This document shows, piece by piece, positions 1-64,000 of a DNA stretch of 64,000 bases. The notes beneath the pieces were generated by a model. It was not told where the DNA came from. It searched no databases and saw nothing but the letters and a program-made list of their open reading frames with translations. Made by a program: the position numbers and the translations under genes. The first letter of the stretch is position 1; each line of letters begins with the position of its first letter. Source of the DNA: Ralstonia sp. SET104 (lineage in GTDB: Bacteria > Pseudomonadota > Gammaproteobacteria > Burkholderiales > Burkholderiaceae); NCBI RefSeq assembly GCF_003851545.1, contig NZ_BHVX01000009.1:62001-126000 (forward strand). Direction: 5' to 3'.

Positions 1-96
1 GCGCGCGGTGTCGCCCACCACGTCGGCGAGCGTTTCGCCGTCGCGCAGGTGCAGGTGCCAGTCATCGGGGCGGACGATAGTGAGAGTGTCGATCAT
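1..96 (-). CDS. pyrC: Dihydroorotase, N-terminal 32 residues (runs off window)
   Basis: Reading the minus strand from the ATG at 96 gives [20 protein letters not shown] and continues open to the window edge. The HLHLRD stretch (residues 14-19) holds the two zinc-binding histidines (HxH) at the N-terminus of class II dihydroorotases, and the preceding RPDDW is also typical of PyrC. The enzyme interconverts carbamoyl-aspartate and dihydroorotate in pyrimidine synthesis. Only the beginning is visible, so intactness cannot be judged. The glycerate kinase gene upstream ends 37 bases before this start on the same strand. Confidence 0.9.
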
Positions 97-133
97 GATG
101 CGTGCGAAAACAGTCGGTCAGCAAAAACGTGAA

Positions 134-1432
134 TCAGAGAATGAGGATGACGCGATAGTCATTGACGTTGGTGCGCGTTGGGCCGGTGACGATCAGGTCA
201 CCAGCGGCGGCGAAGAAACCGTAGGCGTCGTGTGCGTCAAGCGCGACGCGGGCGACGACGCCCTTGTCGGCCGCACGAGCAATGGAGGCAGGGTCGAGCA
301 GCGCCCCCGCATTGTCCTCCGATCCGTCGATGCCGTCTGTATCGGCGGCGAGCGCATAGACATCGTCCATGTCTTCGAGCGTAACGCCGAGAGATAGCAG
401 GAACTCCGCGCAGCGCCCGCCTCGGCCGCCGGTCAGGCCCGGTGGAATCGTCACCGTGCATTCGCCACCGGAAATGAGTGCCACGGGCACCACAAACGGC
501 GCGCCGTGCTGGCGCACCTGCCGCGCCAGCGCGCCATACACCTGGGCGACCTCGCGTGCCTCGCCAGTCACCGTGTCGCCGAGGATGGCTGTGTGGACGC
601 CGTGCGCTGCAAACACCTGCGCCCCAGCTTGCAAGCTCTGCTGGGCGGTGGCGATAACGTGGTTGGTGACGCGCGCGAAACAGGCATCGCCGGGCTTGGG
701 CGTCTCGGAAATCTCGCCGCGGGCGCCGCGGTCCAGATGCATGCGCACCGTATCGGGCATCTGGGCGCCCCAGCGCTTGATGATAGCCAACGCATCAGCA
801 AAAGTGCTGGCGTCGGGCACGGTCGGGCCGCTGGCGATGGCGCTCGGGTCGTCGCCAGCCACATCGGAGACGATCAACGTCGTCACCGGTGCGCGCGATG
901 CAGCCGCCAGCCGCCCGCCCTGAATACGCGACATGTGCTTGCGCACGATGTTCATGTCGGTGATCGGTGCGCCGCAGCGCAAGAGTTCGCGCGTCACGGC
1001 CTTCAGATCGGACATCGGAATGCCCTCGGCGGGCAGCGACAACAGGCTCGAGCCGCCGCCCGAGACGAGCACGATCAGGCGATCGTTTTCGGTGAGTGCG
1101 GAAACGCGATCCAGGATTTCCTGTGCGGCTTGCTCGCCCGCCTCATCCGGCACAGGGTGACCGGCTTCGATCACACGGATGTGCTCGGTCGGCAGACCAT
1201 GTGCATAACGCGTGACCACCAGCCCTTCGATCTGCGTGCGGCCGGCGTAGGCCTGCTCGACGGCCAGCGCCATCGATGCAGCGGCCTTGCCGGCGCCGAC
1301 CACCAGCGTTTTGCCACCCGCATGCGGCGGCGGCAGAAAGTCGGCCACGATCTTCAACGGGTCGGCCGCACCCACGGCGGCGGCGTAGCTCTCCAGCAAA
1401 AGGGCGCGGGCGGCGGTGCGGTCGAGCTTCAT
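134..1432 (-). CDS. ttuD: Glycerate 2-kinase / hydroxypyruvate reductase-type protein (MOFRL family)
   Basis: This 432-residue protein has the two-part build of the family: an N-terminal DUF4147 domain with the glycine-rich LVSGGGSSLL loop near residue 145, and a C-terminal MOFRL domain. Members phosphorylate glycerate to 2-phosphoglycerate; older annotation calls them hydroxypyruvate reductase, as in tartrate degradation (ttuD). The start was set at the ATG opening MKLDRTAARALLLES, because 19 upstream in-frame residues look like non-coding translation. The next gene is divergent, so the 1433-1590 gap should hold both promoters. The family is clear; the exact reaction is inferred. Confidence 0.88.
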   Translation of the reverse strand: MKLDRTAARALLLESYAAAVGAADPLKIVADFLPPPHAGGKTLVVGAGKAAASMALAVEQAYAGRTQIEGLVVTRYAHGLPTEHIRVIEAGHPVPDEAGEQAAQEILDRVSALTENDRLIVLVSGGGSSLLSLPAEGIPMSDLKAVTRELLRCGAPITDMNIVRKHMSRIQGGRLAAASRAPVTTLIVSDVAGDDPSAIASGPTVPDASTFADALAIIKRWGAQMPDTVRMHLDRGARGEISETPKPGDACFARVTNHVIATAQQSLQAGAQVFAAHGVHTAILGDTVTGEAREVAQVYGALARQVRQHGAPFVVPVALISGGECTVTIPPGLTGGRGGRCAEFLLSLGVTLEDMDDVYALAADTDGIDGSEDNAGALLDPASIARAADKGVVARVALDAHDAYGFFAAAGDLIVTGPTRTNVNDYRVILIL

Positions 1433-1590
1433 CAGCGTGGTTTCCGGTTGAGGCGATCGGGGTGTGAGTGGCATGCAGCGTGTGCGCAACGGCCGGCGGC
1501 CAAGCGCGCGCCGTGAAGACGAAGGCGCTTGGCACCCCCGGCAGCCAGCAGGATAATGTTTATTTTATTGCATCCGACTTTCCCCCCACC

Positions 1591-2421
1591 ATGTGCCAGC
1601 TGCTGGGCATGAACTGCGCCGAACCGACTGATGTGACGTTCTCGTTCACCGGGTTCGCCGCGCGCGGTGGCGTGACTGATCACCATGCCGACGGCTTCGG
1701 CGTCGCGTTCTTCGAAGACAAGGCCTGCCGCCTCTTCATCGACAACCAGTCGGCCGGCACGTCGCCGGTCGCCGACCTGGTCAAGCGCTATCCGATCAAG
1801 TCGAAAAACGTCATCTCGCACATTCGCAAGGCAACGCAAGGCACGGTGCGGCTGGAAAACTGCCACCCGTTCATGCGCGAGCTGTGGGGCCGGCACTGGA
1901 TCTTCGCCCACAACGGCGATCTGAAAAATTTCTCCCCGTTCCTCTCCGGCGTCTACCAGCCGGTGGGCGACACCGACAGCGAACTCGCCTTCTGCTTCAT
2001 CATGCAGGCGCTGCGCAAGCGCTTTCCGGGTTCGCAGCCGCCACTCAACGAGCTGTTCTACGCGCTGTCGGACATCACCAAGGAAATCACGCGCTATGGC
2101 GTGTTCAACTTCCTGCTGTGCAACGGACAGGCGCAGTTTGCGCATTGCTCGACGCGGCTGTATTACATCGTGCGGCAGTGGCCGTTCTCGACGGCGCATT
2201 TGATCGACGCCGACATGACGATCGACTTCGCCAAATACACCACGCCCTCCGACCGCGTAGCGGTGATCGCCACCGCGCCGCTCACGGACAACGAGGTCTG
2301 GACGCAGTTCGTGCCGGGCGAGCTGCTGATGTTCGAATCGGGCCAGGCCACCATGGCGACCAAGGTGCCGATTCCAGAAGCGGTGCAGCTTGCCAATGCA
2401 GCCAACACCGCCTGCACCTGA
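1591..2421 (+). CDS. Class II glutamine amidotransferase (YafJ/EgtC-like)
   Basis: The 276-residue protein begins MCQLLGMN, so removal of the initiator Met would expose Cys2 as the N-terminal nucleophile of class II glutamine amidotransferases. Family blocks follow: HHADGFGVAF, SHIRKATQG, and HWIFAHNGDL with the conserved Asn-Gly-Asp. It consists of the glutaminase domain alone, like E. coli YafJ, with no synthase domain, so the acceptor of the ammonia is unknown. An upstream in-frame extension exists but would bury the catalytic Cys, which fixes the start. It converges on gltL and shares a strong terminator with it. Confidence 0.88.
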   Translation: MCQLLGMNCAEPTDVTFSFTGFAARGGVTDHHADGFGVAFFEDKACRLFIDNQSAGTSPVADLVKRYPIKSKNVISHIRKATQGTVRLENCHPFMRELWGRHWIFAHNGDLKNFSPFLSGVYQPVGDTDSELAFCFIMQALRKRFPGSQPPLNELFYALSDITKEITRYGVFNFLLCNGQAQFAHCSTRLYYIVRQWPFSTAHLIDADMTIDFAKYTTPSDRVAVIATAPLTDNEVWTQFVPGELLMFESGQATMATKVPIPEAVQLANAANTACT

Positions 2422-2437
2422 CGCCACATCGCCCATG

Positions 2438-2467
2438 AAAAAGCCGCTCCCGAGAGAGCGGCTTTTT
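2438..2467. terminator. Bidirectional rho-independent terminator
   Basis: A perfect 12-bp stem (arms 2438-2449 and 2456-2467) with a 6-base loop is flanked by A5 on one side and T5 on the other, so it can end transcription from both the amidotransferase gene and the convergent glt operon. Confidence 0.9.
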
Positions 2468-2486
2468 GTTGCCGAAGGCCTTTCGC

Positions 2487-3221
2487 TTAATGCGACAGGA
2501 TCTTCGACAGAAACTGCTTGGCGCGGTCCGAGCGGTTCTCGATGTTGCCGAAGAACTCTTCCTTCTCGCAGTCCTCAACGATGTGGCCCTGGTCCATGAA
2601 GATCACGCGGTTGGCGACCTTGCGGGCGAAACCCATTTCGTGGGTCACGCACATCATGGTCATGCCTTCCTTAGCCAGCTCCACCATCACGTCGAGCACC
2701 TCGTTGACCATCTCCGGATCCAGCGCGGAGGTCGGCTCGTCGAACAGCATACAGATCGGGTCCATCGACAGCGCACGGGCAATCGCCACGCGCTGCTGCT
2801 GACCGCCCGACAGTTGGCCGGGGTACTTGGCCGCATGCGCCTTCAGGCCCACGCGGTCCAGGTACTTCAGGCCCTTGGCCATGGCTTCTTCCTTCGAGCG
2901 GCCCAGCACCTTCTGCTGCGCGATCGTCAGGTTCTCGGTAATCGACAGGTGCGGGAACAGCTCAAAGTTCTGGAACACCATACCCACGCGCGAACGCAGC
3001 TTCGGCAGGTTGGTGCCGCGGGCGCCCACCGAGGTACCGTCGACGAGGATGTCGCCTTTCTGGAACGGCTCCAGCGCGTTGACAGTCTTGATGAGCGTGG
3101 ACTTGCCCGAACCCGATGGGCCGCACACCACCACCACCTCGCTCTTCTTCACGCTGGTGGTGCAGTCGGTCAGCACCTGGAAGCTGCCGTACCACTTGGA
3201 AACGTTCTTGATCTCGATCAT
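2487..3221 (-). CDS. gltL: Glutamate/aspartate ABC transporter, ATP-binding protein
   Basis: This 244-residue ATPase drives import of acidic amino acids with GltI, GltJ and GltK. It carries Walker [10 protein letters not shown], signature LSGGQQQR, Walker B CMLFDEP with TSALDPE, and the H-loop THEMGFA, in the order of polar amino acid ABC ATPases. The start is the ATG giving [12 protein letters not shown], which overlaps the gltK stop by four bases (ATGA), so translation is probably coupled. It is the last gene of the operon and is followed by the shared terminator. Confidence 0.95.
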
Positions 3222-3901
3222 TGGGTCACCTTCTTCTGAAGTCGCTTCACCAGCACGGAGGCGCCGAAGCAGATCACGAAATAGCACAAGCCGGCAAACA
3301 GCAGCAGCTCGACGATACGGCCGTCGCGCTCACCAATGTTGTATGCCTGCGTAAAGAAGTCCGACAGCGCGCTCACATACACCAGCGACGTATCCTGGAA
3401 CAGGACGATGGCCTGCGTGAGCAGCAGCGGGATCATGTTGCGGAAAGCCTGCGGCAGGATCACGAGGCGCATGGCCTGGCCGTACGTCATGCCCAGCGCA
3501 TAAGCGGCGAACATCTGCCCGCGCGACACGCTCTGGATACCAGCGCGGATGATCTCCGAGTAATACGCCGCTTCGAACAGCGCAAAGGCGACCAGCGCGG
3601 AGGTCATGCGCATGTCGGTGGCCGGCGACAGATCGAAGATCTTCTGCAACACCTGCGGCACGATCAGGAAGAACCACAGCAGCACCATCACCAGCGGGAT
3701 GGAACGGAAGAGGTTCACGTACGCCTGCCCGAACCACTGCAGCGGCTTGATGCCCGACAGGCGCATCATCGCCAGCAGCGTGCCCCAGACGATGCCGACC
3801 AGGATGGCCGTGCCCGTGATCTCCAGCGAGAGGACCATGCCCTCGCCGAGCACGCGCATGTTGTCGACGTTGATGGACGAGAAATCGAATTGATAAGCCA
3901 T
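3218..3901 (-). CDS. gltK: Glutamate/aspartate ABC transporter permease
   Basis: This inner-membrane permease of 227 residues has several hydrophobic helices and the EAA-type loop near [14 protein letters not shown], the cytoplasmic segment that docks on the ATPase. It is of the HisMQ/GltK class. It starts 17 bases downstream of gltJ and overlaps gltL by four bases. The start [11 protein letters not shown] was chosen because the long upstream extension overlaps gltJ in another frame. Confidence 0.95.
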
Positions 3902-3918
3902 GAAGAGTCCTCGCCCGA

Positions 3919-4647
3919 TTACTTGCCACCGATGAAGCCAGGCAGCCGGGAACGTGCTTCCACCCAGCGCATCAGGCCCATTACGGTCAGGTTGATCAGC
4001 ATGTACATCAGCGTCACGGCGATGAACGATTCGTACGGCTGCGCGGTGTAGTCCACCAGTTGGCGGCCTTGCGCGGCGAGTTCGAGCAAGCCGATCGTCG
4101 ACGCCACGGCCGAATTCTTGAAGATGTTCAAAAACTCCGACGTGAGCGGCGGCACGATGATGCGGAACGACATCGGCAGCATCACGTAGCGGTACGTCTG
4201 CGCCAGCGTGAAGCCCATGGCCAGGCCGGCGTTGCGCTGGCCGCGCGGCAGCGAGTTGATGCCCGAGCGCACTTGTTCGCACACCCGCGCCGCGGTAAAG
4301 GTACCGAGGCACAGCATCGCGCTCAGGAACATCGACGTGTTGGGGTTCATCTGCTTGATGTAGTCACCGCCCGGCACGAGTTCGGGCATGACGAAATACC
4401 AGATGAAGAGCTGCACGATCAGCGGAATGTTGCGGAACAGTTCCACATACGCCGCGGCGATCCCCGACAGCCACTTGTTCGGCACAGTACGCAGCACGCC
4501 CAGCACAGAGCCGATGACGAGCGCGATGATCCAGGAGGTGAGACCGAGTACGACGGTGGTCTTCAGACCGGACAGTAGCCAGTCGAGATAGGTCTGATTC
4601 TGGGCGGCTTCTGTAAAGAAAACGCCCCAGTTCCAGTGGTAATTCAT
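3919..4647 (-). CDS. gltJ: Glutamate/aspartate ABC transporter permease
   Basis: This 242-residue permease partners GltK. It opens [10 protein letters not shown], as GltJ proteins typically do, has four or five hydrophobic segments, and carries the EAA loop around [16 protein letters not shown] good ribosome-binding site (GAGGGAA, six bases before the ATG) is present. It is separated from gltI by 99 bases that contain a partial terminator, so the permease genes are probably expressed at a lower level than the binding protein. Confidence 0.95.
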
Positions 4648-4660
4648 GATGGTTCCCTCA

Positions 4661-4710
4661 AAAGAAAACGGAAGGGAGAGGACCTGTTAACCGGCCTTTG
4701 CCTTCCGTTT
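4661..4710 (-). terminator. Intra-operon attenuating terminator between gltI and gltJ
   Basis: On the minus strand a 10-bp stem (arms 4701-4710 and 4666-4675) with a 25-base loop is followed directly by TTCTTTT. The long loop suggests partial termination or stabilisation of the gltI message. This position, between a binding-protein gene and its permease genes, is common for such elements. Confidence 0.65.
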
Positions 4711-4746
4711 CGATGACGCTTGAGTCAGGCCCGTTGAGGGAGCCGA

Positions 4747-5640
4747 TCAGTCAAGAGCCTTGTCGTTCGGGTTCTTGATCAGCGCCTTCATGTCGTCCGA
4801 CATCGGGAAGTCCATGTTCACGCCCTTGGGCGGAACCGGCTGCGTGAACCACTTCGTGTACAGCTTCGTGATTTCGCCATCCTTCATCATGCTGGCGATG
4901 GTCTTGTCGGCGATAGCCTTGAACGGAGCATCGTCCTTGCGCACCATGCAGCCGTAGGCTTCACGCGATTGCGGCTTGGCCACAACGATCCAGTCGCTCG
5001 GATTCTTGGCCTTGGCGCGCTCGCCGTACAGCAGTGCGTCGTCCATCATGAACGCAACGGCACGACCCGATTCCAGCGTCAGGAACGACTGCCCGTGGTC
5101 CTTCGTGCTGATGATGTTCATGCCCAGCTTGTTGTCATCGTTGTACTTGCGCAGCAGGCGCTCCGAAGTCGTGCCAGCGGTGGTCACAACGTTCTTGCCC
5201 TTCAGATCTGCCCAGTCCTTGATGCCCGAATCCTTCTTCACCATGATGCGGGTACCGATCACGAAGATGGTGTCGGTAAACGATGCCTGCTTCTGGCGCT
5301 CGATGTTGTTCGTGGTCGAACCGCACTCGATGTCGATGGTGCCGTTCTGCAGCAGCGTGATGCGGTTCTGCGAGGTGATCGGGATTTCCTTGACCTGCAG
5401 ATCCTTCAGCTTGAGCTGGTCTTTCACGGCCTCGACGATCTTCTGGTTGATGTCGTACGAATAACCGATCGTACGGACGCCGCCAACGTTGTAGCTGAAC
5501 GGAATCGACGAGTCGCGCACGCCCAGCGTGATGACGCCGGTGTCTTTGATCTTCTTCAGCGTGCCAGTTTCTTGCGCGTGGGCAACACTGCCGAATGTAC
5601 CAACAGCGACAAGCACGGTTGCCAGCTTGGCGAGGTTCAT
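4747..5640 (-). CDS. gltI: Glutamate/aspartate ABC transporter, periplasmic binding protein
   Basis: This 297-residue secreted protein binds glutamate/aspartate in the periplasm. A Sec signal peptide (residues 1 to about 22, ending VAHA-Q) precedes a family 3 solute-binding fold (DTGVITLGVRDSSIPFSY, IDIECGSTTNNIERQ, AGTTSER). The start is fixed by AAGGAGA seven bases upstream; a longer reading frame extends to 6051 but has no signal peptide and no ribosome-binding site. It is the first gene of gltIJKL. No clear sigma-70 or sigma-54 promoter was identified upstream. Confidence 0.95.
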   Translation of the reverse strand: MNLAKLATVLVAVGTFGSVAHAQETGTLKKIKDTGVITLGVRDSSIPFSYNVGGVRTIGYSYDINQKIVEAVKDQLKLKDLQVKEIPITSQNRITLLQNGTIDIECGSTTNNIERQKQASFTDTIFVIGTRIMVKKDSGIKDWADLKGKNVVTTAGTTSERLLRKYNDDNKLGMNIISTKDHGQSFLTLESGRAVAFMMDDALLYGERAKAKNPSDWIVVAKPQSREAYGCMVRKDDAPFKAIADKTIASMMKDGEITKLYTKWFTQPVPPKGVNMDFPMSDDMKALIKNPNDKALD

Positions 5641-6158
5641 GAAAGTCTCCTTTTGACCATGAAAGAGAAAGACGGGACTGTACCAAAAAACGTTTGGCGA
5701 CAGTATTGGTGTTGCCACTAAATCGTTGAATCCAACGGGGTTTTTCCTCTGGCGTGGCGCATACCGCAACCACATTTTCCGAGCAACTGGACACCTTACG
5801 TTGTGCTTTTCCGGAAAACCGGAAAAGACGCGCAGCACCAGATACGGAACCGCTCTGCAACATCGGCACGCAGGCACGATTGCTTGAGCGAATGATCGGC
5901 AATTGCCGAGGAAAACCAGGGAAAATGGAGTCCGCCCGATGTGCGCTCTCTGTCGCCTACACGAACCCGACTTGAGGATGGGAAGGGCGATGATGTCATC
6001 GCCCTTCTCATGGTGCGGTGCTCGGAACGTTATGGTTCGTCCCATGAACACCGGCTTTCTTCAACCGTCGCGCATGGCCGCCTGATCGGCAGCAACGCGA
6101 TAGGCCGGTGCAGCGCCCTGTTGGAGCACCGCGCCGGCATTGACCAGCGCGTTGCCGA
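5641..6158. other. Intergenic region between gltI and gdhA
   Basis: This 518-base stretch has no convincing gene: the reading frames that cross it lack ribosome-binding sites and family features. It must hold the gltI promoter and the 3' end of the gdhA transcript. It contains two inverted repeats, listed separately. No confident -35/-10 pair was picked out by eye. Confidence 0.6.
5982..6007. repeat. 26-base near-perfect palindrome in the gltI-gdhA gap
   Basis: Arms 5982-5993 and 5996-6007 are perfectly complementary (12 bp) around a two-base centre. No T-run follows on either strand, so it is not a classical terminator. It could be a protein-binding site or a 3' hairpin of the gdhA message. 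Confidence 0.6.
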
Positions 6159-6162
6159 TCAG
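6082..6162 (-). other. Long bulged hairpin at the gdhA stop codon
   Basis: Outer arms 6082-6099 and 6148-6162 pair over 15 bp with a three-base bulge. Inner arms (GCCGGTGC near 6103 and GCACCGCGCCGGC near 6126) pair with a small bulge. The outer helix overlaps the gdhA stop codon (6159-6161). There is no U-tract; a role in transcript end formation or stability is inference. Confidence 0.45.
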
Positions 6163-7460
6163 GGGTACAGACCGCGCTCTTGGCGGGCCTGCAGAATCCG
6201 CGTACAGGCGATGATGAACGCCGCCGTACGCAGGGTGACCTTGTTGTCCTGCGCCACCTGCCAGACGCCACGGAAGGCGTCTTGCATGATCCGTACCAGG
6301 CGCTGATTGATCTCGTCTTCGGTCCAGAAGAAGCTCGAGAAATCCTGCACCCACTCGAAGTAGCTGACGGTCACGCCGCCGGCGTTGGCGATCACGTCCG
6401 GGCAGACCAGGGTGCCCTTGTCGCGCAGGATGTCGTCGGCCTCGGGCGTCGTGGGGCCGTTTGCACCTTCCACGACAATCTTTGCCTTGATATGGGGCGC
6501 GTTCTTCGCAGTAATCTGGCCTTCCAGCGCGGCCGGGATCAGGAATTCACAGTCCAGCGTCCAGAAATCGTCTTGCGAGACAGTCTCGGCGGCGAAGCCA
6601 GCCACGCTGCCATTGTGGTCAACGTGCTGGATGAGCGCGTCGACATCCAGGCCGTTGCCGTTGAACACGATGCCCTTGTGGTCTTGCACGGCGATGACCT
6701 TCGCGCCGGCGTCATGGAACAGCTTGGCGGCCACGCTCCCCACGTTGCCAAAGCCCTGCACCACCACGCGCGAACCCTTGACGTCGATGCCGAGGTTGCG
6801 CGCGGCTTCGCTGCCGACCACGAACACACCGCGGCCGGTGGCTTCGCGACGGCCCAGGCTGCCGCCCAGTGCGATCGGCTTGCCGGTCACCACGCCGGTG
6901 GCGGTGGAGCCTTCATTCATGGAGTACGTGTCCATCATCCACGCCATGATCTGCGCGTTGGTGTTCACGTCCGGCGCCGGGATGTCCTTGTTCGGGCCGA
7001 TGATGATGCCGATTTCGCTGGTGTAGCGGCGGGTCAGGCGTTCGAGTTCACCGGAAGACAGCTTGCGCGGGTCGACGCGGATGCCGCCCTTGGCACCGCC
7101 GTACGGCACGTTCACGGCCGCGTTCTTCACCGACATCCACGCCGACAGCGCCATCACTTCCGACAGCGTCACGTCTTGGTGGAAACGCACGCCGCCCTTG
7201 CCCGGGCCGCGCGACGTGTTGTGCTGCACGCGGTAGCCCTCGAAGTGGGCGATGCGGCCGTCATCCATCTGGATTGGCACGTCGACGATCAGGGCGCGCT
7301 TGGGACGCTTGAGCGTTTCAACCCAACGGGCGAGCGAGCCGAGGTAGGGGGTGACCCGATCGACCTGCTGCAGATAGATGCCCCACGGGCCGAGGTTGTC
7401 GGCCGGCAGATAGGACGGGATGGCGTGCTGGAGTGTCGACGGAGATGCGACATTGGACAT
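6159..7460 (-). CDS. gdhA: Glutamate dehydrogenase (Glu/Leu/Phe/Val dehydrogenase family)
   Basis: This 433-residue cytoplasmic enzyme catalyses reversible oxidative deamination of glutamate to 2-oxoglutarate and ammonia. The substrate-lysine segment [10 protein letters not shown] lies near residue 110, and the dinucleotide-binding motif GFGNVGS sits in the C-terminal half. Length and features match the roughly 430-residue hexameric GDHs. AAGGAAG lies just upstream of the ATG for [11 protein letters not shown]. Next to the glutamate importer and a LysR gene it makes a glutamate-use neighbourhood. Cofactor preference (NAD or NADP) cannot be settled by eye. Confidence 0.93.
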
Positions 7461-7611
7461 GGCTGTCTTCCTTTTTTGGACCTCGGTAAGGTCCTTCAAG
7501 TCCCACAAAATGCCCGCCAGCTTAGGGACCGCCCGGAGCGAAATCCAATGCCGTTTTTACATCAGGTTATGCATCCAGCGCATAACCTCGTGATCGAATT
7601 CGATGCGTCCT

Positions 7612-8556
7612 TCAGCCCGCCAGTGCGCTCCATAACGTGTCGATCAGCTCGCGTTTGCGCTTGGACTGAGGGTGCCGACGGTCGTGTGCGCCGCTTTGCG
7701 GATGCTCACGATAGAGCCGGATTTCCATCTCGATCGACAACGTACCGCCGCCCTTGCCTTCCGCGCGCACCAGGCGCCCAGCCGCCACGTCCTCGCGCAC
7801 CGCACTCTCCGGCAAGAAGGCCACGCCGTGGCCCGCCAGCGCCATCACCTTGAGCGCCTCGGCCATGTCGGTTTCGTAGCACTTGTCGAGCAACGGCGCC
7901 ACGGGCGAGTTCTCCAGCAGCACATCCACCATGCGGCCCAGAAAAGCGTTGGGCGTGTAGCTAAGGTAAGCGATCGGCTTGCGCGCGGTCGGCACAAGCC
8001 GATAGATCGGCCGACCATTCGCATCGGGCTTCGAAAACGGCGAGAGCCGTTCGGTGCCCAGGACCAACATGTCGTAGCGCGTGGGATCGAGCTGGATCAT
8101 TTGTCGCGCATGGTGATAGACCATGACGAGATCGCAACCGCCCTCCACCAGCGTCATCACGGCATCGTGCACATTGAGCGCACGCAGCCGGCATTGCAGC
8201 TTGCCGATCTTGTCCTCCACCTCCGCAAGCCAGCCCGGAAAAAAAGTGAGCGACAGCGTGTGAGGCACGGCAAAGTCGATGGTCGACGCGCTGGCCGGGC
8301 GTTGGCCGCGCATGAGCGCGCGCGTCTCGCTCACCTGGGCGAGCATTGCCAACGCCTGTTCGTAAAAGACCTCGCCCGCAGGGGTCAGGCGTGTGGGGTA
8401 GCTTGAGCGGTCGATCAGCTCGTTGCCGAGCCACGCCTCAAGAGATTGGATGCGCCGCGAAAACGCCGGCTGTGTCACATGCCGCAGTTCGGCCGAGCGC
8501 GAAAAACTGCGCGTCTCAGCCAGGCTGATGAAGTCTTCCAGCCATTTGAGTTCCAT
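7612..8556 (-). CDS. LysR-type transcriptional regulator (HypT/YjiE-like)
   Basis: The 314-residue protein has an N-terminal winged HTH (residues 1-60, MELKWLEDFISLAETRSFSR then QPAFSRRIQSLE) and a C-terminal effector domain. The MELKWLEDF opening and QPAFSRRI block resemble the HypT/YjiE and QseD subgroup. GGGAGAGA precedes the ATG. It starts 15 bases after the stop of the Atm1-type ABC gene on the same strand, so the two may be co-transcribed. The target is unknown; gdhA, the next gene downstream, is one candidate. Confidence 0.85.
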   Translation of the reverse strand: MELKWLEDFISLAETRSFSRSAELRHVTQPAFSRRIQSLEAWLGNELIDRSSYPTRLTPAGEVFYEQALAMLAQVSETRALMRGQRPASASTIDFAVPHTLSLTFFPGWLAEVEDKIGKLQCRLRALNVHDAVMTLVEGGCDLVMVYHHARQMIQLDPTRYDMLVLGTERLSPFSKPDANGRPIYRLVPTARKPIAYLSYTPNAFLGRMVDVLLENSPVAPLLDKCYETDMAEALKVMALAGHGVAFLPESAVREDVAAGRLVRAEGKGGGTLSIEMEIRLYREHPQSGAHDRRHPQSKRKRELIDTLWSALAG

Positions 8557-8571
8557 CGCGTTGTCTCTCCC

Positions 8572-10410
8572 TCAACCGGCTCGGGCGTCTTCTGTTTCTT
8601 CGGCCACGCGCTCGGGCTCGCGCGCCTGCATGCGCCACATCTGCGCGTAACGGCCTTGCGCGCGCAGCAACGATTCGTGCGTGCCGCGCTCGATGATGTG
8701 ACCGTGCTCCATCACCAAAATCTGGTGCGCGCGCACGATGGTGGACAGCCGGTGCGCAACGACCAGCGTGGTGTGGTTTTGCGCCAGACGCATCAACTCT
8801 TCCTGGATGGCGTGTTCGGTGCGCGAGTCAAGCGCGGACGTCGCTTCGTCAAATACGAGAATCGGCGGGCGCTTGAGCAACGTGCGTGCAATCGCCACGC
8901 GCTGCTTCTCGCCGCCGGAGAGCTTCAGGCCGCGCTCGCCGACTTGCGTCTCATAGCCATCGGGCAGCGATTCGACAAAGTGATGAATCTGCGCCGCGCG
9001 GGCGGCTTCGATTACCTCTTCGCGGCTCGCATCGGGGCGACCGTAAGCGATGTTGTAGTAGATGCTGTCGTTGAAGAGCACCGTGTCTTGCGGAACGATG
9101 CCGATGGCCGCACGCACGCTGGATTGCGTAACGTCGCGCAAGTCCTGGCCATCGATCTGAATAGCGCCGGACTTCACGTCATAGAAGCGGAACAGCAAGC
9201 GCGCCAACGTCGATTTGCCCGATCCGCTCTGCCCCACCACCGCGGTGGTCGTGCCGGCAGGAATCGTGAAATCCACATCGAACAGAATCTGGCGCTTGGC
9301 TTCGTAGCTGAAATCCACATGCGCGAATCGCACCTCACCAGCATGCACGGCCAGTGGCGGCGCATCGGGCTTGTCGGCCACCTCACGATTGGTCTGCAGC
9401 AGATTGAACATCCGGTCCATATCGGTTACGGCCTGCTTCAACTCACGGTAGATCACGCCCAGGAAGTTGAGCGGGATGTAAATCTGCAGCATCAGCGTGT
9501 TGACCAGCACGAGGTCACCCAGCGTCATGTGTCCGGCAGCCACGCCTTGTGTGGCGCGATACAGGATCAGGATGAGCGCCGTGGCCACGATCACCTGCTG
9601 GCCAAAGTTCAGCACCGACAGCGAGTTCTGCGAGCGGATGGCGGCCGCGCGGTAGTGCTTGAGATTCTCGTCATAGCGGCGGGCTTCGTAGTCTTCGTTG
9701 CCGAAGTACTTGACGGTCTCGAAATTGAGCAACGAATCGATCGCCTTCTGGTTGGCGCGCGAATCCAGCTCGTTCATCTTGCGGCGAAAGTGCGTGCGCC
9801 AGTTCGTCACCGTCACCGTAAAAACGATGTAGCTGACCAGCGCGCAGAACGTGATGAGCGCGAACCACGCGTCGTACTTTACGAAGAAATACGTGATGAC
9901 CAGGCCAACTTCCACCAGCGTCGGCAGGATGCTGTACAGCGAATAGGAGATGAGCGACTGGATGCCCCGCGTGCCGCGCTCGATGTCGCGGCTCATGCCG
10001 CCAGTCTGGCGCTCCAGGTGAAAACGCAGCGACAGCGCATGCAAATGCCGAAACACCTGCAGCGCGAGCGTGCGCACCGAGCTTTCCGTCACCTTGGCGA
10101 ACAGGATTTCGCGCAACTCGGAGAAGAGCGATGTCGACAGCCGCAGCAGCCCGTAGCCAATGATGATGCCGACCGGCACGACCAGCAGCGCGCGCGGGTC
10201 CGATGGCGACACGTTCATCGAATCGATGAGCCGCTTCATGACCATCGGCACGCCCAGGTTTGCCACCTTGGCAGCAATCAGAAACGACAGCGCCAGCCCC
10301 ACGCGCCACTTGTAGGCCATGAGATACGGCAACAGGCTCCTGATGGTGCGCCAATCACCGCGGGCAGCCCCAGGCGGAGGCGGTTCGGAAGAAGCGGGAA
10401 AGCGGCGCAT
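8572..10410 (-). CDS. ABC exporter, fused permease-ATPase (Atm1 / HMT1 type)
   Basis: This half-transporter of 612 residues has a six-helix membrane domain (residues 30-330) and a C-terminal ATPase with Walker A GQSGSGKST, signature LSGGEKQR and ILVFDEATSALD. The ETVKYFGNE segment in the membrane domain is characteristic of the Atm1/HMT1 branch, which exports glutathione-linked or Fe-S-related compounds and can aid metal tolerance. The ATG chosen has no clear ribosome-binding site. A GTG at 10449, preceded by AGGTGA, would add 13 residues. The substrate is inferred from family only. Confidence 0.88.
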   Translation of the reverse strand: MRRFPASSEPPPPGAARGDWRTIRSLLPYLMAYKWRVGLALSFLIAAKVANLGVPMVMKRLIDSMNVSPSDPRALLVVPVGIIIGYGLLRLSTSLFSELREILFAKVTESSVRTLALQVFRHLHALSLRFHLERQTGGMSRDIERGTRGIQSLISYSLYSILPTLVEVGLVITYFFVKYDAWFALITFCALVSYIVFTVTVTNWRTHFRRKMNELDSRANQKAIDSLLNFETVKYFGNEDYEARRYDENLKHYRAAAIRSQNSLSVLNFGQQVIVATALILILYRATQGVAAGHMTLGDLVLVNTLMLQIYIPLNFLGVIYRELKQAVTDMDRMFNLLQTNREVADKPDAPPLAVHAGEVRFAHVDFSYEAKRQILFDVDFTIPAGTTTAVVGQSGSGKSTLARLLFRFYDVKSGAIQIDGQDLRDVTQSSVRAAIGIVPQDTVLFNDSIYYNIAYGRPDASREEVIEAARAAQIHHFVESLPDGYETQVGERGLKLSGGEKQRVAIARTLLKRPPILVFDEATSALDSRTEHAIQEELMRLAQNHTTLVVAHRLSTIVRAHQILVMEHGHIIERGTHESLLRAQGRYAQMWRMQAREPERVAEETEDARAG

Positions 10411-10517
10411 GTGCGGTGCAATAAAATGACGGATTGTGTATTCTCCCACCGATCACCTGCGCGCGCCCCGCTCGCCACTGGGTTTCCCCTTCCGCTTCAA
10501 TGCTGCCCTGCATCATC

Positions 10518-10937
10518 ATGTCCGATACCCAAGCCGCCACTGAAACCGTCACGCTGCCCGCCGACAAGCAGCCCGCCGTGCGCGTGATGCCCATGCCTTC
10601 TGACGCCAACGTGCACGGCGACGTGTTTGGCGGCTGGATCATGTCGCAGGTCGACATTGCCGGGTCGATTCCTGCCGTGGTGCGCGCGAACGGCCGTGTC
10701 GCCACGATCGCGGTCAACTCGTTTGTCTTCAAGCAGCCCGTGTACGTGGGTGATCTGGTGAGCTTCTACGCCAACGTGGTCAAAACGGGGCGCACATCGA
10801 TCACCGTGGATGTGGAGGTCTATGCGCAGCGCATGCACGCCAACGGCCGCCACGCTACCGTCAAAGTCACGGAAGCCACGCTCACCTACGTCGCCACTGA
10901 CGAGACCCGCAAGCCGCGCGTGCTGCCGCCGCTCTGA
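10518..10937 (+). CDS. Acyl-CoA thioesterase, hotdog fold (YciA-like)
   Basis: This 139-residue single hotdog-domain protein resembles YciA, which hydrolyses a broad range of acyl-CoAs. The N-terminal block DANVHGDVFGGWIMSQVD contains the helix-lining GGWIM and the catalytic Asp region; NSFVFKQPVYVGDLVSFYA is the following strand. The start at MSDTQAATE was chosen over upstream codons because the protein then matches family length. It is divergent from the ABC exporter and ends at a strong terminator. Confidence 0.88.
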   Translation: MSDTQAATETVTLPADKQPAVRVMPMPSDANVHGDVFGGWIMSQVDIAGSIPAVVRANGRVATIAVNSFVFKQPVYVGDLVSFYANVVKTGRTSITVDVEVYAQRMHANGRHATVKVTEATLTYVATDETRKPRVLPPL

Positions 10938-10957
10938 ATCGGCAACGCTCAACAATA

Positions 10958-10987
10958 AACCCGGCCTAGGCCGGGTTCTCTTTTTTT
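10958..10987 (+). terminator. Rho-independent terminator after the thioesterase gene
   Basis: A perfect 20-base palindrome (10958-10977) is followed by CTC and T7. It lies between convergent genes; the T-run makes it strongest for the plus strand. Confidence 0.9.
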
Positions 10988-11004
10988 GTGCAGAAGCCGC
11001 GTGA

Positions 11005-11769
11005 TCAGTTGAATTTGGAGAAATCCGGACGGCGCTTCTCGAAGAACGCCGTGAACGCTTCACGCGCTTCCGGCGCGCGCAGCATCTCGCCAAACTGCTT
11101 GCCTTCTACCGACATGCGCTCAGCGATCTGCGGCGTGGCGCCCTCCTTCATCAGGCGCTTGGTTGCGCGCAGCGAAGCGGGCGGCAGCAACGTCAGCTTG
11201 CGTGCCTGCGTACGCACGAAAGCGTCAAGCTCGCCGGCCGGCAGCACGCGGTTCACCAGGCCCAGCTCGCGCGCTTCATTCGCGTCGAACGGCTCACCGA
11301 AGAGCAGTTTGTCGGCGGCGCGGTGATAGCCGGCCAATTGCGGCAGCAGCAGACTCGACGCGGCTTCCGGGCACAGGCCCAGTTGTGCGAACGGCATCGA
11401 CAGCTTGGCCGTTTCAGACGCATAGACGAGGTCGCAATGCAACAGCATGGTCGTGCCCACGCCAACAGCCGCGCCGCTCACCGACGCGATCAACGGCTTG
11501 GTGGCGGTGCTGATCGCCCGCAGGAACTGATGCACCGGAGCGCTCTCGTCCTTGGGCGGATTCTTCATGAAGTCTTCGAGATCGTTCCCGGCCGTGAACA
11601 CGCTCTCGTGGCCTGCCAGCACGATCACGCGGATGGCGGGATCGGTCTCGGCGGCCACCAGGGCATCGGCCAGCGTTTGGTACATCGCGGCCGTGATGGC
11701 GTTCTTGCGGTCCAGACGGTCAAAGGTGAGCGTCAGGACGCCGTCTGCGGTCTCGGTACAAATCGACAT
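11005..11769 (-). CDS. Enoyl-CoA hydratase/isomerase family protein
   Basis: This 254-residue crotonase-fold enzyme has the first oxyanion loop FTAGNDLEDF (near residue 60) and the second, SVSGAAVGVGTTMLLHCDL (near 100). The SxPFAQLGLCPEA stretch follows. Leu-Cys-Pro-Glu supplies one acidic residue near the active site, while the other usual glutamate position is not obvious, as in isomerase or PaaG-like members. TGGAGT precedes the ATG. It probably belongs to fatty-acid or aromatic acyl-CoA degradation, next to the fad operon. The precise substrate is unknown. Confidence 0.85.
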   Translation of the reverse strand: MSICTETADGVLTLTFDRLDRKNAITAAMYQTLADALVAAETDPAIRVIVLAGHESVFTAGNDLEDFMKNPPKDESAPVHQFLRAISTATKPLIASVSGAAVGVGTTMLLHCDLVYASETAKLSMPFAQLGLCPEAASSLLLPQLAGYHRAADKLLFGEPFDANEARELGLVNRVLPAGELDAFVRTQARKLTLLPPASLRATKRLMKEGATPQIAERMSVEGKQFGEMLRAPEAREAFTAFFEKRRPDFSKFN

Positions 11770-11796
11770 GAAAACTCCAAAGTGAAACCTGCGCCG

Positions 11797-12750
11797 CTAG
11801 ATTGGCACAGGGGAATCAGATAGATAACCGACGGAGAACGCGTTGGCCCCAACGTTCAACGCCACGGTCAGGCTCATCGGGGCGAGCAGCACTTCCACGC
11901 CGTGATCCTGGGCGGTCCGCATCAACGCTTGCACCGGCTCCATGCGGCGCACGGCGTCGAGCGAACCGGAATACGTGATCGCCACCACGGGCGTAGCCAA
12001 ACGCTCCTCGGTGATCATGGTTTCGGTGTGCGTGAGCAGGCGGCGGATGCCCTCATCGGAGCCGCGCACCTTGGCGATGGCGTCGGTCTCGCCACGGTGC
12101 ATATGAATGAGCGGGCGTACGTTGAACGCGGTGCCCATCATGTAGCGGCCCCAGGTGATGCTCTTCTCGCCCTTCTGCTTGGCGCGCGTGTACATGTACA
12201 GCAGCTCGTCTGGCACGAGATAGACGTGCGATGCGTCGCGCAGACGGTTCTCGATCACGTTCACCACATCACGCACCTCGGCGCCTTCGCGCAGCATGCG
12301 GGCGGCCTCGTGCACCATCAGCGCCTGGCCAGGTCCGATGGCACCGGTGTCCACCACCGTCAGCTCGAACAGGCCCGAGCGGCCAGCATCCTTGCGCGAC
12401 TTGAAGCTCTTGGCCGTGGTGCCCACCACCGCGCCGGTAGCGTGGCTGTAGAAATGGCTGCGCGAGCTGGCAATCGTCAGCAGCAGCGCGCGGTCGTGCT
12501 GCGTGACCACGTGCTTGAGCAGATAGTCTTCGATCTCGCGCTCGAGCAGCGGAATCGACTCGGCGTAGTGGTCTTGCTTGTCGACGAGGTACTTGCGGTA
12601 GAGCTGCGGCAGCGCTGCCTCGTCGCGGCGGTCTTCCACAAACTGGTCGCCCGCACGAATGCGGAACGGCACCACGCCCAAACCCAGTTGATCGATCATC
12701 GAGCGCGGCATATCGCATGCCGCGTCGGTCAACACGATTGTGTTACCCAT
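11797..12750 (-). CDS. DegV family fatty-acid-binding protein
   Basis: The 317-residue protein has the DegV fold: N-terminal IVLTDAACDMPRSMIDQLG (Thr-Asp-x-x-Cys/Ser), SSRSHFYSHATGAV in the middle and a C-terminal alpha/beta domain. DegV proteins bind a fatty acid; some present acyl chains to fatty-acid kinase FakA in Gram-positives. No FakA homologue lies nearby, so its role here is open. AGGAGG stands six bases before the ATG. Its neighbours are lipid-catabolism genes. Confidence 0.85.
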   Translation of the reverse strand: MGNTIVLTDAACDMPRSMIDQLGLGVVPFRIRAGDQFVEDRRDEAALPQLYRKYLVDKQDHYAESIPLLEREIEDYLLKHVVTQHDRALLLTIASSRSHFYSHATGAVVGTTAKSFKSRKDAGRSGLFELTVVDTGAIGPGQALMVHEAARMLREGAEVRDVVNVIENRLRDASHVYLVPDELLYMYTRAKQKGEKSITWGRYMMGTAFNVRPLIHMHRGETDAIAKVRGSDEGIRRLLTHTETMITEERLATPVVAITYSGSLDAVRRMEPVQALMRTAQDHGVEVLLAPMSLTVALNVGANAFSVGYLSDSPVPI

Positions 12751-12914
12751 CGCGCCCTCCTCTTGGTGCACCGCCGGTGGCCCGGTGGTGTGTCTCCTCT
12801 TGTGCGGAGTCGTGGCTCCGCTTCTATGGCGTGCCCGGTGGCCGGGCCGCAATCGTCGGCTCGCTTGGTTCTGTATTGCTGTGCGAGCCTGCGCAATCAT
12901 GCGTGGTGAGACAG

Positions 12915-12956
12915 GCGAAAAGCAAGCAGGGGGAAGGCCTTAAGCCTCCCCCTTGC
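12915..12956 (-). terminator. Terminator of the fad operon
   Basis: On the minus strand a bulged GC-rich stem (GCAAGGGGG...CCCCC..CTTGC, 12922-12956) just after the fadA stop is followed by TTTTC, ending the tetR-acd-fadB-fadA transcript. Confidence 0.75.
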
Positions 12957-12962
12957 GTGGGG

Positions 12963-14162
12963 TCACATGCGTTCGAAAATCCCGGCTGCGCCCATGCCGG
13001 TGCCAACGCACATCGTCACCATGCCGTACTTCAGGTTGCGACGGCGCAGGCCGTGCACGACGGTCGCCGCACGAATGGCACCGGTCGCGCCCAGCGGGTG
13101 GCCCAGCGCAATCGCGCCGCCCAGCGGGTTGATCTTGCTGGTGTCCAGGCCCAGGTCTTGAATGACCGCCAGCGACTGCGCGGCAAACGCTTCGTTCAGT
13201 TCGATCCAATCCAGCTGATCTTGCGTCAGGCCGCCCGCCTTGAGCGCTGCCGGAATCGCTTCCTTCGGGCCGATCCCCATGATCTCCGGCGGCACACCGC
13301 GCACCGCAAACGACACGAAGCGCGCCAGCGGCACCAGGTTGAACTGCTTGAGGATTTTTTCCGACACCAGAATCAGTGCGCCCGAGCCATCCGACGTTTG
13401 CGAGCTGTTGCCGGCCGTCACGCTGCCCTTGTTGGCGAACACGGCGCGCAGCTTGCCCAGACCCTCAACCGACGTGTCGGCGCGCGGGCCTTCGTCCAGC
13501 GACATGGTGCGCGTCTTGATGTCGACGGCGCCCGTGCCCAGGTTCGGAAACTTCTCGATGATCTCGATCGGCGTGATCTCGTCCTTGAACTCGCCGGTTT
13601 GCTGCGCGGCCAGAGCCTTCTGGTGCGAGGCCAGCGAGAACGCATCCTGCGCCTCACGCGAGATCTTCCATTGCTGGGCGACCTTCTCGGCGGTCAAGCC
13701 CATGCCGTAGGCAATGCCGACGTTCTCGTCGCGCGTAAAAATCTCCGGCGACATCGACGGCGAGTTGCCCATCATCGGCACCATGCTCATCGACTCGACA
13801 CCGGCGGCGATCATCACGTCGGATTCGCCCACGCGGATGCGGTCAGCAGCCATCGCCACCGCCGTCAAACCCGAAGCGCAGAAACGGTTGACGGTCACGC
13901 CACCCACGCTATTGGGCAGGCCGGCCAGCAGCGCGCCGATACGCGCCACGTTCAGGCCTTGCTGCGCTTCAGGAATCGCGCAGCCGACGATGGCGTCTTC
14001 AATGAGTGCCGGGTCCAGGTTCGGCACCTGAGCAACGGCGCTCTTAAGGATGGTCGCCAGCAGATCGTCCGGGCGCAGGTTTTTGAGCGCGCCCTTGGGC
14101 GCCTTGCCGATCGGGGAACGCGTCGCGGCGACGATGTAGGCGTCTTGCAGTTGTTTGGTCAT
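12963..14162 (-). CDS. fadA: Acetyl-CoA acyltransferase (3-ketoacyl-CoA thiolase)
   Basis: This 399-residue thiolase performs the last step of beta-oxidation. Thiolase landmarks are all present: nucleophilic Cys in VNRFCASGLTAV (near residue 92), NEAFAAQ, GGAIALGHPLGATG with the catalytic His, and the C-terminal Cys in CVGTGMGAAGIFE. It lies 30 bases after fadB with its own TGGAGT site. As the last gene of the operon, it should act on the 3-ketoacyl-CoA made by the FadB-type protein. Confidence 0.93.
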   Translation of the reverse strand: MTKQLQDAYIVAATRSPIGKAPKGALKNLRPDDLLATILKSAVAQVPNLDPALIEDAIVGCAIPEAQQGLNVARIGALLAGLPNSVGGVTVNRFCASGLTAVAMAADRIRVGESDVMIAAGVESMSMVPMMGNSPSMSPEIFTRDENVGIAYGMGLTAEKVAQQWKISREAQDAFSLASHQKALAAQQTGEFKDEITPIEIIEKFPNLGTGAVDIKTRTMSLDEGPRADTSVEGLGKLRAVFANKGSVTAGNSSQTSDGSGALILVSEKILKQFNLVPLARFVSFAVRGVPPEIMGIGPKEAIPAALKAGGLTQDQLDWIELNEAFAAQSLAVIQDLGLDTSKINPLGGAIALGHPLGATGAIRAATVVHGLRRRNLKYGMVTMCVGTGMGAAGIFERM

Positions 14163-14192
14163 GATGAACTCCAGTTCTGTCGTCGCAGCAAA

Positions 14193-16715
14193 TTAGTTAC
14201 GCACCGGCTTGCCCGTTTGGAGCATGCCCATGATGCGTTCCTGCGTCTTGGCGCTGCCCAGCAGATCGACGAACGCCTTGCGCTCCAGCGCCAGCAGCCA
14301 TTCTTCGTCCACCAGCGCGCCGGCTTCTACGTCGCCGCCGCACACAGCCTCGGCAATGCGCGAGGCGATCGTGAAGTCGTGCTGCGAGATAAAGCCGCCG
14401 TCACGCATGTTCACCAGCGACGCCTTGATGGTTGCGATGCCCGAACGGCCTGCCACCGGAATACCCACCGGACGCAGCGGCGCGCGGTAGCCCGAGTCGG
14501 CCAGCGCACGCACTTCGTTGCGCGCCACATGCAGCAGCTCGTGCACGTTGAAGACGATGGTGTCGGTCGGTTGCAAGTAACCGATCTTCTGCGCGTCCAG
14601 CGCCGAAGACGACACCTTGGCCATGGCCGCCGCCTGGAAGCGGTTGGTCAGGAATTGCAGGATGTTGGTGCTGCCTGCAGCCTGTGCCGCCTTGGCTGCT
14701 GCCAGTGCCGCTTCCTTCAGGCCGCCGCCGGCCGGCACCAGGCCCACGCCCACTTCCACCAGACCGATATACGTTTCCAGCGCAGCCACACGCTTGGCCG
14801 AGTGCAGCAGCAGTTCACAGCCGCCACCCAGCGCAATGCCCGACGCAGCGGACACGACCGGCACGCCGGCGTACTTCACGCGCATCATGCCGTCCTGGAA
14901 CTTCTTGACGAACGGCTCGATGCCCTTGGCGCCACCCATCATGAAAGCCGGCATGGCTTCTTCCAGGTTCGCACCTGCGGAGAACGGACCACCCGGCGCA
15001 CCCAGCTTGAGCGACGTCGGCTGCCACACTACCAGGCCCTTGTAACCGGCTTCGGCCAGGTCGATGGCACGCGTGATGCCGTCGATAACGCTCGGGCCGA
15101 TCGTGTTCATCTTGCTCTTGAACGAGACGATCAGCACATCGTCCTGACCAGCCGCATCGTCCACCCAGATGCGCACGGCATCGGTTTCTTCGATGGTCTT
15201 GCCGTAGGTGAGCGGGTTGACCGTAGTCGCGCCCTTGATCGGCGCGCGGAACACCTGGCGGCCGTACACCGGCAGGGTGCTGCGCGACAGGAAAGTGCCT
15301 TCGGTTGCCGATTTTGCCGACCACGAACCTTGCGCCGAATGCACACCGCCGTTGTCCGCCACCGGGCCCGAAAACACCCACTGCGGCAGCGCTGCGTTCG
15401 ACAGCGCCTTACCGGCTTCAATGTCTTCCTTCACCCACTCGGCCACCTGCTTCCAGCCGGCCTCTTGCCAGTCTTCGAACGGGCCGCTGTTCCAGCCGAA
15501 GCCCCAACGGATCGCCAGATCGACTTCCGCAGCCGAATCCGCAATCTGCTCCAGGTACACAGCGATGTAGTGGAACACGTCGCGGAACACCGCCCACAGG
15601 AACTGCGCCTGCGGATTCGTCGATTCACGCAGCAGCTTCAGACGCTCGGCCGGCTCTTTCTTCAGGATGCGTACGACCAGCTCGTCAGCTTTCTTGCCGC
15701 TCGGGCCGTACTGGCCGCTCTGCGGGTCCAGCACCTTGATGTCCTTGCCTTCTTTCTTGTAGAAGCCGGCACCGCTCTTCTGGCCCAGGGCACCTGCTTC
15801 CACCAGCTTGGCCAGCACGGGCGGCGTGGCGTAGACCGGCGCGAACGGATCATCCTTCAGGTTGTCCTGCATCGTCTTGATGACGTGCGCCATCGTGTCC
15901 AGGCCCACCACGTCCGCCGTGCGGAACGTCGCCGACTTGGCGCGACCCAGCTTCGAGCCGGTCAGGTCATCCACCACATCAAACGGAATACCGTACTTGG
16001 CCGATTCCGCAAACACCGCCAGGATCGAGAAAATGCCGACGCGATTGGCGATGAAGTTTGGCGTGTCCTTCGCGCGCACCACGCCCTTGCCGAGCGCGGA
16101 GGTGAGGAACGTTTCCAGCTTGTCGAGGATGTCACCACGCGTGTGTGCCGTCGGAATCAACTCGACCAGATGCATGTAGCGCGGCGGGTTGAAGAAATGC
16201 ACGCCGCAGAAGCGCGACTTCAGCTCGGCGTCAAAACCATCCGACAGTTCGGTGATCGACAAGCCCGACGTGTTCGACGCGAAGATCGCGTGCGGTGCGA
16301 TGTGCGGCGCGACCTTCTTGTACAGGTCGTGCTTCCAGTCCATGCGCTCGGCAATCGCTTCGATCACGAGGTCGCAATCGCGCAGCTTTTCGATGTCGTC
16401 TTCGTAGTTGGCGGCCTGGATCAGGTTGGCATCGTCTTTGATGCCCAGCGGCGCCGGCGACAGCTTCTTCAGATTCTCAATGGCCTTGAGCGCGATGCCG
16501 CTCTTCGCAGGAGAGGAAGCGGACGGGGCCCCTGCCCCGTCCTTGTCCTTGGCCGGAAGGTCGAACAGCGTGACGGGAACCTTGGCGTTGACGAGGTGCG
16601 CGGCAATCTGCGCGCCCATCACGCCGGCGCCCAGGACGGCCACGCGTCGGACGAGGAAGTTGGAGCGCTGGCCGGCCTGCAGCTGCGCGCTGGTGGAGAG
16701 TTCAGTGCGGGTCAT
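14193..16715 (-). CDS. fadB: 3-hydroxyacyl-CoA dehydrogenase / enoyl-CoA hydratase, dehydrogenase-first fusion
   Basis: This 840-residue enzyme catalyses the two middle steps of beta-oxidation. The NAD-binding motif GAGVMG is at residues 29-34 and the dehydrogenase catalytic His is in GVHFFNPP (His173). The C-terminal part carries a crotonase domain with SAGANLEEA, GIALGGGCEL and VEVGVGLVPAGGG. This order is the reverse of E. coli FadB and matches the FadN-like betaproteobacterial form. GAGGA precedes the ATG. A hairpin lies in the 76-base gap to the acyl-CoA dehydrogenase gene. Confidence 0.93.
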   Translation of the reverse strand: MTRTELSTSAQLQAGQRSNFLVRRVAVLGAGVMGAQIAAHLVNAKVPVTLFDLPAKDKDGAGAPSASSPAKSGIALKAIENLKKLSPAPLGIKDDANLIQAANYEDDIEKLRDCDLVIEAIAERMDWKHDLYKKVAPHIAPHAIFASNTSGLSITELSDGFDAELKSRFCGVHFFNPPRYMHLVELIPTAHTRGDILDKLETFLTSALGKGVVRAKDTPNFIANRVGIFSILAVFAESAKYGIPFDVVDDLTGSKLGRAKSATFRTADVVGLDTMAHVIKTMQDNLKDDPFAPVYATPPVLAKLVEAGALGQKSGAGFYKKEGKDIKVLDPQSGQYGPSGKKADELVVRILKKEPAERLKLLRESTNPQAQFLWAVFRDVFHYIAVYLEQIADSAAEVDLAIRWGFGWNSGPFEDWQEAGWKQVAEWVKEDIEAGKALSNAALPQWVFSGPVADNGGVHSAQGSWSAKSATEGTFLSRSTLPVYGRQVFRAPIKGATTVNPLTYGKTIEETDAVRIWVDDAAGQDDVLIVSFKSKMNTIGPSVIDGITRAIDLAEAGYKGLVVWQPTSLKLGAPGGPFSAGANLEEAMPAFMMGGAKGIEPFVKKFQDGMMRVKYAGVPVVSAASGIALGGGCELLLHSAKRVAALETYIGLVEVGVGLVPAGGGLKEAALAAAKAAQAAGSTNILQFLTNRFQAAAMAKVSSSALDAQKIGYLQPTDTIVFNVHELLHVARNEVRALADSGYRAPLRPVGIPVAGRSGIATIKASLVNMRDGGFISQHDFTIASRIAEAVCGGDVEAGALVDEEWLLALERKAFVDLLGSAKTQERIMGMLQTGKPVRN

Positions 16716-16748
16716 GGTGTCCTCGCGGGAGGTGAGGAAGAGACGATT

Positions 16749-16775
16749 GGGGCGACGGTCTGTGCGCGTCGCCCC
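16749..16775 (-). other. Intercistronic stem-loop between acd and fadB
   Basis: A perfect 9-bp GC-rich stem (arms 16749-16757 and 16767-16775, nine-base loop) without a U-tract lies between two genes of the same operon. It may set relative message stability of the upstream and downstream cistrons. Confidence 0.5.
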
Positions 16776-16791
16776 GGGGGATTGCGCCTGA

Positions 16792-18579
16792 TTAGAACAG
16801 GTCGGCTTCGAGTGCCATCAGCGTCGCGCCGCCGGCACGTGCCATGCGAATCTGCGAAGCCGTCTCAGGCAACAGCTTGGCAAAGTAGAAGCGTGCGGTC
16901 GCCAGCTTGACCTTGTAGAACGTGTCGCCGCTGTCTTGCTTTTCCAGGGCGATCTTGGCCATGCGAGCCCAGAAATACGAGAACACCAGATGGCCGACCA
17001 CACGCAGGTACGGCACAGCAGCCGCGCCCACTTCGTCCGGGTTCGCCATGGCCTTCATGCCGATTTCCATGGTCAGCTTCTGGACCTTGTCACCGATGTC
17101 GGCCAGTGGGTTGACGAACTCCTGCATGGCTTCGTTGGTGCCTTCGGCTTCCACGAAGTCCTGCACCAGCTTGCCGAACTTCTTCATCTTGGCGCCCATG
17201 TCGCCCAGAATTTTGCGGCCCAGCAGATCCAGCGACTGCACGGTGTTCGTGCCTTCGTAGATCATGTTGATGCGGGCGTCGCGCACGTACTGCTCCATGC
17301 CCCATTCGGCAATGTAGCCGTGGCCGCCGAAGACCTGCATGCCTTCGTTGGTGGAGATGAATGCGTTGTCGCTCAGGAAAGCCTTGGCGATCGGGGTGAG
17401 CAGCGCAACCAGATCAGCGGCATCCTTGCGTGCGGCTTCGTCCGAATGCGACAGCTCGCGGTCGATCTGCAGCGCGATCCAGTACGAGAATGCGCGGCCG
17501 CCTTCGGCAAAGGCGCGCTGCGTCAGCAGCATGCGGCGCACGTCCGGGTGCACGATGATCGGGTCGGCCGGCTTGTCCGGTGCCTTCGGGCCCGACAGGC
17601 TGCGCATCTGCAGACGTTCCTTGGCGTAGGCGGCCGAGTTTTGGTACGCGACTTCGGTCAGGCCCAGGCTCTGCATGCCAACGCCCAGGCGGGCGGCGTT
17701 CATCATCACGAACATGGCGTTCAGGCCCTTGTTCGGCTCGCCAACCATCCAGCCGCGTGCGCCGTCCAGGTTGATCACGCAGGTCGCGTTGCCGTGAATG
17801 CCCATCTTGTGCTCGATGGAGCCGCACTTCACCGTGTTGCGCTCGCCCGGGTTGCCGTTGGCATCGGGGATGAACTTCGGCACCACAAACAGCGAGATAC
17901 CCTTCGTGCCGCCGGGTGCATCCGGCAGGCGGGCCAGCACCAGGTGGATGATGTTTTCAGACAGGTCATGCTCGCCTGCCGAGATGAAAATCTTCGTGCC
18001 GGTGATGGCGTACGAGCCATCGGCCAGCGGTTCGGCCTTGGTACGCAGGATGCCGAGGTCGGTGCCGCAGTGCGGCTCGGTCAGGCACATCGTGCCAGTC
18101 CACACGCCCGAGACCAGCTTGGGCAGGTAACGCTGCTTGAGTTCATCGGTGCCGTGCGCGTGCAAGGCTTCATACGCGCCGTGCGACAGGCCCGGGTACA
18201 TCGTCCACGCCTGGTTGGCCGAGTTCAGCATCTCGTACAACGCGTTGTTGATCAGGATGGGCAGGCCCTGGCCACCATATTCCGGATCGCAGCCCAGTGC
18301 GGGCCAGCCAGCCTCGACATACTGTTGATACGCTTCCTTGAAGCCCTTGGGTGCGGTCACCACGCCGTCGCCATGGTACGTGCAGCCTTCGCGATCGCCG
18401 GATTGGTTGATCGGGAAGATGACTTCCGAGCAGAACTTGCCGGCTTCCTCGATCACCTGATTGATGGTGTCGGCATCGATCTCCGCGTGCTGCGGCATCT
18501 CCTTCAGGTGGTTCTCGACGCCGAGAAGCTCATGGAGGACAAACTGCATGTCGCGCAACGGTGCGGTGTATTGACCCAT
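16792..18579 (-). CDS. Acyl-CoA dehydrogenase, long form with extra C-terminal domain
   Basis: At 595 residues this is longer than the roughly 380-residue core family. It has the usual three domains (MCLTEPHCGTDLG in the middle domain, QVFGGHGYIAEWGMEQYVRD and INMIYEGTNTVQ in the C-domain) followed by an additional helical domain of about 130 residues as in FadE-type PF12806 proteins. It is an FAD enzyme introducing the alpha-beta double bond of acyl-CoA. AAGGAG stands before MGQYTAPL. It is the second gene of the operon, 49 bases after the TetR gene. Confidence 0.92.
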   Translation of the reverse strand: MGQYTAPLRDMQFVLHELLGVENHLKEMPQHAEIDADTINQVIEEAGKFCSEVIFPINQSGDREGCTYHGDGVVTAPKGFKEAYQQYVEAGWPALGCDPEYGGQGLPILINNALYEMLNSANQAWTMYPGLSHGAYEALHAHGTDELKQRYLPKLVSGVWTGTMCLTEPHCGTDLGILRTKAEPLADGSYAITGTKIFISAGEHDLSENIIHLVLARLPDAPGGTKGISLFVVPKFIPDANGNPGERNTVKCGSIEHKMGIHGNATCVINLDGARGWMVGEPNKGLNAMFVMMNAARLGVGMQSLGLTEVAYQNSAAYAKERLQMRSLSGPKAPDKPADPIIVHPDVRRMLLTQRAFAEGGRAFSYWIALQIDRELSHSDEAARKDAADLVALLTPIAKAFLSDNAFISTNEGMQVFGGHGYIAEWGMEQYVRDARINMIYEGTNTVQSLDLLGRKILGDMGAKMKKFGKLVQDFVEAEGTNEAMQEFVNPLADIGDKVQKLTMEIGMKAMANPDEVGAAAVPYLRVVGHLVFSYFWARMAKIALEKQDSGDTFYKVKLATARFYFAKLLPETASQIRMARAGGATLMALEADLF

Positions 18580-18628
18580 CTTGGGCTCCTTAGGTGTTGC
18601 TGCGCGGCCTGCTAGGTGTGCTGCCGCG

Positions 18629-19282
18629 TCAGGTACGGTAAGACTGAATGAGTTTGTTAAGCGCCACCATGGCCAGCTCGGCGCTATTCGGCAACCGCAG
18701 GAAACGCGCATCGTGATGCAGACCCAGCTCCAGGCTGTACATCTCGAAGAGCATCAACTGCGGGTCCGCTTCTGCACGCAGATGGCCTTCTTCCTTTGCC
18801 TGTGCGATCGCGCGGGCCAATGCTGCACGCCAGATCGTCACGCTCTTGACGAGTTCGTCGCGCACCGGGCTTTCGGCACGATCGTCGTACTCCACCGCGC
18901 CGCTGATATAGATGCAGCCCGTGGTCACTTCCTGAATGCGGCGTTCCATCCAGCGCCGCACCATGCTCCACAGGCGCGGCAGACCGCGCGGTTCCGTCAA
19001 GCTCGGGTAGAAGACTTCCTGCTCGAACCGTTTGTGATACTCGCGAACCACTTCCACTTGCAGATCCTCGCGTGAACCGAAGTGCGCGAACACCCCGCTC
19101 TTGCTCATCTGCATGCGCTCCGCGAGCACACCGATCGTCAATCCTTCCAATCCGTCGCGCGAGGCCAGTTCCAGCGCGGCATCGAGAATCGCTGCACGCG
19201 TCAGCTCGCCTTTGCGCATCGGCGTGGCTGCTGCGTGCGTCGCTGCATGAGTCGATTCAAGACGAGCGGTCGGGTGACGCAT
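18629..19282 (-). CDS. TetR family regulator heading the beta-oxidation operon
   Basis: The 217-residue protein has an N-terminal TetR helix-turn-helix (LTRAAILDAALELASRDG then MQMSKSGVFAHFGSREDL, residues 25-75) and a TetR_C_33-like ligand domain (FEQEVFYPSL, GCIYISGAVEYDDR). A long-chain acyl-CoA ligand is likely from the operon context but is not shown by sequence. GGAGAG precedes the ATG. As first gene of the operon it probably represses itself and the downstream acd, fadB and fadA; paired palindromes lie about 120 bases upstream. Confidence 0.88.
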   Translation of the reverse strand: MRHPTARLESTHAATHAAATPMRKGELTRAAILDAALELASRDGLEGLTIGVLAERMQMSKSGVFAHFGSREDLQVEVVREYHKRFEQEVFYPSLTEPRGLPRLWSMVRRWMERRIQEVTTGCIYISGAVEYDDRAESPVRDELVKSVTIWRAALARAIAQAKEEGHLRAEADPQLMLFEMYSLELGLHHDARFLRLPNSAELAMVALNKLIQSYRT

Positions 19283-19399
19283 GATGTTTCTCTCCGTTCT
19301 TTTCTGGGGCGTGACACGCGAAAAACTGGCTTCTTGCAGGGCGCCTTTCGCGTGCCGGGCAGGACTGTAAACCAGCCTGCGCAAACACTCTAGCCCAAA

Positions 19400-19435
19400 A
19401 TCGAACGGTCGTTCAATTATTTACAGGGCCCTGTA
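19400..19435. promoter_or_regulatory. Tandem palindromes, candidate TetR operators
   Basis: Two symmetric sites lie almost back to back. The first is GAACG-GT-CGTTC (19403-19414, inside an AT-flanked frame). The second is TACAGGGCCCTGTA (19422-19435), a perfect 14-base palindrome. The first has the size and symmetry of TetR-family operators. Binding by the adjacent regulator is inference. Confidence 0.5.
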
Positions 19436-19548
19436 TAGCGGCAAGTGTTTTATTAGAAAGGCGCATCTAAATGAAAGCACCGGAAAGGCGACTTTCGCGC
19501 TGCAGCGTGAATCCCGCAAACCCTTTAATCAAAAGACTTTGCTGGGTG

Positions 19549-19579
19549 TGCGCTGCACCCATGAAACGCGTGCAGCGCA
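19549..19579 (-). terminator. Hairpin upstream of the TetR operon, weak terminator candidate
   Basis: A perfect 10-bp stem (19549-19558 with 19570-19579) and 11-base loop lies about 55 bases beyond the CoA-transferase stop. A T-rich stretch follows only some 15 bases later on the minus strand, so termination efficiency is uncertain. Confidence 0.45.
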
Positions 19580-19633
19580 GCATGCTCGACGGGTTTTCTA
19601 GTGCTACCCATCAGTAAATAAACAGGCCGAAAA

Positions 19634-21298
19634 TCAGACCGGCGTGATGCCTGCACACATGGGGCCGCGGCGGAAGATGCGCACGTCCATTTCACGCAGG
19701 TCGGCTGCCACGGCGACTTCTGCGGCGCATTGGTCGAGCACGTCACGCTGCAGGTCGATGCCGGGTGCGATTTCGGTGAGCGTAAGGCGCCGGCCACCCC
19801 GCCCGTCCTCACGCATTTCGAAGACGGCGCGCTCGGTCACATAGCGCACCGGAATGCCAGAGCGCGCCGCGTACTCGCCGTTGAAGGTGAGGTGCGACAC
19901 GGCGGGCACGATCTTCTTGAGCCGCCCTTCCCGCACGATGCGCAGCTTGCCGTCTTCCGCCTCGACCTGCAGGCCGCCGGCGGTGAGCGTGCCCATGAAC
20001 ACCACCGAGCGTGCGCTCTGCGTGATGTTGATAAAGCCGCCGACACCCGCGACTACGGTATCGCCGCCCTCGCCGAACAGGCTCACGTTGACGTTGCCGG
20101 CGCCATCCAATTCAGCGAGACCGAGGATGGCGAGGTCGATGCCGCCGCCTTCGTAGAAGTCGAACTGCGCGGGTTGGTCGACCACGGCTTCGGGATACGC
20201 CGATGCGCCAAAACTCAAGCCATCTGCTGGCGTGCCACCGATAGGACCGGCTTCCACGGTGAGCGTGAAGCCACGCGCGCCCTCCTGTTCGGCCAAGGCA
20301 CCGACAGCGGCCGGCATGCCGACGCCCAGGTTCACCACGCGCGGCTGCTGCGCCATCAGTTCCAACACGGCGCGGCGCTGCACCAGCGTCCGAGCATCAA
20401 GGGCACCGTGCAGGCTGGTTTCCAATGCTTCACCGGCTTCGATGGCGTCTTCCTTGAGTTGAGTCGCCTCGCCTTGCCAGGGGCGGATGTACGTCGGATT
20501 GAACGCCTCGCCAAAGGTCATCTGGTGTTCGGCTTCGTCATCAGCAACAACCACATAATCGACGAGGATGCCTGGCACGTGAATCGCCTGGAGGTTGTCA
20601 TGCCGATCAACCAGCCGACGCACCTGCGCGATGACGATGCCGCCGGAGTTGCGCGCAGCCTGCGCCATGGCCAGCAGTTCGTGATGGAAGGCTTCTTCGT
20701 GTGTGCTGATGTTGCCGCGCGGGTCGGCCGCCGTGCCGCGCAGGAAGACGCAGTGCAGCGGGAAGCTGGGGTAGAACAGGTAGTCTTCGCCGCGAAAGCG
20801 TTCGTACTCGACCCACGAGGCTGAGCCCGCCGAACGTGCCGCCTTGGCGCGCGCATTTATGGCGGCGCCCTGGTAACGCGCATCAAGCTCCGTGCGTGGA
20901 TCGACAAAAGTGTGCAGACCCATTTTGGTCAGCACGCCAGGCTTGCCGCCCGCGATAGCGCGATACAGATGCGTGAGCACGCCCTGCGGCACGTTGAACG
21001 CATCGCATTGCTCAGCGAGTGCCATGTCTGCCAGCCGCGTGGCGGAACGCCAATGGCCGCCGACCACACAGCGCGTCATGCCAGGATTGCCGAAATGGTT
21101 GACGCCGCGCGTGGCACGATCGCCCTGCCCGGCGGAGTAGACCAGCGTGAGATCGCGCGGCTCGCCGGTGGTCAGAAAGCGGCGTTCCAGCGCATGCGTG
21201 ACGGCCTCTGCATGGCCCGCGCCGACAAACCCGGCGCACGCGACTGTCCAACCTGGCTGCACCAACCGCGCCGCTTCATCGGCTGTGATGACTTGCAT
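19634..21298 (-). CDS. Acyl-CoA:carboxylate CoA-transferase (propionate CoA-transferase / YdiF-like)
   Basis: This 554-residue protein is a fused alpha-beta class I CoA-transferase. The first half begins with MQVITADEAARLVQPGW and includes the conserved glycine-rich CAGFVGAGH. The second half carries VEAGPIGGTPADGLSFGAS, where the Glu of ExGxxGG is the family nucleophile that forms the glutamyl-CoA intermediate. It moves CoA between short-chain acids. GGAGGA precedes the ATG. It lies upstream of the fad operon on the same strand but is separated from it by a hairpin. Confidence 0.88.
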   Translation of the reverse strand: MQVITADEAARLVQPGWTVACAGFVGAGHAEAVTHALERRFLTTGEPRDLTLVYSAGQGDRATRGVNHFGNPGMTRCVVGGHWRSATRLADMALAEQCDAFNVPQGVLTHLYRAIAGGKPGVLTKMGLHTFVDPRTELDARYQGAAINARAKAARSAGSASWVEYERFRGEDYLFYPSFPLHCVFLRGTAADPRGNISTHEEAFHHELLAMAQAARNSGGIVIAQVRRLVDRHDNLQAIHVPGILVDYVVVADDEAEHQMTFGEAFNPTYIRPWQGEATQLKEDAIEAGEALETSLHGALDARTLVQRRAVLELMAQQPRVVNLGVGMPAAVGALAEQEGARGFTLTVEAGPIGGTPADGLSFGASAYPEAVVDQPAQFDFYEGGGIDLAILGLAELDGAGNVNVSLFGEGGDTVVAGVGGFINITQSARSVVFMGTLTAGGLQVEAEDGKLRIVREGRLKKIVPAVSHLTFNGEYAARSGIPVRYVTERAVFEMREDGRGGRRLTLTEIAPGIDLQRDVLDQCAAEVAVAADLREMDVRIFRRGPMCAGITPV

Positions 21299-21338
21299 GT
21301 CTCCTCCGTCTTGTTGTGTTTTTTAGATACCTGTACCG

Positions 21339-22607
21339 CTAATACTGTGCTGCGCGCCCGCTGATGACCACGCCCAGGCGCACGAGCCGGTAGGCGCACC
21401 AATCCGCCAATCGCCACCACCAGCGGCGTGCGGCGTGCGCATCGGCCAAGATGCGGCGCGCGTGATGTGCGATGGCCTCTTCCAGCGCGCTGCGCAATTC
21501 GCTGGCGACGGTGGCATCCCAGGCGACCACATTGGCCTCGCGTGCGAGCAACAGGCTGAACGGGTCGATATTGCTGGAGCCGACCGTGGCCCAGCGGTCA
21601 TCCGCCACCGCCACCTTGGCGTGCAGGAAGCTGGCGGTGTATTCGTAGATTTCGACGCCATCGCGTAGCAGCAAGTGATACAGCGAGCGCGTCGCGTAAT
21701 GCTGCAATCGGTATTCAACCTGCCCCTGCAGCAACAAGCGAACACGCACACCGCGCCGCCGGCATGCGGCCAGGGCGCGCATGAAGCGCACGCCCGGCAG
21801 GAAGTACGCGTTGGCGATGATCACCTCGTGCCGGGCCGCACCCAGCGCGCGCAGATACTCGCGCTCGATCGCGCGCCGGTTGCGCACGTTGTCGCGCAGT
21901 ACCAGCGAAGCCAACACGGTGCCCGGTGCACGATCGCTTTCTCGCCCGGATGCTCCGCGATGGCGTGGCCGCGGCGTATCAGTCATCACCGGAAACTCGG
22001 CGGCAACGCCCGTCACGCCCATCTCGCGCACGCCCGCACGCACGCCCATCTGCCACCAGAGCCGGTCGACCGTCAGCGCAATCTGCGCGACCAGCGGCCC
22101 TCTCACCCGCACGGCAAAGTCGTAGCGCGGCCCCAGCGCGGCGTCGTGGAATGGCGCGTGGTTCAGGTCATCAATGATATTGATGCCGCCCACAAACGCC
22201 ACGTCGTCATCGATGACAGCGATCTTGCGATGCAACCGCCGCAGGTACCGCCGTTGCAGGCGGAAGCCGCGCACGGGCCGATAGATGCGCAAGGTCACGC
22301 CCACCGCTTCCAGCTTGGCGGCGATACCGGCAGGCAGCAAGCCGGTGCCGAAGCCGTCGATGGTCAGGCGGACGTCTACGCCGCGGCGTGCGGCGCGCGC
22401 GAGCGCTTCGGTCACGCTGTGCGCGGCAGCGTCGTCGGTGTAGATGTAGGTTTCGAGCGCGACGCGGCGTTGCGCGGCGTCGATGGATTCGATCAATGCG
22501 GGGAAAAACTCGGCGCCGCCGCACAGCAGATCGACGTCATTGCCCGGCAGGGGCTTGCCCCGCCGCCACTCGGAGCGCAGCGGACCCGCATCGCGTACGA
22601 CCCTCAT
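21339..22607 (-). CDS. clsB: Cardiolipin synthase B-type phospholipase D family protein
   Basis: This 422-residue protein has the two HKD motifs that form one PLD active site: HRKIAVIDDDVAFVGGIN near residue 135 and HAKVAVADDRWATVGSSN near residue 330. Lack of N-terminal transmembrane helices and the partner gene fit ClsB (E. coli YbhO) rather than ClsA. It makes cardiolipin or phosphatidylglycerol by phosphatidyl transfer. Its ATG overlaps the stop of the EEP-family gene by four bases, reproducing the E. coli ybhP-clsB order. Confidence 0.9.
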   Translation of the reverse strand: MRVVRDAGPLRSEWRRGKPLPGNDVDLLCGGAEFFPALIESIDAAQRRVALETYIYTDDAAAHSVTEALARAARRGVDVRLTIDGFGTGLLPAGIAAKLEAVGVTLRIYRPVRGFRLQRRYLRRLHRKIAVIDDDVAFVGGINIIDDLNHAPFHDAALGPRYDFAVRVRGPLVAQIALTVDRLWWQMGVRAGVREMGVTGVAAEFPVMTDTPRPRHRGASGRESDRAPGTVLASLVLRDNVRNRRAIEREYLRALGAARHEVIIANAYFLPGVRFMRALAACRRRGVRVRLLLQGQVEYRLQHYATRSLYHLLLRDGVEIYEYTASFLHAKVAVADDRWATVGSSNIDPFSLLLAREANVVAWDATVASELRSALEEAIAHHARRILADAHAARRWWWRLADWCAYRLVRLGVVISGRAAQY

Positions 22608-23350
22608 GGGCGCGCCAGTTCAGCCAGCAGGGGCACGTGGTCGGAGCGCTGCGCCCACTCACGTCCGGTCAGCGCGTGCGCGCGTTCGATGTCGAAGCCG
22701 CGCACGTAGATGCGGTCCAGCCTCAGCCAAGGCATGTGGCTCGGAAACGTGCGCACCGGGCGAGCATTGGCGGCCTTGTCGGCCACCTCCGTAGCGGCCA
22801 GGGCCTGGCAGATCATGCGATCGAGCCGATTGTTCCAATCGTTGAAATCGCCCGCCACCACGAGCGGCGCGTCCTTTGGCACCACGGAGCACACGCGGTC
22901 GATGAGCGCCTCGGCCTGGCGCTGCCGGCTGCGCGCAAACAGGCCGAAATGTGCGCACAGCAAATGCACCTCGCCAAAGCCGAGATCAGTCACGGCGTGC
23001 AACAAGCCGCGCTGCTCGAAACGGTGGTCGGAGATGTCGAGGTTTTCCGACAGCAGGATCGGAAAGCGCGACAGGATGGCGTTGCCATGATGTCCATGCT
23101 CGTACACGGCGTTGCGGCCGTAGACGGTGTGCGGATAGACGTCGGTCGCCAGATAACGCAGTTGCGTGTAGTTCGGATCGAACAGCTCGGCGGCAACCAG
23201 CCGGTCGTTACGGTCCTGCACTTCCTGCAGGAAGACGATGTCGGCATCCATGGTGTGCAAGCCCTGCCGCACGTCATGCACGCGCACGCGCCGCGCAATA
23301 CCCGTCACGCCCTTATGGATGTTGTAGGTGGCGACGCGCAAACGCAGCAT
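22604..23350 (-). CDS. Endonuclease/exonuclease/phosphatase family protein (YbhP-like)
   Basis: This 248-residue EEP-fold protein has the family metal/active-site blocks: ATYNIHKG at the start, FLQEVQDR (catalytic Glu), HFGLFARSR, VVAGDFNDWN and a C-terminal RSDHVPLLAEL (His-containing). There is no signal peptide. Its substrate is unknown; the family includes nucleases and phosphoinositide-type phosphatases. The coupled clsB gene suggests phospholipid metabolism. It starts one base after the nudB stop. Confidence 0.87.
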   Translation of the reverse strand: MLRLRVATYNIHKGVTGIARRVRVHDVRQGLHTMDADIVFLQEVQDRNDRLVAAELFDPNYTQLRYLATDVYPHTVYGRNAVYEHGHHGNAILSRFPILLSENLDISDHRFEQRGLLHAVTDLGFGEVHLLCAHFGLFARSRQRQAEALIDRVCSVVPKDAPLVVAGDFNDWNNRLDRMICQALAATEVADKAANARPVRTFPSHMPWLRLDRIYVRGFDIERAHALTGREWAQRSDHVPLLAELARP

Positions 23351-23351
23351 G

Positions 23352-23837
23352 TCAGACCTGGTCCTTTGTCAGTGCCGCTTGACGCGCGTTGTAGGCGGCC
23401 ATGCGTTCGGGCAACTGCAGGATGGCCTCGGCGTTGCTGCGCGAGAAGCAGCGCGCGGCGGCCTCTTCATAGGGCAGCCATTCGGCCTGCACATGCTCAC
23501 GCGGCGACATCCGCACCGGCACCTTGCTGCTCACCAGCAGGCCAAACCAATGCTCGGTGTTGCGCGTAATGCCCGGCGCGTAGCGGTGCCGCCAGCGCGG
23601 GTAGATTTCGTATTCGATGTGATGGCCCCAGTCAATCAGATGATGCTGGGCCGAGTCGATGCCGGTTTCTTCCAGCACCTCGCGGTGCGCGGTGTCGGCC
23701 AAGGGCTCGTCGAGCGCATCGCAACTGCCCGTCACGGATTGCCAGAACCCCGGATGATCTGCCCGCTCCATCACCAACACGTGCAAGTCTGGCGTGTGAA
23801 TGACGACGAGAACGGAGACGGGAATCTTGTGCGGCAT
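23352..23837 (-). CDS. nudB: Dihydroneopterin triphosphate diphosphatase (Nudix)
   Basis: This 161-residue Nudix hydrolase has the box GSCDALDEPLADTAHREVLEETGI (residues about 35-58), with the REVLEETG core in place. The opening MPHKIPVSVLVVIHTPDLHVLVMER and length match NudB, which removes pyrophosphate from dihydroneopterin triphosphate in folate synthesis. The position downstream of aspS is also usual for nudB. The internal ATG at 23837 was used; the preceding 16 in-frame residues look non-coding. Confidence 0.88.
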   Translation of the reverse strand: MPHKIPVSVLVVIHTPDLHVLVMERADHPGFWQSVTGSCDALDEPLADTAHREVLEETGIDSAQHHLIDWGHHIEYEIYPRWRHRYAPGITRNTEHWFGLLVSSKVPVRMSPREHVQAEWLPYEEAAARCFSRSNAEAILQLPERMAAYNARQAALTKDQV

Positions 23838-23954
23838 GGGTGCGGGTTGCTGCGTGCTTCGATGGGCAGCGCCAGCGCGCTGCAAAGCAATAGCTTACCG
23901 CAGCCAGAAGCGTGCCATCGTGACGTTCAGCATGCTGCCATGCCGTGGCAGCAA

Positions 23955-24815
23955 TCAAGCAGCGCGTAGCGGTCCCTGCCCGGTACGGGTGCGGACGAGC
24001 CACAGTGCCGTTTCGTCCGTGGCGGTCTCGTGGCCAAGCTCACGGCGCGCCACGGCCAGCACCGGATCGAGCATCGCAGCATAATCGTCGGCCGCGCGCT
24101 GCGATTGCGCCCACAGCGCTTCCGTGCGCTCGCCGAGTTGCTGACGCAGCGCAGCGAGCTGCGTGGTCAACTCGCGTTCGCGATTGCCCAGCGTGTTGAA
24201 TTTCTGAATGAGGAAGCGCTGCACATCGGTCTGCTCCGATTGCGCGTTGGCCTGGTCAAAGCGTTCAACAATGGCCGAGGTTTCGCGCTCAATGCGATGC
24301 AGTTCGCTGGTGCCCTCGCGTTCGGCAGTTTCAAGCGCCTGCAGGGCGCGGCGTTCGGCCTGCAAGACGCGCGCATGGTCGGCAAAGCGATGCTCGGCCG
24401 CCAAGTGAGCCTCGGCCAGCACGCGCGGTGTGTCGTACACGAGCGGATGCACGAGCATGCCCGGTGCGGCAGGTGGCAACGCTGTCTCGGGCAAACGCAG
24501 GTTGGCGACGGCATGCAACCAGTGCATGCGCTGCGCCGATAGGTGACCCAGCGCACGCATCGCCTTGGCCAAACCAGACGGTGATGCCGATGGGGTTGCG
24601 GCCGAATGTGCGCTCTGCGCCGCCGCGGCAATCTCGGGCACGCAAGCCGCAACGGTTGTGGCCACAGCCTCGGTCATGGCCATGGCCGCGCGGCGGGTGG
24701 CGCGGCGAATCTCAATCCAGGCCAAGGTCATCACCATCAGCGCGGCGATCAGCCAAGTCAGCAGGAACTCGGCATGTGCGACGACCCAAGTGCGCGCAAA
24801 GTCGATGTAGTCCAT
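23955..24815 (-). CDS. Membrane-anchored coiled-coil protein of unknown function
   Basis: This 286-residue protein is unrecognised. One N-terminal transmembrane helix (residues 16-35, FLLTWLIAALMVMTLAWIEI) is followed by an Ala-rich segment and a long charged helical stretch (residues 140-240; HRFADHARVLQAERRALQALETAE and later heptad-like runs), consistent with a coiled coil. AAGGAGG is eight bases before the ATG. It lies between aspS and nudB on the same strand, but after the aspS terminator. It could be a cell-envelope scaffold; that is inference. Confidence 0.75.
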   Translation of the reverse strand: MDYIDFARTWVVAHAEFLLTWLIAALMVMTLAWIEIRRATRRAAMAMTEAVATTVAACVPEIAAAAQSAHSAATPSASPSGLAKAMRALGHLSAQRMHWLHAVANLRLPETALPPAAPGMLVHPLVYDTPRVLAEAHLAAEHRFADHARVLQAERRALQALETAEREGTSELHRIERETSAIVERFDQANAQSEQTDVQRFLIQKFNTLGNRERELTTQLAALRQQLGERTEALWAQSQRAADDYAAMLDPVLAVARRELGHETATDETALWLVRTRTGQGPLRAA

Positions 24816-24915
24816 CTAAACCATCCTCCTTCGTTGTCACCCAACGTGACAGAAACGAAAGATTCGGTTTAGCACGCAATGTTCCCGATTGCCGCATGCA
24901 GCCCAACGCATGCTC

Positions 24916-24955
24916 AAAAACAAACCGCGCCGCCCTTGCGGGTCGGCGCGGTTTG
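24916..24955 (-). terminator. Terminator after aspS
   Basis: A perfect 12-bp GC-rich stem (arms 24921-24932 and 24944-24955, 11-base loop) is followed on the minus strand by T5. Confidence 0.9.
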
Positions 24956-24978
24956 TTGTGCAGCGCAAATACGGACGC

Positions 24979-26805
24979 TTATGCAGTCGTCGCGGCCGTT
25001 GGCGCAGCCACCTTGGCCTCGGCGGCACGCAGGCGGATGTGCAGTTCGCGCAGTTGCTTCTCGTCGACCGGGCTCGGAGCCTGCGTGAGCAGATCCTGCG
25101 CACGTTGCGTCTTCGGGAAGGCGATCACGTCGCGGATCGAATCCGCACCGGCCATCATCGTGACGACGCGGTCCAGACCGAACGCGATACCGCCATGCGG
25201 AGGCGCACCATACTGCAGTGCGTCCAGCAGGAAGCCGAACTTGGCACGCGCTTCTTCATCGCCGATCTTCAAGGCGCGGAACACCTTGCTCTGCACTTCT
25301 TCGCGGTAGATCCGCACCGAGCCGCCACCGATTTCCCAGCCGTTGAGCACCATGTCGTAGGCCTTGGCGATGCACTTGCCTGGGTCGGTTTCGAGGTATT
25401 CCAGATGCTCGTCCTTCGGGCTCGTGAACGGGTGGTGCATGGCCACCCAGCGCGCGTCTTCCTCGTCGTACTCGAACATCGGGAAGTCGATCACCCACAG
25501 CGGCTTCCAGGCGTCTTCGAACAGGCCGGTGCTCTTGGCGAAGTCCGAATGGCCGACCTTCAAGCGCAGTGCGCCCATGGCGTCGTTCACAACCTTGGCG
25601 CGGTCAGCACCAAAGAACAGGATGTCGCCGTCTTGCGCGCCGCTGCGCTTGAGGATCTCGGCGATGGCCGCGTCGTGCAGGTTCTTCACGATCGGCGATT
25701 GCAGACCGTCGCGGCCCTTAGCCACTTCGTTGACCTTGATCCAGGCCAGGCCCTTGGCGCCGTAGATCTCGACAAACTTGCCATAAGCATCGATATCGCC
25801 ACGCGACAGGGCAGCACCGCCCGGCACGCGCAGGGCCACCACGCGGCCACCTTCTGCATTGGCTGCGGCTGAGAACACCTTGAAGTCGACATCCTTCATA
25901 GCGTCGGTCAGCTCGGTGAATTCCAGCTTGACGCGCAGGTCCGGCTTATCCGAGCCGAAGCGCGCCATCGCCTCGCGGAACTCCATCACCGGGAACTTGG
26001 TATCCAGTTCAACCGACATGGTGTTTTTGAACACCGTGCGGATCATCTCTTCAAACAGATCACGGATTTCCTGCTCGGTCAGGAACGACGTTTCGCAGTC
26101 GATCTGGGTGAACTCGGGCTGGCGGTCAGCACGCAGGTCTTCGTCGCGGAAGCACTTGGTGATCTGGTAGTAGCGGTCGAAGCCCGACACCATCAGCATC
26201 TGCTTGAAGAGCTGCGGCGATTGCGGCAGCGCGAAAAACTGGCCGGCGTTCACGCGCGAGGGCACCAGGTAATCGCGCGCGCCTTCCGGCGTGCTCTTGG
26301 TCAGCATCGGCGTTTCGATGTCGATGAAGCCCTTGTCATCCAGATACTTGCGCACTTCCATCGCCACCTTGTAGCGCAGGCGCAGGTTGTATTGCATCTG
26401 CGGGCGGCGCAGGTCCAGCACGCGGTGCGTCAGGCGCGTGGTTTCCGACAGGTTGTCGTCGTCCAGCTGGAACGGCGGCGTAACGGAGGCGTTGAGCACA
26501 GTCAGCTCATGGCACAGTACTTCGACCTTGCCGCTGATGAGGTTGGCGTTGGTGGTGCCTTCCGGGCGAGCGCGCACGATGCCCTTCACCTGCAGACAGA
26601 ACTCGTTACGCACGCCTTCTGCCACCTTGAACATCTCGGGGCGGTCCGGGTCGCACACGACCTGCACCAGGCCTTCACGGTCGCGCAGGTCGATGAAGAT
26701 CACGCCGCCGTGGTCGCGACGGCGATGCGCCCAGCCTGACAGCGTGACGCTCTGGCCGAGCAGTTGTTCGGTGACCTGACCGCAGTATTGAGTACGCATT
26801 TGCAT
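24979..26805 (-). CDS. aspS: Aspartate-tRNA ligase
   Basis: This 608-residue class II synthetase has the N-terminal anticodon-binding OB fold ([20 protein letters not shown]), motif 2 ([19 protein letters not shown]), the bacterial GAD insertion in the middle and motif 3 ([15 protein letters not shown]). Betaproteobacterial AspRS is usually non-discriminating when the genome lacks AsnRS; that cannot be judged here. The start at [10 protein letters not shown] matches the family; an extension of over 90 residues upstream is not coding-like. A weak GGAAAA precedes the ATG. Confidence 0.96.
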
Positions 26806-26905
26806 GTTGTGGTTTTCCGCGAAGCGCGCCGCCAATGAAGCGTCGCGCATGAAAGTTGATCGGGAGAGAGGCCAGCGTCGATTCGACTTCGTTCGTCTCG
26901 CCGGC

Positions 26906-27643
26906 TCAGGGTGCCGCGATGGCGCCGCCCTCTGCAGGCAGCGCGGTCGGATTCGAAGGGTCGCGCGGCCCTTGAGCCGGCGACCGGTCCTCCGTCTGTG
27001 GCGATGCATCGGGCGGGTCCATGCGGCGCGGCAACGCTTCGGGCGCCACCACCCCCATCGATACGATGTACTTGAGCGCCGCATCCACCGACATGTCCAG
27101 CTCGATCGTGTCGGCCTTGGGCATCATCAGGAAGAAGCCCGAGGTCGGGTTGGGCGTGGTAGGCACATATACGCTGACGTACTCGCCCTGCAGGTGGTTC
27201 TCGACGTCACCGCCGGGGCGGCCGGTCAGGAAGGCGATCGTCCACGAGCCCTCGCGCGGGTATTGCACCAGCAGTGCCTTGCGGAACGCATTGCCGTTGG
27301 ACGACAGCAGCGTGTCCGACACCTGCTTGACGCTCGAATAAATCGGGCCGACCACGGGAATGCGACCCACCAGCGCTTCCCACCACGTCACCAGCTTCTG
27401 GCCAATGAAATTGTGCGCCAGAACCCCCACAATCAGGATGAACGCCAGCGTGAGGATCGCGCCCACGCCGGGGATTCGCCTGCCGAACAGTTGATCCGGC
27501 TGCCACGCCGATGGCAGCAGCGCCAGGCTCTGGTCCATCGTGCCGATGATGAGCGACAGCACCCACAGCGTGATCGCAAGCGGGACAAGCACCAGAAGAC
27601 CGGTCAGGAACCATGTCTTGAGTGCGCTGGTTTTCTGTTTCAT
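26906..27643 (-). CDS. DUF502 family membrane protein
   Basis: This 245-residue inner-membrane protein has two N-terminal transmembrane helices (about residues 9-35 and 60-82) with the family block [30 protein letters not shown] soluble domain ([15 protein letters not shown]) and a disordered Pro-rich tail follow. DUF502 proteins are common next to aspS in betaproteobacteria; their function is unknown. It sits between fmdB and aspS on the same strand, probably one transcript. Confidence 0.85.
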
Positions 27644-27674
27644 GGGGCGATGGACCAAAAGGTGAGCGATGCGG

Positions 27675-28028
27675 TCAGTGGCAGGCGCACGACGTGCCGC
27701 AACCACCGGATGCAGCCGGCGTGCCGGCGGTGGACGACGTACTGTCCGACGACGCGGCCGGTGCGGCAGCAGCGGCCGGAGCAGCCGTATCCGTCTTGGC
27801 CGCCGTACCCGTACCGGCGCCAGCAGCAGCCGATGCGCCGCCCGAGCCACCGCGGAAGTCCGTCACGTACCAGCCCGAACCCTTGAGCTGGAAACCGGCA
27901 GCGGTGAGCTGCTTCTTGAACGCCGGCGCGCCGCACGCGGGGCAATCCGTCAGCGGAGCGTCGCTCATCTTCTGCAGCACATCTTTGGCGTGGCCGCAGG
28001 CGTCGCATCGATAAGCATAGATCGGCAT
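27675..28028 (-). CDS. FmdB-type zinc-ribbon regulatory protein
   Basis: This 117-residue protein opens MPIYAYRCDACGHAKDVLQK and has a second pair of cysteines in DCPACGAP, making a CxxC...CxxC zinc ribbon. The family is defined by FmdB of methylotrophs. A low-complexity Ala/Thr/Ser tail ends in GGCGTSCACH, whose extra Cys and His could bind metal. GAGGAC precedes the ATG. It is the first gene of the DUF502-aspS group. Confidence 0.88.
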   Translation of the reverse strand: MPIYAYRCDACGHAKDVLQKMSDAPLTDCPACGAPAFKKQLTAAGFQLKGSGWYVTDFRGGSGGASAAAGAGTGTAAKTDTAAPAAAAAPAASSDSTSSTAGTPAASGGCGTSCACH

Positions 28029-28273
28029 GGTGTCCTCACCCTGGAACAAACAAATGACAAGAAAGCAATAGGATTGCCCGCGCAGGCCGCGAACACGATG
28101 CAGTCAATGCGGGCGGGCTCGCGAAAGATCGGGGCAACTGCGCGCGATACAAGTGCTGGCGCGCAAAGCCTTGAATTATAAACCCTTTTGAGGGAATTCC
28201 CGACCGCAGATTCGGAGCGGGCAGTGGCAGTGCGCGACAAAGTGGCACGCCGCGCACGCCTGCGGCAGCACGA

Positions 28274-29713
28274 TCAGGCTTGCGTAGCCGCCTTGGTGGT
28301 CGGCGCGCGGTTCTCGATCCATTGAGGGCCGAGCGAGCCGATAATCATCGCCCCGAAGCTGGCCAGCAGGCCCACCAATTGGGGCGGAAGCATCGCATCC
28401 GGCAGAGACACTTCGCACCAGATCCACGCTGCCAGGCCCAGGATGATGGCCAAGAGGCCACCCTGCTTGGTCGCACGCTTCCAGAACAGGCCGAAGGCCA
28501 GCGGCACAAACGCGGCCACCAGTGTGACCTTGTAGGCGCTTTCAACCATGTGAAAAATCGACAGGTGCGAGTTCAGCGCAAACAGCGTTACCAGCATCGT
28601 GAAGATCAGCACCACCGCCTGCATCACACGGAGGAAGCGCCTGTCATCCATGTTCGGCAGCAGCGGCCGCAACACGTTTTCGGCAAATGTCACGGACGGC
28701 GCCAGCAGCGTCGCGCTCGCGCAGCTCTTGATGGCCGAGAGCAGCGCGCCGAAGAACATCACCTGCGCAAAGATCGGCGCATGCTGCAGCACCAGATTGG
28801 GCAGGATCATCTGCGAGTCAGTCTCGATGTACTTGGCGACCATTGCCGGGTCGATCAGCGTAGCGGAATACGCGAGGAACATCGGCACGAACGCAAACAT
28901 GAAGTACAGCACACCGCCCAGCACCGAGGCTGTGCCCGCGATGCGCTCGGTGCGCGACGAGGTCACACGCTGGAACACGTCCTGCTGTGGAATCGAGCCG
29001 AGCATCATGGTGATCCACGCCGTCACAAAACCGATCACCTCGATCGGGTTGAACGCCGGCCAGAACGAGAACTTGCCCGACGCCGCCGCGTGCGCCACCA
29101 CCGTGCCCACGCCGCCGGCCTGGCCCGACACTTCCCAGCCGATATACAGCATGCCGATCACGATGATGATCATCTGGATGAAGTCGGTCACCGCCACCGA
29201 CCACATGCCGCCGAACAGCGTGTAGACCAGCACGCTGCCTGCACCGATCATCATCCCGAGATCCTGCGAAACCGCACCGTCAGACACGGTATAGAACACC
29301 AGGCCCAACGCCTTGATCTGTGCCGCCACCCAGCCCAGGTAGGACACGACGATGCACAGGGTGGTCAACGTTTCGGCCGTGCGGCCAAAGCGGTTGCGGT
29401 AGAAGTCACCAATGGTGAGCAGGTTCATCCGGTACAGCGGCTTGGCAAAAAACAGCCCCACCAGGATCAGGCACAGCGACGAACCGAACGGATCTGCCAC
29501 CACGCCATGCAGGCCGTCCTTGAGAAATTCTGCGGGAATCCCGAGCACCGCCTCGGAGCCGAACCAGGTGGCAAACACCGTGGCGGTCACGACATAGAAC
29601 GGCAGGCTGCGGCCAGCCACCGCGAAATCGGCGGTATTGCGCACGCGCAGTGCAGCCCACAGGCCGATCCCGACCGAAATCACCCAGTAAATAATGACGA
29701 ACCAGATCAGCAT
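28274..29713 (-). CDS. Sodium:solute symporter family transporter
   Basis: This 479-residue inner-membrane protein has about 13 hydrophobic helices and an SSS-family layout: FAVAGRSLPFYVVTATVFATWFGSE near the N-terminus, then IGDFYRNRFGRTAETL. The conserved ITMMLGSIPQQDVFQRVTSSR lies in the middle. It imports a solute with Na+. The substrate is not evident; sequence style is closest to the PutP/PanF group. The start MLIWFVIIYWVI opens directly in the first helix. Confidence 0.88.
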   Translation of the reverse strand: MLIWFVIIYWVISVGIGLWAALRVRNTADFAVAGRSLPFYVVTATVFATWFGSEAVLGIPAEFLKDGLHGVVADPFGSSLCLILVGLFFAKPLYRMNLLTIGDFYRNRFGRTAETLTTLCIVVSYLGWVAAQIKALGLVFYTVSDGAVSQDLGMMIGAGSVLVYTLFGGMWSVAVTDFIQMIIIVIGMLYIGWEVSGQAGGVGTVVAHAAASGKFSFWPAFNPIEVIGFVTAWITMMLGSIPQQDVFQRVTSSRTERIAGTASVLGGVLYFMFAFVPMFLAYSATLIDPAMVAKYIETDSQMILPNLVLQHAPIFAQVMFFGALLSAIKSCASATLLAPSVTFAENVLRPLLPNMDDRRFLRVMQAVVLIFTMLVTLFALNSHLSIFHMVESAYKVTLVAAFVPLAFGLFWKRATKQGGLLAIILGLAAWIWCEVSLPDAMLPPQLVGLLASFGAMIIGSLGPQWIENRAPTTKAATQA

Positions 29714-29902
29714 GGCAGCGCGGAAAGAAGCTGGAAAACCCCATGGCAGCCCGGTTTGGAGCCCTGGGGCGCCGGGCAAAGTGGCGGGATTATAGCGACG
29801 GGACTGGGCGCCGGGGCATCGGTGCGACCACGAATGCCGCGCTGCCTGCCCCATTTTTGGGCGGCGGCCCGCAACGGGCGTCCGCAGGCTTTTTGTTGAC
29901 CA

Positions 29903-29934
29903 CGGCCAATGTTGCTTCGCACCAACACTGGCCG
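29903..29934 (-). other. Stem-loop just beyond the TPMT-like stop codon
   Basis: Arms 29903-29914 and 29923-29934 pair over 11 of 12 positions around an eight-base loop. No T-run follows on the minus strand, so this is only a weak terminator candidate. Confidence 0.4.
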
Positions 29935-29944
29935 CTAAGGCATA

Positions 29945-30574
29945 TCAATCGGCGCGGCGACGCCAGACTTGCCAGCGCTCGCGGCCGGCAAACACCGGAA
30001 TCGAATCCGCCTCGGCGATGGGTGTATCGCTGATGCGCTCGAATGCGGGTGACAGCAGCGCGTCCAGTTCGGGCTGCGTGGTCTCGAACGGCGGCCCCTT
30101 GGTGACTGCCTCGCGGCCCTCGATCACTGCAAAGAAGCCGGCCAGCAACCCACCCGGTGGCAGCAACTTCGCCACCTGCGCTGCGTAGTCGGGCCACAGG
30201 CGACGCGGCATCGCGCACAGGAAAGCGCGTTCGTAAATCCATTGCACCGGGCGGCGCGGCACAAAGCGGAAGAAATCGGCCAACTCCACCACCTCAGCAT
30301 GCGGACCCAGCAAAGCCTTGGCCGATGCCACAGCGCTTGGTGCAAAGTCGATGGCGGTAACCGGCCAGGCACGGTCGGCCAGCCATCCGGCCTCATAGGC
30401 GTTGCCGCAACCGGGAATCAGCGTGGAAAGTGGCGTTGGTTGCGCTTGGCAGAACTGCCGGAACGCGGCGGGCACGCCGGCTGCATCCCAGGGGGTGTGC
30501 TCGCGGCTGAAGCGCTCGTCCCAGAAAGCGGGGTCAGCGGCGTCACGGGATTGAAAGACGGGCGATTCGGCCAT
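29945..30574 (-). CDS. Thiopurine S-methyltransferase-like SAM-dependent methyltransferase
   Basis: The 209-residue protein has the TPMT family layout: FWDERFSREHTPWD near the N-terminus, then motif I LIPGCGNAYEAGWLA and TAIDFAPSAV. The block IYERAFLCAMPRRLWPDYAAQ follows. Bacterial members methylate small thiol or selenium compounds; the natural substrate here is unknown. It lies 25 bases downstream of ubiB on the same strand and may be co-transcribed with it. Confidence 0.87.
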   Translation of the reverse strand: MAESPVFQSRDAADPAFWDERFSREHTPWDAAGVPAAFRQFCQAQPTPLSTLIPGCGNAYEAGWLADRAWPVTAIDFAPSAVASAKALLGPHAEVVELADFFRFVPRRPVQWIYERAFLCAMPRRLWPDYAAQVAKLLPPGGLLAGFFAVIEGREAVTKGPPFETTQPELDALLSPAFERISDTPIAEADSIPVFAGRERWQVWRRRAD

Positions 30575-30599
30575 GGCGGTTCAGGAGTGGTTCTGAGGA

Positions 30600-32177
30600 T
30601 CAGTAGCGGGCCATCCAGGCCAGCACATGCGTGGCGACAATGCCGACCGCAAATCCGCCAACAAACAGCAGCGCGGCCGACAAAAGCCGGTTCGTGCGCT
30701 TTTGCTCGGCCAGCAGCGCCGTGAGCGCGGCGGTCTGCGCGTTGCCATCTTCGCGGGAATGGCGATCCAAAATCTGATGCACCAGGCGCGGAAGGTCTGG
30801 CAGCTTGTTGGCCCACTGCGGCGCCTCCACCTTCAGGCGCTCGACAAAACCGCGCCAACCGATCTGCTCATGCATCCAACGTTCGAGAAAAGGCTTGGCG
30901 GTTTTCCACAGATCGAGGTCAGGATCGAGCTGGCGGCCCAGGCCTTCCACGTTGAGCAGCGTCTTCTGCAGCAGCACGAGTTGCGGCTGCACTTCAACGT
31001 TGAAGCGGCGCGAGGTCTGGAACAGGCGCATCAGCACAAGGCCCAGCGATATCTCGCCCAGCGGCCGGTCGAAATACGGCTCGCAGCACGCACGGATGGC
31101 GCCCTCCAGTTCTTCCACACGCGTCTCTTCCGGCGCCCAGCCGGATTCGATATGGAGCACCGCCACACGATGGTAGTCGCGCTGGAAAAACGCCAGGAAG
31201 TTCTGCGCAAGGTAGTTCTTGTCGAACTCCGACAGCGCCCCAACGATGCCGAAATCCAACGCGATATAGCGGCCCAGCGTCTCGGGTGCCACGCTCACGA
31301 GGATGTTGCCGGGGTGCATGTCGGCGTGGAAGAAGCCGTCGCGGAAAACCTGCGTAAAGAAGATCTCCACACCGTCGCGCGCGAGCTTGTGCATGTCAAC
31401 GCCGGCGGCGCGGAGCTCTTCCGTGTGCGAGATACGCATGCCGTGCATGCGCTCCATCACGAACACTTCCGATGTGCACCAGTCCCAGAACACCTCGGGC
31501 ACCAGCAGCAGACCGGACTTGGCGAAATTGCGGCGCAACTGGCTGGCGTTGGCCGCCTCGCGCATCAGATCAAGCTCGTCGTGCAGATACTTATCGAACT
31601 CGGCGACCACCTCGCGCGGCTTCAGGCGCCGGGCGTCGGCCCAAAGTTTTTCCATCCACTTGGCGAGGTCGCGCATCAATGCAAGGTCGCTGTCGATCAC
31701 GGGCAGCATGCCCGGGCGCAACACCTTCACCGCTACCTCGCGGCCGTCGTCCGGGCCGCCTCGCAGCGTGGCGAAATGCACCTGCGCAATCGACGCGCTC
31801 GCCACCGGGTGATGGTCAAAGCGATGGAACAGCGCCGACAGCGGCTTGCCAAGCGATTTCTCCACGATGGCCGCCGCCACCTTCGGGTCAAACGGCGGCA
31901 CGCGATCCTGCAGCTTGGCCAGTTCATCGGCCACATCGGGCGGCAGCAGGTCGCGCCGTGTTGACAGCACCTGCCCAAACTTCACGAAGATGGGACCGAG
32001 CTGCTCCAGCGCCAAGCGCAGGCGCTCTCCGCGCGGGCGCTTGGGCTTGCGGCCCAGCGTCAGCAGCCAGACCAGCACGCGAATGCGCCGGCTCTTGAAG
32101 CCGGACAACGCGAGCTGATCCAGCCCGTAGTACAGAATGACGAAAATGATCTTGCCCAGCCGGAAGAAGCGCGTCAT
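30600..32177 (-). CDS. ubiB: UbiB family atypical kinase for ubiquinone biosynthesis
   Basis: At 525 residues it matches UbiB in length. The KxGQ motif of the family is present ([13 protein letters not shown]), as are the Ala-rich loop [23 protein letters not shown], and the catalytic-loop region [12 protein letters not shown] with [10 protein letters not shown]. Two C-terminal transmembrane helices end the protein. UbiB supports hydroxylation steps of ubiquinone synthesis through an ATPase/kinase activity. Its start overlaps ubiJ by four bases. Confidence 0.94.
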
Positions 32178-32830
32178 GCCGATTCACCTCGACGTGCGGT
32201 CCGGGCAGCCGGGCGTTCGAGCTTTTCAAGCCGCTCCAGGCGCTTGACCAAGCGCGCTTCGGTATCGCGCAGCGCAGCCACATCGGCGGCGAACTGGGTA
32301 AGGCGCGCGTGGCGCACGAGCGTCGGTTGCTCATCGGTCAGGTACGACGCCACCGACTCCGCCAGCGAACGGCCAACGCGCGTGGCTTCGATGCGGGCAG
32401 CCTGCGCGCCGCTCACCATGCGCTGCGCAATCACGTCGCCAAACACGCGCGAGAGGTCCTCCGCCGCATCCCAGCGCAGGTTGCGTAGCAGCGTCGATAG
32501 AATGTTGGCAAATTCGGCCTCACCTTCAATGCGCACGTGCTTGAGCACGGCAGCCTGCCCACCCGTGGCGTAATCGCTGGCAGCCGCTGCAAGCGGCACC
32601 ACCACGGTCACGGCCGGGGCAATGTCAGGCTCGGGAGCCGTCACCAGGCCAGTGGCGTCCACCTGCAACGTCATCGACATGGGCGCCAGATCAAAGCGCG
32701 CCACGCGGCCCGCGAACGGCCGCAGTGTCTCCTGCGCCCAGGGCTCCTGGCGCAGCAGATGGTTGAGCGCGAGCAGCAGCGGCTGCATCAGCACAAGCGG
32801 AAACGGAGACGAAGTGGCTGTCGAAGACAT
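32174..32830 (-). CDS. ubiJ: UbiJ-type SCP2 domain lipid-binding accessory factor
   Basis: This 218-residue protein has an SCP2-like N-terminal domain ([25 protein letters not shown]) and a C-terminal helical segment ending [15 protein letters not shown]. coli UbiJ has the same build, binds lipid ubiquinone precursors and scaffolds the Ubi enzyme complex. The four-base overlap with ubiB and the nearby ubiE support the assignment. The start [10 protein letters not shown] was chosen because the longer frame crosses non-coding-like sequence. Confidence 0.88.
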
Positions 32831-32891
32831 GCGGTGATGGTGCGCAAAAACAGCAAGAAAGCAGCAAAAAAGCGGGCTAGCGACGAACAAC

Positions 32892-32922
32892 AAAAAGGGC
32901 CCGAACCAGACGGTCGGGCCCT
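32892..32922 (-). terminator. Terminator after the Tim44-like gene
   Basis: A perfect 9-bp stem (32896-32904 with 32914-32922, nine-base loop) is followed by T5 on the minus strand. It separates the Tim44-like gene from ubiJ-ubiB. Confidence 0.85.
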
Positions 32923-32977
32923 ATTTTACGGGGAATGTTGAAACGGCCGTTTTGCGGCGCTTCAAGTTGTTACAGCA

Positions 32978-34027
32978 TCACTGCAACTGCTGAATACCCG
33001 CCAACACCCAGCCACCCGCCCCCTGCGTCGGCTTGGTCAGGTTCCACACCTCGGCAAACGGCTGTGCCGGTGCGTTGGCTTCTTCACGGATCATGCCCGA
33101 GAAGCGCACGCTGGCCAGGTACTCGGCAGCCTGCGTTTCAATGCCCAGCATTTCGGCTTCGACCGAGACCACGTCGGTCTTGTTAGGCGAAGTGCCGCGA
33201 TCGGCAAGGTCCATCTTGATCTCGGCGAACATCTCGGGCGTGGTGAACTCGCGGATGTCATTCAAGTTGCCCGCATCCCACGCGGCCTGCAGGCGGATGA
33301 AGTAGACCTTCGCATTGCGCAGGAAGGCTTGCGTATCGAAATCCGCCGGCACACCCCACGGCTGCTGCGGTGCGGCTGCGGCGGGTTGTGCGTTGACGGC
33401 CTGCGCGCTCGCCGCAGCCGGACCGCCCAGGTTCCACGACTGCGCAGCAGTTGCCGCGCCAGCGCCCAGACCTGACGTATTGCCGGTGTTGAGCGACGCA
33501 GCGGCCGGTGCGGAAGCCTGCGGGGCCGGTGTGGCGGGCTGCGGCACATACGGCTCACGGTCACCACCCAGCGACGGGCCACCCGTGGCGTAGGCAGGAC
33601 CTTGCGGACGGCTGCCGCGCACCTTGCGGATGATCCACATCACCACGAAGGCGACAAGCGCGATCAGGATCAGGTTAGACAGCAACGAGGCCAAGCCCGC
33701 GCCCAGACCGAATTTCGACAGCAGATAACCAATGCCCAGGCCGGCTGCCAAGCCGCCCAGCATGCCACCCCAGTTACGCCCAGGCTTTGCAGCCGGTGCC
33801 GCCGCACCCGGCGCTGCCGGCGACGGTTGTGCAGTCGGTGCGGCCGGCTGTGTTGGCGACGGCGTTGTGGCCGGCGGCGTCTGTTGTCGTTGCGTCACGG
33901 TGGACGACTGCTTGCCGACGCTGCGGCTGCCACCCATGCGCTTGGCGTTGGCATCAACCGCCGCGCCCAGTGCGAGCGTCGCGACCAGCGCGCCCACCAT
34001 CAATTTTCCACCCCAATGCAAACTCAT
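32978..34027 (-). CDS. Tim44-like domain membrane protein
   Basis: This 349-residue protein has an N-terminal signal-like helix (residues 8-28), a Pro/Ala/Thr-rich linker, a Gly-rich double transmembrane region (GMLGGLAAGLGIGYLLSKFG and LILIALVAFVVMWIIRKVRG) and a C-terminal Tim44-like domain (FLRNAKVYFIRLQAAWDAGNL, TTPEMFAEIKMDL). The same arrangement is widespread in betaproteobacteria between ubiE and ubiJ. Function is unknown; an envelope role is inferred. GGAGAG precedes the ATG. Confidence 0.88.
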   Translation of the reverse strand: MSLHWGGKLMVGALVATLALGAAVDANAKRMGGSRSVGKQSSTVTQRQQTPPATTPSPTQPAAPTAQPSPAAPGAAAPAAKPGRNWGGMLGGLAAGLGIGYLLSKFGLGAGLASLLSNLILIALVAFVVMWIIRKVRGSRPQGPAYATGGPSLGGDREPYVPQPATPAPQASAPAAASLNTGNTSGLGAGAATAAQSWNLGGPAAASAQAVNAQPAAAAPQQPWGVPADFDTQAFLRNAKVYFIRLQAAWDAGNLNDIREFTTPEMFAEIKMDLADRGTSPNKTDVVSVEAEMLGIETQAAEYLASVRFSGMIREEANAPAQPFAEVWNLTKPTQGAGGWVLAGIQQLQ

Positions 34028-34154
34028 CGCTGTCTTCTCTCCAATGGCAGTGACGCCATTAGATGGAGACGTCAATGCCGAAATTCAATGTGAAGGATCG
34101 TGGCATATCGCCACAGCGCGCTACATCGCCCATCCGGTGGAACGTCGGAAACAC

Positions 34155-34886
34155 TTAGAGACGACGGCCCACGTGCAGTGCCACGACACCCGCTGTCAGG
34201 TTGAAGTATTCGACCGAGTCCAATCCGGCCTGTTCCATCATCTGCTTGAGCGTTTCCTGATCCGGGTGCATGCGGATGGACTCGGCCAGATAGCGGTAGC
34301 TCTCGGGGTCGCCCGCCACTTTGCTGCCCAACCACGGCAACACCTTGAACGAGTACACGTCGTAGGCCTTCTCCAGCGGCTGCCACACCTTGGAGAACTC
34401 CAGCACCATCACCTTGCCGCCCGGTTTCACTACGCGACGCATTTCAGCGAGCGCGCGATCCTTGTGCGTCATGTTGCGCAAGCCGAATGCCACTGTCACC
34501 ACGTCGAAGTAAGCATTCGGAAAGGGAATGTGCTCGGCATCGCACAAGGCGGTGGGGGTCAGCACGCCAGCATCGAGCAGGCGGTCGCGGCCGACGCGCA
34601 GCATCGACTCGTTGATGTCGGTTAGCCAAACCTCCCCGGTGGGGCCGGCCTGGCGCGCAAAGGCCTTCGCCAGATCGCCCGTGCCGCCAGCAATATCGAG
34701 CACCTTGTAGCCTGGGCGCACCGCGGCCTGGGCAATGGTGAACATCTTCCATATGCGGTGCAGACCACCGGACATCAGGTCGTTCATCACGTCGTACTTG
34801 CTGGCGACGGAATGAAACACGCCAGCAACCTTGCCGGCCTTCTCCTGCTCGTCGACCTGCTGGAATCCGAAGTGGGTTTGGCTCAT
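34155..34886 (-). CDS. ubiE: Demethylmenaquinone / 2-methoxy-6-polyprenyl-1,4-benzoquinol methyltransferase
   Basis: This 243-residue SAM methyltransferase has UbiE signatures: [19 protein letters not shown] and motif [15 protein letters not shown] in the first half. The second signature [24 protein letters not shown] and the C-terminal [11 protein letters not shown]-like [16 protein letters not shown] follow. It methylates the quinone ring in ubiquinone synthesis. The start [13 protein letters not shown] matches the family although no strong ribosome-binding site is seen. Neighbours ubiJ and ubiB belong to the same pathway. Confidence 0.95.
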
Positions 34887-34938
34887 GACAGAAAGGAATG
34901 CGGATGCAGCGCGTGGGCGCCGCAAAGTGAATTGGAAA

Positions 34939-35355
34939 TCAGTGGCTGTGGCCGCAGGCGTGGCCAGCGTTGGCTGCCATCGGTGCGTCACGGTCAACGC
35001 CGGCGGCGGTCAGGCGATCAAGATAGGCTTGCCACAGCGTGTCGTGCTCAACACCCAAGCGGTACAGGTACGCCCAATCGAAGATGCCGGAATCATGGCC
35101 ATCGGAGAACAGCGGGCGGATCGCATAGTTGCCCACCGGTTCTACGCCGACGATGCCTACCTCGCGCTTGCCGGTCTGCAGCACTTCCTGCCCTGGCCCG
35201 TGCCCCTGCACTTCCGCTGACGGCGACAGCACGCGCAAATATTCGAACGGCAGGCTGAACTGCTTGCCATCAGCAAAGGCGATCTCGAGCACGCGCGATT
35301 GCGTGTGCACGGTAATGCCGGTCGGGTGCGGAGTGTCGGCGGAAAGTCCGGCCAT
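34939..35355 (-). CDS. DUF971 (gamma-butyrobetaine hydroxylase N-terminal-like) protein
   Basis: This 138-residue protein consists of a single DUF971 domain: [17 protein letters not shown], then [38 protein letters not shown] and [14 protein letters not shown] His-rich C-terminus (HACGHSH) could bind metal. Stand-alone DUF971 proteins are linked in other genomes with iron-sulfur or ubiquinone genes. It precedes ubiE by 52 bases on the same strand. Confidence 0.88.
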
Positions 35356-35391
35356 GAAAAGCGTCTCGTTGAGTCTTTGAAAAACTGCGTT

Positions 35392-37248
35392 TCAGGAAGC
35401 GGCCAGCGCCGGAGTAGACACATTCTGCGCGGGCTCTTCCACCACCCGATAGCTTACCGCAGTCAACGGATCGCCCTCGGGGATGTAACGCAGGCGCCGA
35501 TGGTGAAATCGTGCCACGGTGCTGCGGTGTGCCACGCTGACAATGGTCATATCTGGCATCGATTCCAGCATCAGGCTGTACATGAAAGCCTCCGTATCTT
35601 CGTCGAGTGCGCTGGTGGCCTCGTCGAGGAAGAGGTAATCGGGACGCTGCAGCAAGGCGCGCGCGAAGGCCAGGCGCTGCTGCTCGCCAGGCGACAACCG
35701 CAGGCTCCAGTTGCTGACTTCATCCAGTAGGTCAACCAGTGCCGGCAGGCGGCAGGCGGTCAGCACCTGGGCCAGCCGCTCGGCAGTGTACTGGGTGGCG
35801 AGATCAGGATACGAGAGCGCGTCGGCCAGCGTGCCCGACGGCAAATAACTGCGCTGCGGCAGGAACAGCACGCAGGCATCGTCCGGAATCTCGATGCGGC
35901 CCGAGCCATACGGCCAGATGCCAGCCACGGCGCGCACAAGCGTGCTTTTGCCGCAGCCCGACGGGCCGTTGATGAGCACACGCTCGCCACGTGCGAGGGT
36001 CATATCGAAGGGCTCGACCAGCAGGTCTTCGGGCTTGCGATTGGGCAGGTTGAGCGCGAGGTCACGCGCCTCGATGGCGGACACGGTGGCGATCTCAACC
36101 TCGACGTCGCGCACGCCCGCACGGTGCTCTTCTTCGCGCTCGGCGGCGCGCATGGCACGCTGGAATTCGATCAGACGATTGGTGGAGGCCTTCCAGCTCA
36201 CCAGTGTGCTGTAGTTGTCGACAAACCACGACATGGCGCCCTGCACCTGCCCGAACGCCGTAGCCACCTGCATCATGCCGCCCAGCGTGAGGGTACCGCC
36301 AAAGTAGCGCGGTGCAGAGACCAGGAACGGAAAGATGATGGCGAACTGCCCATAGCCTGAGCTGGCAAAGTTCAGCCGCCGCGTGTAGTCCATCAACTGG
36401 TTCCAGTTGGCGCGGATGCGCTCGAAGCGGCCGCGCAGAATGGCTTTTTCGGTCGGCTCGCCGCGGTACAGGGCGATGCTCTCGCTGTTCTCGCGCACGC
36501 GCATCAGCAGGAAACGAAAATACGCTTCGTAGCGCTCCTGCTGGAACGACAGCCCGATCAGCGGGCGACCCACGAAGTGGATGATGACCGAGCCCAGCAC
36601 CGAGTACAGCAGCGCGAACCACACCATGTAACCGGGGATGACGAAGTCGTGCCCACCCAGCGCAAACGCCAGCGGCCCCGACACCGCCCACAGGATGCCG
36701 AAGAACGACACCAGCGTGACCGCCGCGTTGAGAAAACCCAGCGCCAGCGTGAGCGTGGCATCTGTGAAGTTGCGCAGGTCGTCGGCGATCCGCTGGTCGG
36801 GGTTGTCAGCAGTGTGGGTCTGCTCCAGGCGATAGAACGCCTGCTTGCCGAGCCAGTCATCAACGAAGCTGCCCGTGATCCACGTCCGCCAGCGCATGCG
36901 CAGCATCATCGTGTAGTACTGGCGCAGCACGGACGCAATGATGATGAGCGCGGCAATCCAGGAGAAACGCCCAAGCTGGTGCCAGAACCCGGTCTTGTCC
37001 TTCTGTTCCAGCGCGTTGTAGAACAGCCGGTTCCAGTCGGTGAACAGCACGTTCATGTAGACGACGAACAGGCTGAGCGCGACCACCAGCGCCAGCAGCG
37101 CCCACGCCTTGTAGCGGTCTGCAGAAACCCAGAACGGCTTGATGAGTTGCCACGTCTCGGACAGATTCAACCGGCCGTGGTGAACATTCAGCTCGGCGAT
37201 GGAATCCTTATGAGAATCGGGCGTGGCGGCGGTGCGCGGTGTCGTCAT
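35392..37248 (-). CDS. ABC transporter of the SbmA/BacA-YddA type, fused membrane and ATPase domains
   Basis: This 618-residue protein starts with an SbmA/BacA-like membrane domain (RWRTWITGSFVDDWLGKQAFYRLEQ and NPDQRIADDLRNFT are hallmarks of the ABCD/YddA group). It ends with an ATPase: Walker A GPSGCGKST, signature LSPGEQQR, YLFLDEATSALDE. Relatives import peptides or act on very long chain fatty acids. SbmA itself lacks the ATPase, so this is closer to YddA. The substrate is unknown. The internal ATG for MTTPRTAATP was chosen; ten in-frame upstream residues look non-coding. Confidence 0.87.
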   Translation of the reverse strand: MTTPRTAATPDSHKDSIAELNVHHGRLNLSETWQLIKPFWVSADRYKAWALLALVVALSLFVVYMNVLFTDWNRLFYNALEQKDKTGFWHQLGRFSWIAALIIIASVLRQYYTMMLRMRWRTWITGSFVDDWLGKQAFYRLEQTHTADNPDQRIADDLRNFTDATLTLALGFLNAAVTLVSFFGILWAVSGPLAFALGGHDFVIPGYMVWFALLYSVLGSVIIHFVGRPLIGLSFQQERYEAYFRFLLMRVRENSESIALYRGEPTEKAILRGRFERIRANWNQLMDYTRRLNFASSGYGQFAIIFPFLVSAPRYFGGTLTLGGMMQVATAFGQVQGAMSWFVDNYSTLVSWKASTNRLIEFQRAMRAAEREEEHRAGVRDVEVEIATVSAIEARDLALNLPNRKPEDLLVEPFDMTLARGERVLINGPSGCGKSTLVRAVAGIWPYGSGRIEIPDDACVLFLPQRSYLPSGTLADALSYPDLATQYTAERLAQVLTACRLPALVDLLDEVSNWSLRLSPGEQQRLAFARALLQRPDYLFLDEATSALDEDTEAFMYSLMLESMPDMTIVSVAHRSTVARFHHRRLRYIPEGDPLTAVSYRVVEEPAQNVSTPALAAS

Positions 37249-37353
37249 GGCGAGGGCTTTGGCACGGCAGAAAGACAATCTGACGTCTTGCGCGCCACAG
37301 GGGTTCCGCGCAGGACGTGGCGATGCGTTACCAGGTGTTAGCGCCGACGGGGC

Positions 37354-37800
37354 TCAAGCGTCAGCGAGCGCCGCTTGCAGCGCGTACGACAGCGCCGGCA
37401 ACTTGGCCGTGATCCCGGCCATCCGCGCAGCATCGGGCTCGCGTTGCTCGGGGCCCCACACGGCTTCTGGAAAATGCGTGTCCCACCGATAGCGCGGGAT
37501 GACGTGCCAGTGCAGATGCGGCACAAAATTGCCAAAGCTGGCGAGGTTGATCTTGTCCGGTGCCAGCTCGGTGCGCAGCACACGCTCGACGCGGGTAACG
37601 ATTTCCATCAGCCAGAGGCGATCGGCATCGGACAAATCGGTCTGCTCGGCCACGTGGTCGTTCCAGATGACGCGGCAGAAGCCCGGAAAGCGCGCGTGCT
37701 CGACCAGCACCACGCGCGCCCTGGCATTGCGCCAGACGGGCTCGCCGCCGTCCCCGCCGTTGATCTGGCACAGCGCGCAGCCGGGCGAGCGCTCGATCAT
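37354..37800 (-). CDS. HIT family protein (nucleotide hydrolase/transferase)
   Basis: This 148-residue protein has the histidine triad near residue 97 as HLHWHVIPRY, preceded by INLASFGNFVPHLHWH. A CALC pair near the N-terminus could bind zinc. Such proteins hydrolyse nucleotide phosphoramidates or dinucleotides. It starts two bases after the stop of the large FAD/Fe-S gene, so translation is probably coupled. The specific substrate cannot be read from sequence. Confidence 0.88.
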   Translation of the reverse strand: MIERSPGCALCQINGGDGGEPVWRNARARVVLVEHARFPGFCRVIWNDHVAEQTDLSDADRLWLMEIVTRVERVLRTELAPDKINLASFGNFVPHLHWHVIPRYRWDTHFPEAVWGPEQREPDAARMAGITAKLPALSYALQAALADA

Positions 37801-37802
37801 CG

Positions 37803-40800
37803 TCACACCAGCACTCGCTCGATGCCGCCAGCGTTGGCCTGGGCCACGTAGTCCTGCAGCCAGGTCTCGCCGAGCACGTGGCGCGCCATTTCGACCACGA
37901 TGTAGTCGGCCTGCACCGAGACATCTTCGGTGTAGCGCGACAGGCCTTGCAGACACGCCGGGCAGCTCGTGAGGATTTTCACGTCGCCGTTGAAATCACC
38001 ACGCAGCTTGTCGGCGCCCTTCTTCATCTCCTCTTCCTTGCGGAAGCGCACCTGCGTGGAGATGTCCGGACGCGAGATCGCCAGCGTGCCCGACTCACCG
38101 CAGCAGCGGTCGTTCTTCTCGATCGCGCTGGCCTGGCCGTCGGCGCCGATGTTGCCGCCCATGAGCTGGTTGACCAGCTTGGTCGGGTCCATGGTCTTGA
38201 TCGGGGTGTGGCAAGGGTCGTGGTACATGTACCGCGTGCCTTGCACACCGTCGAGCTTCACACCCTTCTCCAGCAGGTATTCGTGAATGTCGATGATCCG
38301 GCAACCCGGGAAGATCTTGTCGAATTCATAGTCGGCGAGCTGGTCGTAGCAGGTGCCGCAGCTCACCACCACCGTCTTGATGTCGAGGTAGTTGAGCGTG
38401 TTGGCCACGCGGTGGAACAGCACGCGGTTGTCGGTAACGATCTTCTCGGCCTTGTCGTACTGACCATTGCCGCGCTGCGGATAACCACAGCACAGGTAGC
38501 CCGGCGGCAGCACGGTCTGTACGCCGGCGTGCCAGAGCATGGCTTGCGTGGCCAGGCCCACCTGCGAGAACAGCCGCTCCGAACCGCAGCCCGGGAAGTA
38601 GAACACCGCCTCGCTGTCGGGCGTGGTCTCCTTCGGGTTGCGGATGATCGGGACGATCTCGTTGTCCTCGATGTCCAGCAGCGCACGTGCGGTCTTCTTG
38701 GGCAGGTTGCCCGGCATCTTCTTGTTGATGAAGTGGATCACCTGCTCGCGCACCGGTGGCTTGCCCACCGTGGCGGGCGGATGCGCGGTCTGCTTCTTGG
38801 CGAACTTCTTCAGGATGTCGTGCCCCAAGCGCTGCGCCTTGTAGCCCCAGTCGAACATCACCTTGCGCGTGAAGTTGATGGTCTCGGGGTTGGTCGCGTT
38901 CAGGTAGAACATCGCCGCAGCGGTGCCGGGGTTGAACTTCTTCTGCCCCATCTTGCGCAGCAGGTTGCGCATGTTCATCGACACGTCGCCGAAGTCGATC
39001 TTGACCGGGCATGGCGTCACGCATTTGTGGCAGACCGTGCAGTGGTCGCCCACGTCGGCAAACTCTTCCCAATGCTTGACCGACACGCCGCGGCGCGTCT
39101 GCTCTTCGTACAGGAAGGCCTCGATCAGCAGCGAGGTGGCGAGAATCTTGTTGCGCGGGCTGTACAGCAGGTTGGCACGCGGCACGTGCGTGGCGCACAC
39201 CGGCTTGCACTTGCCGCAGCGCAGGCAGTCCTTGATCGATTCCGAGATGGCGCCGATATCGCTCTGCTGCATGATGATCGACTCGTGCCCCATCAGGCCG
39301 AACGACGGCGTGTAGGCGTTGCGCAGGTCGGCCGCCAGCCCTTGGGGGTCGTTCACATCGCGCAGCAGCTTGCCCTTGTTGAAGCGGCCGTTCGGATCCA
39401 CGCGGCGCTTGTACGCAGCGAAGTCGGCAATCTCTTCATCGGTCAGGAATTCCAGCTTGGTGATGCCGATGCCGTGCTCGCCCGAGATCACGCCGTCAAG
39501 CGTTCGTGCCAGCGTCATGATGCGGGCCACCGCCTTGTGGGCGTCCTGCAGCATGTCGTAGTCGTCCGAGTTGACGGGGATGTTGGTGTGCACGTTGCCA
39601 TCTCCGGCGTGCATGTGCAGGGCCACGAACACACGGCCGCGCAGCACCTTTTTGTGGATCGCCTGCGCCTCGTCGAGGATCGGCTTGAACTCGCCGCCGT
39701 TGAAGATCTTGCGCAGCTCGGCGCGAATTTCCGCCTTCCACGACACGCGGATCGTGCGGTCTTGCAGCAGGTGGAACAGGTTGGCGTCGGGCTGATTCAC
39801 CAGCCGGTCGTCGATGGTCTGCGCGAGGTAGCCCAGGCCGAGGCCGATCAGGCTGGCGCGCGCGGTGGTAACCGGCGTGTCGAGATGGTCCAGCAGGTAC
39901 TGCCAGCGAGCACGCGTGGTACGCAGCAGTTGCTGCGCCTGTTGCACGCGGTCTTCGAGCAGTTCGGCACTGGGAATCTCGTTAGCGTCGTCGGTACGGC
40001 CCAGCGGCAGGTTGCTGCCGGCAAAGAAATCGAGCAGCGCGTCGGTCAGCTTGAGCTTGTTCTTGATCGACAGCTCGATGTTGATGCGCTCGATGCCGTC
40101 GGTGTACTCGCCCATGCGATTGAGCGGGATCACCACGTCTTCGTTGATCTTGAACGCGTTGGTGTGCTTGGCAATCGCCGCGGTGCGTGAGCGATCGAGC
40201 CAGAACTTCTTGCGTGCCTCGGGGCTGACGGCCACGAAACCTTCGCCGCTCTTGCCGTTGGCCAGACGGATCACCTCCGAGGTGGCGCGCGCCACGGCGT
40301 CATCGTCGTCGCCAACAATGTCACCAATCAGCACCATCTTCGGGAACGCGTTGCGCTTGCTCTTGGTGGCGTAGCCAACCGCGCGCAGGTAGCGCTCGTC
40401 CAGGTGCTCCAGGCCCGCGAGGATCGCGCCACCGGGCTTCTTGGTCTCGGCGTCGAGGTAGTCCTTGATTTCAACGATGCTCGGGATCGCGTCGCGCGCT
40501 TGGCCGAAAAACTCCAGGCAAACGGTGCGGATCGACTTGGGCATGCGGTGCAGGATCCAGCGTGCGCTGGTGATGATGCCGTCGCAGCCCTCCTTCTGCA
40601 CGCCGGGCAGGCCAGCCAGGAACTTGTCGGTAACGTCCTTGCCGAGGCCTTCCTTGCGGAACTTGCGGCCTTCAATGGTGAGCGTTTCGGTGCGCAGCAG
40701 TTTGCTGCCGAGCGGCGCATTGCCATCGAACCACTTCAGTTCGAACGTGACGACGGGCGCGTCATGAATCTTGCCGAGGTTGTGGTCAAGGCGCTGGACT

Positions 40801-41810
40801 TCCAGCCAGTTGCCGTCCGGATCGACCATGCGCCACCAGGCGAGGTTGTCCAGCGCGGTGCCCCACAGCACGGCCTTCTTGCCACCCGCGTTCATGGCGA
40901 CGTTGCCGCCAATGCACGAAGCGTCGATCGACGTTGGGTCGACGGCAAACACGAGGCCGGCCTTTTCAGCGGCATCCGCCACGCGGCGCGTGACCACGCC
41001 GGCGCCCGAATAGATGGTCGCCACAGGGTGATCAACGCCCGGCAGGTCGGTCATCTCGACCGCATCCAGACGCTCGAGCTTTTCGGTATTGATGACAGCC
41101 GAGAACGGCGTGAGCGGCACAGCGCCGCCGGTATAGCCGGTGCCGCCTCCGCGCGGGATGATGGTCAGCCCAAGCTCGAAGCAGCCCTTGACGATGCCCG
41201 CGATCTCTTCTTCGGTATCGGGCGTGAGCACCACGAACGGGTATTCGACGCGCCAGTCGGTGGCGTCGGTCACGTGCGACACGCGCGACAGGCCATCGAA
41301 CTTGATGTTGTCTTTGGCTGTGACGCGGCCGAGCACCTTTTGCGCACGGCGGCGCAGGTCATACACCTGCGCGAATTCTTCCTGGAACGCCTTGACGGCG
41401 CGACGGGCGTGCACGACCAGTTGCTCGACCTTGGTCGCGCGCTCGTCACCTTCCGGGTCATGGTGCGAATCGTGGTCGGCCACGCGGCGCTTCTCGATCT
41501 CCGCCAGGCGGTGATTGAGGGCGTCGATCAGCATCTGCCGGCGCTTCGGGTTGTCGAGCAGGTCGTCCTGCAGGTACGGGTTGCGGCGCACCACCCACAC
41601 GTCGCCCAGCACTTCGTACAGCATGCGTGCCGATCGGCCCGTGCGGCGCTCGGCGCGCAGCTCGTCCAGGATCTGCCACGCAGACTCGCCCAGCAGACGA
41701 ATGACGATTTCCCGATCCGAGAACGAGGTGTAGTTGTAGGGAATCTCGCGCAGCCGGGGCGCAGCGTCCTGCGCCGTGAGTTTGGCGTCGATCAGAAGTG
41801 GGGCATTCAT
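37803..41810 (-). CDS. Large FAD/iron-sulfur oxidoreductase (GlcD-GlcF-like fusion with DUF3683)
   Basis: The 1335-residue protein joins an N-terminal DUF3683-type region to an FAD-binding PCMH domain ([18 protein letters not shown], near residue 220) and an FAD oxidase C-domain ([15 protein letters not shown]). Two ferredoxin clusters follow: [11 protein letters not shown] near 860 and [12 protein letters not shown] near 922. Two CCG modules end it (VVSCGTC...CCGYPQ; CCGESG). This is the layout of D-lactate or glycolate dehydrogenase GlcD plus GlcF in one chain. A 2-hydroxy acid is the likely substrate, with electrons going to quinone. The start [10 protein letters not shown] has only a weak ribosome-binding site. 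Confidence 0.9.
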
Positions 41811-42011
41811 GGCGTGCCGCTGGGGAGGGAGGGCGCGGCATAGAGAGCTCAAGCCGCGTGGTCTTTAAAGGGCAATTGTACTGCAAGGCGCGGTGTTGAC
41901 GCATTGCAACAACGGTATCCCTGCCGATGATGTGGGCGAAAAAATCGCCGCGTTTTCAATGGCTTGCGAAAAAGGCAGAGGCGCCCAGGTGCCGCTTGCG
42001 ACACGCAAACG

Positions 42012-42593
42012 TCACATCATCACACCCTTGATCCAGCCCAGAATGCCGTGCCAGAAGCCATCTGGCAGGGTCATGAGGGCTGCGGTCATGGCCAGATAAC
42101 GCAGGAATTTGCCGATGGCCATGTACATGGCGCTGGGCCAGAATTTCAGGCGCAGCCAGCCGGCCAGCGTGCAGAGCGGGTCGCCTATGCCCGGCAGCCA
42201 CGACACCAGCAGCGATACCGGCCCGATGCGGCGCATCCAGCGGAAGTACTTTTTGTCGAGCGGCGGCTCGCGGTGGCGCTTGGGGTGCGGCACGTGCTGG
42301 GCGTGCTCGGTGTTGTGCTGGCGGCGGCGGCGCGCCAGGTGGTAGCGCACCACCGCCAGCTTGGCCGCGTAGCCCATCCACCAGTCGACCACGCCGCCCA
42401 GCGTGTTGCCGACGGTGGCCACGATGATGGCTGGCCAGAACATCTCCGGATTGAGCTTGATGTAGGCGAACACCGCCGGCTCGGAGCCCAGCGGCAAGAG
42501 CGTCGCCGAGATGAAACTGACGAGGAAGATGGCAGGCAGCCCGACCTTGGGCAGGGCGAGCGTGGCAAAAAGCGTGTCGATCCACTGTTCCAT
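42012..42593 (-). CDS. YqaA/DedA-like inner-membrane protein (SNARE-associated domain)
   Basis: This 193-residue protein has a DedA-superfamily look: SFISATLLPLGSEPAVFAYI in the first helical pair, ATVGNTLGGVVDWWMGY, a basic cytoplasmic loop (residues 85-110) and VSWLPGIGDPLCTLAGWLRL, the family Pro-Gly reentrant segment. Members help lipid-carrier recycling or membrane homeostasis. The exact role here is unknown. The upstream neighbour is the SpmA-SpmB fusion. Confidence 0.87.
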   Translation of the reverse strand: MEQWIDTLFATLALPKVGLPAIFLVSFISATLLPLGSEPAVFAYIKLNPEMFWPAIIVATVGNTLGGVVDWWMGYAAKLAVVRYHLARRRRQHNTEHAQHVPHPKRHREPPLDKKYFRWMRRIGPVSLLVSWLPGIGDPLCTLAGWLRLKFWPSAMYMAIGKFLRYLAMTAALMTLPDGFWHGILGWIKGVMM

Positions 42594-42650
42594 GCGGTCG
42601 ATTGTAGAGGGCGGGCGGCCGCTGCGTCGCTTGGGGGCCGCCCTACCCGG

Positions 42651-43898
42651 TCAGGCGAAGAACAGGTAGGCGACGAGCACGGCACCGATCAGGCCGATCA
42701 GGTCGGCCCACAGCCCGCAGGCGAGCGCATAGCGCGTGTCTTTGACGCCGACACTGCCGAAGTACACGGCCAGCACGTAGAACGTGGTCTCGGTCGAGCC
42801 CTGGATGATGGCGGCCAGCTTGCCCTGGAAGGAATCGACGCCGTAGGTGGTCATCACGTCGACCATCAGGCCGCGCGCGCCGGCGCCGGAGAGCGTCTTC
42901 ATCAGGCCCACTGGCAGCGCGGGCACAAAGCGCGTGTCGATACCGAGGTGCGAAAACAGCGCCGAGAGCCCCTGCATCAGAACATCCATGCAGCCCGCCG
43001 CGCGGAATACGGCAATGCCCACCAGCACTGCCACCAGGTACGGCACGATGCCGATCGCCACCTGAAAGCCGTCCTTGGCGCCATCGACGAAGGTCTCGTA
43101 GACGTTGATGCGGCGGATCGCCCCGCACAGCAAGAACGCCACCACGATAGTGAGGATGGCGCCCGCGCCGATCAGGCCGATCCACGCGGCCATCTGCTGC
43201 GGCGGAAACTGACGCAGCCAGGCAAACAGCAATCCCATCGCCGCGACAAAGCCACCGAAATACGCGAGCAGCGCTGGCTTGAACAGGTTGATGCGCTGGT
43301 ACCACGCCACCGCCGCAATGCCCGAGCAGAACCCGATGAAGGTGGACAGCAAGGTCGGCAGGAAGATGTCTGCCGCGTTGAAACCGACCAGGCCCTGCTT
43401 GACCGCCATGGCCTGACGAATGGCGATGACGGACGTGGGCACCAGCGTCACGCCCGCCGTGTTGAGCACCACGAACATCAACTGCGCGTCGCTCGCGCGC
43501 TGTGGCTGCGGGTTGATCTGCTGCAGCTCGCGCATGGCCTGCAGGCCCAGCGGCGTGGCGGCATTGTCCAGACCGAGCACATTGGCCGACACGTTCATCA
43601 TCATCGCGCCGTTGGCCGGGTGACCAGCGGGCACGGACGGGAACAGGTGGCGCATCAGCGGGTTCACGAGCCGCGCGAACAAGTCCACCACCCCGGCACG
43701 CTCGCCCACGCGCATGATGCCCAGCCACAGCGCCATCATGCCGGTCAGGCCCAGCGCGATTTCGAAGCCCGTGCGCGCGGCATCGAACATGGCAGTGAGC
43801 ATGCGGGAGAAGACTTCCATATCGCCCTGCACCACCTGCACGCACGCGGTGATAAAGGCAACAAGGAAGAAGGCAAGCCAGACGAGGTTCAGAGCCAC
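42651..43898 (-). CDS. SpmA-SpmB fusion, nucleoside-recognition (Gate) domain membrane protein
   Basis: About 415 residues, with two Gate-type halves: SRMLTAMFDAARTGFEIALGLTGMMALWLGIM in the first and DGAKDGFQVAIGIVPYLVAVLVGIAVF in the second. The conserved MMMNVSANVLGLDNAATPLG matches SpmA and PVGLMKTLSGAGARGLMVD matches SpmB. In Bacillus these are two separate spore-maturation genes; Gram-negatives often fuse them. A transport role is inferred. No ATG fits, so a GTG at 43898 giving VALNLVWLAFF is proposed without a strong ribosome-binding site. Confidence 0.82.
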   Translation of the reverse strand: MALNLVWLAFFLVAFITACVQVVQGDMEVFSRMLTAMFDAARTGFEIALGLTGMMALWLGIMRVGERAGVVDLFARLVNPLMRHLFPSVPAGHPANGAMMMNVSANVLGLDNAATPLGLQAMRELQQINPQPQRASDAQLMFVVLNTAGVTLVPTSVIAIRQAMAVKQGLVGFNAADIFLPTLLSTFIGFCSGIAAVAWYQRINLFKPALLAYFGGFVAAMGLLFAWLRQFPPQQMAAWIGLIGAGAILTIVVAFLLCGAIRRINVYETFVDGAKDGFQVAIGIVPYLVAVLVGIAVFRAAGCMDVLMQGLSALFSHLGIDTRFVPALPVGLMKTLSGAGARGLMVDVMTTYGVDSFQGKLAAIIQGSTETTFYVLAVYFGSVGVKDTRYALACGLWADLIGLIGAVLVAYLFFA

Positions 43899-43929
43899 GG
43901 AAATTGCGCGTTGGTATCCGACAGGGCGC

Positions 43930-44856
43930 TCATTGTGCCTGCGGCGGCGCAGTCGGCACCGCAACCGGCTCGATGAGATGGAAGTTGTCGTAGTCGACGG
44001 TCGTGACGCCCTCTTCGTTATCGTGGATCAGGTCAACGTAGCGATGGCCCCACCGGATCTCATCGTGCCGCCACGAATAGCGCGCCTGCACCGTTTGCGC
44101 GGCAGTTTCATCCGCGCCTTCGATGGTGAGCAGCAGCAAGGCATCACCCGCGGCGAGCGATTCTGCGGTGGCGTTGTGCAGCGGGCTGGTCTCGTCGATG
44201 ACATGCATCATCACCCAGCCCAGCAGGAAGATCGGGTGCTCGCTGCGTTCGAGCTTCAGGTCGTGAATCTTGTAGATCGTAAAGCCCTCGGACGAGACCT
44301 CGTCCTGCAGCAGGCGCAGCCGCGCCGTGGCCTCGGCGATGACGTTCTGGCGCGCATTGGCCGCCCGCACCATCAGCGTCATCTTGCCGTTGAGCGGGCG
44401 CACCACCGCGTTGCGCGCAAACATGATCTTGGCGCGCGGGCGCGAGAACCGTGCAAACACCAGCCCTGTCGCCATGGCAATGCCCGACATGCCGATAAAG
44501 ATTTCCAGCGTGGCGATGAGGTGGGCGTAGGTCGTCTGCGGGTGCATGTCGCCATAGCCGACGGTGGCGAGCGTCTCGACGCTGAAGAAGAACGCCCCCG
44601 CAAAACCCGGCGGCGACTGGTTGGCGATGGATGCATCGCCCAGCGAGTACAGCCCGGCAAACACCGCGTTGAGTGTCAGGAACAGCGTGGCCAGCAATGC
44701 AAAGAAGGTCGGCCAGTTGACCTCCAGCGCGTGGTGGTAGAGATCGCGCCAACCCATCGGCGGCATGCCGTAGGCGATGACGTGCTGGGTGCCTGACCAG
44801 ACCTTGCGGCCTTGGCGCTGGGTGGGCTTGGGGAAAGACGACGGAGTGTTCATCAT
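43930..44856 (-). CDS. KirBac-type inward rectifier potassium channel
   Basis: This 308-residue protein has a pore region with two transmembrane helices (residues about 50-75 and 115-140) around the selectivity filter TVGYGD. A C-terminal immunoglobulin-like cytoplasmic domain of Kir channels follows (MTLMVRAANARQNVIAEATARL, GWVMMHVIDETSPL). The slide helix lies before the first membrane segment. It conducts K+ across the inner membrane. Two tandem ATGs (44856 and 44853) compete as start; neither has a clear ribosome-binding site. Confidence 0.9.
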   Translation of the reverse strand: MMNTPSSFPKPTQRQGRKVWSGTQHVIAYGMPPMGWRDLYHHALEVNWPTFFALLATLFLTLNAVFAGLYSLGDASIANQSPPGFAGAFFFSVETLATVGYGDMHPQTTYAHLIATLEIFIGMSGIAMATGLVFARFSRPRAKIMFARNAVVRPLNGKMTLMVRAANARQNVIAEATARLRLLQDEVSSEGFTIYKIHDLKLERSEHPIFLLGWVMMHVIDETSPLHNATAESLAAGDALLLLTIEGADETAAQTVQARYSWRHDEIRWGHRYVDLIHDNEEGVTTVDYDNFHLIEPVAVPTAPPQAQ

Positions 44857-44992
44857 CGGTGTTTGTTTGCAAATTTCCCCAAGGGAAAAGAACCATACAA
44901 GCATGAAAAATTACATCCCATTCGCCACAACCGACCGTGAGCGCATGACACGATAGCCATTTCCCAAAGCGTTTCATAACAGGAAGTGATCC

Positions 44993-45640
44993 GTGTCGAA
45001 TCCCGAGACATCAATGAATGGCAGCATCCCCTATGCACTTGGAATTTCCAGCATTGTGCGCATACCTATCCCGGGCACAGGCGGCCTCTGTATCGAGCTG
45101 AAACCACGCGGTCGCATCCCTCCCGGTGGATCGACTTCAACGCTGTTCTTTCAGGACATCTCAGGCAAGAAGCATCTGAGGCTTGATTATGGCTATAACG
45201 TCGCCACCAAGACCATCAATTACCACTGGAATCAAGCGCGTGTGTATTCCCAATTTGGGGTCAGCGATCATACGCCGGTGGGCAAAAGCGGCGTCGCACT
45301 TTATCAAGCAGCCAAGTACTTTCGGTATGCAGGCAGAACACTGGCCGTTGCAGGCGTTGCCATTGACATTGTGTCGATTGTCCAATCCAGAACACCAATG
45401 CGCAGAGCCTCGGAAGCCGTTAGCGGCTGGGCCTTGGCGTGGACGGGATGTCGAGCCATGGGGGCTGGCGGCGCTGCCGCCGGAGCTCTCGCATCACCCA
45501 TAGGCATTGCCGTTGGAGGCATAGGGGGGTGCGTGATTGGTGGCCTTATCGGCTACCAAGCAGGCAATTACGTTGGGGCCAACGTCTATGATTGGGCAAA
45601 CGCCATGTTCATCTCCCTCCCGCAAGTTCCAAAACCATGA
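44993..45640 (+). CDS. Candidate polymorphic toxin with C-terminal glycine-zipper membrane domain
   Basis: The 215-residue protein starts at GTG, six bases after AGGAAG. Residues 25-80 form a beta-rich head (IELKPRGRIPPGGS, HLRLDYGYN, INYHWNQ). Residues 100-150 hold a hydrophobic helix (YAGRTLAVAGVAIDIVSIVQ) and 150-195 a glycine zipper (GAGGAAAGALAS, GIGGCVIGGLIGYQAGNYVG) that should insert in membranes. I recall the HLRLDYG/NYHWNQ plus zipper layout from effector-like proteins near type VI secretion genes; no database search was possible. No signal peptide. The coupled downstream gene fits an immunity protein. GC content is visibly lower than in neighbouring genes. Confidence 0.6.
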   Translation: MSNPETSMNGSIPYALGISSIVRIPIPGTGGLCIELKPRGRIPPGGSTSTLFFQDISGKKHLRLDYGYNVATKTINYHWNQARVYSQFGVSDHTPVGKSGVALYQAAKYFRYAGRTLAVAGVAIDIVSIVQSRTPMRRASEAVSGWALAWTGCRAMGAGGAAAGALASPIGIAVGGIGGCVIGGLIGYQAGNYVGANVYDWANAMFISLPQVPKP

Positions 45641-46311
45641 TGCAAGGCAAGCTCATCGCAACCCGCGACCCAGGCGGCGCATTCTGGCAACTCGGCCCAT
45701 TGCCTCCGAAAGCTGGACATCTGATTCTGATCGGTTGGCAATGCGCTACTCTCCCAACCGACTCCGGCGTGCCCGAGCCCATCGCGACCATCCTCGCCCA
45801 AGCGGTAGTTTCAGTCGCCACCGTCAGCTTTCTGACATCCGAAACAAGCATCACCGACAGTGGTAGGCAGTACGCACTCGGCAGCGGCGGTATTGCCGAA
45901 TACTTGCGATCCCGCTGGATGCGTGCACCCACACAGGTCACTCTGCAGGCGACGACAGACGCGCAAACGGCGATCCGGCTGTTTGATGACAGCGGGTACT
46001 CGTGGCATCTTCAAGGCCAAGTGGCGATTCTCTCCACCGAACACGCCGATATTGCCTCGCTGGACCGTAAAACCGTGCTATCGCTCATCGGCCCCGATTG
46101 GACGATGGAGGCGACTGCACTGACAGCCAAGGGCATCACGGCCGTACTCCGGCCAGGCGTAGACGGCGCTGTCATTGGCGTCCTTTGCCTAGACGATACG
46201 TTCGCGCAAGCGCTAACCGCTGCGCTGGAGCGCGAAACCAACGCAGCGGGATTCGGCTGGACGATGCTGACAGAAACCGAATTTGAGAACGCCCTGAGCT
46301 GTGCCAACTAG
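45637..46311 (+). CDS. Hypothetical protein, candidate immunity partner of the upstream toxin
   Basis: This 224-residue soluble-looking protein is unrecognised. Its ATG overlaps the toxin stop codon (ATGA), so the two are translated together. It has no signal peptide or transmembrane helix; Trp and acidic residues are scattered (GYSWHLQGQVAI, GPDWTMEATAL), ending FENALSCAN. Tight coupling to a small membrane-active protein is the standard layout of effector-immunity pairs, but the function is inference. If it neutralised a pore-former in the cytoplasm it might act by binding the toxin before export. Confidence 0.6.
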   Translation: MMQGKLIATRDPGGAFWQLGPLPPKAGHLILIGWQCATLPTDSGVPEPIATILAQAVVSVATVSFLTSETSITDSGRQYALGSGGIAEYLRSRWMRAPTQVTLQATTDAQTAIRLFDDSGYSWHLQGQVAILSTEHADIASLDRKTVLSLIGPDWTMEATALTAKGITAVLRPGVDGAVIGVLCLDDTFAQALTAALERETNAAGFGWTMLTETEFENALSCAN

Positions 46312-46372
46312 CCCTGCCCAGCGGGGACCCAACAGCACCATCTCACGCAAAGATCAACGGGCTGGTGCAAAT

Positions 46373-46884
46373 ATGAAACAACCAATCATGGCGTGCCTGT
46401 GTGCACTGGCAAACCAGCTCACCGCTGCTCAAAGCGAGCTTGGCGTAGTTGAATTGAAAACAAGCAGCAACCGCCTGTTTTCGATTCAGACGCAGGTACC
46501 TGGACTCGAAATGTCCATCATCACGACAGAAGGCGCGTACCACTGCTGCTGCGACGTTGGCGGCCAAGATCGACAAGACGTTGGCCGCATGCGAAGTATT
46601 TCGCCAGAAGACAGCCCTGCGGTGACTACCGACTGACGTCTGCCGGAAACAAAAGCAAGATCGAATTCCCCGCCATTGGCATCGGCTTTCCCGCTAGGCC
46701 ACCGATCGTAATTGCGGCAAGGTCAGCCGACCAAGCCGAGTTCGAATGGAATGGCAACGTCTACCGGCTCAGACAGTGCACAACCCCGGAGCGCATCCGA
46801 TTAACCCCGCAGCAACGCAACAGGGCAGCACACGAGTATTACCCGAGCCTCGGCTACGACGTTGAGCCGACGTGTAAGTCATAA
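46373..46884 (+). pseudogene. Frameshifted third gene of the toxin cassette
   Basis: An ATG at 46373 opens MKQPIMACLCALANQLTAAQ and runs with plausible protein composition to about 46550. Coding character then moves to the +1 frame (AAKIDKTLAACEVFRQKTAL, about 46548-46617) and again to the next frame (GDYRLTSAGNKSKIEFPAIG onward, ending TAA at 46884). Each step is explained by one extra base. The assembled product would be about 165-170 residues with a hydrophobic N-terminus, possibly a secretion signal. It is either a decaying gene or two base-call errors. The family is not recognised. Confidence 0.55.
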
Positions 46885-46990
46885 GAGCGCAGCCACGTTG
46901 GTCTCAGACGGGGACTCGCCTGACGCCGCTTAGCCAAAGCCCCCCGTGATAGTCTTACGGGCTATCCCCCAGTCCAACCCGGTCCGCACC

Positions 46991-48511
46991 ATGGCCATCG
47001 ATTACCTCAAGAAAATCCTGACCGCGAAGGTCTATGACGTCGCGGTGGAAACCGAGCTGAAGTTCGCGCCCAACCTGTCGGCGCGCACCGGCAACCGCGT
47101 CTACCTCAAGCGCGAAGACGATCAGCCGGTGTTCTCGTTCAAGCTGCGCGGCGCCTACAACAAGATGGCATCGCTCACGCCGGCCGAGCGCAAGCGCGGG
47201 GTGATTACGGCCTCGGCCGGCAACCACGCGCAGGGCGTGGCGTTCAGCGCGGCCCGGATGGAATGCAAGGCCGTGATTTGCATGCCGGTGACGACGCCGC
47301 AGCTCAAGATTGACGGCGTGCGCTCGCGCGGCGGCGAGTGGGTTGAAGTCGTGCTGCAAGGCGAGAGCTATTCCGACGCCTACAACCACGCCGCCAAGCT
47401 GCAGGAAAAGCACGGCTACACCTTCGTGCACCCGTTCGATGACCCGGAAGTGATTGCCGGCCAGGGCACCATTGCCATGGAAATCCTTCGCCAGCATCCG
47501 CAGCCGATCCACGCGATCTTCTGCTCGATTGGCGGCGGCGGCCTGATCTCGGGCATCGCGGCCTACGTAAAGGCCGTGCGGCCGGACGTCAAGGTGATCG
47601 GCGTGCAGAGCGTGGATTCCGACGCGATGGCGCGTTCGGTGGCCGCCGGCAAGCGCGTGGAGCTGAAGGAGGTGGGTCTGTTTGCCGACGGCACGGCAGT
47701 CAAACTGGTCGGCAAGGAAACCTTCCGCATCACGCGCGAACTGGTCGACGAGATCATCACCGTGGACACGGATGCGATTTGCGCGGCGCTCAAGGACGTG
47801 TTCCAGGACACGCGCAGCCTGCTGGAGCCCTCCGGCGCGCTGGCGCTGGCCGGGCTGAAGGTGTACGCCGAGAAAAACAAGCTCAAGAACGAAGCCTTGG
47901 TGGCCGTGGCCAGCGGCGCCAACATGAACTTCGACCGCCTGCGCTTTGTGGCCGAGCGCGCCGAGGTGGGCGAGGCACGCGAAGCCGTGTTTGCCGTGAC
48001 GATTCCGGAAGAACGCGGCAGCTTCAAGCGCTTCTGCGAGCTGGTGGGCTGGTCGCGCAACGTGACGGAGTTCAACTACCGCATTGCCAGCAAGGACGCC
48101 GCGCACATCTTCGTGGGTGTGCAGATCGCCTCGCGCTCAGAGAGCGACAAGATTGCCGAGAACTTCCGCAAACACGGCTTCCCGACGCTGGATTTGTCGA
48201 ACGATGAACTCGCCAAGCAGCACATCCGCTACATGGTGGGCGGGCGCTCGCCGCTGGCCGAGAACGAACTGCTGTACCGCTTCGAGTTTCCCGAGCGGCC
48301 GGGCGCGCTGATGAAGTTCCTCTCGAGCATGAGTCCGAACTGGAACATCAGCCTGTTCCACTACCGCAATCAGGGCGCGGATTCGAGCAACATCCTCGTC
48401 GGCATTCAGGTGCCGAAGAACGAGAAGCGCGAGTTCAAGGCGTTCCTCACCACGCTGGGCTACAAGTCCTGGGATGAGAGCGAGAACCCGGTCTACAGCC
48501 TGTTCCTGTAA
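46991..48511 (+). CDS. ilvA: Threonine ammonia-lyase (threonine dehydratase), biosynthetic
   Basis: This 506-residue PLP enzyme converts threonine to 2-oxobutanoate for isoleucine synthesis. The PLP-lysine motif is [12 protein letters not shown] (near residue 55), [11 protein letters not shown] is the phosphate/substrate loop and [11 protein letters not shown] the PLP-phosphate cup. Two C-terminal ACT-like regulatory domains ([14 protein letters not shown] and [13 protein letters not shown]) imply feedback control by isoleucine, as in E. coli IlvA. The start [10 protein letters not shown] follows a weak ribosome-binding site. queF follows by 20 bases. Confidence 0.95.
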
Positions 48512-48531
48512 TCGGCCGCGGAGCAACTGTC

Positions 48532-49368
48532 ATGAGCAACCATCCTGAACACTCGCCGCTGGGCAAAACCTCCGCCTACAAAACGGAGTACGACCCGAGC
48601 CTGCTGTTTCCCATTCCGCGCCAAGGCAAGCGCGACGAGATCGGCTTGCCCGCAGGCGCGCCCCTGCCCTTCTTCGGTGTAGACCTGTGGAACCTGTACG
48701 AACTGTCTTGGCTGAACCTGCGCGGCAAGCCGCAGGTGGCCGTGGGCACCGTGATCGTGCCGGCCGATTCGCCCAACATCGTTGAATCCAAGTCGTTCAA
48801 GCTGTATCTGAATTCGTTCAACCAGACCAAGGTGGCTTCGCACGAAGCGTTGCAGCAGTTGATCCACCACGATCTGTCGGAAGCGTGCGGTGCGCCGGTG
48901 CAGGTGCGCATCGTGCCGCAAGAGGAGTTTGCCCGGCAGAAGATGGGCGAACTCGACGGCATGCTGCTCGATCGTCTGGACATTGAAACCGACGTCTACC
49001 AGCCCACGCCCGAACTGCTGCATACGGATGAGGAAGAGAGCCCGGTGGAAGAAACGCTGGTCTCGCACCTGCTCAAATCCAATTGCCTGGTGACGGGTCA
49101 GCCCGACTGGGGCAGCGTGCAGATTCGCTACGTGGGCGCGCCGATCAACCAGGAAGCGTTACTCAAATACCTGATCTCGTTCCGTGAGCACAACGAGTTT
49201 CACGAGCAATGCGTGGAACGCATTTTTACCGACATCCTGCGCCAGTGCCGCCCCGTCAAGCTGGCCGTGTATGCGCGCTACACGCGGCGCGGCGGGCTGG
49301 ACATCAACCCGTTCCGCACCAACTACAACACGCCGTGGCCGGATAACCTCCGCAATGCGCGCCAGTAG
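48532..49368 (+). CDS. queF: NADPH-dependent 7-cyano-7-deazaguanine reductase
   Basis: This 278-residue YqfB/QueF long-form enzyme reduces preQ0 to preQ1 in queuosine synthesis. The QueF motif [16 protein letters not shown] is near residue 87, and [18 protein letters not shown] supplies the catalytic Cys that forms the thioimide. The C-terminal T-fold has [16 protein letters not shown] precedes the ATG. It ends at a strong terminator. Co-transcription with ilvA is likely from the short gap, though the pathways are unrelated. Confidence 0.95.
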
Positions 49369-49394
49369 CACCTGACGCAGCACACAACACACAG

Positions 49395-49417
49395 AGCGCC
49401 TTCGGGCGCTTTTTTCT
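49395..49417 (+). terminator. Terminator of ilvA-queF
   Basis: A 6-bp stem capped by a TTCG tetraloop (49395-49410) is followed by T5-C-TT. Confidence 0.9.
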
Positions 49418-49486
49418 TGGCGCGATTGCCCCCTCATTTACCCGTAACATCAGCAAATTCTGATTTATAGTTCCGCCCATTGTTTT

Positions 49487-49721
49487 AACTAAGCCATAGC
49501 CCCTAAACTCTGCGCACTGCTTTCGGTGCCATAGAGAAAGCGGTCGAGGTGTGGAAGCCTCGTGGATAACGGGCAAGTGCTGAGCATAGGCGCTTGTCCT
49601 CATTTGCTATGGCTTGGTTTCGTCTCTCTGGGCGAGCCAGGCTCGAACGGCTTCGGCCGTGCCGATTGTTATCCATCGGTCTTCCACCCTGCCTGTGCTC
49701 GCCCACCCTTCTTTGCAGGGT
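49487..49721 (+). ncRNA. Predicted structured RNA (four-way junction plus hairpin string)
   Basis: Arms 49487-49500 and 49606-49619 form a 14-bp helix enclosing three hairpins: 49517-49543 (8 bp), 49545-49562 (6 bp) and 49571-49599 (10 bp). Four more hairpins follow: 49633-49645, 49647-49660 (C-UUCG-G tetraloop), 49662-49679, and arms 49686-49692/49715-49721. All non-Watson-Crick pairs noted in the junction are G-U on the plus strand and would be A-C on the minus strand, so the RNA should be plus-strand. It lies upstream of a 98-residue gene, as a leader or a separate small RNA. It was not matched to any family I know. Confidence 0.55.
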
Positions 49722-49759
49722 CGGGCACGGTTCCATTCATCTTCTGAACAGGACGCCCA

Positions 49760-50056
49760 ATGACCCAACCCACCCCCGGAACCCGCGAACCCTTCGATGC
49801 CCGCCGCCTGGAAGCGCACGACGCGCTGTATGACAAGCTCGGCAAGCTGCGCACGATGCTGAGCATGTTGCACGCCAGCGGTTTTGAACACTTCCGCCGC
49901 ATGGAGGAACACCGACAAGCGGACTACCTGGGGACGTGCATGGAGCTGGCTGACGAACCGTTCTCAGACCAGAACCCCGAGCACGTCAGAATCGCCAACA
50001 AGATCGAGGTTCGCCTGGTCGATCAAGGCCTGCTGCCCCGCTACGCAGACCTGTGA
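49760..50056 (+). CDS. Hypothetical protein, 98 residues
   Basis: Unrecognised small, highly charged, soluble protein: MTQPTPGTREPFDARRLEAH, then HDALYDKLGKLRTMLSMLHAS, which should be a helix, and a C-terminal NKIEVRLVDQGLLPRYADL. AGGA lies seven bases before the ATG. It has no membrane segment and no obvious DNA-binding motif. It sits alone behind a long structured leader and before the amyloid-like cluster. The leader-plus-small-protein layout reminded me of phage or satellite regulatory genes, but no integrase or repeat supports this. Confidence 0.6.
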   Translation: MTQPTPGTREPFDARRLEAHDALYDKLGKLRTMLSMLHASGFEHFRRMEEHRQADYLGTCMELADEPFSDQNPEHVRIANKIEVRLVDQGLLPRYADL

Positions 50057-50376
50057 TCGCACCCCAATCGCGTCAGGCGCTGGCGGCACGCTTTGCGGGT
50101 GGGCCGCGAGAAAAGCTGCCGGTGGCAAAACCAACGTAGCCGCTTGGCGCTTGTGCGTGTGAGCCACCCGCCCCGGCAGCAGCACTGAGAGGGGCACCTT
50201 CTTGCCAGAGCGATCAACCAAACGGAGATGCGCGCCTCGTCCTTTTTGCCGACACCAGCGCCCTATCGTTTCACGCCTGCTCGCCTATAGTGATAGCCGC
50301 AGTACGCCACCCGGGGGAATCGTGAAGGGTCCGTCCGCTGTATGCGGGCCGGGCGCTCTCGACGGGGGAAATTGCT
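50057..50376. other. Intergenic region with a bulged 12-bp hairpin
   Basis: This 320-base gap contains no gene. Arms 50115-50126 and 50163-50180 pair over 12 bp with a six-base bulge (50169-50174), closing about 36 bases. It could end the 98-residue gene transcript, although no T-run follows. The remaining part should contain the promoter of the FapF-like gene. Confidence 0.5.
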
Positions 50377-51717
50377 ATGACGCAGTCGCCATGGTGGCCG
50401 CAATGCGGGTCGATGCATACGATTCGCGCGGTTACATGCGCATGCCTGCTGCTGTGCGGCGGGCCGGTCCTTGCGCAGACCAACCAGCCGGTGGACGACA
50501 AGCCACCCAGCCTGGAAGCCCTGCAGCGCGAGCTTGCTGACACGCAGGCTCGCCTGCGGGAACTCAAGCACTCAATCCAGCAGCAGGAAGCCCATGTGCG
50601 GCACATGCGGCGCGCGCTCGGCATGACCGAGGGCCAGCTCGATACCGTACGCGGTGCCGGTGCACCCGGCGCGGCGGGTGCGGCGGGCGACGCATCGCAA
50701 GTCGCGCAGAACGACCAGCCCGGCACCACGCCCGTCGGCAAGCCACCCGAGCCGCCCGACCGGCCACCACGCATCGCGCAGATCTTTGACGAGCCCAGCG
50801 CGCTCACGCCGCCGGGCAAGGTCGTCGTCGAGCCGTCTTTGCAGATGGCGTATTCGTCGTCAGACCGTGTGGCGCTGGTGGGCTACACCATCATCCCTGC
50901 GCTGCTGATCGGTCTGATCGATGTACGGCAAGTGAAGACGACCACGCTCACCGGCACGGTGGCCTTGCGCTACGGTCTGGCGCGGCGCTGGGAGCTGGAA
51001 GCCCGCGTGCCTTACGTCTACAGCGCGAGCGACACCGTCAGCCGCGAACTGTTTACCGGCACGGCCACGGACAACGCTTTCAGCTCGCATGGCCGCGGCA
51101 TTGGCGATGTGGAGCTGACGGCGCGCTATCAGCTCAACGCGGGCGGCGTCGACAAGCCGTTCTACATCGGCTGGATGCGCTTTAAGACACGCACCGGCAA
51201 GGATCCGTTTGAAGTCACCACCGATTGCGTGACACGCTGCGTGAGCAACACCACGGGCACGGGCCTGCCGCTGCAGCAGCCAACAGGCTCGGGCTTCTTC
51301 GCGGTTCAGCCGGGGCTGACGTGGCTGTTCCCGACCGACCCGGCGGTGTTCTTCGGCAGCATCAGCTACCTGCACAACTTCGAGCGCAAGGATGTGAGCC
51401 TGAATCTGGTGGATGGCTCGCGGCAGTTTCTGGGCAATGTAAAGGCCGGCGACATCATTGGCCTGAACTTCGGTATGGGGCTGGCACTGAACGAGAAGGC
51501 GGCGTTCTCGATCGGCTATGACCAGAGCATCATCGCGCCGACCAAGCAGAACGGCCAGCGCGTGCCGGGCTCTGTGCGCACGATTCTCGGTACGTTGCTG
51601 GTCGGGTATTCGTACCGGCTCTCGCCCAAGACGACGCTGAACCTGTCGGTGGGTGCAGGCCTCACGCGTGACACGCCAGACCTGACCGTCACGCTGCGTC
51701 TGCCGATCCAGTTCTAG
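50377..51717 (+). CDS. FapF-like outer-membrane beta-barrel protein with N-terminal coiled coil
   Basis: The 446-residue protein has a signal peptide (to about Ala33), a coiled coil (residues 45-85, LEALQRELADTQARLRELKH), a Gly/Ala/Pro linker (93-135) and a C-terminal domain of alternating strands ending in Phe (TLRLPIQF), typical of outer-membrane barrels. FapF of Pseudomonas, which secretes Fap amyloid subunits, has the same signal, coiled coil and barrel order. GGGGGAA precedes the ATG by eight bases. It converges on the FapE-like gene with one base between stops. Databases may label similar proteins generically as transporters. Confidence 0.72.
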   Translation: MTQSPWWPQCGSMHTIRAVTCACLLLCGGPVLAQTNQPVDDKPPSLEALQRELADTQARLRELKHSIQQQEAHVRHMRRALGMTEGQLDTVRGAGAPGAAGAAGDASQVAQNDQPGTTPVGKPPEPPDRPPRIAQIFDEPSALTPPGKVVVEPSLQMAYSSSDRVALVGYTIIPALLIGLIDVRQVKTTTLTGTVALRYGLARRWELEARVPYVYSASDTVSRELFTGTATDNAFSSHGRGIGDVELTARYQLNAGGVDKPFYIGWMRFKTRTGKDPFEVTTDCVTRCVSNTTGTGLPLQQPTGSGFFAVQPGLTWLFPTDPAVFFGSISYLHNFERKDVSLNLVDGSRQFLGNVKAGDIIGLNFGMGLALNEKAAFSIGYDQSIIAPTKQNGQRVPGSVRTILGTLLVGYSYRLSPKTTLNLSVGAGLTRDTPDLTVTLRLPIQF

Positions 51718-51718
51718 C

Positions 51719-52258
51719 TCAGTGCAGCATGGTGACGACGTTGGCCAGCGCGCCTTGCAGCACGTTGGCCAGATTCATCTGACGGAACTGCGGCAGGCTG
51801 TTGACCGCTGCGTTGATGGTCGTCACCGCTTGCAGCGTCTGATTGTTCAGGCTGTTCTGGATGACGGTGGCCGCCGCTGCCGCACCCGCGGCCACATCGG
51901 GCGGTGCGACATTGTTCGGCCCGTTCTGCACCAGGTTGACCGTATTGACCACCGTGGCCAGTTGCTGCGCCTGCGTGGCGTTCATGCGTGCCACGTCGGG
52001 GATGTTGACCGATGCGCTCGCCACCAGATCGCCGTTGATGTAGACCGCGCGATCGATGCCGAACGAGATGTGCAGCCCCGCGAGTGCGGGCACGTCAAAC
52101 CCGCCGCGCATGTCGTCAAGCTTGTCTTCAGACACGGCCTGCCAGGCATGTACGGGATTGCCATCCACACTGTCCATACCGGCCGCACACGCGTGCCCGG
52201 CCGCAGCCAGCGCGAGCCACCCAACGGCCCACGCCGCCGCCTTGCCAAACCGCTTCAT
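51719..52258 (-). CDS. Small secreted protein with LDDMRGG double-glycine motif (FapE-like position)
   Basis: This 179-residue protein has a signal peptide (1 to about 26, HACAAG) followed by residues 44-53 EDKLDDMRGG, a double-glycine site of the kind cut by C39 peptidases. The mature part is rich in Asn, Gln, Val and Ala with repeats such as VVNTVNLVQN and VIQNSLNNQTLQ, similar in style to amyloid subunits. GGAGGG precedes the ATG. It lies 57 bases after the C39 peptidase gene on the same strand. A role as minor subunit or assembly factor is inferred. Confidence 0.7.
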   Translation of the reverse strand: MKRFGKAAAWAVGWLALAAAGHACAAGMDSVDGNPVHAWQAVSEDKLDDMRGGFDVPALAGLHISFGIDRAVYINGDLVASASVNIPDVARMNATQAQQLATVVNTVNLVQNGPNNVAPPDVAAGAAAAATVIQNSLNNQTLQAVTTINAAVNSLPQFRQMNLANVLQGALANVVTMLH

Positions 52259-52315
52259 GATGCCCTCCTGCCAAGACTGCCGGCTTGCCGCGCACGGATC
52301 GTGCTCAAACCGCGC

Positions 52316-53020
52316 TCAGAAGTCGGACGGGCCATGCTTGGGGACGACGATGTTCCCCAGGCCACGGCGGTCCACGCCTTGCTCCAGCGGTGCACGCGGT
52401 GCCACGCGCCAATCCGATGCGGCGTTGAACGTCGCCCCTGCCTCGCGGTTGTGGACGACGAACAGCAAATGGTTGTCCCACATGCTCTCGAAGCTCGCAC
52501 GTGGGATTGCGCGCGTGCCCATGGCCGGATCGCCCACCAGCACACGCCCTTCCTGCACGCCCTTGACCACCACGAAGTGGTGATAGCCGTTTTCGCTCAG
52601 CAGCACGATGGCCGGCAAGTGGGCGTCTTTCAATGCATCCAGCGGCTGCTCAAAACCATCGGCGTCAAAGCCCTGAGACTCCAGATAGCGTTTGATGTCG
52701 AGCAGCGAAAAGCCCTCATGCCGGATCTTCTCCTGGTTGCCGTGCTCGTACATGGCCTGGAACACCGTCTGCTCGCTCACCGCATAGCCGTACTGATACG
52801 TGAGCAGCGTCGCCACCGCGGCCGACCCGCAACTGAAGTCGAAACGCTGGTGCACGGTGCGCAGGTAGCGCGCGGCCTTCATGCTCGTCACGGGCACGGC
52901 ATACGTGCCGCCGCCGGTGCCGAGCATGTCAACCGTGCCTGCCAACGCAGGCCCGCACACCAGTGCCGTCACCAATGCCGCCGCCGCCATCGGCACTGCA
53001 CCACACGCCTTGCGCATCAT
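52316..53020 (-). CDS. Secreted C39 family cysteine peptidase (FapD-like)
   Basis: This 234-residue protein has a signal peptide (to about Ala27) and a stand-alone C39 peptidase domain: RFDFSCGSAAVATLL with the catalytic Cys64, GYHHFVVVKG with the catalytic His, and VGDPAMG supplying the Asp. It lacks the ABC domains of bacteriocin C39 exporters, so it must act in the periplasm like FapD of the Pseudomonas Fap operon. Neighbouring secreted proteins carry double-glycine motifs that it could cut. Two ATGs (53020, 53017) follow AAGGGG. Confidence 0.82.
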   Translation of the reverse strand: MMRKACGAVPMAAAALVTALVCGPALAGTVDMLGTGGGTYAVPVTSMKAARYLRTVHQRFDFSCGSAAVATLLTYQYGYAVSEQTVFQAMYEHGNQEKIRHEGFSLLDIKRYLESQGFDADGFEQPLDALKDAHLPAIVLLSENGYHHFVVVKGVQEGRVLVGDPAMGTRAIPRASFESMWDNHLLFVVHNREAGATFNAASDWRVAPRAPLEQGVDRRGLGNIVVPKHGPSDF

Positions 53021-53036
53021 GGCGCCCCTTACGGAC

Positions 53037-53471
53037 TCAAGGCCGGAACTGCACGTTGACGATGGTGGCGTTCTGGATCAACACGTTCGCTCCGCTGTTC
53101 TGGATGACCGTGGGGATGCCGGACGCATTGGCAAACGAGCCGTCGCGCACGATGTTCGACCCCGTCGCCACGTTGACGGCGGCGTTGTCGCTCACGGTGC
53201 CCGACAGGCGCGCATCGTTGACGGTCTGGTAGAGGTCCTGCGTGCCGCCGCGATAGCTGTCGAGCCTGTCTGCCCCCACCGCATGACCGAGCCCAGGCAC
53301 CGACACGGGCGCGGCGACCGGGGGACGCACCGCTTCCGTGTTGGCTGTCTGTGCACCGTCTGCGATTGGCGCATCGTCTGCTGCCATCGCCGCTGCCGCT
53401 GGCCAAACTGCCAGGCCGCATGTCAACAACCATGCTGCCCATCCTGCTGTGGTTCCTCTGTCGGATCGCAT
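53037..53471 (-). CDS. Small secreted protein with LDSYRGG motif and QNSG repeat (FapA/B-like)
   Basis: This 144-residue protein has a signal peptide (to about Ala31), a Pro/Ala segment, then residues 69-76 RLDSYRGG, a double-glycine site like that of the gene at 51719. The C-terminal part has a QNSG..LIQ....NVQ motif (residues 124-141) that recurs at the C-terminus of the Gly-rich protein upstream. AGGAGA precedes the ATG. It starts the second half of the cluster, 16 bases before the C39 gene. It is a candidate amyloid subunit or nucleator. Confidence 0.7.
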   Translation of the reverse strand: MRSDRGTTAGWAAWLLTCGLAVWPAAAAMAADDAPIADGAQTANTEAVRPPVAAPVSVPGLGHAVGADRLDSYRGGTQDLYQTVNDARLSGTVSDNAAVNVATGSNIVRDGSFANASGIPTVIQNSGANVLIQNATIVNVQFRP

Positions 53472-53604
53472 CGAATGTCTCCTGTACGTTCCAACTGCGT
53501 CCCCAACTGCGGGCCGGACTACGCATGCAGCCCGGCCCTATCCACCGCTACGCGCACAACATCACTGCACGCGCGGCACTTCCCCGCTCATGCCTGATAC
53601 CGGG

Positions 53605-54879
53605 CTATTTGCCGACATTCAGGTTGGCCTGCACGTTGATGCTTTGCTGGATGAGAGAGGCAAAGCCGCTGTTCTGGCTTGCCATCATCACGCCGGCTGC
53701 GGATTGACCGACGCTGGTCATCGCGTTGGACATGTTGAACGTGCCGGCATCCAGCACAACCGTGCCGCCTGCACCGCCCGTACCGCCCACCGCACCATTG
53801 CCGACACCGCCGTTGCCGACGCCGCCCGCGCCGCCAGCCGCACCGACTGCGCCCACAGCACCATTGCCTGCCGTGGACGAAGCCCCGCCGTTGGTCGCGC
53901 TGCCGTTGGTGGCGCTGCCGCCTGCGCCGCCATTGCCTGCCACGTTGGTGGCTGCGCCGCCTGCACCTGCCGCGCCGCCCGTGCTGGTGCCGGTGGCGCC
54001 GCTCGCGCCTGTGCCAGCACCCGCCGATGCGGTTGATGAGCCGCTGGTGGTGGAGCCTCCAGCCCCGCCTGCGCCGCCGGCCGAGGCGCTGTCACCGCCC
54101 ATGGCCGCACCGCCGCCATGATGCCGGTTCGCATCACCACCGCTGGCGCTGGACGCACCGCCTGCCCCGCCACCACCGCTGCCGGCCGCGCTCGTGCTGC
54201 CCGCTGCGCCGCCAAGGCCGACGCCCAGGCTGGCCGACAGCGTGCCCGAGCTGCCGCCGTTGCCGCCGCCGCCCGCGCTGCCGGTGGCGTTGCCGCCATT
54301 GGCGCCGTCGCCCGCCACTGCACCGCCATTGGTCGCGCTGCCGTGCGTGACGTTGCCCGAGCTGCCGCCCGCGCCGCCGCCACCGCCCGCGCCACCGGCG
54401 CCGCCGTTGCCACCGGCACCGGTGCCGCCGTAGCCATAGCCGCCACGGCCACCGCTGCCGCCATTGGCGGTGCCGCTATTGGTGACGACATTGCCGATGC
54501 CCGACACACTGACATTGCTCACGGCACCGTCCAGCCTGGAGATCGCAATCGCCTTGCTGGTGTTGAAAGAGTTGGTGAACGCGGCGGTGGCCGTACCGCC
54601 GTTGTTGGCCGCAGCCGTGCCATAACCATCGGCGTGGGCCCAGCCGCTGTTGTCACGGTTGCTGCCCTGGCTTTGGTTGTTGTGCTGGTTGGAGTTATCG
54701 GCTGCCGTTGTGGTTGTCGTTGTCGTTGTTGCTGTGCTGGTGTCGGTTCTGGTGATGGTCGATGTATTGGTTTGGGTCTGATCCCCCGCCCCGGACGCTG
54801 AGTTCCCGATATCGGCCAATGCAACGCCAGAGACCCCCAATCCCATGGCGATCGCGGTGGCCAGTAAGGTCTTCTTCAT
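53605..54879 (-). CDS. Secreted glycine/alanine-rich protein, candidate fibre subunit
   Basis: This 424-residue protein has a signal peptide (MKKTLLATAIAMGLGVSG, to about Ala22), a Thr/Ser/Asn-rich region (30-90), a segment with SRLDGAVSNVSVSGIGN, and a Gly/Ala low-complexity stretch (about 145-365) resembling PGRS-type sequence. The C-terminal block FNMSNAMTSVGQSAAGVMM is followed by QNSGFASLIQQSINVQ (402-417). The last motif matches that of the protein at 53037. GGAGTGCGTT precedes the ATG. It is likely the main exported substrate of the FapF-like barrel; this is inference. Confidence 0.75.
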   Translation of the reverse strand: MKKTLLATAIAMGLGVSGVALADIGNSASGAGDQTQTNTSTITRTDTSTATTTTTTTTAADNSNQHNNQSQGSNRDNSGWAHADGYGTAAANNGGTATAAFTNSFNTSKAIAISRLDGAVSNVSVSGIGNVVTNSGTANGGSGGRGGYGYGGTGAGGNGGAGGAGGGGGAGGSSGNVTHGSATNGGAVAGDGANGGNATGSAGGGGNGGSSGTLSASLGVGLGGAAGSTSAAGSGGGGAGGASSASGGDANRHHGGGAAMGGDSASAGGAGGAGGSTTSGSSTASAGAGTGASGATGTSTGGAAGAGGAATNVAGNGGAGGSATNGSATNGGASSTAGNGAVGAVGAAGGAGGVGNGGVGNGAVGGTGGAGGTVVLDAGTFNMSNAMTSVGQSAAGVMMASQNSGFASLIQQSINVQANLNVGK

Positions 54880-55574
54880 AACGCACTCCATAAAGGTGAA
54901 GGGGCGGTTGGAAGCGCAGCCAGTGGGGCCGGCGCGCTCTGCCTGTGGGAAAAACGTCACCCACCCCGGGGCGGCTCGTTTGCATATTCGGTGCCATCTT
55001 CCAGGCCTGTTTCGCACGACCGTTCTAAGGGGTTGAAAACGCAAAAGATTCGTCGGCACGTGCGCGGATATGTGCGCGCGCTGCCGCGCGATCGTGTCCA
55101 GACATGCAATGTTTGGAGGGCAATTTGAGGCATTTCGGTTGCAGCGCTGAAACACCCCAGCCGCACGCAGGCAGCCGTGGCATGCATGGCTGCGTAGCGA
55201 AGACGCAAACCACGTACGGGTATGCACGCGGCCACGGTGTGTGAGGGGGGCGATTGGCTGGGGGATTCAGGCCTGATACATCGGCGCATCGGCGCCCACA
55301 TTGCGTGGGCGGCAGGTCGTGGCGGGGGTGCATCCCGTGGCGCACCTCGCGCCGGGCTGCGTGCCTCAATGACGCACGCGCCGCGAGCACACGGCCGTGC
55401 GCGGCCGCTTCAGAGCAAGTGCCCCCTATCGGCAAGACGCATGCGGCAAAGGTGTCTTGATTTCATCGCCTGACTTTGCCCAGGCAGGCGAAAGAAACCG
55501 CGCGCGGCAAGCATCGTCATGGCAATAACAAGCCGCGCGCAACCCGTTCGCATTTCAAGCGCGAAACCGCAGGC
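54880..55574. other. Intergenic region upstream of the amyloid-like cluster
   Basis: Almost 700 bases without a convincing gene. It contains a sigma-54-like promoter (54982-54996) about 100 bases before the Gly-rich gene. The rest is GC-rich with several short inverted repeats, including 7-bp arms at 55466-55472/55485-55491 next to the end of the acyl-CoA ligase gene. Reading frames on both strands lack ribosome-binding sites and protein-like composition. Confidence 0.6.
54982..54996 (-). promoter_or_regulatory. Sigma-54-like promoter of the Gly-rich gene
   Basis: The minus strand reads TGGCAC-N6-TGC, with GG and GC twelve bases apart as required at -24/-12. It departs from the TGGCACG-N4-TTGC consensus at two positions. 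A start about 12 bases downstream would give a leader of roughly 90 bases before the ATG at 54879. Confidence 0.5.
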
Positions 55575-57290
55575 TCATGCCGTGGCGGCCACCGTGAGCT
55601 TGAGTTCGTCGATCATGCGGTCGCGCATGACGAACTTCTGCACCTTGCCCGTCACCGTCATCGGCATCTCGGTAACGAAGCGGATGTAGCGCGGGATCTT
55701 GTAATGCGCGATCTGGCCCTGGCAGAACGTGCGGATCTCGTCTTCCGTGGCCTGCTGGCCGGGCTTGAGCACGATCCACGCGCAGACCTCTTCGCCGTAC
55801 TTGGGGTCGGGCACGCCGAATACGTTGACAGCCTGCACCTTCGGATGACGGAAGAGAAACTCCTCGATCTCGCGCGGGTAGACGTTTTCGCCGCCACGGA
55901 TGAGCATGTCCTTCACGCGGCCGACGATGTTGCAGTAGCCCTCGGCATCGAAGGTGGCCAGGTCGCCCGTACGCATCCAGCCGTCGTGGATGGAATCGGC
56001 GGTCTTGGCCTCGTCGTCCCAGTAGCCGAGCATGACTGAATAGCCCTTGGTGCACAGCTCGCCCTTCTCGCCCACCAGCACGACGTCGCCCGCGCCATCC
56101 ACCAGCTTGACCTGCAGGTGCGGCTGGATGCGGCCAACGGTGGTGACGCGCTTGTCCAGCGGGTCGGTCACTGCGCTCTGGAACGACACGGGGCTCGTCT
56201 CGGTCATGCCATACGCGATGGTGACTTCGCGCAGGTTCAGCTCCGACACCACGCGCTTCATCACCTCGATCGGGCATGGTGATCCGGCCATGATGCCGCC
56301 ACGCAGGCTTGAAACGTCGAAGGTTTTGAAATCCGGATGATCGAGCTGCGCGATGAACATGGTCGGCACGCCGTGCAGTTGCGTGCAGCGCTCTTGCGCC
56401 ACGGTCTGCAGCGCGGCGAGCGGGTCGAATGCCTCGCCCGGAAACACCATGCACGCGCCCGTGGCCGTGCACGTGAGCACCGACATGACCATGCCGAAGC
56501 AGTGATACAGCGGCACCGGAATGCACAGCCGATCACCGCCCTGCAGGTTCATCGCCATGGCAACAAAGCGCGCGTTGTTGACGACGTTCATGTGCGTGAG
56601 CGTGGCGCCCTTGGGCGCGCCGGTGGTGCCGCTGGTGAACTGGATGTTGATAGCGTCGTCCGGCGACAGTTGGGCGGTGATAGCGTCCAGCGCATCAATG
56701 GGTACGTTTTTTCCGCGCGCAATCACATCATCAAAGTTGAGCATGCCCGGTGTATTGGCCTCGCCCATCCGGATGACCCAGCGCAGCGCGGGCAGCTTGG
56801 CGGCATGCAATGCACCGGGCTGCGCGGTTGCCAGTTCGGGCGCGAGCGTCTGCAGCATCTCCAGATAGCGCGACGTCTTGAACGCCTCCGCCGCCACGAT
56901 CGCCTTGCAGCCAACCTTGTTGAGCGCGTATTCCAGCTCCGAGAGCCGATACGCCGGATTGATGTTGACCAGAATAAGCCCCAGGCGCGCCGTGGCGAAC
57001 TGGGTGAGCACCCATTCATAGCGGTTGGGCGACCAGATGCCGATGCGGTCGCCCCGCGCCAGCCCCAGCGCATGCAGCCCGGCGGCCAGCGCGTCCACCT
57101 GCTGGGCAAAGGCGCGCCACGTCCAGCGCACGTTCTGCTCGCGGAAGACGACCGCCTCGTCATCGGGGCAGCGGCGCACGGTATCCGCCAGCAGCGCCGA
57201 GACGGTCACGTGCGCCAGCGGCACCGCCGTATCGCCCACCACATACGACGCACCATTGCGCGGTCGCGCGTCAAAAACCTCACCAGCCAT
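55575..57290 (-). CDS. Fatty-acid/acyl-CoA ligase (AMP-forming)
   Basis: This 571-residue ANL-superfamily enzyme activates a carboxylic acid to acyl-AMP and then acyl-CoA. Motifs: P-loop [32 protein letters not shown], the hinge [20 protein letters not shown] and the catalytic lysine near the end in TVTGKVQKF. Length and style fit the medium-chain FadD-like/FadD3 group. GGAGGAGA is five bases before the ATG for MAGEVFDAR. It could feed the beta-oxidation operon elsewhere in the window. It is divergent from gntK. Confidence 0.9.
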
Positions 57291-57522
57291 GGATGTCTCC
57301 TCCAATCAACGTTGGCCTTTTTTCGGGCCTTGTTTTGAGTGATGTTTCCTACTGCTTTGCCCGCAATTTGACGCAGCTTGACGTATTTGGCAATCCGTTG
57401 CCGGACGAACAATAACGCGGAACAATTGCTGCGGTGCAGCAGCAAAAATCGGCGGGCGTCACGCTCAACGCGCTAACATGCCGGCCTGATGTTTTGCGCT
57501 TTCTTGCACGTAGGGAATGACG

Positions 57523-58050
57523 ATGATCGTAGTAGTGATGGGTGTTTCGGGTTGCGGCAAATCAACGGTCGGGCAGAAGATCGCAGAGCGGCTGGGCTGC
57601 GCTTTCCGTGATGGCGACGAGTTCCACACCGACGCCAACCGCGCCAAGATGCACGCCGGCATCCCGCTGAACGACGACGATCGCAAACCCTGGCTCGAAT
57701 CGATCCGCACCTACATGGACGAGATGACCAGCGGCGGCCAATCCCTGGTGGTGGCTTGCTCGGCGCTCAAGCAGCGCTACCGCGATGTGCTTCGCGGCAA
57801 GGCTGCAAGCGGCAACAGCAGCGGCATCACCGAGTTTGTCTACCTGAAGGGCGATTTTGAACTGCTGCAGGGTCGCCTCTCTGCACGCAAGGATCACTTC
57901 TTCAACCCGAACCTGCTGCGCAGCCAGTTCGATGCGCTGGAAGAGCCGACCGACGCCGTCATCGTCGACATCGCGCTGCCGCCCGAGGCCATCGTCGACG
58001 AGGCGGTCAGGCAACTGCAGGCGCGCGCCGCGCATCGGCCGGCAGCCTGA
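57523..58050 (+). CDS. gntK: Gluconokinase
   Basis: This 175-residue P-loop kinase phosphorylates gluconate to 6-phosphogluconate. Walker A GVSGCGKST is at residues 7-15. GDEFHTDANRAKMHAGIPLNDDDRKPWL is the family signature, and ACSALKQRYRDVLRG follows. The second of two ATGs was chosen (MIVVVMGVSG) because AGGGA stands seven bases before it, while the first overlaps that site. The gene converges with the HExxH protein gene with nine bases between. Confidence 0.92.
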   Translation: MIVVVMGVSGCGKSTVGQKIAERLGCAFRDGDEFHTDANRAKMHAGIPLNDDDRKPWLESIRTYMDEMTSGGQSLVVACSALKQRYRDVLRGKAASGNSSGITEFVYLKGDFELLQGRLSARKDHFFNPNLLRSQFDALEEPTDAVIVDIALPPEAIVDEAVRQLQARAAHRPAA

Positions 58051-58059
58051 ACCTGCGCG

Positions 58060-58863
58060 CTAGCTGCGCATGAGTTGCTGCAACACGGCCTGCACCTCGC
58101 CGTTGCACACGCGGCTCATGCGTTCCTGCTCACGCGGCGTATCGATCTGCTCGTGCGCCTGCAGGCCCAGCTCGATCAGCGATTGCACACGTGGCAGCCA
58201 ATGGCGTGTGAGCGCTGCCTGCAAGTCGGCGGCAATGCGATCGGCGTCACCAAAGTAGAGCCGGCCGCCGTATTCGCGCTCAATCTCCTTGCGGATCATC
58301 TCGGCGGCATGCGGCAGCACGGCGCGGTTAACGGCCACGTGCCGCAATTCATGTGCGCGGATGGCGTTGTAGGCGCAGGAGCCCGGCGCAAACTCGCGCG
58401 CCACCGTTACACGAAAATGGTTCAGCACAAGCGCCACGTCAATGGACGGGCGCAGGCATGTGGTGGGCGGCTGCGTGGGCAGCGCCATGTAGTGCGTGGT
58501 GACCTCAAACTGCGCGACAAGCGTGGCGTACGTTTTGCCCAGAACGCGCGCGGAACGGTCGTACGGCGGCGCCTCGGCAGTGAGCTGGTCGATCGAGCGG
58601 TCGTTGGAGAAGAACAGCGGCGCCTCGTTGGCATGCACGGTCACGCGCATGGGGCCCAGTTTCTCGTCGCAGATCTTGAGCCAGTAAGCCTTGGGCGCAG
58701 GCAAGCTGACCAATAAGCCGGCAGGCTGATGATCGGTTTGGGCGGCAACGGCCTCGATGGAAGCAAAACGGACATTGGCCAACCGCGCACGGTAATGCCG
58801 GCTCCAAAGACCCGCGCCGGCCACCACGGCCAGCACCACACCCAAGACCACCACCCGACGCAT
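58060..58863 (-). CDS. Membrane-anchored protein with HELRH (HExxH) motif, unknown function
   Basis: The 267-residue protein has an N-terminal hydrophobic anchor (residues 3-20, VVVLGVVLAVVAGAGLW) and an extracytoplasmic domain. A HExxH stretch, AHELRHVAVNRAVLP (about residue 170), is the zinc-metalloprotease signature, with HAAEMIRKEIEREYGG after it. Several Cys (CDEKLG, TTCLRP, GSCAYN, RVCNGE) may form disulfides. It resembles DUF922-type secreted proteins in layout, but I cannot confirm the family. GGGGAG precedes the ATG. Confidence 0.75.
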   Translation of the reverse strand: MRRVVVLGVVLAVVAGAGLWSRHYRARLANVRFASIEAVAAQTDHQPAGLLVSLPAPKAYWLKICDEKLGPMRVTVHANEAPLFFSNDRSIDQLTAEAPPYDRSARVLGKTYATLVAQFEVTTHYMALPTQPPTTCLRPSIDVALVLNHFRVTVAREFAPGSCAYNAIRAHELRHVAVNRAVLPHAAEMIRKEIEREYGGRLYFGDADRIAADLQAALTRHWLPRVQSLIELGLQAHEQIDTPREQERMSRVCNGEVQAVLQQLMRS

Positions 58864-58927
58864 GCTGGGCTCCCCGTTTGCGCGTCCCGATCGGTCCGCC
58901 AGGGTCTTGCCATCGGCGCCGGTCGGA

Positions 58928-59887
58928 TCATGCCGGTGTCAATGCCACCGGTTCTCGGTCCTCATGCCGGGCGGCAACCAGTCGTCTGATCTGCTCGCCC
59001 GATCGTTTGAGCGCTACGCGCGCCTCTGGAAGGAAAGGATAGAAGATCGGCCACACGTGCGGAAGCCGACGCCCCATTTCTACCGAAACGGATACCCCCG
59101 CTGCCCGCGCGCGCTCGGCCATTCGGAGGGTATCGTCGCGCAGCACTTCGCTGGTGCTGACGTAGCAATGCAGCGCCGGCAGGCCCGTGAAATCGGCATA
59201 CAGCGGCGAGGCGAGCGGGTGGTCTGCCGGCGCGCCCGAATCGCCCAGGTACAGCGCTGCGCCGTGGGCCATCCATGCGCCGCGGAACATCACGTCGGAT
59301 TCGTCGTTGTCGATCAGGCTCTGGCCGGTGGCGGCCAGGTCCGTCCACGGCGAGTAAAGGATCGCACCGGCTGGTAGCGGGTCAGCCGCATCGCGCAAAG
59401 CCACCAGCAGCGCAAGCGCCAGCCCGCCGCCCGCAGAATCGCCCGCCACCACAATGCGCGACGGCGCCACACCCTGGGCTATCAGCGCGCGATACGTGAA
59501 GAGCGCATCTTCCACCGGCGCCGGAAACGGATACTCAGGCGCCAGACGATAGTCCGGCACGCATACGCGGGCACCCGCATGCGTGGCTAGGCCGATGGTG
59601 ATGGGCCGATGCGTACGCGGGCTGCAGAAGAAGTAGCCGCCGCCATGCAAATAGAGAACGACGGGGGCGTCATCATGCCGGTCGGGGTCGGCGGGTTCGA
59701 TCCACTCGCCGGTGAGGCCGTGATTTGCCGGCACGATGCTCCAGTCCGCAGGCAGCTCCACCGGCGAAGGCATCTTGCGCTTCTCGGCATGCAGGCGGGT
59801 GGCGATGGGGTCGAAAGGCTCGCGCTCAGTGGCCCTTTTGATCTGGTTGCGCACCATCCTGGAGACGACCCAGTTCTGCCAGCTCAT
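58928..59887 (-). CDS. Alpha/beta hydrolase fold-3 esterase (HSL family)
   Basis: This 319-residue protein has the hormone-sensitive lipase hallmark HGGGYFFCS (oxyanion hole) and the nucleophile elbow GDSAGGGLAL, with Asp in a SESDVMF-like DNDESDVMF region and His in LPHVWPIF. It hydrolyses carboxylic esters; chain length preference is unknown. GGAGGG precedes the ATG for MSWQNWVVSR. No signal peptide is seen. The neighbouring gene upstream is a TetR regulator on the same strand. Confidence 0.9.
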   Translation of the reverse strand: MSWQNWVVSRMVRNQIKRATEREPFDPIATRLHAEKRKMPSPVELPADWSIVPANHGLTGEWIEPADPDRHDDAPVVLYLHGGGYFFCSPRTHRPITIGLATHAGARVCVPDYRLAPEYPFPAPVEDALFTYRALIAQGVAPSRIVVAGDSAGGGLALALLVALRDAADPLPAGAILYSPWTDLAATGQSLIDNDESDVMFRGAWMAHGAALYLGDSGAPADHPLASPLYADFTGLPALHCYVSTSEVLRDDTLRMAERARAAGVSVSVEMGRRLPHVWPIFYPFLPEARVALKRSGEQIRRLVAARHEDREPVALTPA

Positions 59888-60008
59888 CGCGCAACCCTCC
59901 ACCGCAAAACCCCAGCCTAGCGAGGATGCGTCGCCCACACAATCGGTTCACACCCTGTTTGAACACCAGTGTCCACATTGGGCAACGCCGCCCCACGAGC
60001 CCCCGGCA

Positions 60009-60704
60009 TCAAGCCATGTCAGGCGTGGCAGCCACGGTACGCAGGCACAACTGCTCCATTTCATCGATCCACGCCTCGGCCGTGGGCAGGCCGTCCTGCA
60101 GCAGCAGCCGGTAGCGGCGTGCGCCCCAGATGGCTTGCAGCAGCGTTTGCAGCAGCGTGTCGTCAGGCCGGGAAGGCAGATCGGGACAGGCATCCAGCGC
60201 CCGGCGCCATGCCGCGCTCAGTTCATCGAAGAAGCGCCGGTGGTGCTTGGGCTCGGCAATGCGGTCTTCGCGCATCAGCATGGCGTGATCAAAGTACGGA
60301 GGATCGAGCGCCGGATCGCCGCAGCTCAACCGCACGAGATGGCGCACGCGGGCCGTCCACGGGGCATCGGTGCGGTCGGTCACCTCGCGCTGGATGCGTG
60401 CAAGCAGCACCTCGATGGTGTGGCGCACATAGCCGGAGAGCAGCGCCTCCTTGTTCGGGAAGTATTCATACAGCGTGCCGACGGAGCAACCGGCTTCCAG
60501 CGCCACCGCGCGCGTGGTTGCGGCCTGTGCGCCGTCGCGCTGCCAAATCCGAACAAATGCCTCGTAGATGGCCTGCACCGTGAACCTGGCCCGGCGCTGC
60601 GATGGCCGTTTCAGCGGCTTGGCGCGGGCGTTTTCAGCCCGTGCGTTTCCGAACCCGGCATCCGGATGTTGGCCATAAGATGGCCGGCGAGAAAGTGAAG
60701 CCAT
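60009..60704 (-). CDS. TetR family regulator
   Basis: This 231-residue protein carries a TetR HTH (FTVQAIYEAFVRIWQRDG, then TTRAVALEAGCSVGTLYEYFPNKEALLSGYV, residues 40-95) after a basic, disordered N-terminus. Its C-terminal domain is of unknown ligand. The start at 60704 lies only 35 bases from the divergent DUF2855 gene, so the regulator probably controls both. No strong ribosome-binding site precedes it and other starts cannot be excluded. Confidence 0.85.
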   Translation of the reverse strand: MASLSRRPSYGQHPDAGFGNARAENARAKPLKRPSQRRARFTVQAIYEAFVRIWQRDGAQAATTRAVALEAGCSVGTLYEYFPNKEALLSGYVRHTIEVLLARIQREVTDRTDAPWTARVRHLVRLSCGDPALDPPYFDHAMLMREDRIAEPKHHRRFFDELSAAWRRALDACPDLPSRPDDTLLQTLLQAIWGARRYRLLLQDGLPTAEAWIDEMEQLCLRTVAATPDMA

Positions 60705-60739
60705 CAGCCCGAATCAATCCCGAGAATGGAGAAGACACC

Positions 60740-61837
60740 ATGAACGCCCCATACCAGCGGCTCTTCACGCGCAAGGATGCCCTAAACGAAAGCCGCCTGG
60801 AAAGCACCGATGCAGCACCCGCTGCGGCCCCTGGTGAGATCGTGTTGCGTCTGGACCGCTTTGCGCTCACCACCAACAACATCACTTACGCCGCCTTTGG
60901 CGACGCCATGCAGTACTGGTCATTCTTCCCGACCGGGCACGATGGCTGGGGCCATATGCCCGTGTGGGGCTTTGCCGATGTAGTGAGTTCCACTGTAGAG
61001 GGCATCGACGTGGGCGAGCGCTTCTACGGCTATTTCCCCATCGCCACGCACCTGCGCATGCAGCCCGAGCGCATCACGCCGCGCGGCTTCTACGACGGCG
61101 CTGCGCATCGCCAGGCACTGGTGTCCGCCTACAACCAGTACACGCGCGTCACGCAAGACGCCGCCTACGACGCCGCGCTGGAGGACTACCAGATGCTCTA
61201 CCGCCCACTGTTCATCACGTCGTTCATGCTGGCGGATTTCCTGACGGACAACACCTTCTTCGGCGCGCAGCGGCTGGTGTTTTCGAGTGCGTCGAGCAAG
61301 ACGGCGTACGGCACCGCGTTCTGTCTACAGGACGTGCCCGGGCTCACGCTCACCGCGCTGACCTCGGGCGGCAACCGCGCCTTTGTTGACGGCCTGGGCT
61401 GCTACCACGACAGCGTCACCTATGAAGCACTCGACACGCTCGCCCCCGACGTCCCCACGCTCTACGTCGATTTCTCCGGCGACGTGGCATTGCGTCGGCG
61501 CGTACACGAACACTTTGGCGATGCGCTCATCTACGACTGCTTCGCCGGATCGGCGCAGAACACCGATTTCATCCAGGCTGCCGACTTGCCCGGCCCCGCG
61601 CCGCAGTTCTATTTCGCGCCGGTGCAGATCCGCAAGCGCAACGCCGACTGGGGCCCAACTGTTGTCACTGAGAAGTTCAACGCCGCGCAGCGACGCTTCA
61701 TCGACCACGTGCGCGAGCCCAAGCGCGGCTGGCTCAAGCTGATTGAGGCGCGCGGCATGGCGGCAGCGCAGGAGCGCATCGCAGCCCTGCATGCCGGCCG
61801 CACGCACCCGCGAGAGGGCTACGTGATCCGGCTCTGA
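60740..61837 (+). CDS. DUF2855 family protein (quinone oxidoreductase-like fold)
   Basis: This 365-residue protein belongs to DUF2855: opening LFTRKDALNESRLES, TNNITYAAFGDAMQYWSFFP, MPVWGFADVVSST and LVFSSASSKTAYGTAFCL are family blocks. The last corresponds to the dinucleotide-binding turn of MDR/zinc-alcohol dehydrogenase relatives, so an NAD(P)-linked oxidoreductase is possible. Its function is unproven. GGAGAAG precedes the ATG. It is divergent from the adjacent TetR gene and ends before a hairpin. Confidence 0.85.
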   Translation: MNAPYQRLFTRKDALNESRLESTDAAPAAAPGEIVLRLDRFALTTNNITYAAFGDAMQYWSFFPTGHDGWGHMPVWGFADVVSSTVEGIDVGERFYGYFPIATHLRMQPERITPRGFYDGAAHRQALVSAYNQYTRVTQDAAYDAALEDYQMLYRPLFITSFMLADFLTDNTFFGAQRLVFSSASSKTAYGTAFCLQDVPGLTLTALTSGGNRAFVDGLGCYHDSVTYEALDTLAPDVPTLYVDFSGDVALRRRVHEHFGDALIYDCFAGSAQNTDFIQAADLPGPAPQFYFAPVQIRKRNADWGPTVVTEKFNAAQRRFIDHVREPKRGWLKLIEARGMAAAQERIAALHAGRTHPREGYVIRL

Positions 61838-61872
61838 TGCCTCGGCGCTAGCGAAGTCTTAACTGCATCCGT

Positions 61873-61897
61873 CGCGCCAGGCTTCGAGCCTGGCGCG
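61873..61897 (+). terminator. Hairpin after the DUF2855 gene
   Basis: A perfect 10-bp stem (61873-61882 with 61888-61897, five-base loop) 36 bases beyond the stop. It is GC-rich but lacks a T-run, so termination may be partial. Confidence 0.6.
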
Positions 61898-62090
61898 TGC
61901 GTTGCCAGCCCCATGACAAACAATCTATAAATTTATATAGTATTCAGGTTTTCATTGATTTCCTGCTTCCCTCATGTCGATTGACTTCGTACATTTCGCG
62001 CCGGGCACGGCCGTCATTGGCTGGCGTGAGAGAAAACGCTAGCCGCGCCGTTTTCGCACACAACTCCAACACAGACCTCACGGGGACAGC

Positions 62091-62900
62091 ATGCAACTTC
62101 GCACCGTAGGCGCCGCGCTGGCGCTCATCGCCAGTACCGCCGCATTTGCACAAGCCACGCCGGTCGCGCTGCCGGTGCCCGACGAAGCCACCATCCCTGC
62201 CGGGCCCGTGGGCGACGCCATCAAGCGCGGCAAGCTGATCCTCACTGACACTCAGCGCCAGTTGCCGCACAACGTCGGTAACGGCCTGAACTGCACGAGC
62301 TGCCACCTGAACGGCGGCACAACGCCATACGCATCGCCATGGGTGGGGCTGACCGCCGCGTTTCCGGAATACCGCTCGCGCAGCGGCAGGGTCATCTCGT
62401 TGCAAGAGCGCGTAAATGACTGCTTCCAGCGCTCGATGAACGGCAAGCCGGTTGCCTTTGACGGCGACGACATGAACGCCATCCTCGCCTACATGAAATG
62501 GCTGTCGGGCGGCGTGCCCGTGGGCACCAACGTAACGGGGCGCGGCTTTGAAAAGATCGACACCGCGCTCACGCCCAACCGCGACAACGGCAAGGCCATC
62601 TACGCACAGCGCTGCGCCGCCTGCCATGGTGCCGAAGGCCAAGGGCTGCCCAACCCGCAAGGCGGGTACGCGATGCCGCCGCTGTGGGGCAAGGATTCGT
62701 TCAACGTGGGGGCGGGCATGGCGCGGTTGTTCACCGCGGCGGCCTTCGTAAAGCACAACATGCCGCTCGGCCAGGGCGGCACACTCACCGCGCAGGAGGC
62801 CGTGGACGTGGCGGCGTTCTTCACACAGCAGCCGCGTCCGGACTATGCGGCGCGCACCCAGGATTGGCCCAAGGGCGACAAGCCCAAAGACGCGCGCTGA
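62091..62900 (+). CDS. tsdA: Dihaem cytochrome c, thiosulfate dehydrogenase (TsdA)-like
   Basis: This 269-residue periplasmic protein has a signal peptide (1-20) and two CxxCH haem sites (Cys68-His72 and Cys175-His179). The segment VNDCFQRSMNG has Cys111 at the place where TsdA enzymes use a cysteine as distal haem ligand, and length matches TsdA. Such enzymes convert thiosulfate to tetrathionate, or the reverse. No TsdB or other sulfur gene is adjacent. GGGGA precedes the ATG. Confidence 0.83.
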   Translation: MQLRTVGAALALIASTAAFAQATPVALPVPDEATIPAGPVGDAIKRGKLILTDTQRQLPHNVGNGLNCTSCHLNGGTTPYASPWVGLTAAFPEYRSRSGRVISLQERVNDCFQRSMNGKPVAFDGDDMNAILAYMKWLSGGVPVGTNVTGRGFEKIDTALTPNRDNGKAIYAQRCAACHGAEGQGLPNPQGGYAMPPLWGKDSFNVGAGMARLFTAAAFVKHNMPLGQGGTLTAQEAVDVAAFFTQQPRPDYAARTQDWPKGDKPKDAR

Positions 62901-62923
62901 AACCGCTGTGCCTTGAAGGCAAA

Positions 62924-62955
62924 AAAAGCCTGCGACGCAACCGCCGCAGGCTTTT
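62924..62955 (+). terminator. Terminator after tsdA
   Basis: An 11-bp stem (62924-62934 with 62945-62955) preceded by A-run and ending in T4 on the plus strand lies just after the tsdA stop. Confidence 0.85.
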
Positions 62956-62967
62956 CTTCTTTTGCAC

Positions 62968-63036
62968 CTCAGCGTCCGGCGTCGCCCGTATGACGCTGTA
63001 CCGGCACTTTGCCGGCAAGGACAATCTCTCAACCAG
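62968..63036 (+). pseudogene. Relic of a TetR regulator (HTH fragment only)
   Basis: Twenty-two codons read SGVARMTLYRHFAGKDNL with flanks. This is the recognition-helix region of TetR regulators (GVxxxTLYRHFxxKDxL). There is no start codon, no upstream part of the HTH and no ligand domain, so only a remnant survives between the tsdA terminator and the glycosyltransferase gene. Confidence 0.5.
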
Positions 63037-63079
63037 GCCAGGGCCGCCACTGAAGCGACCCAAAGCCAGTTACCCCAGG

Positions 63080-63859
63080 CTACCAGCCGCGCTGCACCCG
63101 CCGCGCAATCATCGCGGGCAGGCGCAGCATGCCCTCGGCTATCAAGCGCAGGTGCATCCCGAACAGCAGGATGTTGTCGCGCAAATACCGGAAGTGCGAT
63201 ACGCCGCCCTCATGCGCGCGGAAGTAACGCACCGGCGCCGCCATCCGGATCGGACGCACCCCGGCCCAGCACAGGCGCACTGCGGCTTCGGGGTCGAAAT
63301 CGAAACCGCGCATCCACGCCTGGCGCCGCATGATCTCGACCAACGGCGCAATCGGATAGACGCGAAAACCGAACAAAGTGTCGCCAATGCCGGCCCACAG
63401 GGTTTCGACGTCGGCACAGCCATTGGACAGGCGCCGGCCCTGCACGCGCACCTGCGGGGCCGTTGCGTCGAACACCGGCTGGCCGAGGATCATCGCGTCG
63501 GGCGCCGCCTGCGAGGCCGCCATGAATTCGGGGATAAGGCTGGCGGGGTGCTGGCCATCGGCATCCATGGTCAGCGCGTGGGTAAAGCCCGCGGCGGCGG
63601 CGGCTTCCAGACCGGCCCGTATGGCCACACCCTTGCCGCGATTGCGCGGCAGCACGATCACGCGCAGCCCCGGGTCTTGCGCGGCCATGGCCTGCAGACG
63701 TTCGGTGCTGCCATCGGTGCTGCCGTCCACCACCACCCAGACCGGGTTCCACTGCGCGCGCGCACTGCGTACGGTGTCGTCAACCTTGGGGCCAGGGTTG
63801 TAGCTGGGAATCAGAACAAGGTGCGAGGTGCAGGAAGAGAGAGTGCCGGTCATCGGCAT
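63080..63859 (-). CDS. Glycosyltransferase family 2 protein
   Basis: This 259-residue GT-A fold enzyme has the N-terminal nucleotide block HLVLIPSYNPGPKVDDTV, VVVDGSTDGSTERLQ, NRGKGVAIRAGLEAAAAAG and the metal-binding TMDADGQHPAS (DxD). The C-terminal part FGFRVYPIAPLVEIM, then GFDFDPEAAVRLCWAG, resembles GT2 proteins of aryl-polyene and related lipid clusters. No transmembrane helices. ATGs at 63859 and 63853 are possible. It is followed upstream by the end of a probable acyl carrier protein gene, which supports such a cluster. Confidence 0.83.
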   Translation of the reverse strand: MPMTGTLSSCTSHLVLIPSYNPGPKVDDTVRSARAQWNPVWVVVDGSTDGSTERLQAMAAQDPGLRVIVLPRNRGKGVAIRAGLEAAAAAGFTHALTMDADGQHPASLIPEFMAASQAAPDAMILGQPVFDATAPQVRVQGRRLSNGCADVETLWAGIGDTLFGFRVYPIAPLVEIMRRQAWMRGFDFDPEAAVRLCWAGVRPIRMAAPVRYFRAHEGGVSHFRYLRDNILLFGMHLRLIAEGMLRLPAMIARRVQRGW

Positions 63860-63915
63860 GGCGTCGGTCCGGCGAAACGTTGGAAGCGTTGAATGCGTCG
63901 GGCGCTGGCGCAAGC

Positions 63916-64000
63916 CTATCGCGTACGGTGCTCTGCCACGTAGGCCGCAAGCGAGCCCAGCGAGGCGAAAATCTTCTGGTTGTCCGGATTGCCCGAGCGC
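63916..64000 (-). CDS. C-terminal end of a small protein, probably an acyl carrier protein
   Basis: From the window edge the minus strand reads RSGNPDNQKIFASLGSLAAY then VAEHRTR and TAG at 63916-63918. The tail style (IFASLGSLAAYV) matches the last helix of acyl carrier proteins in polyene or fatty-acid clusters. The Ser attachment site lies outside the window, so identity is unproven. Confidence 0.45.
   Translation of the reverse strand, partial: RSGNPDNQKIFASLGSLAAYVAEHRTR

Follow-up and report, generated by a model that had tools for sequence, protein, structure and literature searches.

A Fap-related gene cluster in Ralstonia resembling a compact second form of the Fap-type export machine

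Introduction

The closest described relative of the locus analysed here is the Fap system of functional amyloid secretion, in which the catalytic Cys of the C39 peptidase FapD is required for secretion (PMC5557850). The substrate of this enzyme is called "undetermined" in the cited part of PMC6173800 and "unclear" in that of PMC5557850, where no peptide from the first ~70 residues of FapE is reported as observed; according to the part of a 2025 review considered here, FapD is thought to process FapF and the N-terminus of FapE. The absence of FapA is given as the commonest variant of the Fap operon (PMC6173800), and the survey in section 6 of the same source counted an operon only if four or more fap homologues were present. 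C39 enzymes are described as holding the leader residues at positions -4, -7 and -12 (PMC6363468, PMC6959990). A further comparison is offered by the nap island of Neisseria gonorrhoeae (NapP, NapF, NapA-C), which, as far as its published description in PMC11798529 was used here, has a C39 peptidase (NapP), a FapF-like channel (NapF) and GG-motif products, the latter being small cationic autolysis peptides.

The locus lies in a stretch of 64,000 nucleotides from Ralstonia sp. SET104, referred to below as the window. An earlier note had proposed that five adjacent genes in it form a Fap-like but distinct fibre system. The kinship with FapF and FapD, the FapB-type repeats, the synteny and the trees all speak for this proposal, but not for a canonical Fap operon; the locus looks like a second, compact and non-canonical version of the Fap-type export machine. 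A candidate for canonical Fap exists at another site of this genome, where six genes stand in fap order.

Gene Order and Conservation

All five open reading frames are present at the positions first proposed for them (Table 1), and a single base separates the facing stop codons of the barrel gene and B. The two small secreted proteins expected from the earlier note are B and D, and its Gly/Ala-rich secreted protein is E; the signal peptides of all five proteins were judged by eye and are apparent only. No obvious FapA gene was seen at the locus, and a promoter and terminator scan gave no signal above chance. The window also contains a 98-aa open reading frame with an Imm52 match under the Pfam cut-off.

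Table 1. Coordinates of the genes and sequence features of the locus within the window.
Feature	Position	Strand	Description
Barrel gene	50377-51717	+	446 aa; FapF-like outer-membrane protein
Leader-like motif of barrel, MTEGQLDTVRGA	50623..50658	+	M-12, L-7, V-4, R-3, G-2, A-1; end of helical part
B	51719-52258	-	179 aa; weakly FapE-like; apparent Sec signal and double-glycine-type leader
Leader motif of B, VSEDKLDDMRGG	52100..52135	-	double-glycine type: V-12, L-7, M-4, GG
C39 peptidase	52316-53020	-	234 aa; FapD-like, stand-alone; apparent Sec signal
D	53037-53471	-	144 aa; small secreted subunit (putative); leader of double-glycine type after an apparent Sec signal; single FapB-type repeat at the C-terminus
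FapB-type repeat of D, residues 101-143	53043..53171	-	repeat HMM
Leader motif of D, VGADRLDSYRGG	53244..53279	-	double-glycine type: V-12, L-7, Y-4, GG
E	53605-54879	-	424 aa from ATG at 54879; apparent Sec signal; fibre-subunit candidate
FapB-type repeat of E, residues 379-422	53614..53745	-	repeat HMM
Core of E (residues 142-372), Gly/Ala-rich and of low complexity	53764..54456	-	43% Gly, 21% Ala

This type of locus is not rare, since one scan returned at least 553 relatives of the peptidase. The 80 named relatives that were kept and examined, all of which possess B and D, make up a sample of 81 loci together with the window. The order D-C39-B is kept in 81/81 loci, which argues that the clustering is not due to chance. 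E stands ahead of this block in 71 loci and all five genes are found in 70; in three (L089, L113, and L118) of the ten loci where E was not found, D lies less than 500 bases from the end of the sequence of that locus. B is present in 16/16 genomes of the genus searched, and the C39 gene adjoins B in 21/21 genomes of a B-first search and D in 9/9 of a D-first search (own genome counted in each case); homologues without the C39 gene, which the earlier note had regarded as evidence against its proposal, were thus not encountered. The barrel gene is linked in 77 of the 81 loci and takes three arrangements, being co-directional and downstream in 46 and on the opposite strand in the other 31. The opposite and convergent placement described for the window is correct, but among its relatives it is only one of the three arrangements (17/77).

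The Barrel Protein and the C39 Peptidase

The barrel protein is, by homology, a FapF relative. It matches the NCBIfam FapF model at 1.6e-44 (152 bits, far under the equivalog cut-off of 700) and the solved FapF structure 5o67 in the PDB at 2.3e-49 across positions 126-447 of the profile. An AF2 model (mean pLDDT 78) places a helix at residues 46-80 and 15 strands from residue 149, joined by a low-confidence linker; at the leader-like motif, a helix at 85-93 is followed by pLDDT below 50 over 93-123. The FapF layout of a helical part and a beta-barrel, recognized earlier from the letters only, is in this way supported by the family, the solved structure and the model, the assignment being made from sequence and one AF2 model. 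No unrelated transporter family, the outcome that had been expected to undermine the proposal, exceeds FapF as the best family of the protein.

The peptidase is a C39 enzyme of the FapD kind that retains its catalytic residues, and the stand-alone secreted peptidase of FapD layout reported earlier is well founded. It matches Pfam Peptidase_C39 at 7e-24, NCBIfam FapD at 1e-39 (136 bits, far under the equivalog cut-off of 330) and LahT (PDB 6mpz) at 1.2e-9, and Q58, C64, H148, and D164 are invariant in an alignment of 13 sequences. With the PCAT/AMS peptidases (LahT, PCAT1, and ComA) it shares the C39 family in the PDB comparison, the catalytic Gln/Cys/His/Asp and a leader with positions -12, -7 and -4 ahead of GG; in contrast to them, it is free, apparently Sec-exported and without an ABC transporter, and the leader stands after a Sec signal.

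The profile search of the five proteins against the Fap families, as the earlier note had advised, matched FapF and FapD in NCBIfam and left B, D, and E without a match; for these three no NCBIfam model was found at E 1, and the Pfam and PHROGs scans gave no useful family. By the models run, FapD and FapF are the sole recognizable members of this type, and since the published survey demanded at least four homologues in the part cited above, loci like this one were probably filtered out of it. The Fil system of Acinetobacter (FilA-F) was also considered. Its C39 protein FilB (2.2e-35) and its barrel FilC (1.3e-16) are related in NCBIfam, but in the one fil locus read (L188) a FapB-type repeat was not found (best E 0.24), and the models of B, D, and E matched nothing. 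Fil was rejected as the same system, given that B, D, and E lack an NCBIfam match (the partners there being FilA, FilE, and FilF) and that L188 shares no repeat.

Leader Motifs

Behind the apparent Sec signal, both B and D carry a second leader of the double-glycine type. In B, LxxxRGG with a hydrophobic residue at -12 was found in 81/81 loci, while a looser leader pattern in shuffled B reached a mean of 10.6 and a maximum of 17 of 81; it is important to note that the loci share kinship and that the motif counts are not independent. In D, the leader (hydrophobic -12, Leu -7, GG) is found in 79/81 loci when anchored on the Leu, in agreement with the reading by eye (anchoring on the first match gives GG in 77/81), in the forms LxxxRGG (59/81) and Lxxx[ST]GG (20/81), with RAG in the remaining two (L083 and L105). 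A similar motif, ending in RG[RK] (one HGK), was observed in 22/22 canonical FapE proteins examined, counted with position -4 free. A hydrophobic residue stands at -4 in 68/81 B, 53/79 D, and 17/22 canonical FapE. Some FapF linkers have a similar motif as well: it was detected in 31/77 barrels of the window type (shuffle mean 3.1, maximum 7), its strict form being missing in the other 46. In E (4/71) and in the C39 peptidase (4/81) the motif is at or under chance.

The leader motif is a candidate cut site for FapD-type enzymes. Plain GG leaders on two partners, together with the motif of canonical FapE, make the prediction of the cut site exact and cheap, and, if true, a tag at this site would answer the open question of the FapD substrate. 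On the other hand, canonical FapE has Arg or Lys at -1, not Gly (Ala, Ser), in 22/22, and such a residue does not suit the narrow cleft that C39 is reported to have in PCAT1. B and D probably share a common ancestor (hhalign, 96%), so the likeness of their leaders may reflect descent. The resemblance of B to FapE is weakly indicated by hhalign (E 3.2e-4, probability 39%, reversed control 0.86) over 27 columns covering the leader and an FG motif; the second iteration of the FapE HMM drew in FapB, and eight FapB rows were taken out before the FapE comparisons.

The FapB-Type Repeat and the Gly-Rich Core

A repeat HMM built from D and E with divergent relatives was run on 963 open reading frames, and the next matches after D and E of the window were seven canonical FapB (E 5e-8 to 0.06), identified as such by BLAST. 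In the same search no FapC was found and FapB was missed in 2/10 loci at E 10; on eleven further canonical loci the HMM was weaker, with a best value of 0.0078 among 479 open reading frames. E alone matched the FapC repeat profile poorly (E 0.03), and hhalign of its C-terminus against FapE, FapB, and FapC profiles gave no convincing match. The C-terminal stretch of E is strongly conserved, and its model was found in 71/81 loci. The PGRS-like core claimed for E is there, but not instead of Fap repeats, for the protein ends in one FapB-type repeat.

The core has a weak GGX triplet periodicity (lag-3 Gly z 2.8), and among the 68 E proteins with a length of 250 aa or more the median z is 4.2, with z above 3 in 57. 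Mycobacterial PE_PGRS proteins have a Gly/Ala-rich low-complexity core that may be comparable; E differs from them in having no PE domain match in Pfam and, instead, an apparent signal peptide and the FapB-type repeat. Among distant relatives, L163 has four tandem repeats and no Gly core, and L166 and L167 keep the repeat with Asn/Asp/Ser-rich spacers in place of the core. The repeat thus looks like the essential part, and the Gly-rich core of E behaves, across these sequences, as a variable spacer. Such loci could provide a naturally occurring set of amyloid subunits that differ in the spacer but retain the final repeat.

Relationship to Canonical Fap

In midpoint-rooted trees of the C39 peptidase and of the barrel, the window type falls together with eight divergent relatives (100/100 and 97/98, respectively), outside a separate group of canonical Fap (99/92 and 99/96); a sister status is not firm because of the midpoint root. 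Common to both types are the FapF-type barrel with a periplasmic helix, the FapD-type C39 peptidase with FapE or, here, the weakly FapE-like B beside it, the FapB-type repeats (in D and E), and the leader motif of FapE. The window type differs from Fap in having, in the window, no FapC-type major subunit with tandem repeats, E consisting of one repeat and the Gly-rich spacer; in a leader that ends in GG rather than RG[RK]; in showing no obvious FapA; in the barrel on the other strand in 31/77 loci; and in its separate grouping in both trees.

Proposed Mechanism and Alternative Explanations

The best explanation, to which a probability of about 0.7 is given, is that the locus encodes a compact amyloid-fibre secretion system belonging to a group that is akin to canonical Fap yet distinct from it. 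The five proteins would reach the periplasm by Sec, as their apparent signal peptides suggest, and the barrel, by homology, would form an outer-membrane channel of the FapF type that has a helical domain in the periplasm. The C39 peptidase may then take the second, double-glycine-type leader off B and D, and perhaps also cut the linker of the barrel, and this cleavage might license or open secretion. B, as the putative equivalent of FapE, would start or anchor export; D, with its single FapB-type repeat, could nucleate the fibre; and E would be the bulk subunit, with one C-terminal repeat behind a long Gly-rich spacer. In the predicted fibre, single repeats would form a cross-beta spine, and Gly-rich chains would decorate or link it; its likely use would be on the surface or in the biofilm matrix, distinct from any fibre made by the candidate canonical Fap locus. 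A broader proposal, tentative and somewhat short of even odds, is that FapD-type enzymes in general are periplasmic double-glycine-leader peptidases, whose substrates carry two successive leaders, a Sec signal followed by one of C39 type for targeting to, or gating of, the FapF pore. The peptidase-plus-export logic of PCAT would be split over two membranes, and the window group would keep the plain double-glycine leader and build a fibre that combines single cross-beta repeats with Gly-rich chains, possibly in the polyglycine-II form.

The fibre could be something other than amyloid. E might be a Gly-rich surface polymer, polyglycine-II or silk-like, whose repeat serves just as a signal that the FapF-like pore recognizes for secretion or anchoring; a core with 43% Gly, the triplet periodicity (z above 3 in 57/68) and the strong conservation of the C-terminal stretch would suit such a polymer, but L163, L166, and L167 keep or multiply the repeat and do without the Gly core, which makes this explanation unlikely, though not far-fetched. 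It is also conceivable that the module exports double-glycine peptides or proteins as signals or bacteriocin-like agents, as the nap island might suggest with the same protease and channel types and GG substrates in its description (PMC11798529) and as the GG leaders of B and D would allow. At 144-424 aa, however, B, D, and E are not peptides below 10 kDa, and the FapB-type repeats of D and E fit this idea badly; it is considered improbable. Hardly credible is a barrel that belongs to an unrelated uptake channel of the Phenol_MetA_deg type and is a neighbor by chance: that Pfam family does match above its cut-off (2.7e-6, 28 bits versus 22) and the gene is on the opposite strand, but FapF is a far better match (1.6e-44; PDB 2e-49), and the barrel is linked to the other genes in 77/81 loci and lies co-directional downstream of them in 46.

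Architecture of the Locus and Its Genomic Context

The five genes were found at the coordinates listed in the table, where the earlier note had placed its open reading frames; the barrel and B genes lie tail-to-tail, and the signal peptides of the window proteins were assigned by eye. The Fap-like functional-amyloid cluster proposed there is supported by the gene set, the homologies, and the conserved motifs and repeats. Judged from homology and architecture, the locus probably works like Fap, with predicted export, cleavage, fibre formation and function. Two features keep it from being classed as canonical Fap: no FapC-type subunit is present, and it lies outside the Fap group. The host genome (4.80 Mb, 58 contigs) carries a second C39 gene inside L003, a six-gene locus in fap order whose genes were named from position and resemblance. 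The window locus thus represents a paralogous system and is not the sole Fap-type locus. The FapF of L003 scores 380 bits versus 152 bits for the window barrel. Ralstonia pickettii is among the listed Fap carriers (PMC3792158). The small open reading frame preceding the barrel has a weak match to Imm52 (1.2e-4, 22.2 bits, cut-off 25).

Coordinates of the window genes and of features in the fetched loci
Locus	Feature	Position	Strand
Window	98-aa ORF between QueF and barrel	49760-50056	+
Window	Barrel (FapF-like)	50377-51717	+
Window	B (weakly FapE-like)	51719-52258	-
Window	C39 peptidase (FapD-like)	52316-53020	-
Window	D	53037-53471	-
Window	E (424 aa, Gly/Ala-rich, secreted)	53605-54879	-
L003 (G000 contig C16; host genome)	Six-gene locus in canonical fapA-B-C-D-E-F order	3316-8262	
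L152	Small secreted protein	8249-8668	
L153	Small secreted protein	7767-8081	
L165	Extra coiled-coil-like protein	4173-4586	
L167	Extra coiled-coil-like protein	6112-6573	
L210	FapF	793-2226	
L211	FapF	6085-7500	

Relation to Canonical Fap

The window barrel matches NCBIfam FapF (1.6e-44; curated cut-off 700 bits) and the peptidase FapD (1e-39; curated cut-off 330 bits), each scoring under its cut-off. A profile from 43 barrel relatives matches solved FapF chains across the barrel (2e-49), and the AF2 model (mean pLDDT 78) comprises a helix spanning residues 46-80, a linker modelled with low confidence, and 15 strands that begin at residue 149. The peptidase is alignable with the double-glycine protease LahT, and Gln58, Cys64, His148, and Asp164 are kept in 13/13 aligned relatives. 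From these matches, the model and the kept catalytic residues, the two proteins are identified by homology as an outlying FapD/FapF pair.

Canonical Fap was represented by L003 and L152-L160, to which L201-L211 (five above the FapD cut-off) were later added; one of them, L206, has FapD and FapE genes each doubled in tandem. Midpoint-rooted trees were built from 64 peptidases and from 52 barrels. In these, the canonical loci occupy one side of a branch (support 99/92 and 99/96, respectively), and the window type forms another group with eight divergent relatives, L161-L168 (100/100 and 97/98). On these trees we claim two separate groups. The window type is likely the sister of canonical Fap, and likely only, since the roots are midpoints, the branch linking both groups in the peptidase tree has a support of 92/73, and the barrel tree drew a long-branch warning from the tool. 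The nearest named relative in both trees is a Ralstonia strain (barrel identity 98%). Pairs of fapD and fapF have been noted in five more phyla (PMC6173800); the survey in that paper required at least four fap homologues for inclusion. No description of the window-type group or its leader motif was found in the searched text of open-licence papers.

Conservation and Gene Order

B is present in 21 of the 61 genomes searched, including 16/16 of the genus (own included), and D in 35/150 genomes of the family and 9/274 of the class. A scan with the peptidase alignment gave at least 553 relatives; the best 80, nearly all from Burkholderiales and Lysobacterales, form with the window the 81 loci to which all counts out of 81, and their subsets, refer. 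Among these, D, C39, and B are present in 81, the barrel in 77, E in 71, and all five together in 70. The one-strand order is E-D-C39-B in 71 and D-C39-B in the remaining 10, three of which (L089, L113, L118) have D less than 500 bases from the stretch end. Of the 77 barrel genes, 46 lie downstream in the same direction, 17 downstream in convergent orientation, as in the window, and 14 upstream and divergent. Because these loci had been picked via the peptidase, linkage was also tested in reverse: within fetched flanks of about 1.5 kb, a C39 gene lies near B in 21/21 and near D in 9/9 of the genomes in which they were found (own included).

A Shared Leader Motif

The leaders of B (VSEDKLDDMRGG|F) and D (VGADRLDSYRGG|T) lie, by eye, some 25-45 residues past the likely Sec cleavage site. 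Counting back from the double-glycine-type end, LxxxRGG with a hydrophobic -12 occurs in B of 81/81 loci, 68 of which are also hydrophobic at -4. For D, 59/81 loci show LxxxRGG and 20/81 Lxxx[ST]GG; position -12 is hydrophobic in each of these 79, and position -4 in 53 of them. The two left over (L083, L105) have RAG. A strict pattern (hydrophobic -12, -7, and -4, then RG[GA]) is found in 68/81 B proteins (shuffle mean 1.5, maximum 4) and 35/81 D proteins (0.6, 3), and LxxxRG[GA] in 31/77 barrel linkers (3.1, 7), in shuffle statistics that ignore kinship among sequences. A looser pattern occurs in 4/71 E and 4/81 C39 proteins, under their shuffle means. The window barrel motif, MTEGQLDTVRGA, lies where the helical part of the AF2 model ends and low confidence starts.

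Canonical FapE carries the motif in 22/22 proteins examined (shuffle mean 1.3, maximum 6, with -4 free): Leu/Ile/Val/Ala at -12, Glu at -8 in 19, Leu/Met at -7, a hydrophobic residue (17) or Gln (5) at -4, then RG (one HG), Arg/Lys at -1, and Tyr/Phe. C39 recognition has been biochemically defined as Leu-12, Glu-8, Leu-7, a hydrophobic -4, then double glycine (PMC6363468; PMC6959990), and Arg/Lys at -1 poses a genuine problem for the motif in the canonical case. The more independent support for the motif is its recurrence: it is shared by the FapE proteins of the two groups, by D and by part of the barrel linkers, B and D being probably homologous. According to PMC5557850, the catalytic Cys of FapD is required, Fap proteins lack a canonical C39 sequence although GG and GA motifs occur in FapE, no peptide was detected from the first ~70 residues of FapE, and the FapF linker may be cut. 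A double-glycine has been noted in FapF (PMC5135000), and the FapD substrate, termed undetermined in one account (PMC6173800), is thought in another to be the FapE N-terminus and FapF (PMC12822426).

In two genomes from outside the class, FapF linkers contain LAPDDLVTMRGRY (L211) and VEAAGMRGTF (L210), both similar to the FapE leader motif. A related motif was seen by eye in the small secreted proteins upstream of fapA-like genes in L152 and L153. The extra small protein beside the barrel in L165 and L167 carries IRG[RK]F close to the end of its sequence and looks like a FapF helix that has split off into a gene of its own.

Repeats and the Glycine-Rich Core

B and D are probable homologues (hhalign 96%); D and E are related at 82%. 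B resembles FapE weakly (hhalign E 3e-4, probability 39%, reversed control 0.86), across the leader and FG motif. A repeat profile of the D and E C-termini, divergent relatives included, was searched against the window plus ten canonical loci, 963 ORFs in all. Window D (9e-24) and E (7e-17) came first, followed by seven FapB proteins, identified by BLAST (4.8e-8, 3.6e-5, 3.2e-4, 0.0023, 0.0041, 0.031, and 0.058); an eighth (0.42) was level with an unrelated window ORF, two were unlisted at E 10, and FapC was not among the matches. The profile was weaker on eleven further canonical loci (best 0.0078, 479 ORFs). We conclude from these matches that D and E each contain one FapB-type repeat.

The Gly-rich core of E is best read as a lineage-specific spacer, since the divergent relatives differ at this position: L163 has four tandem repeats, L166 and L167 keep the same final repeat but have a spacer rich in Asn/Asp/Ser, and L164 has two short one-repeat proteins. 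A Gly periodicity of three (z >3) is found in 57 of the 68 E proteins that are 250 residues or longer in the best-80 sample plus window; window E reaches only 2.8. Four Paraburkholderia loci of the 81 (L056, L060, L071, L115) have two E-type genes side by side.
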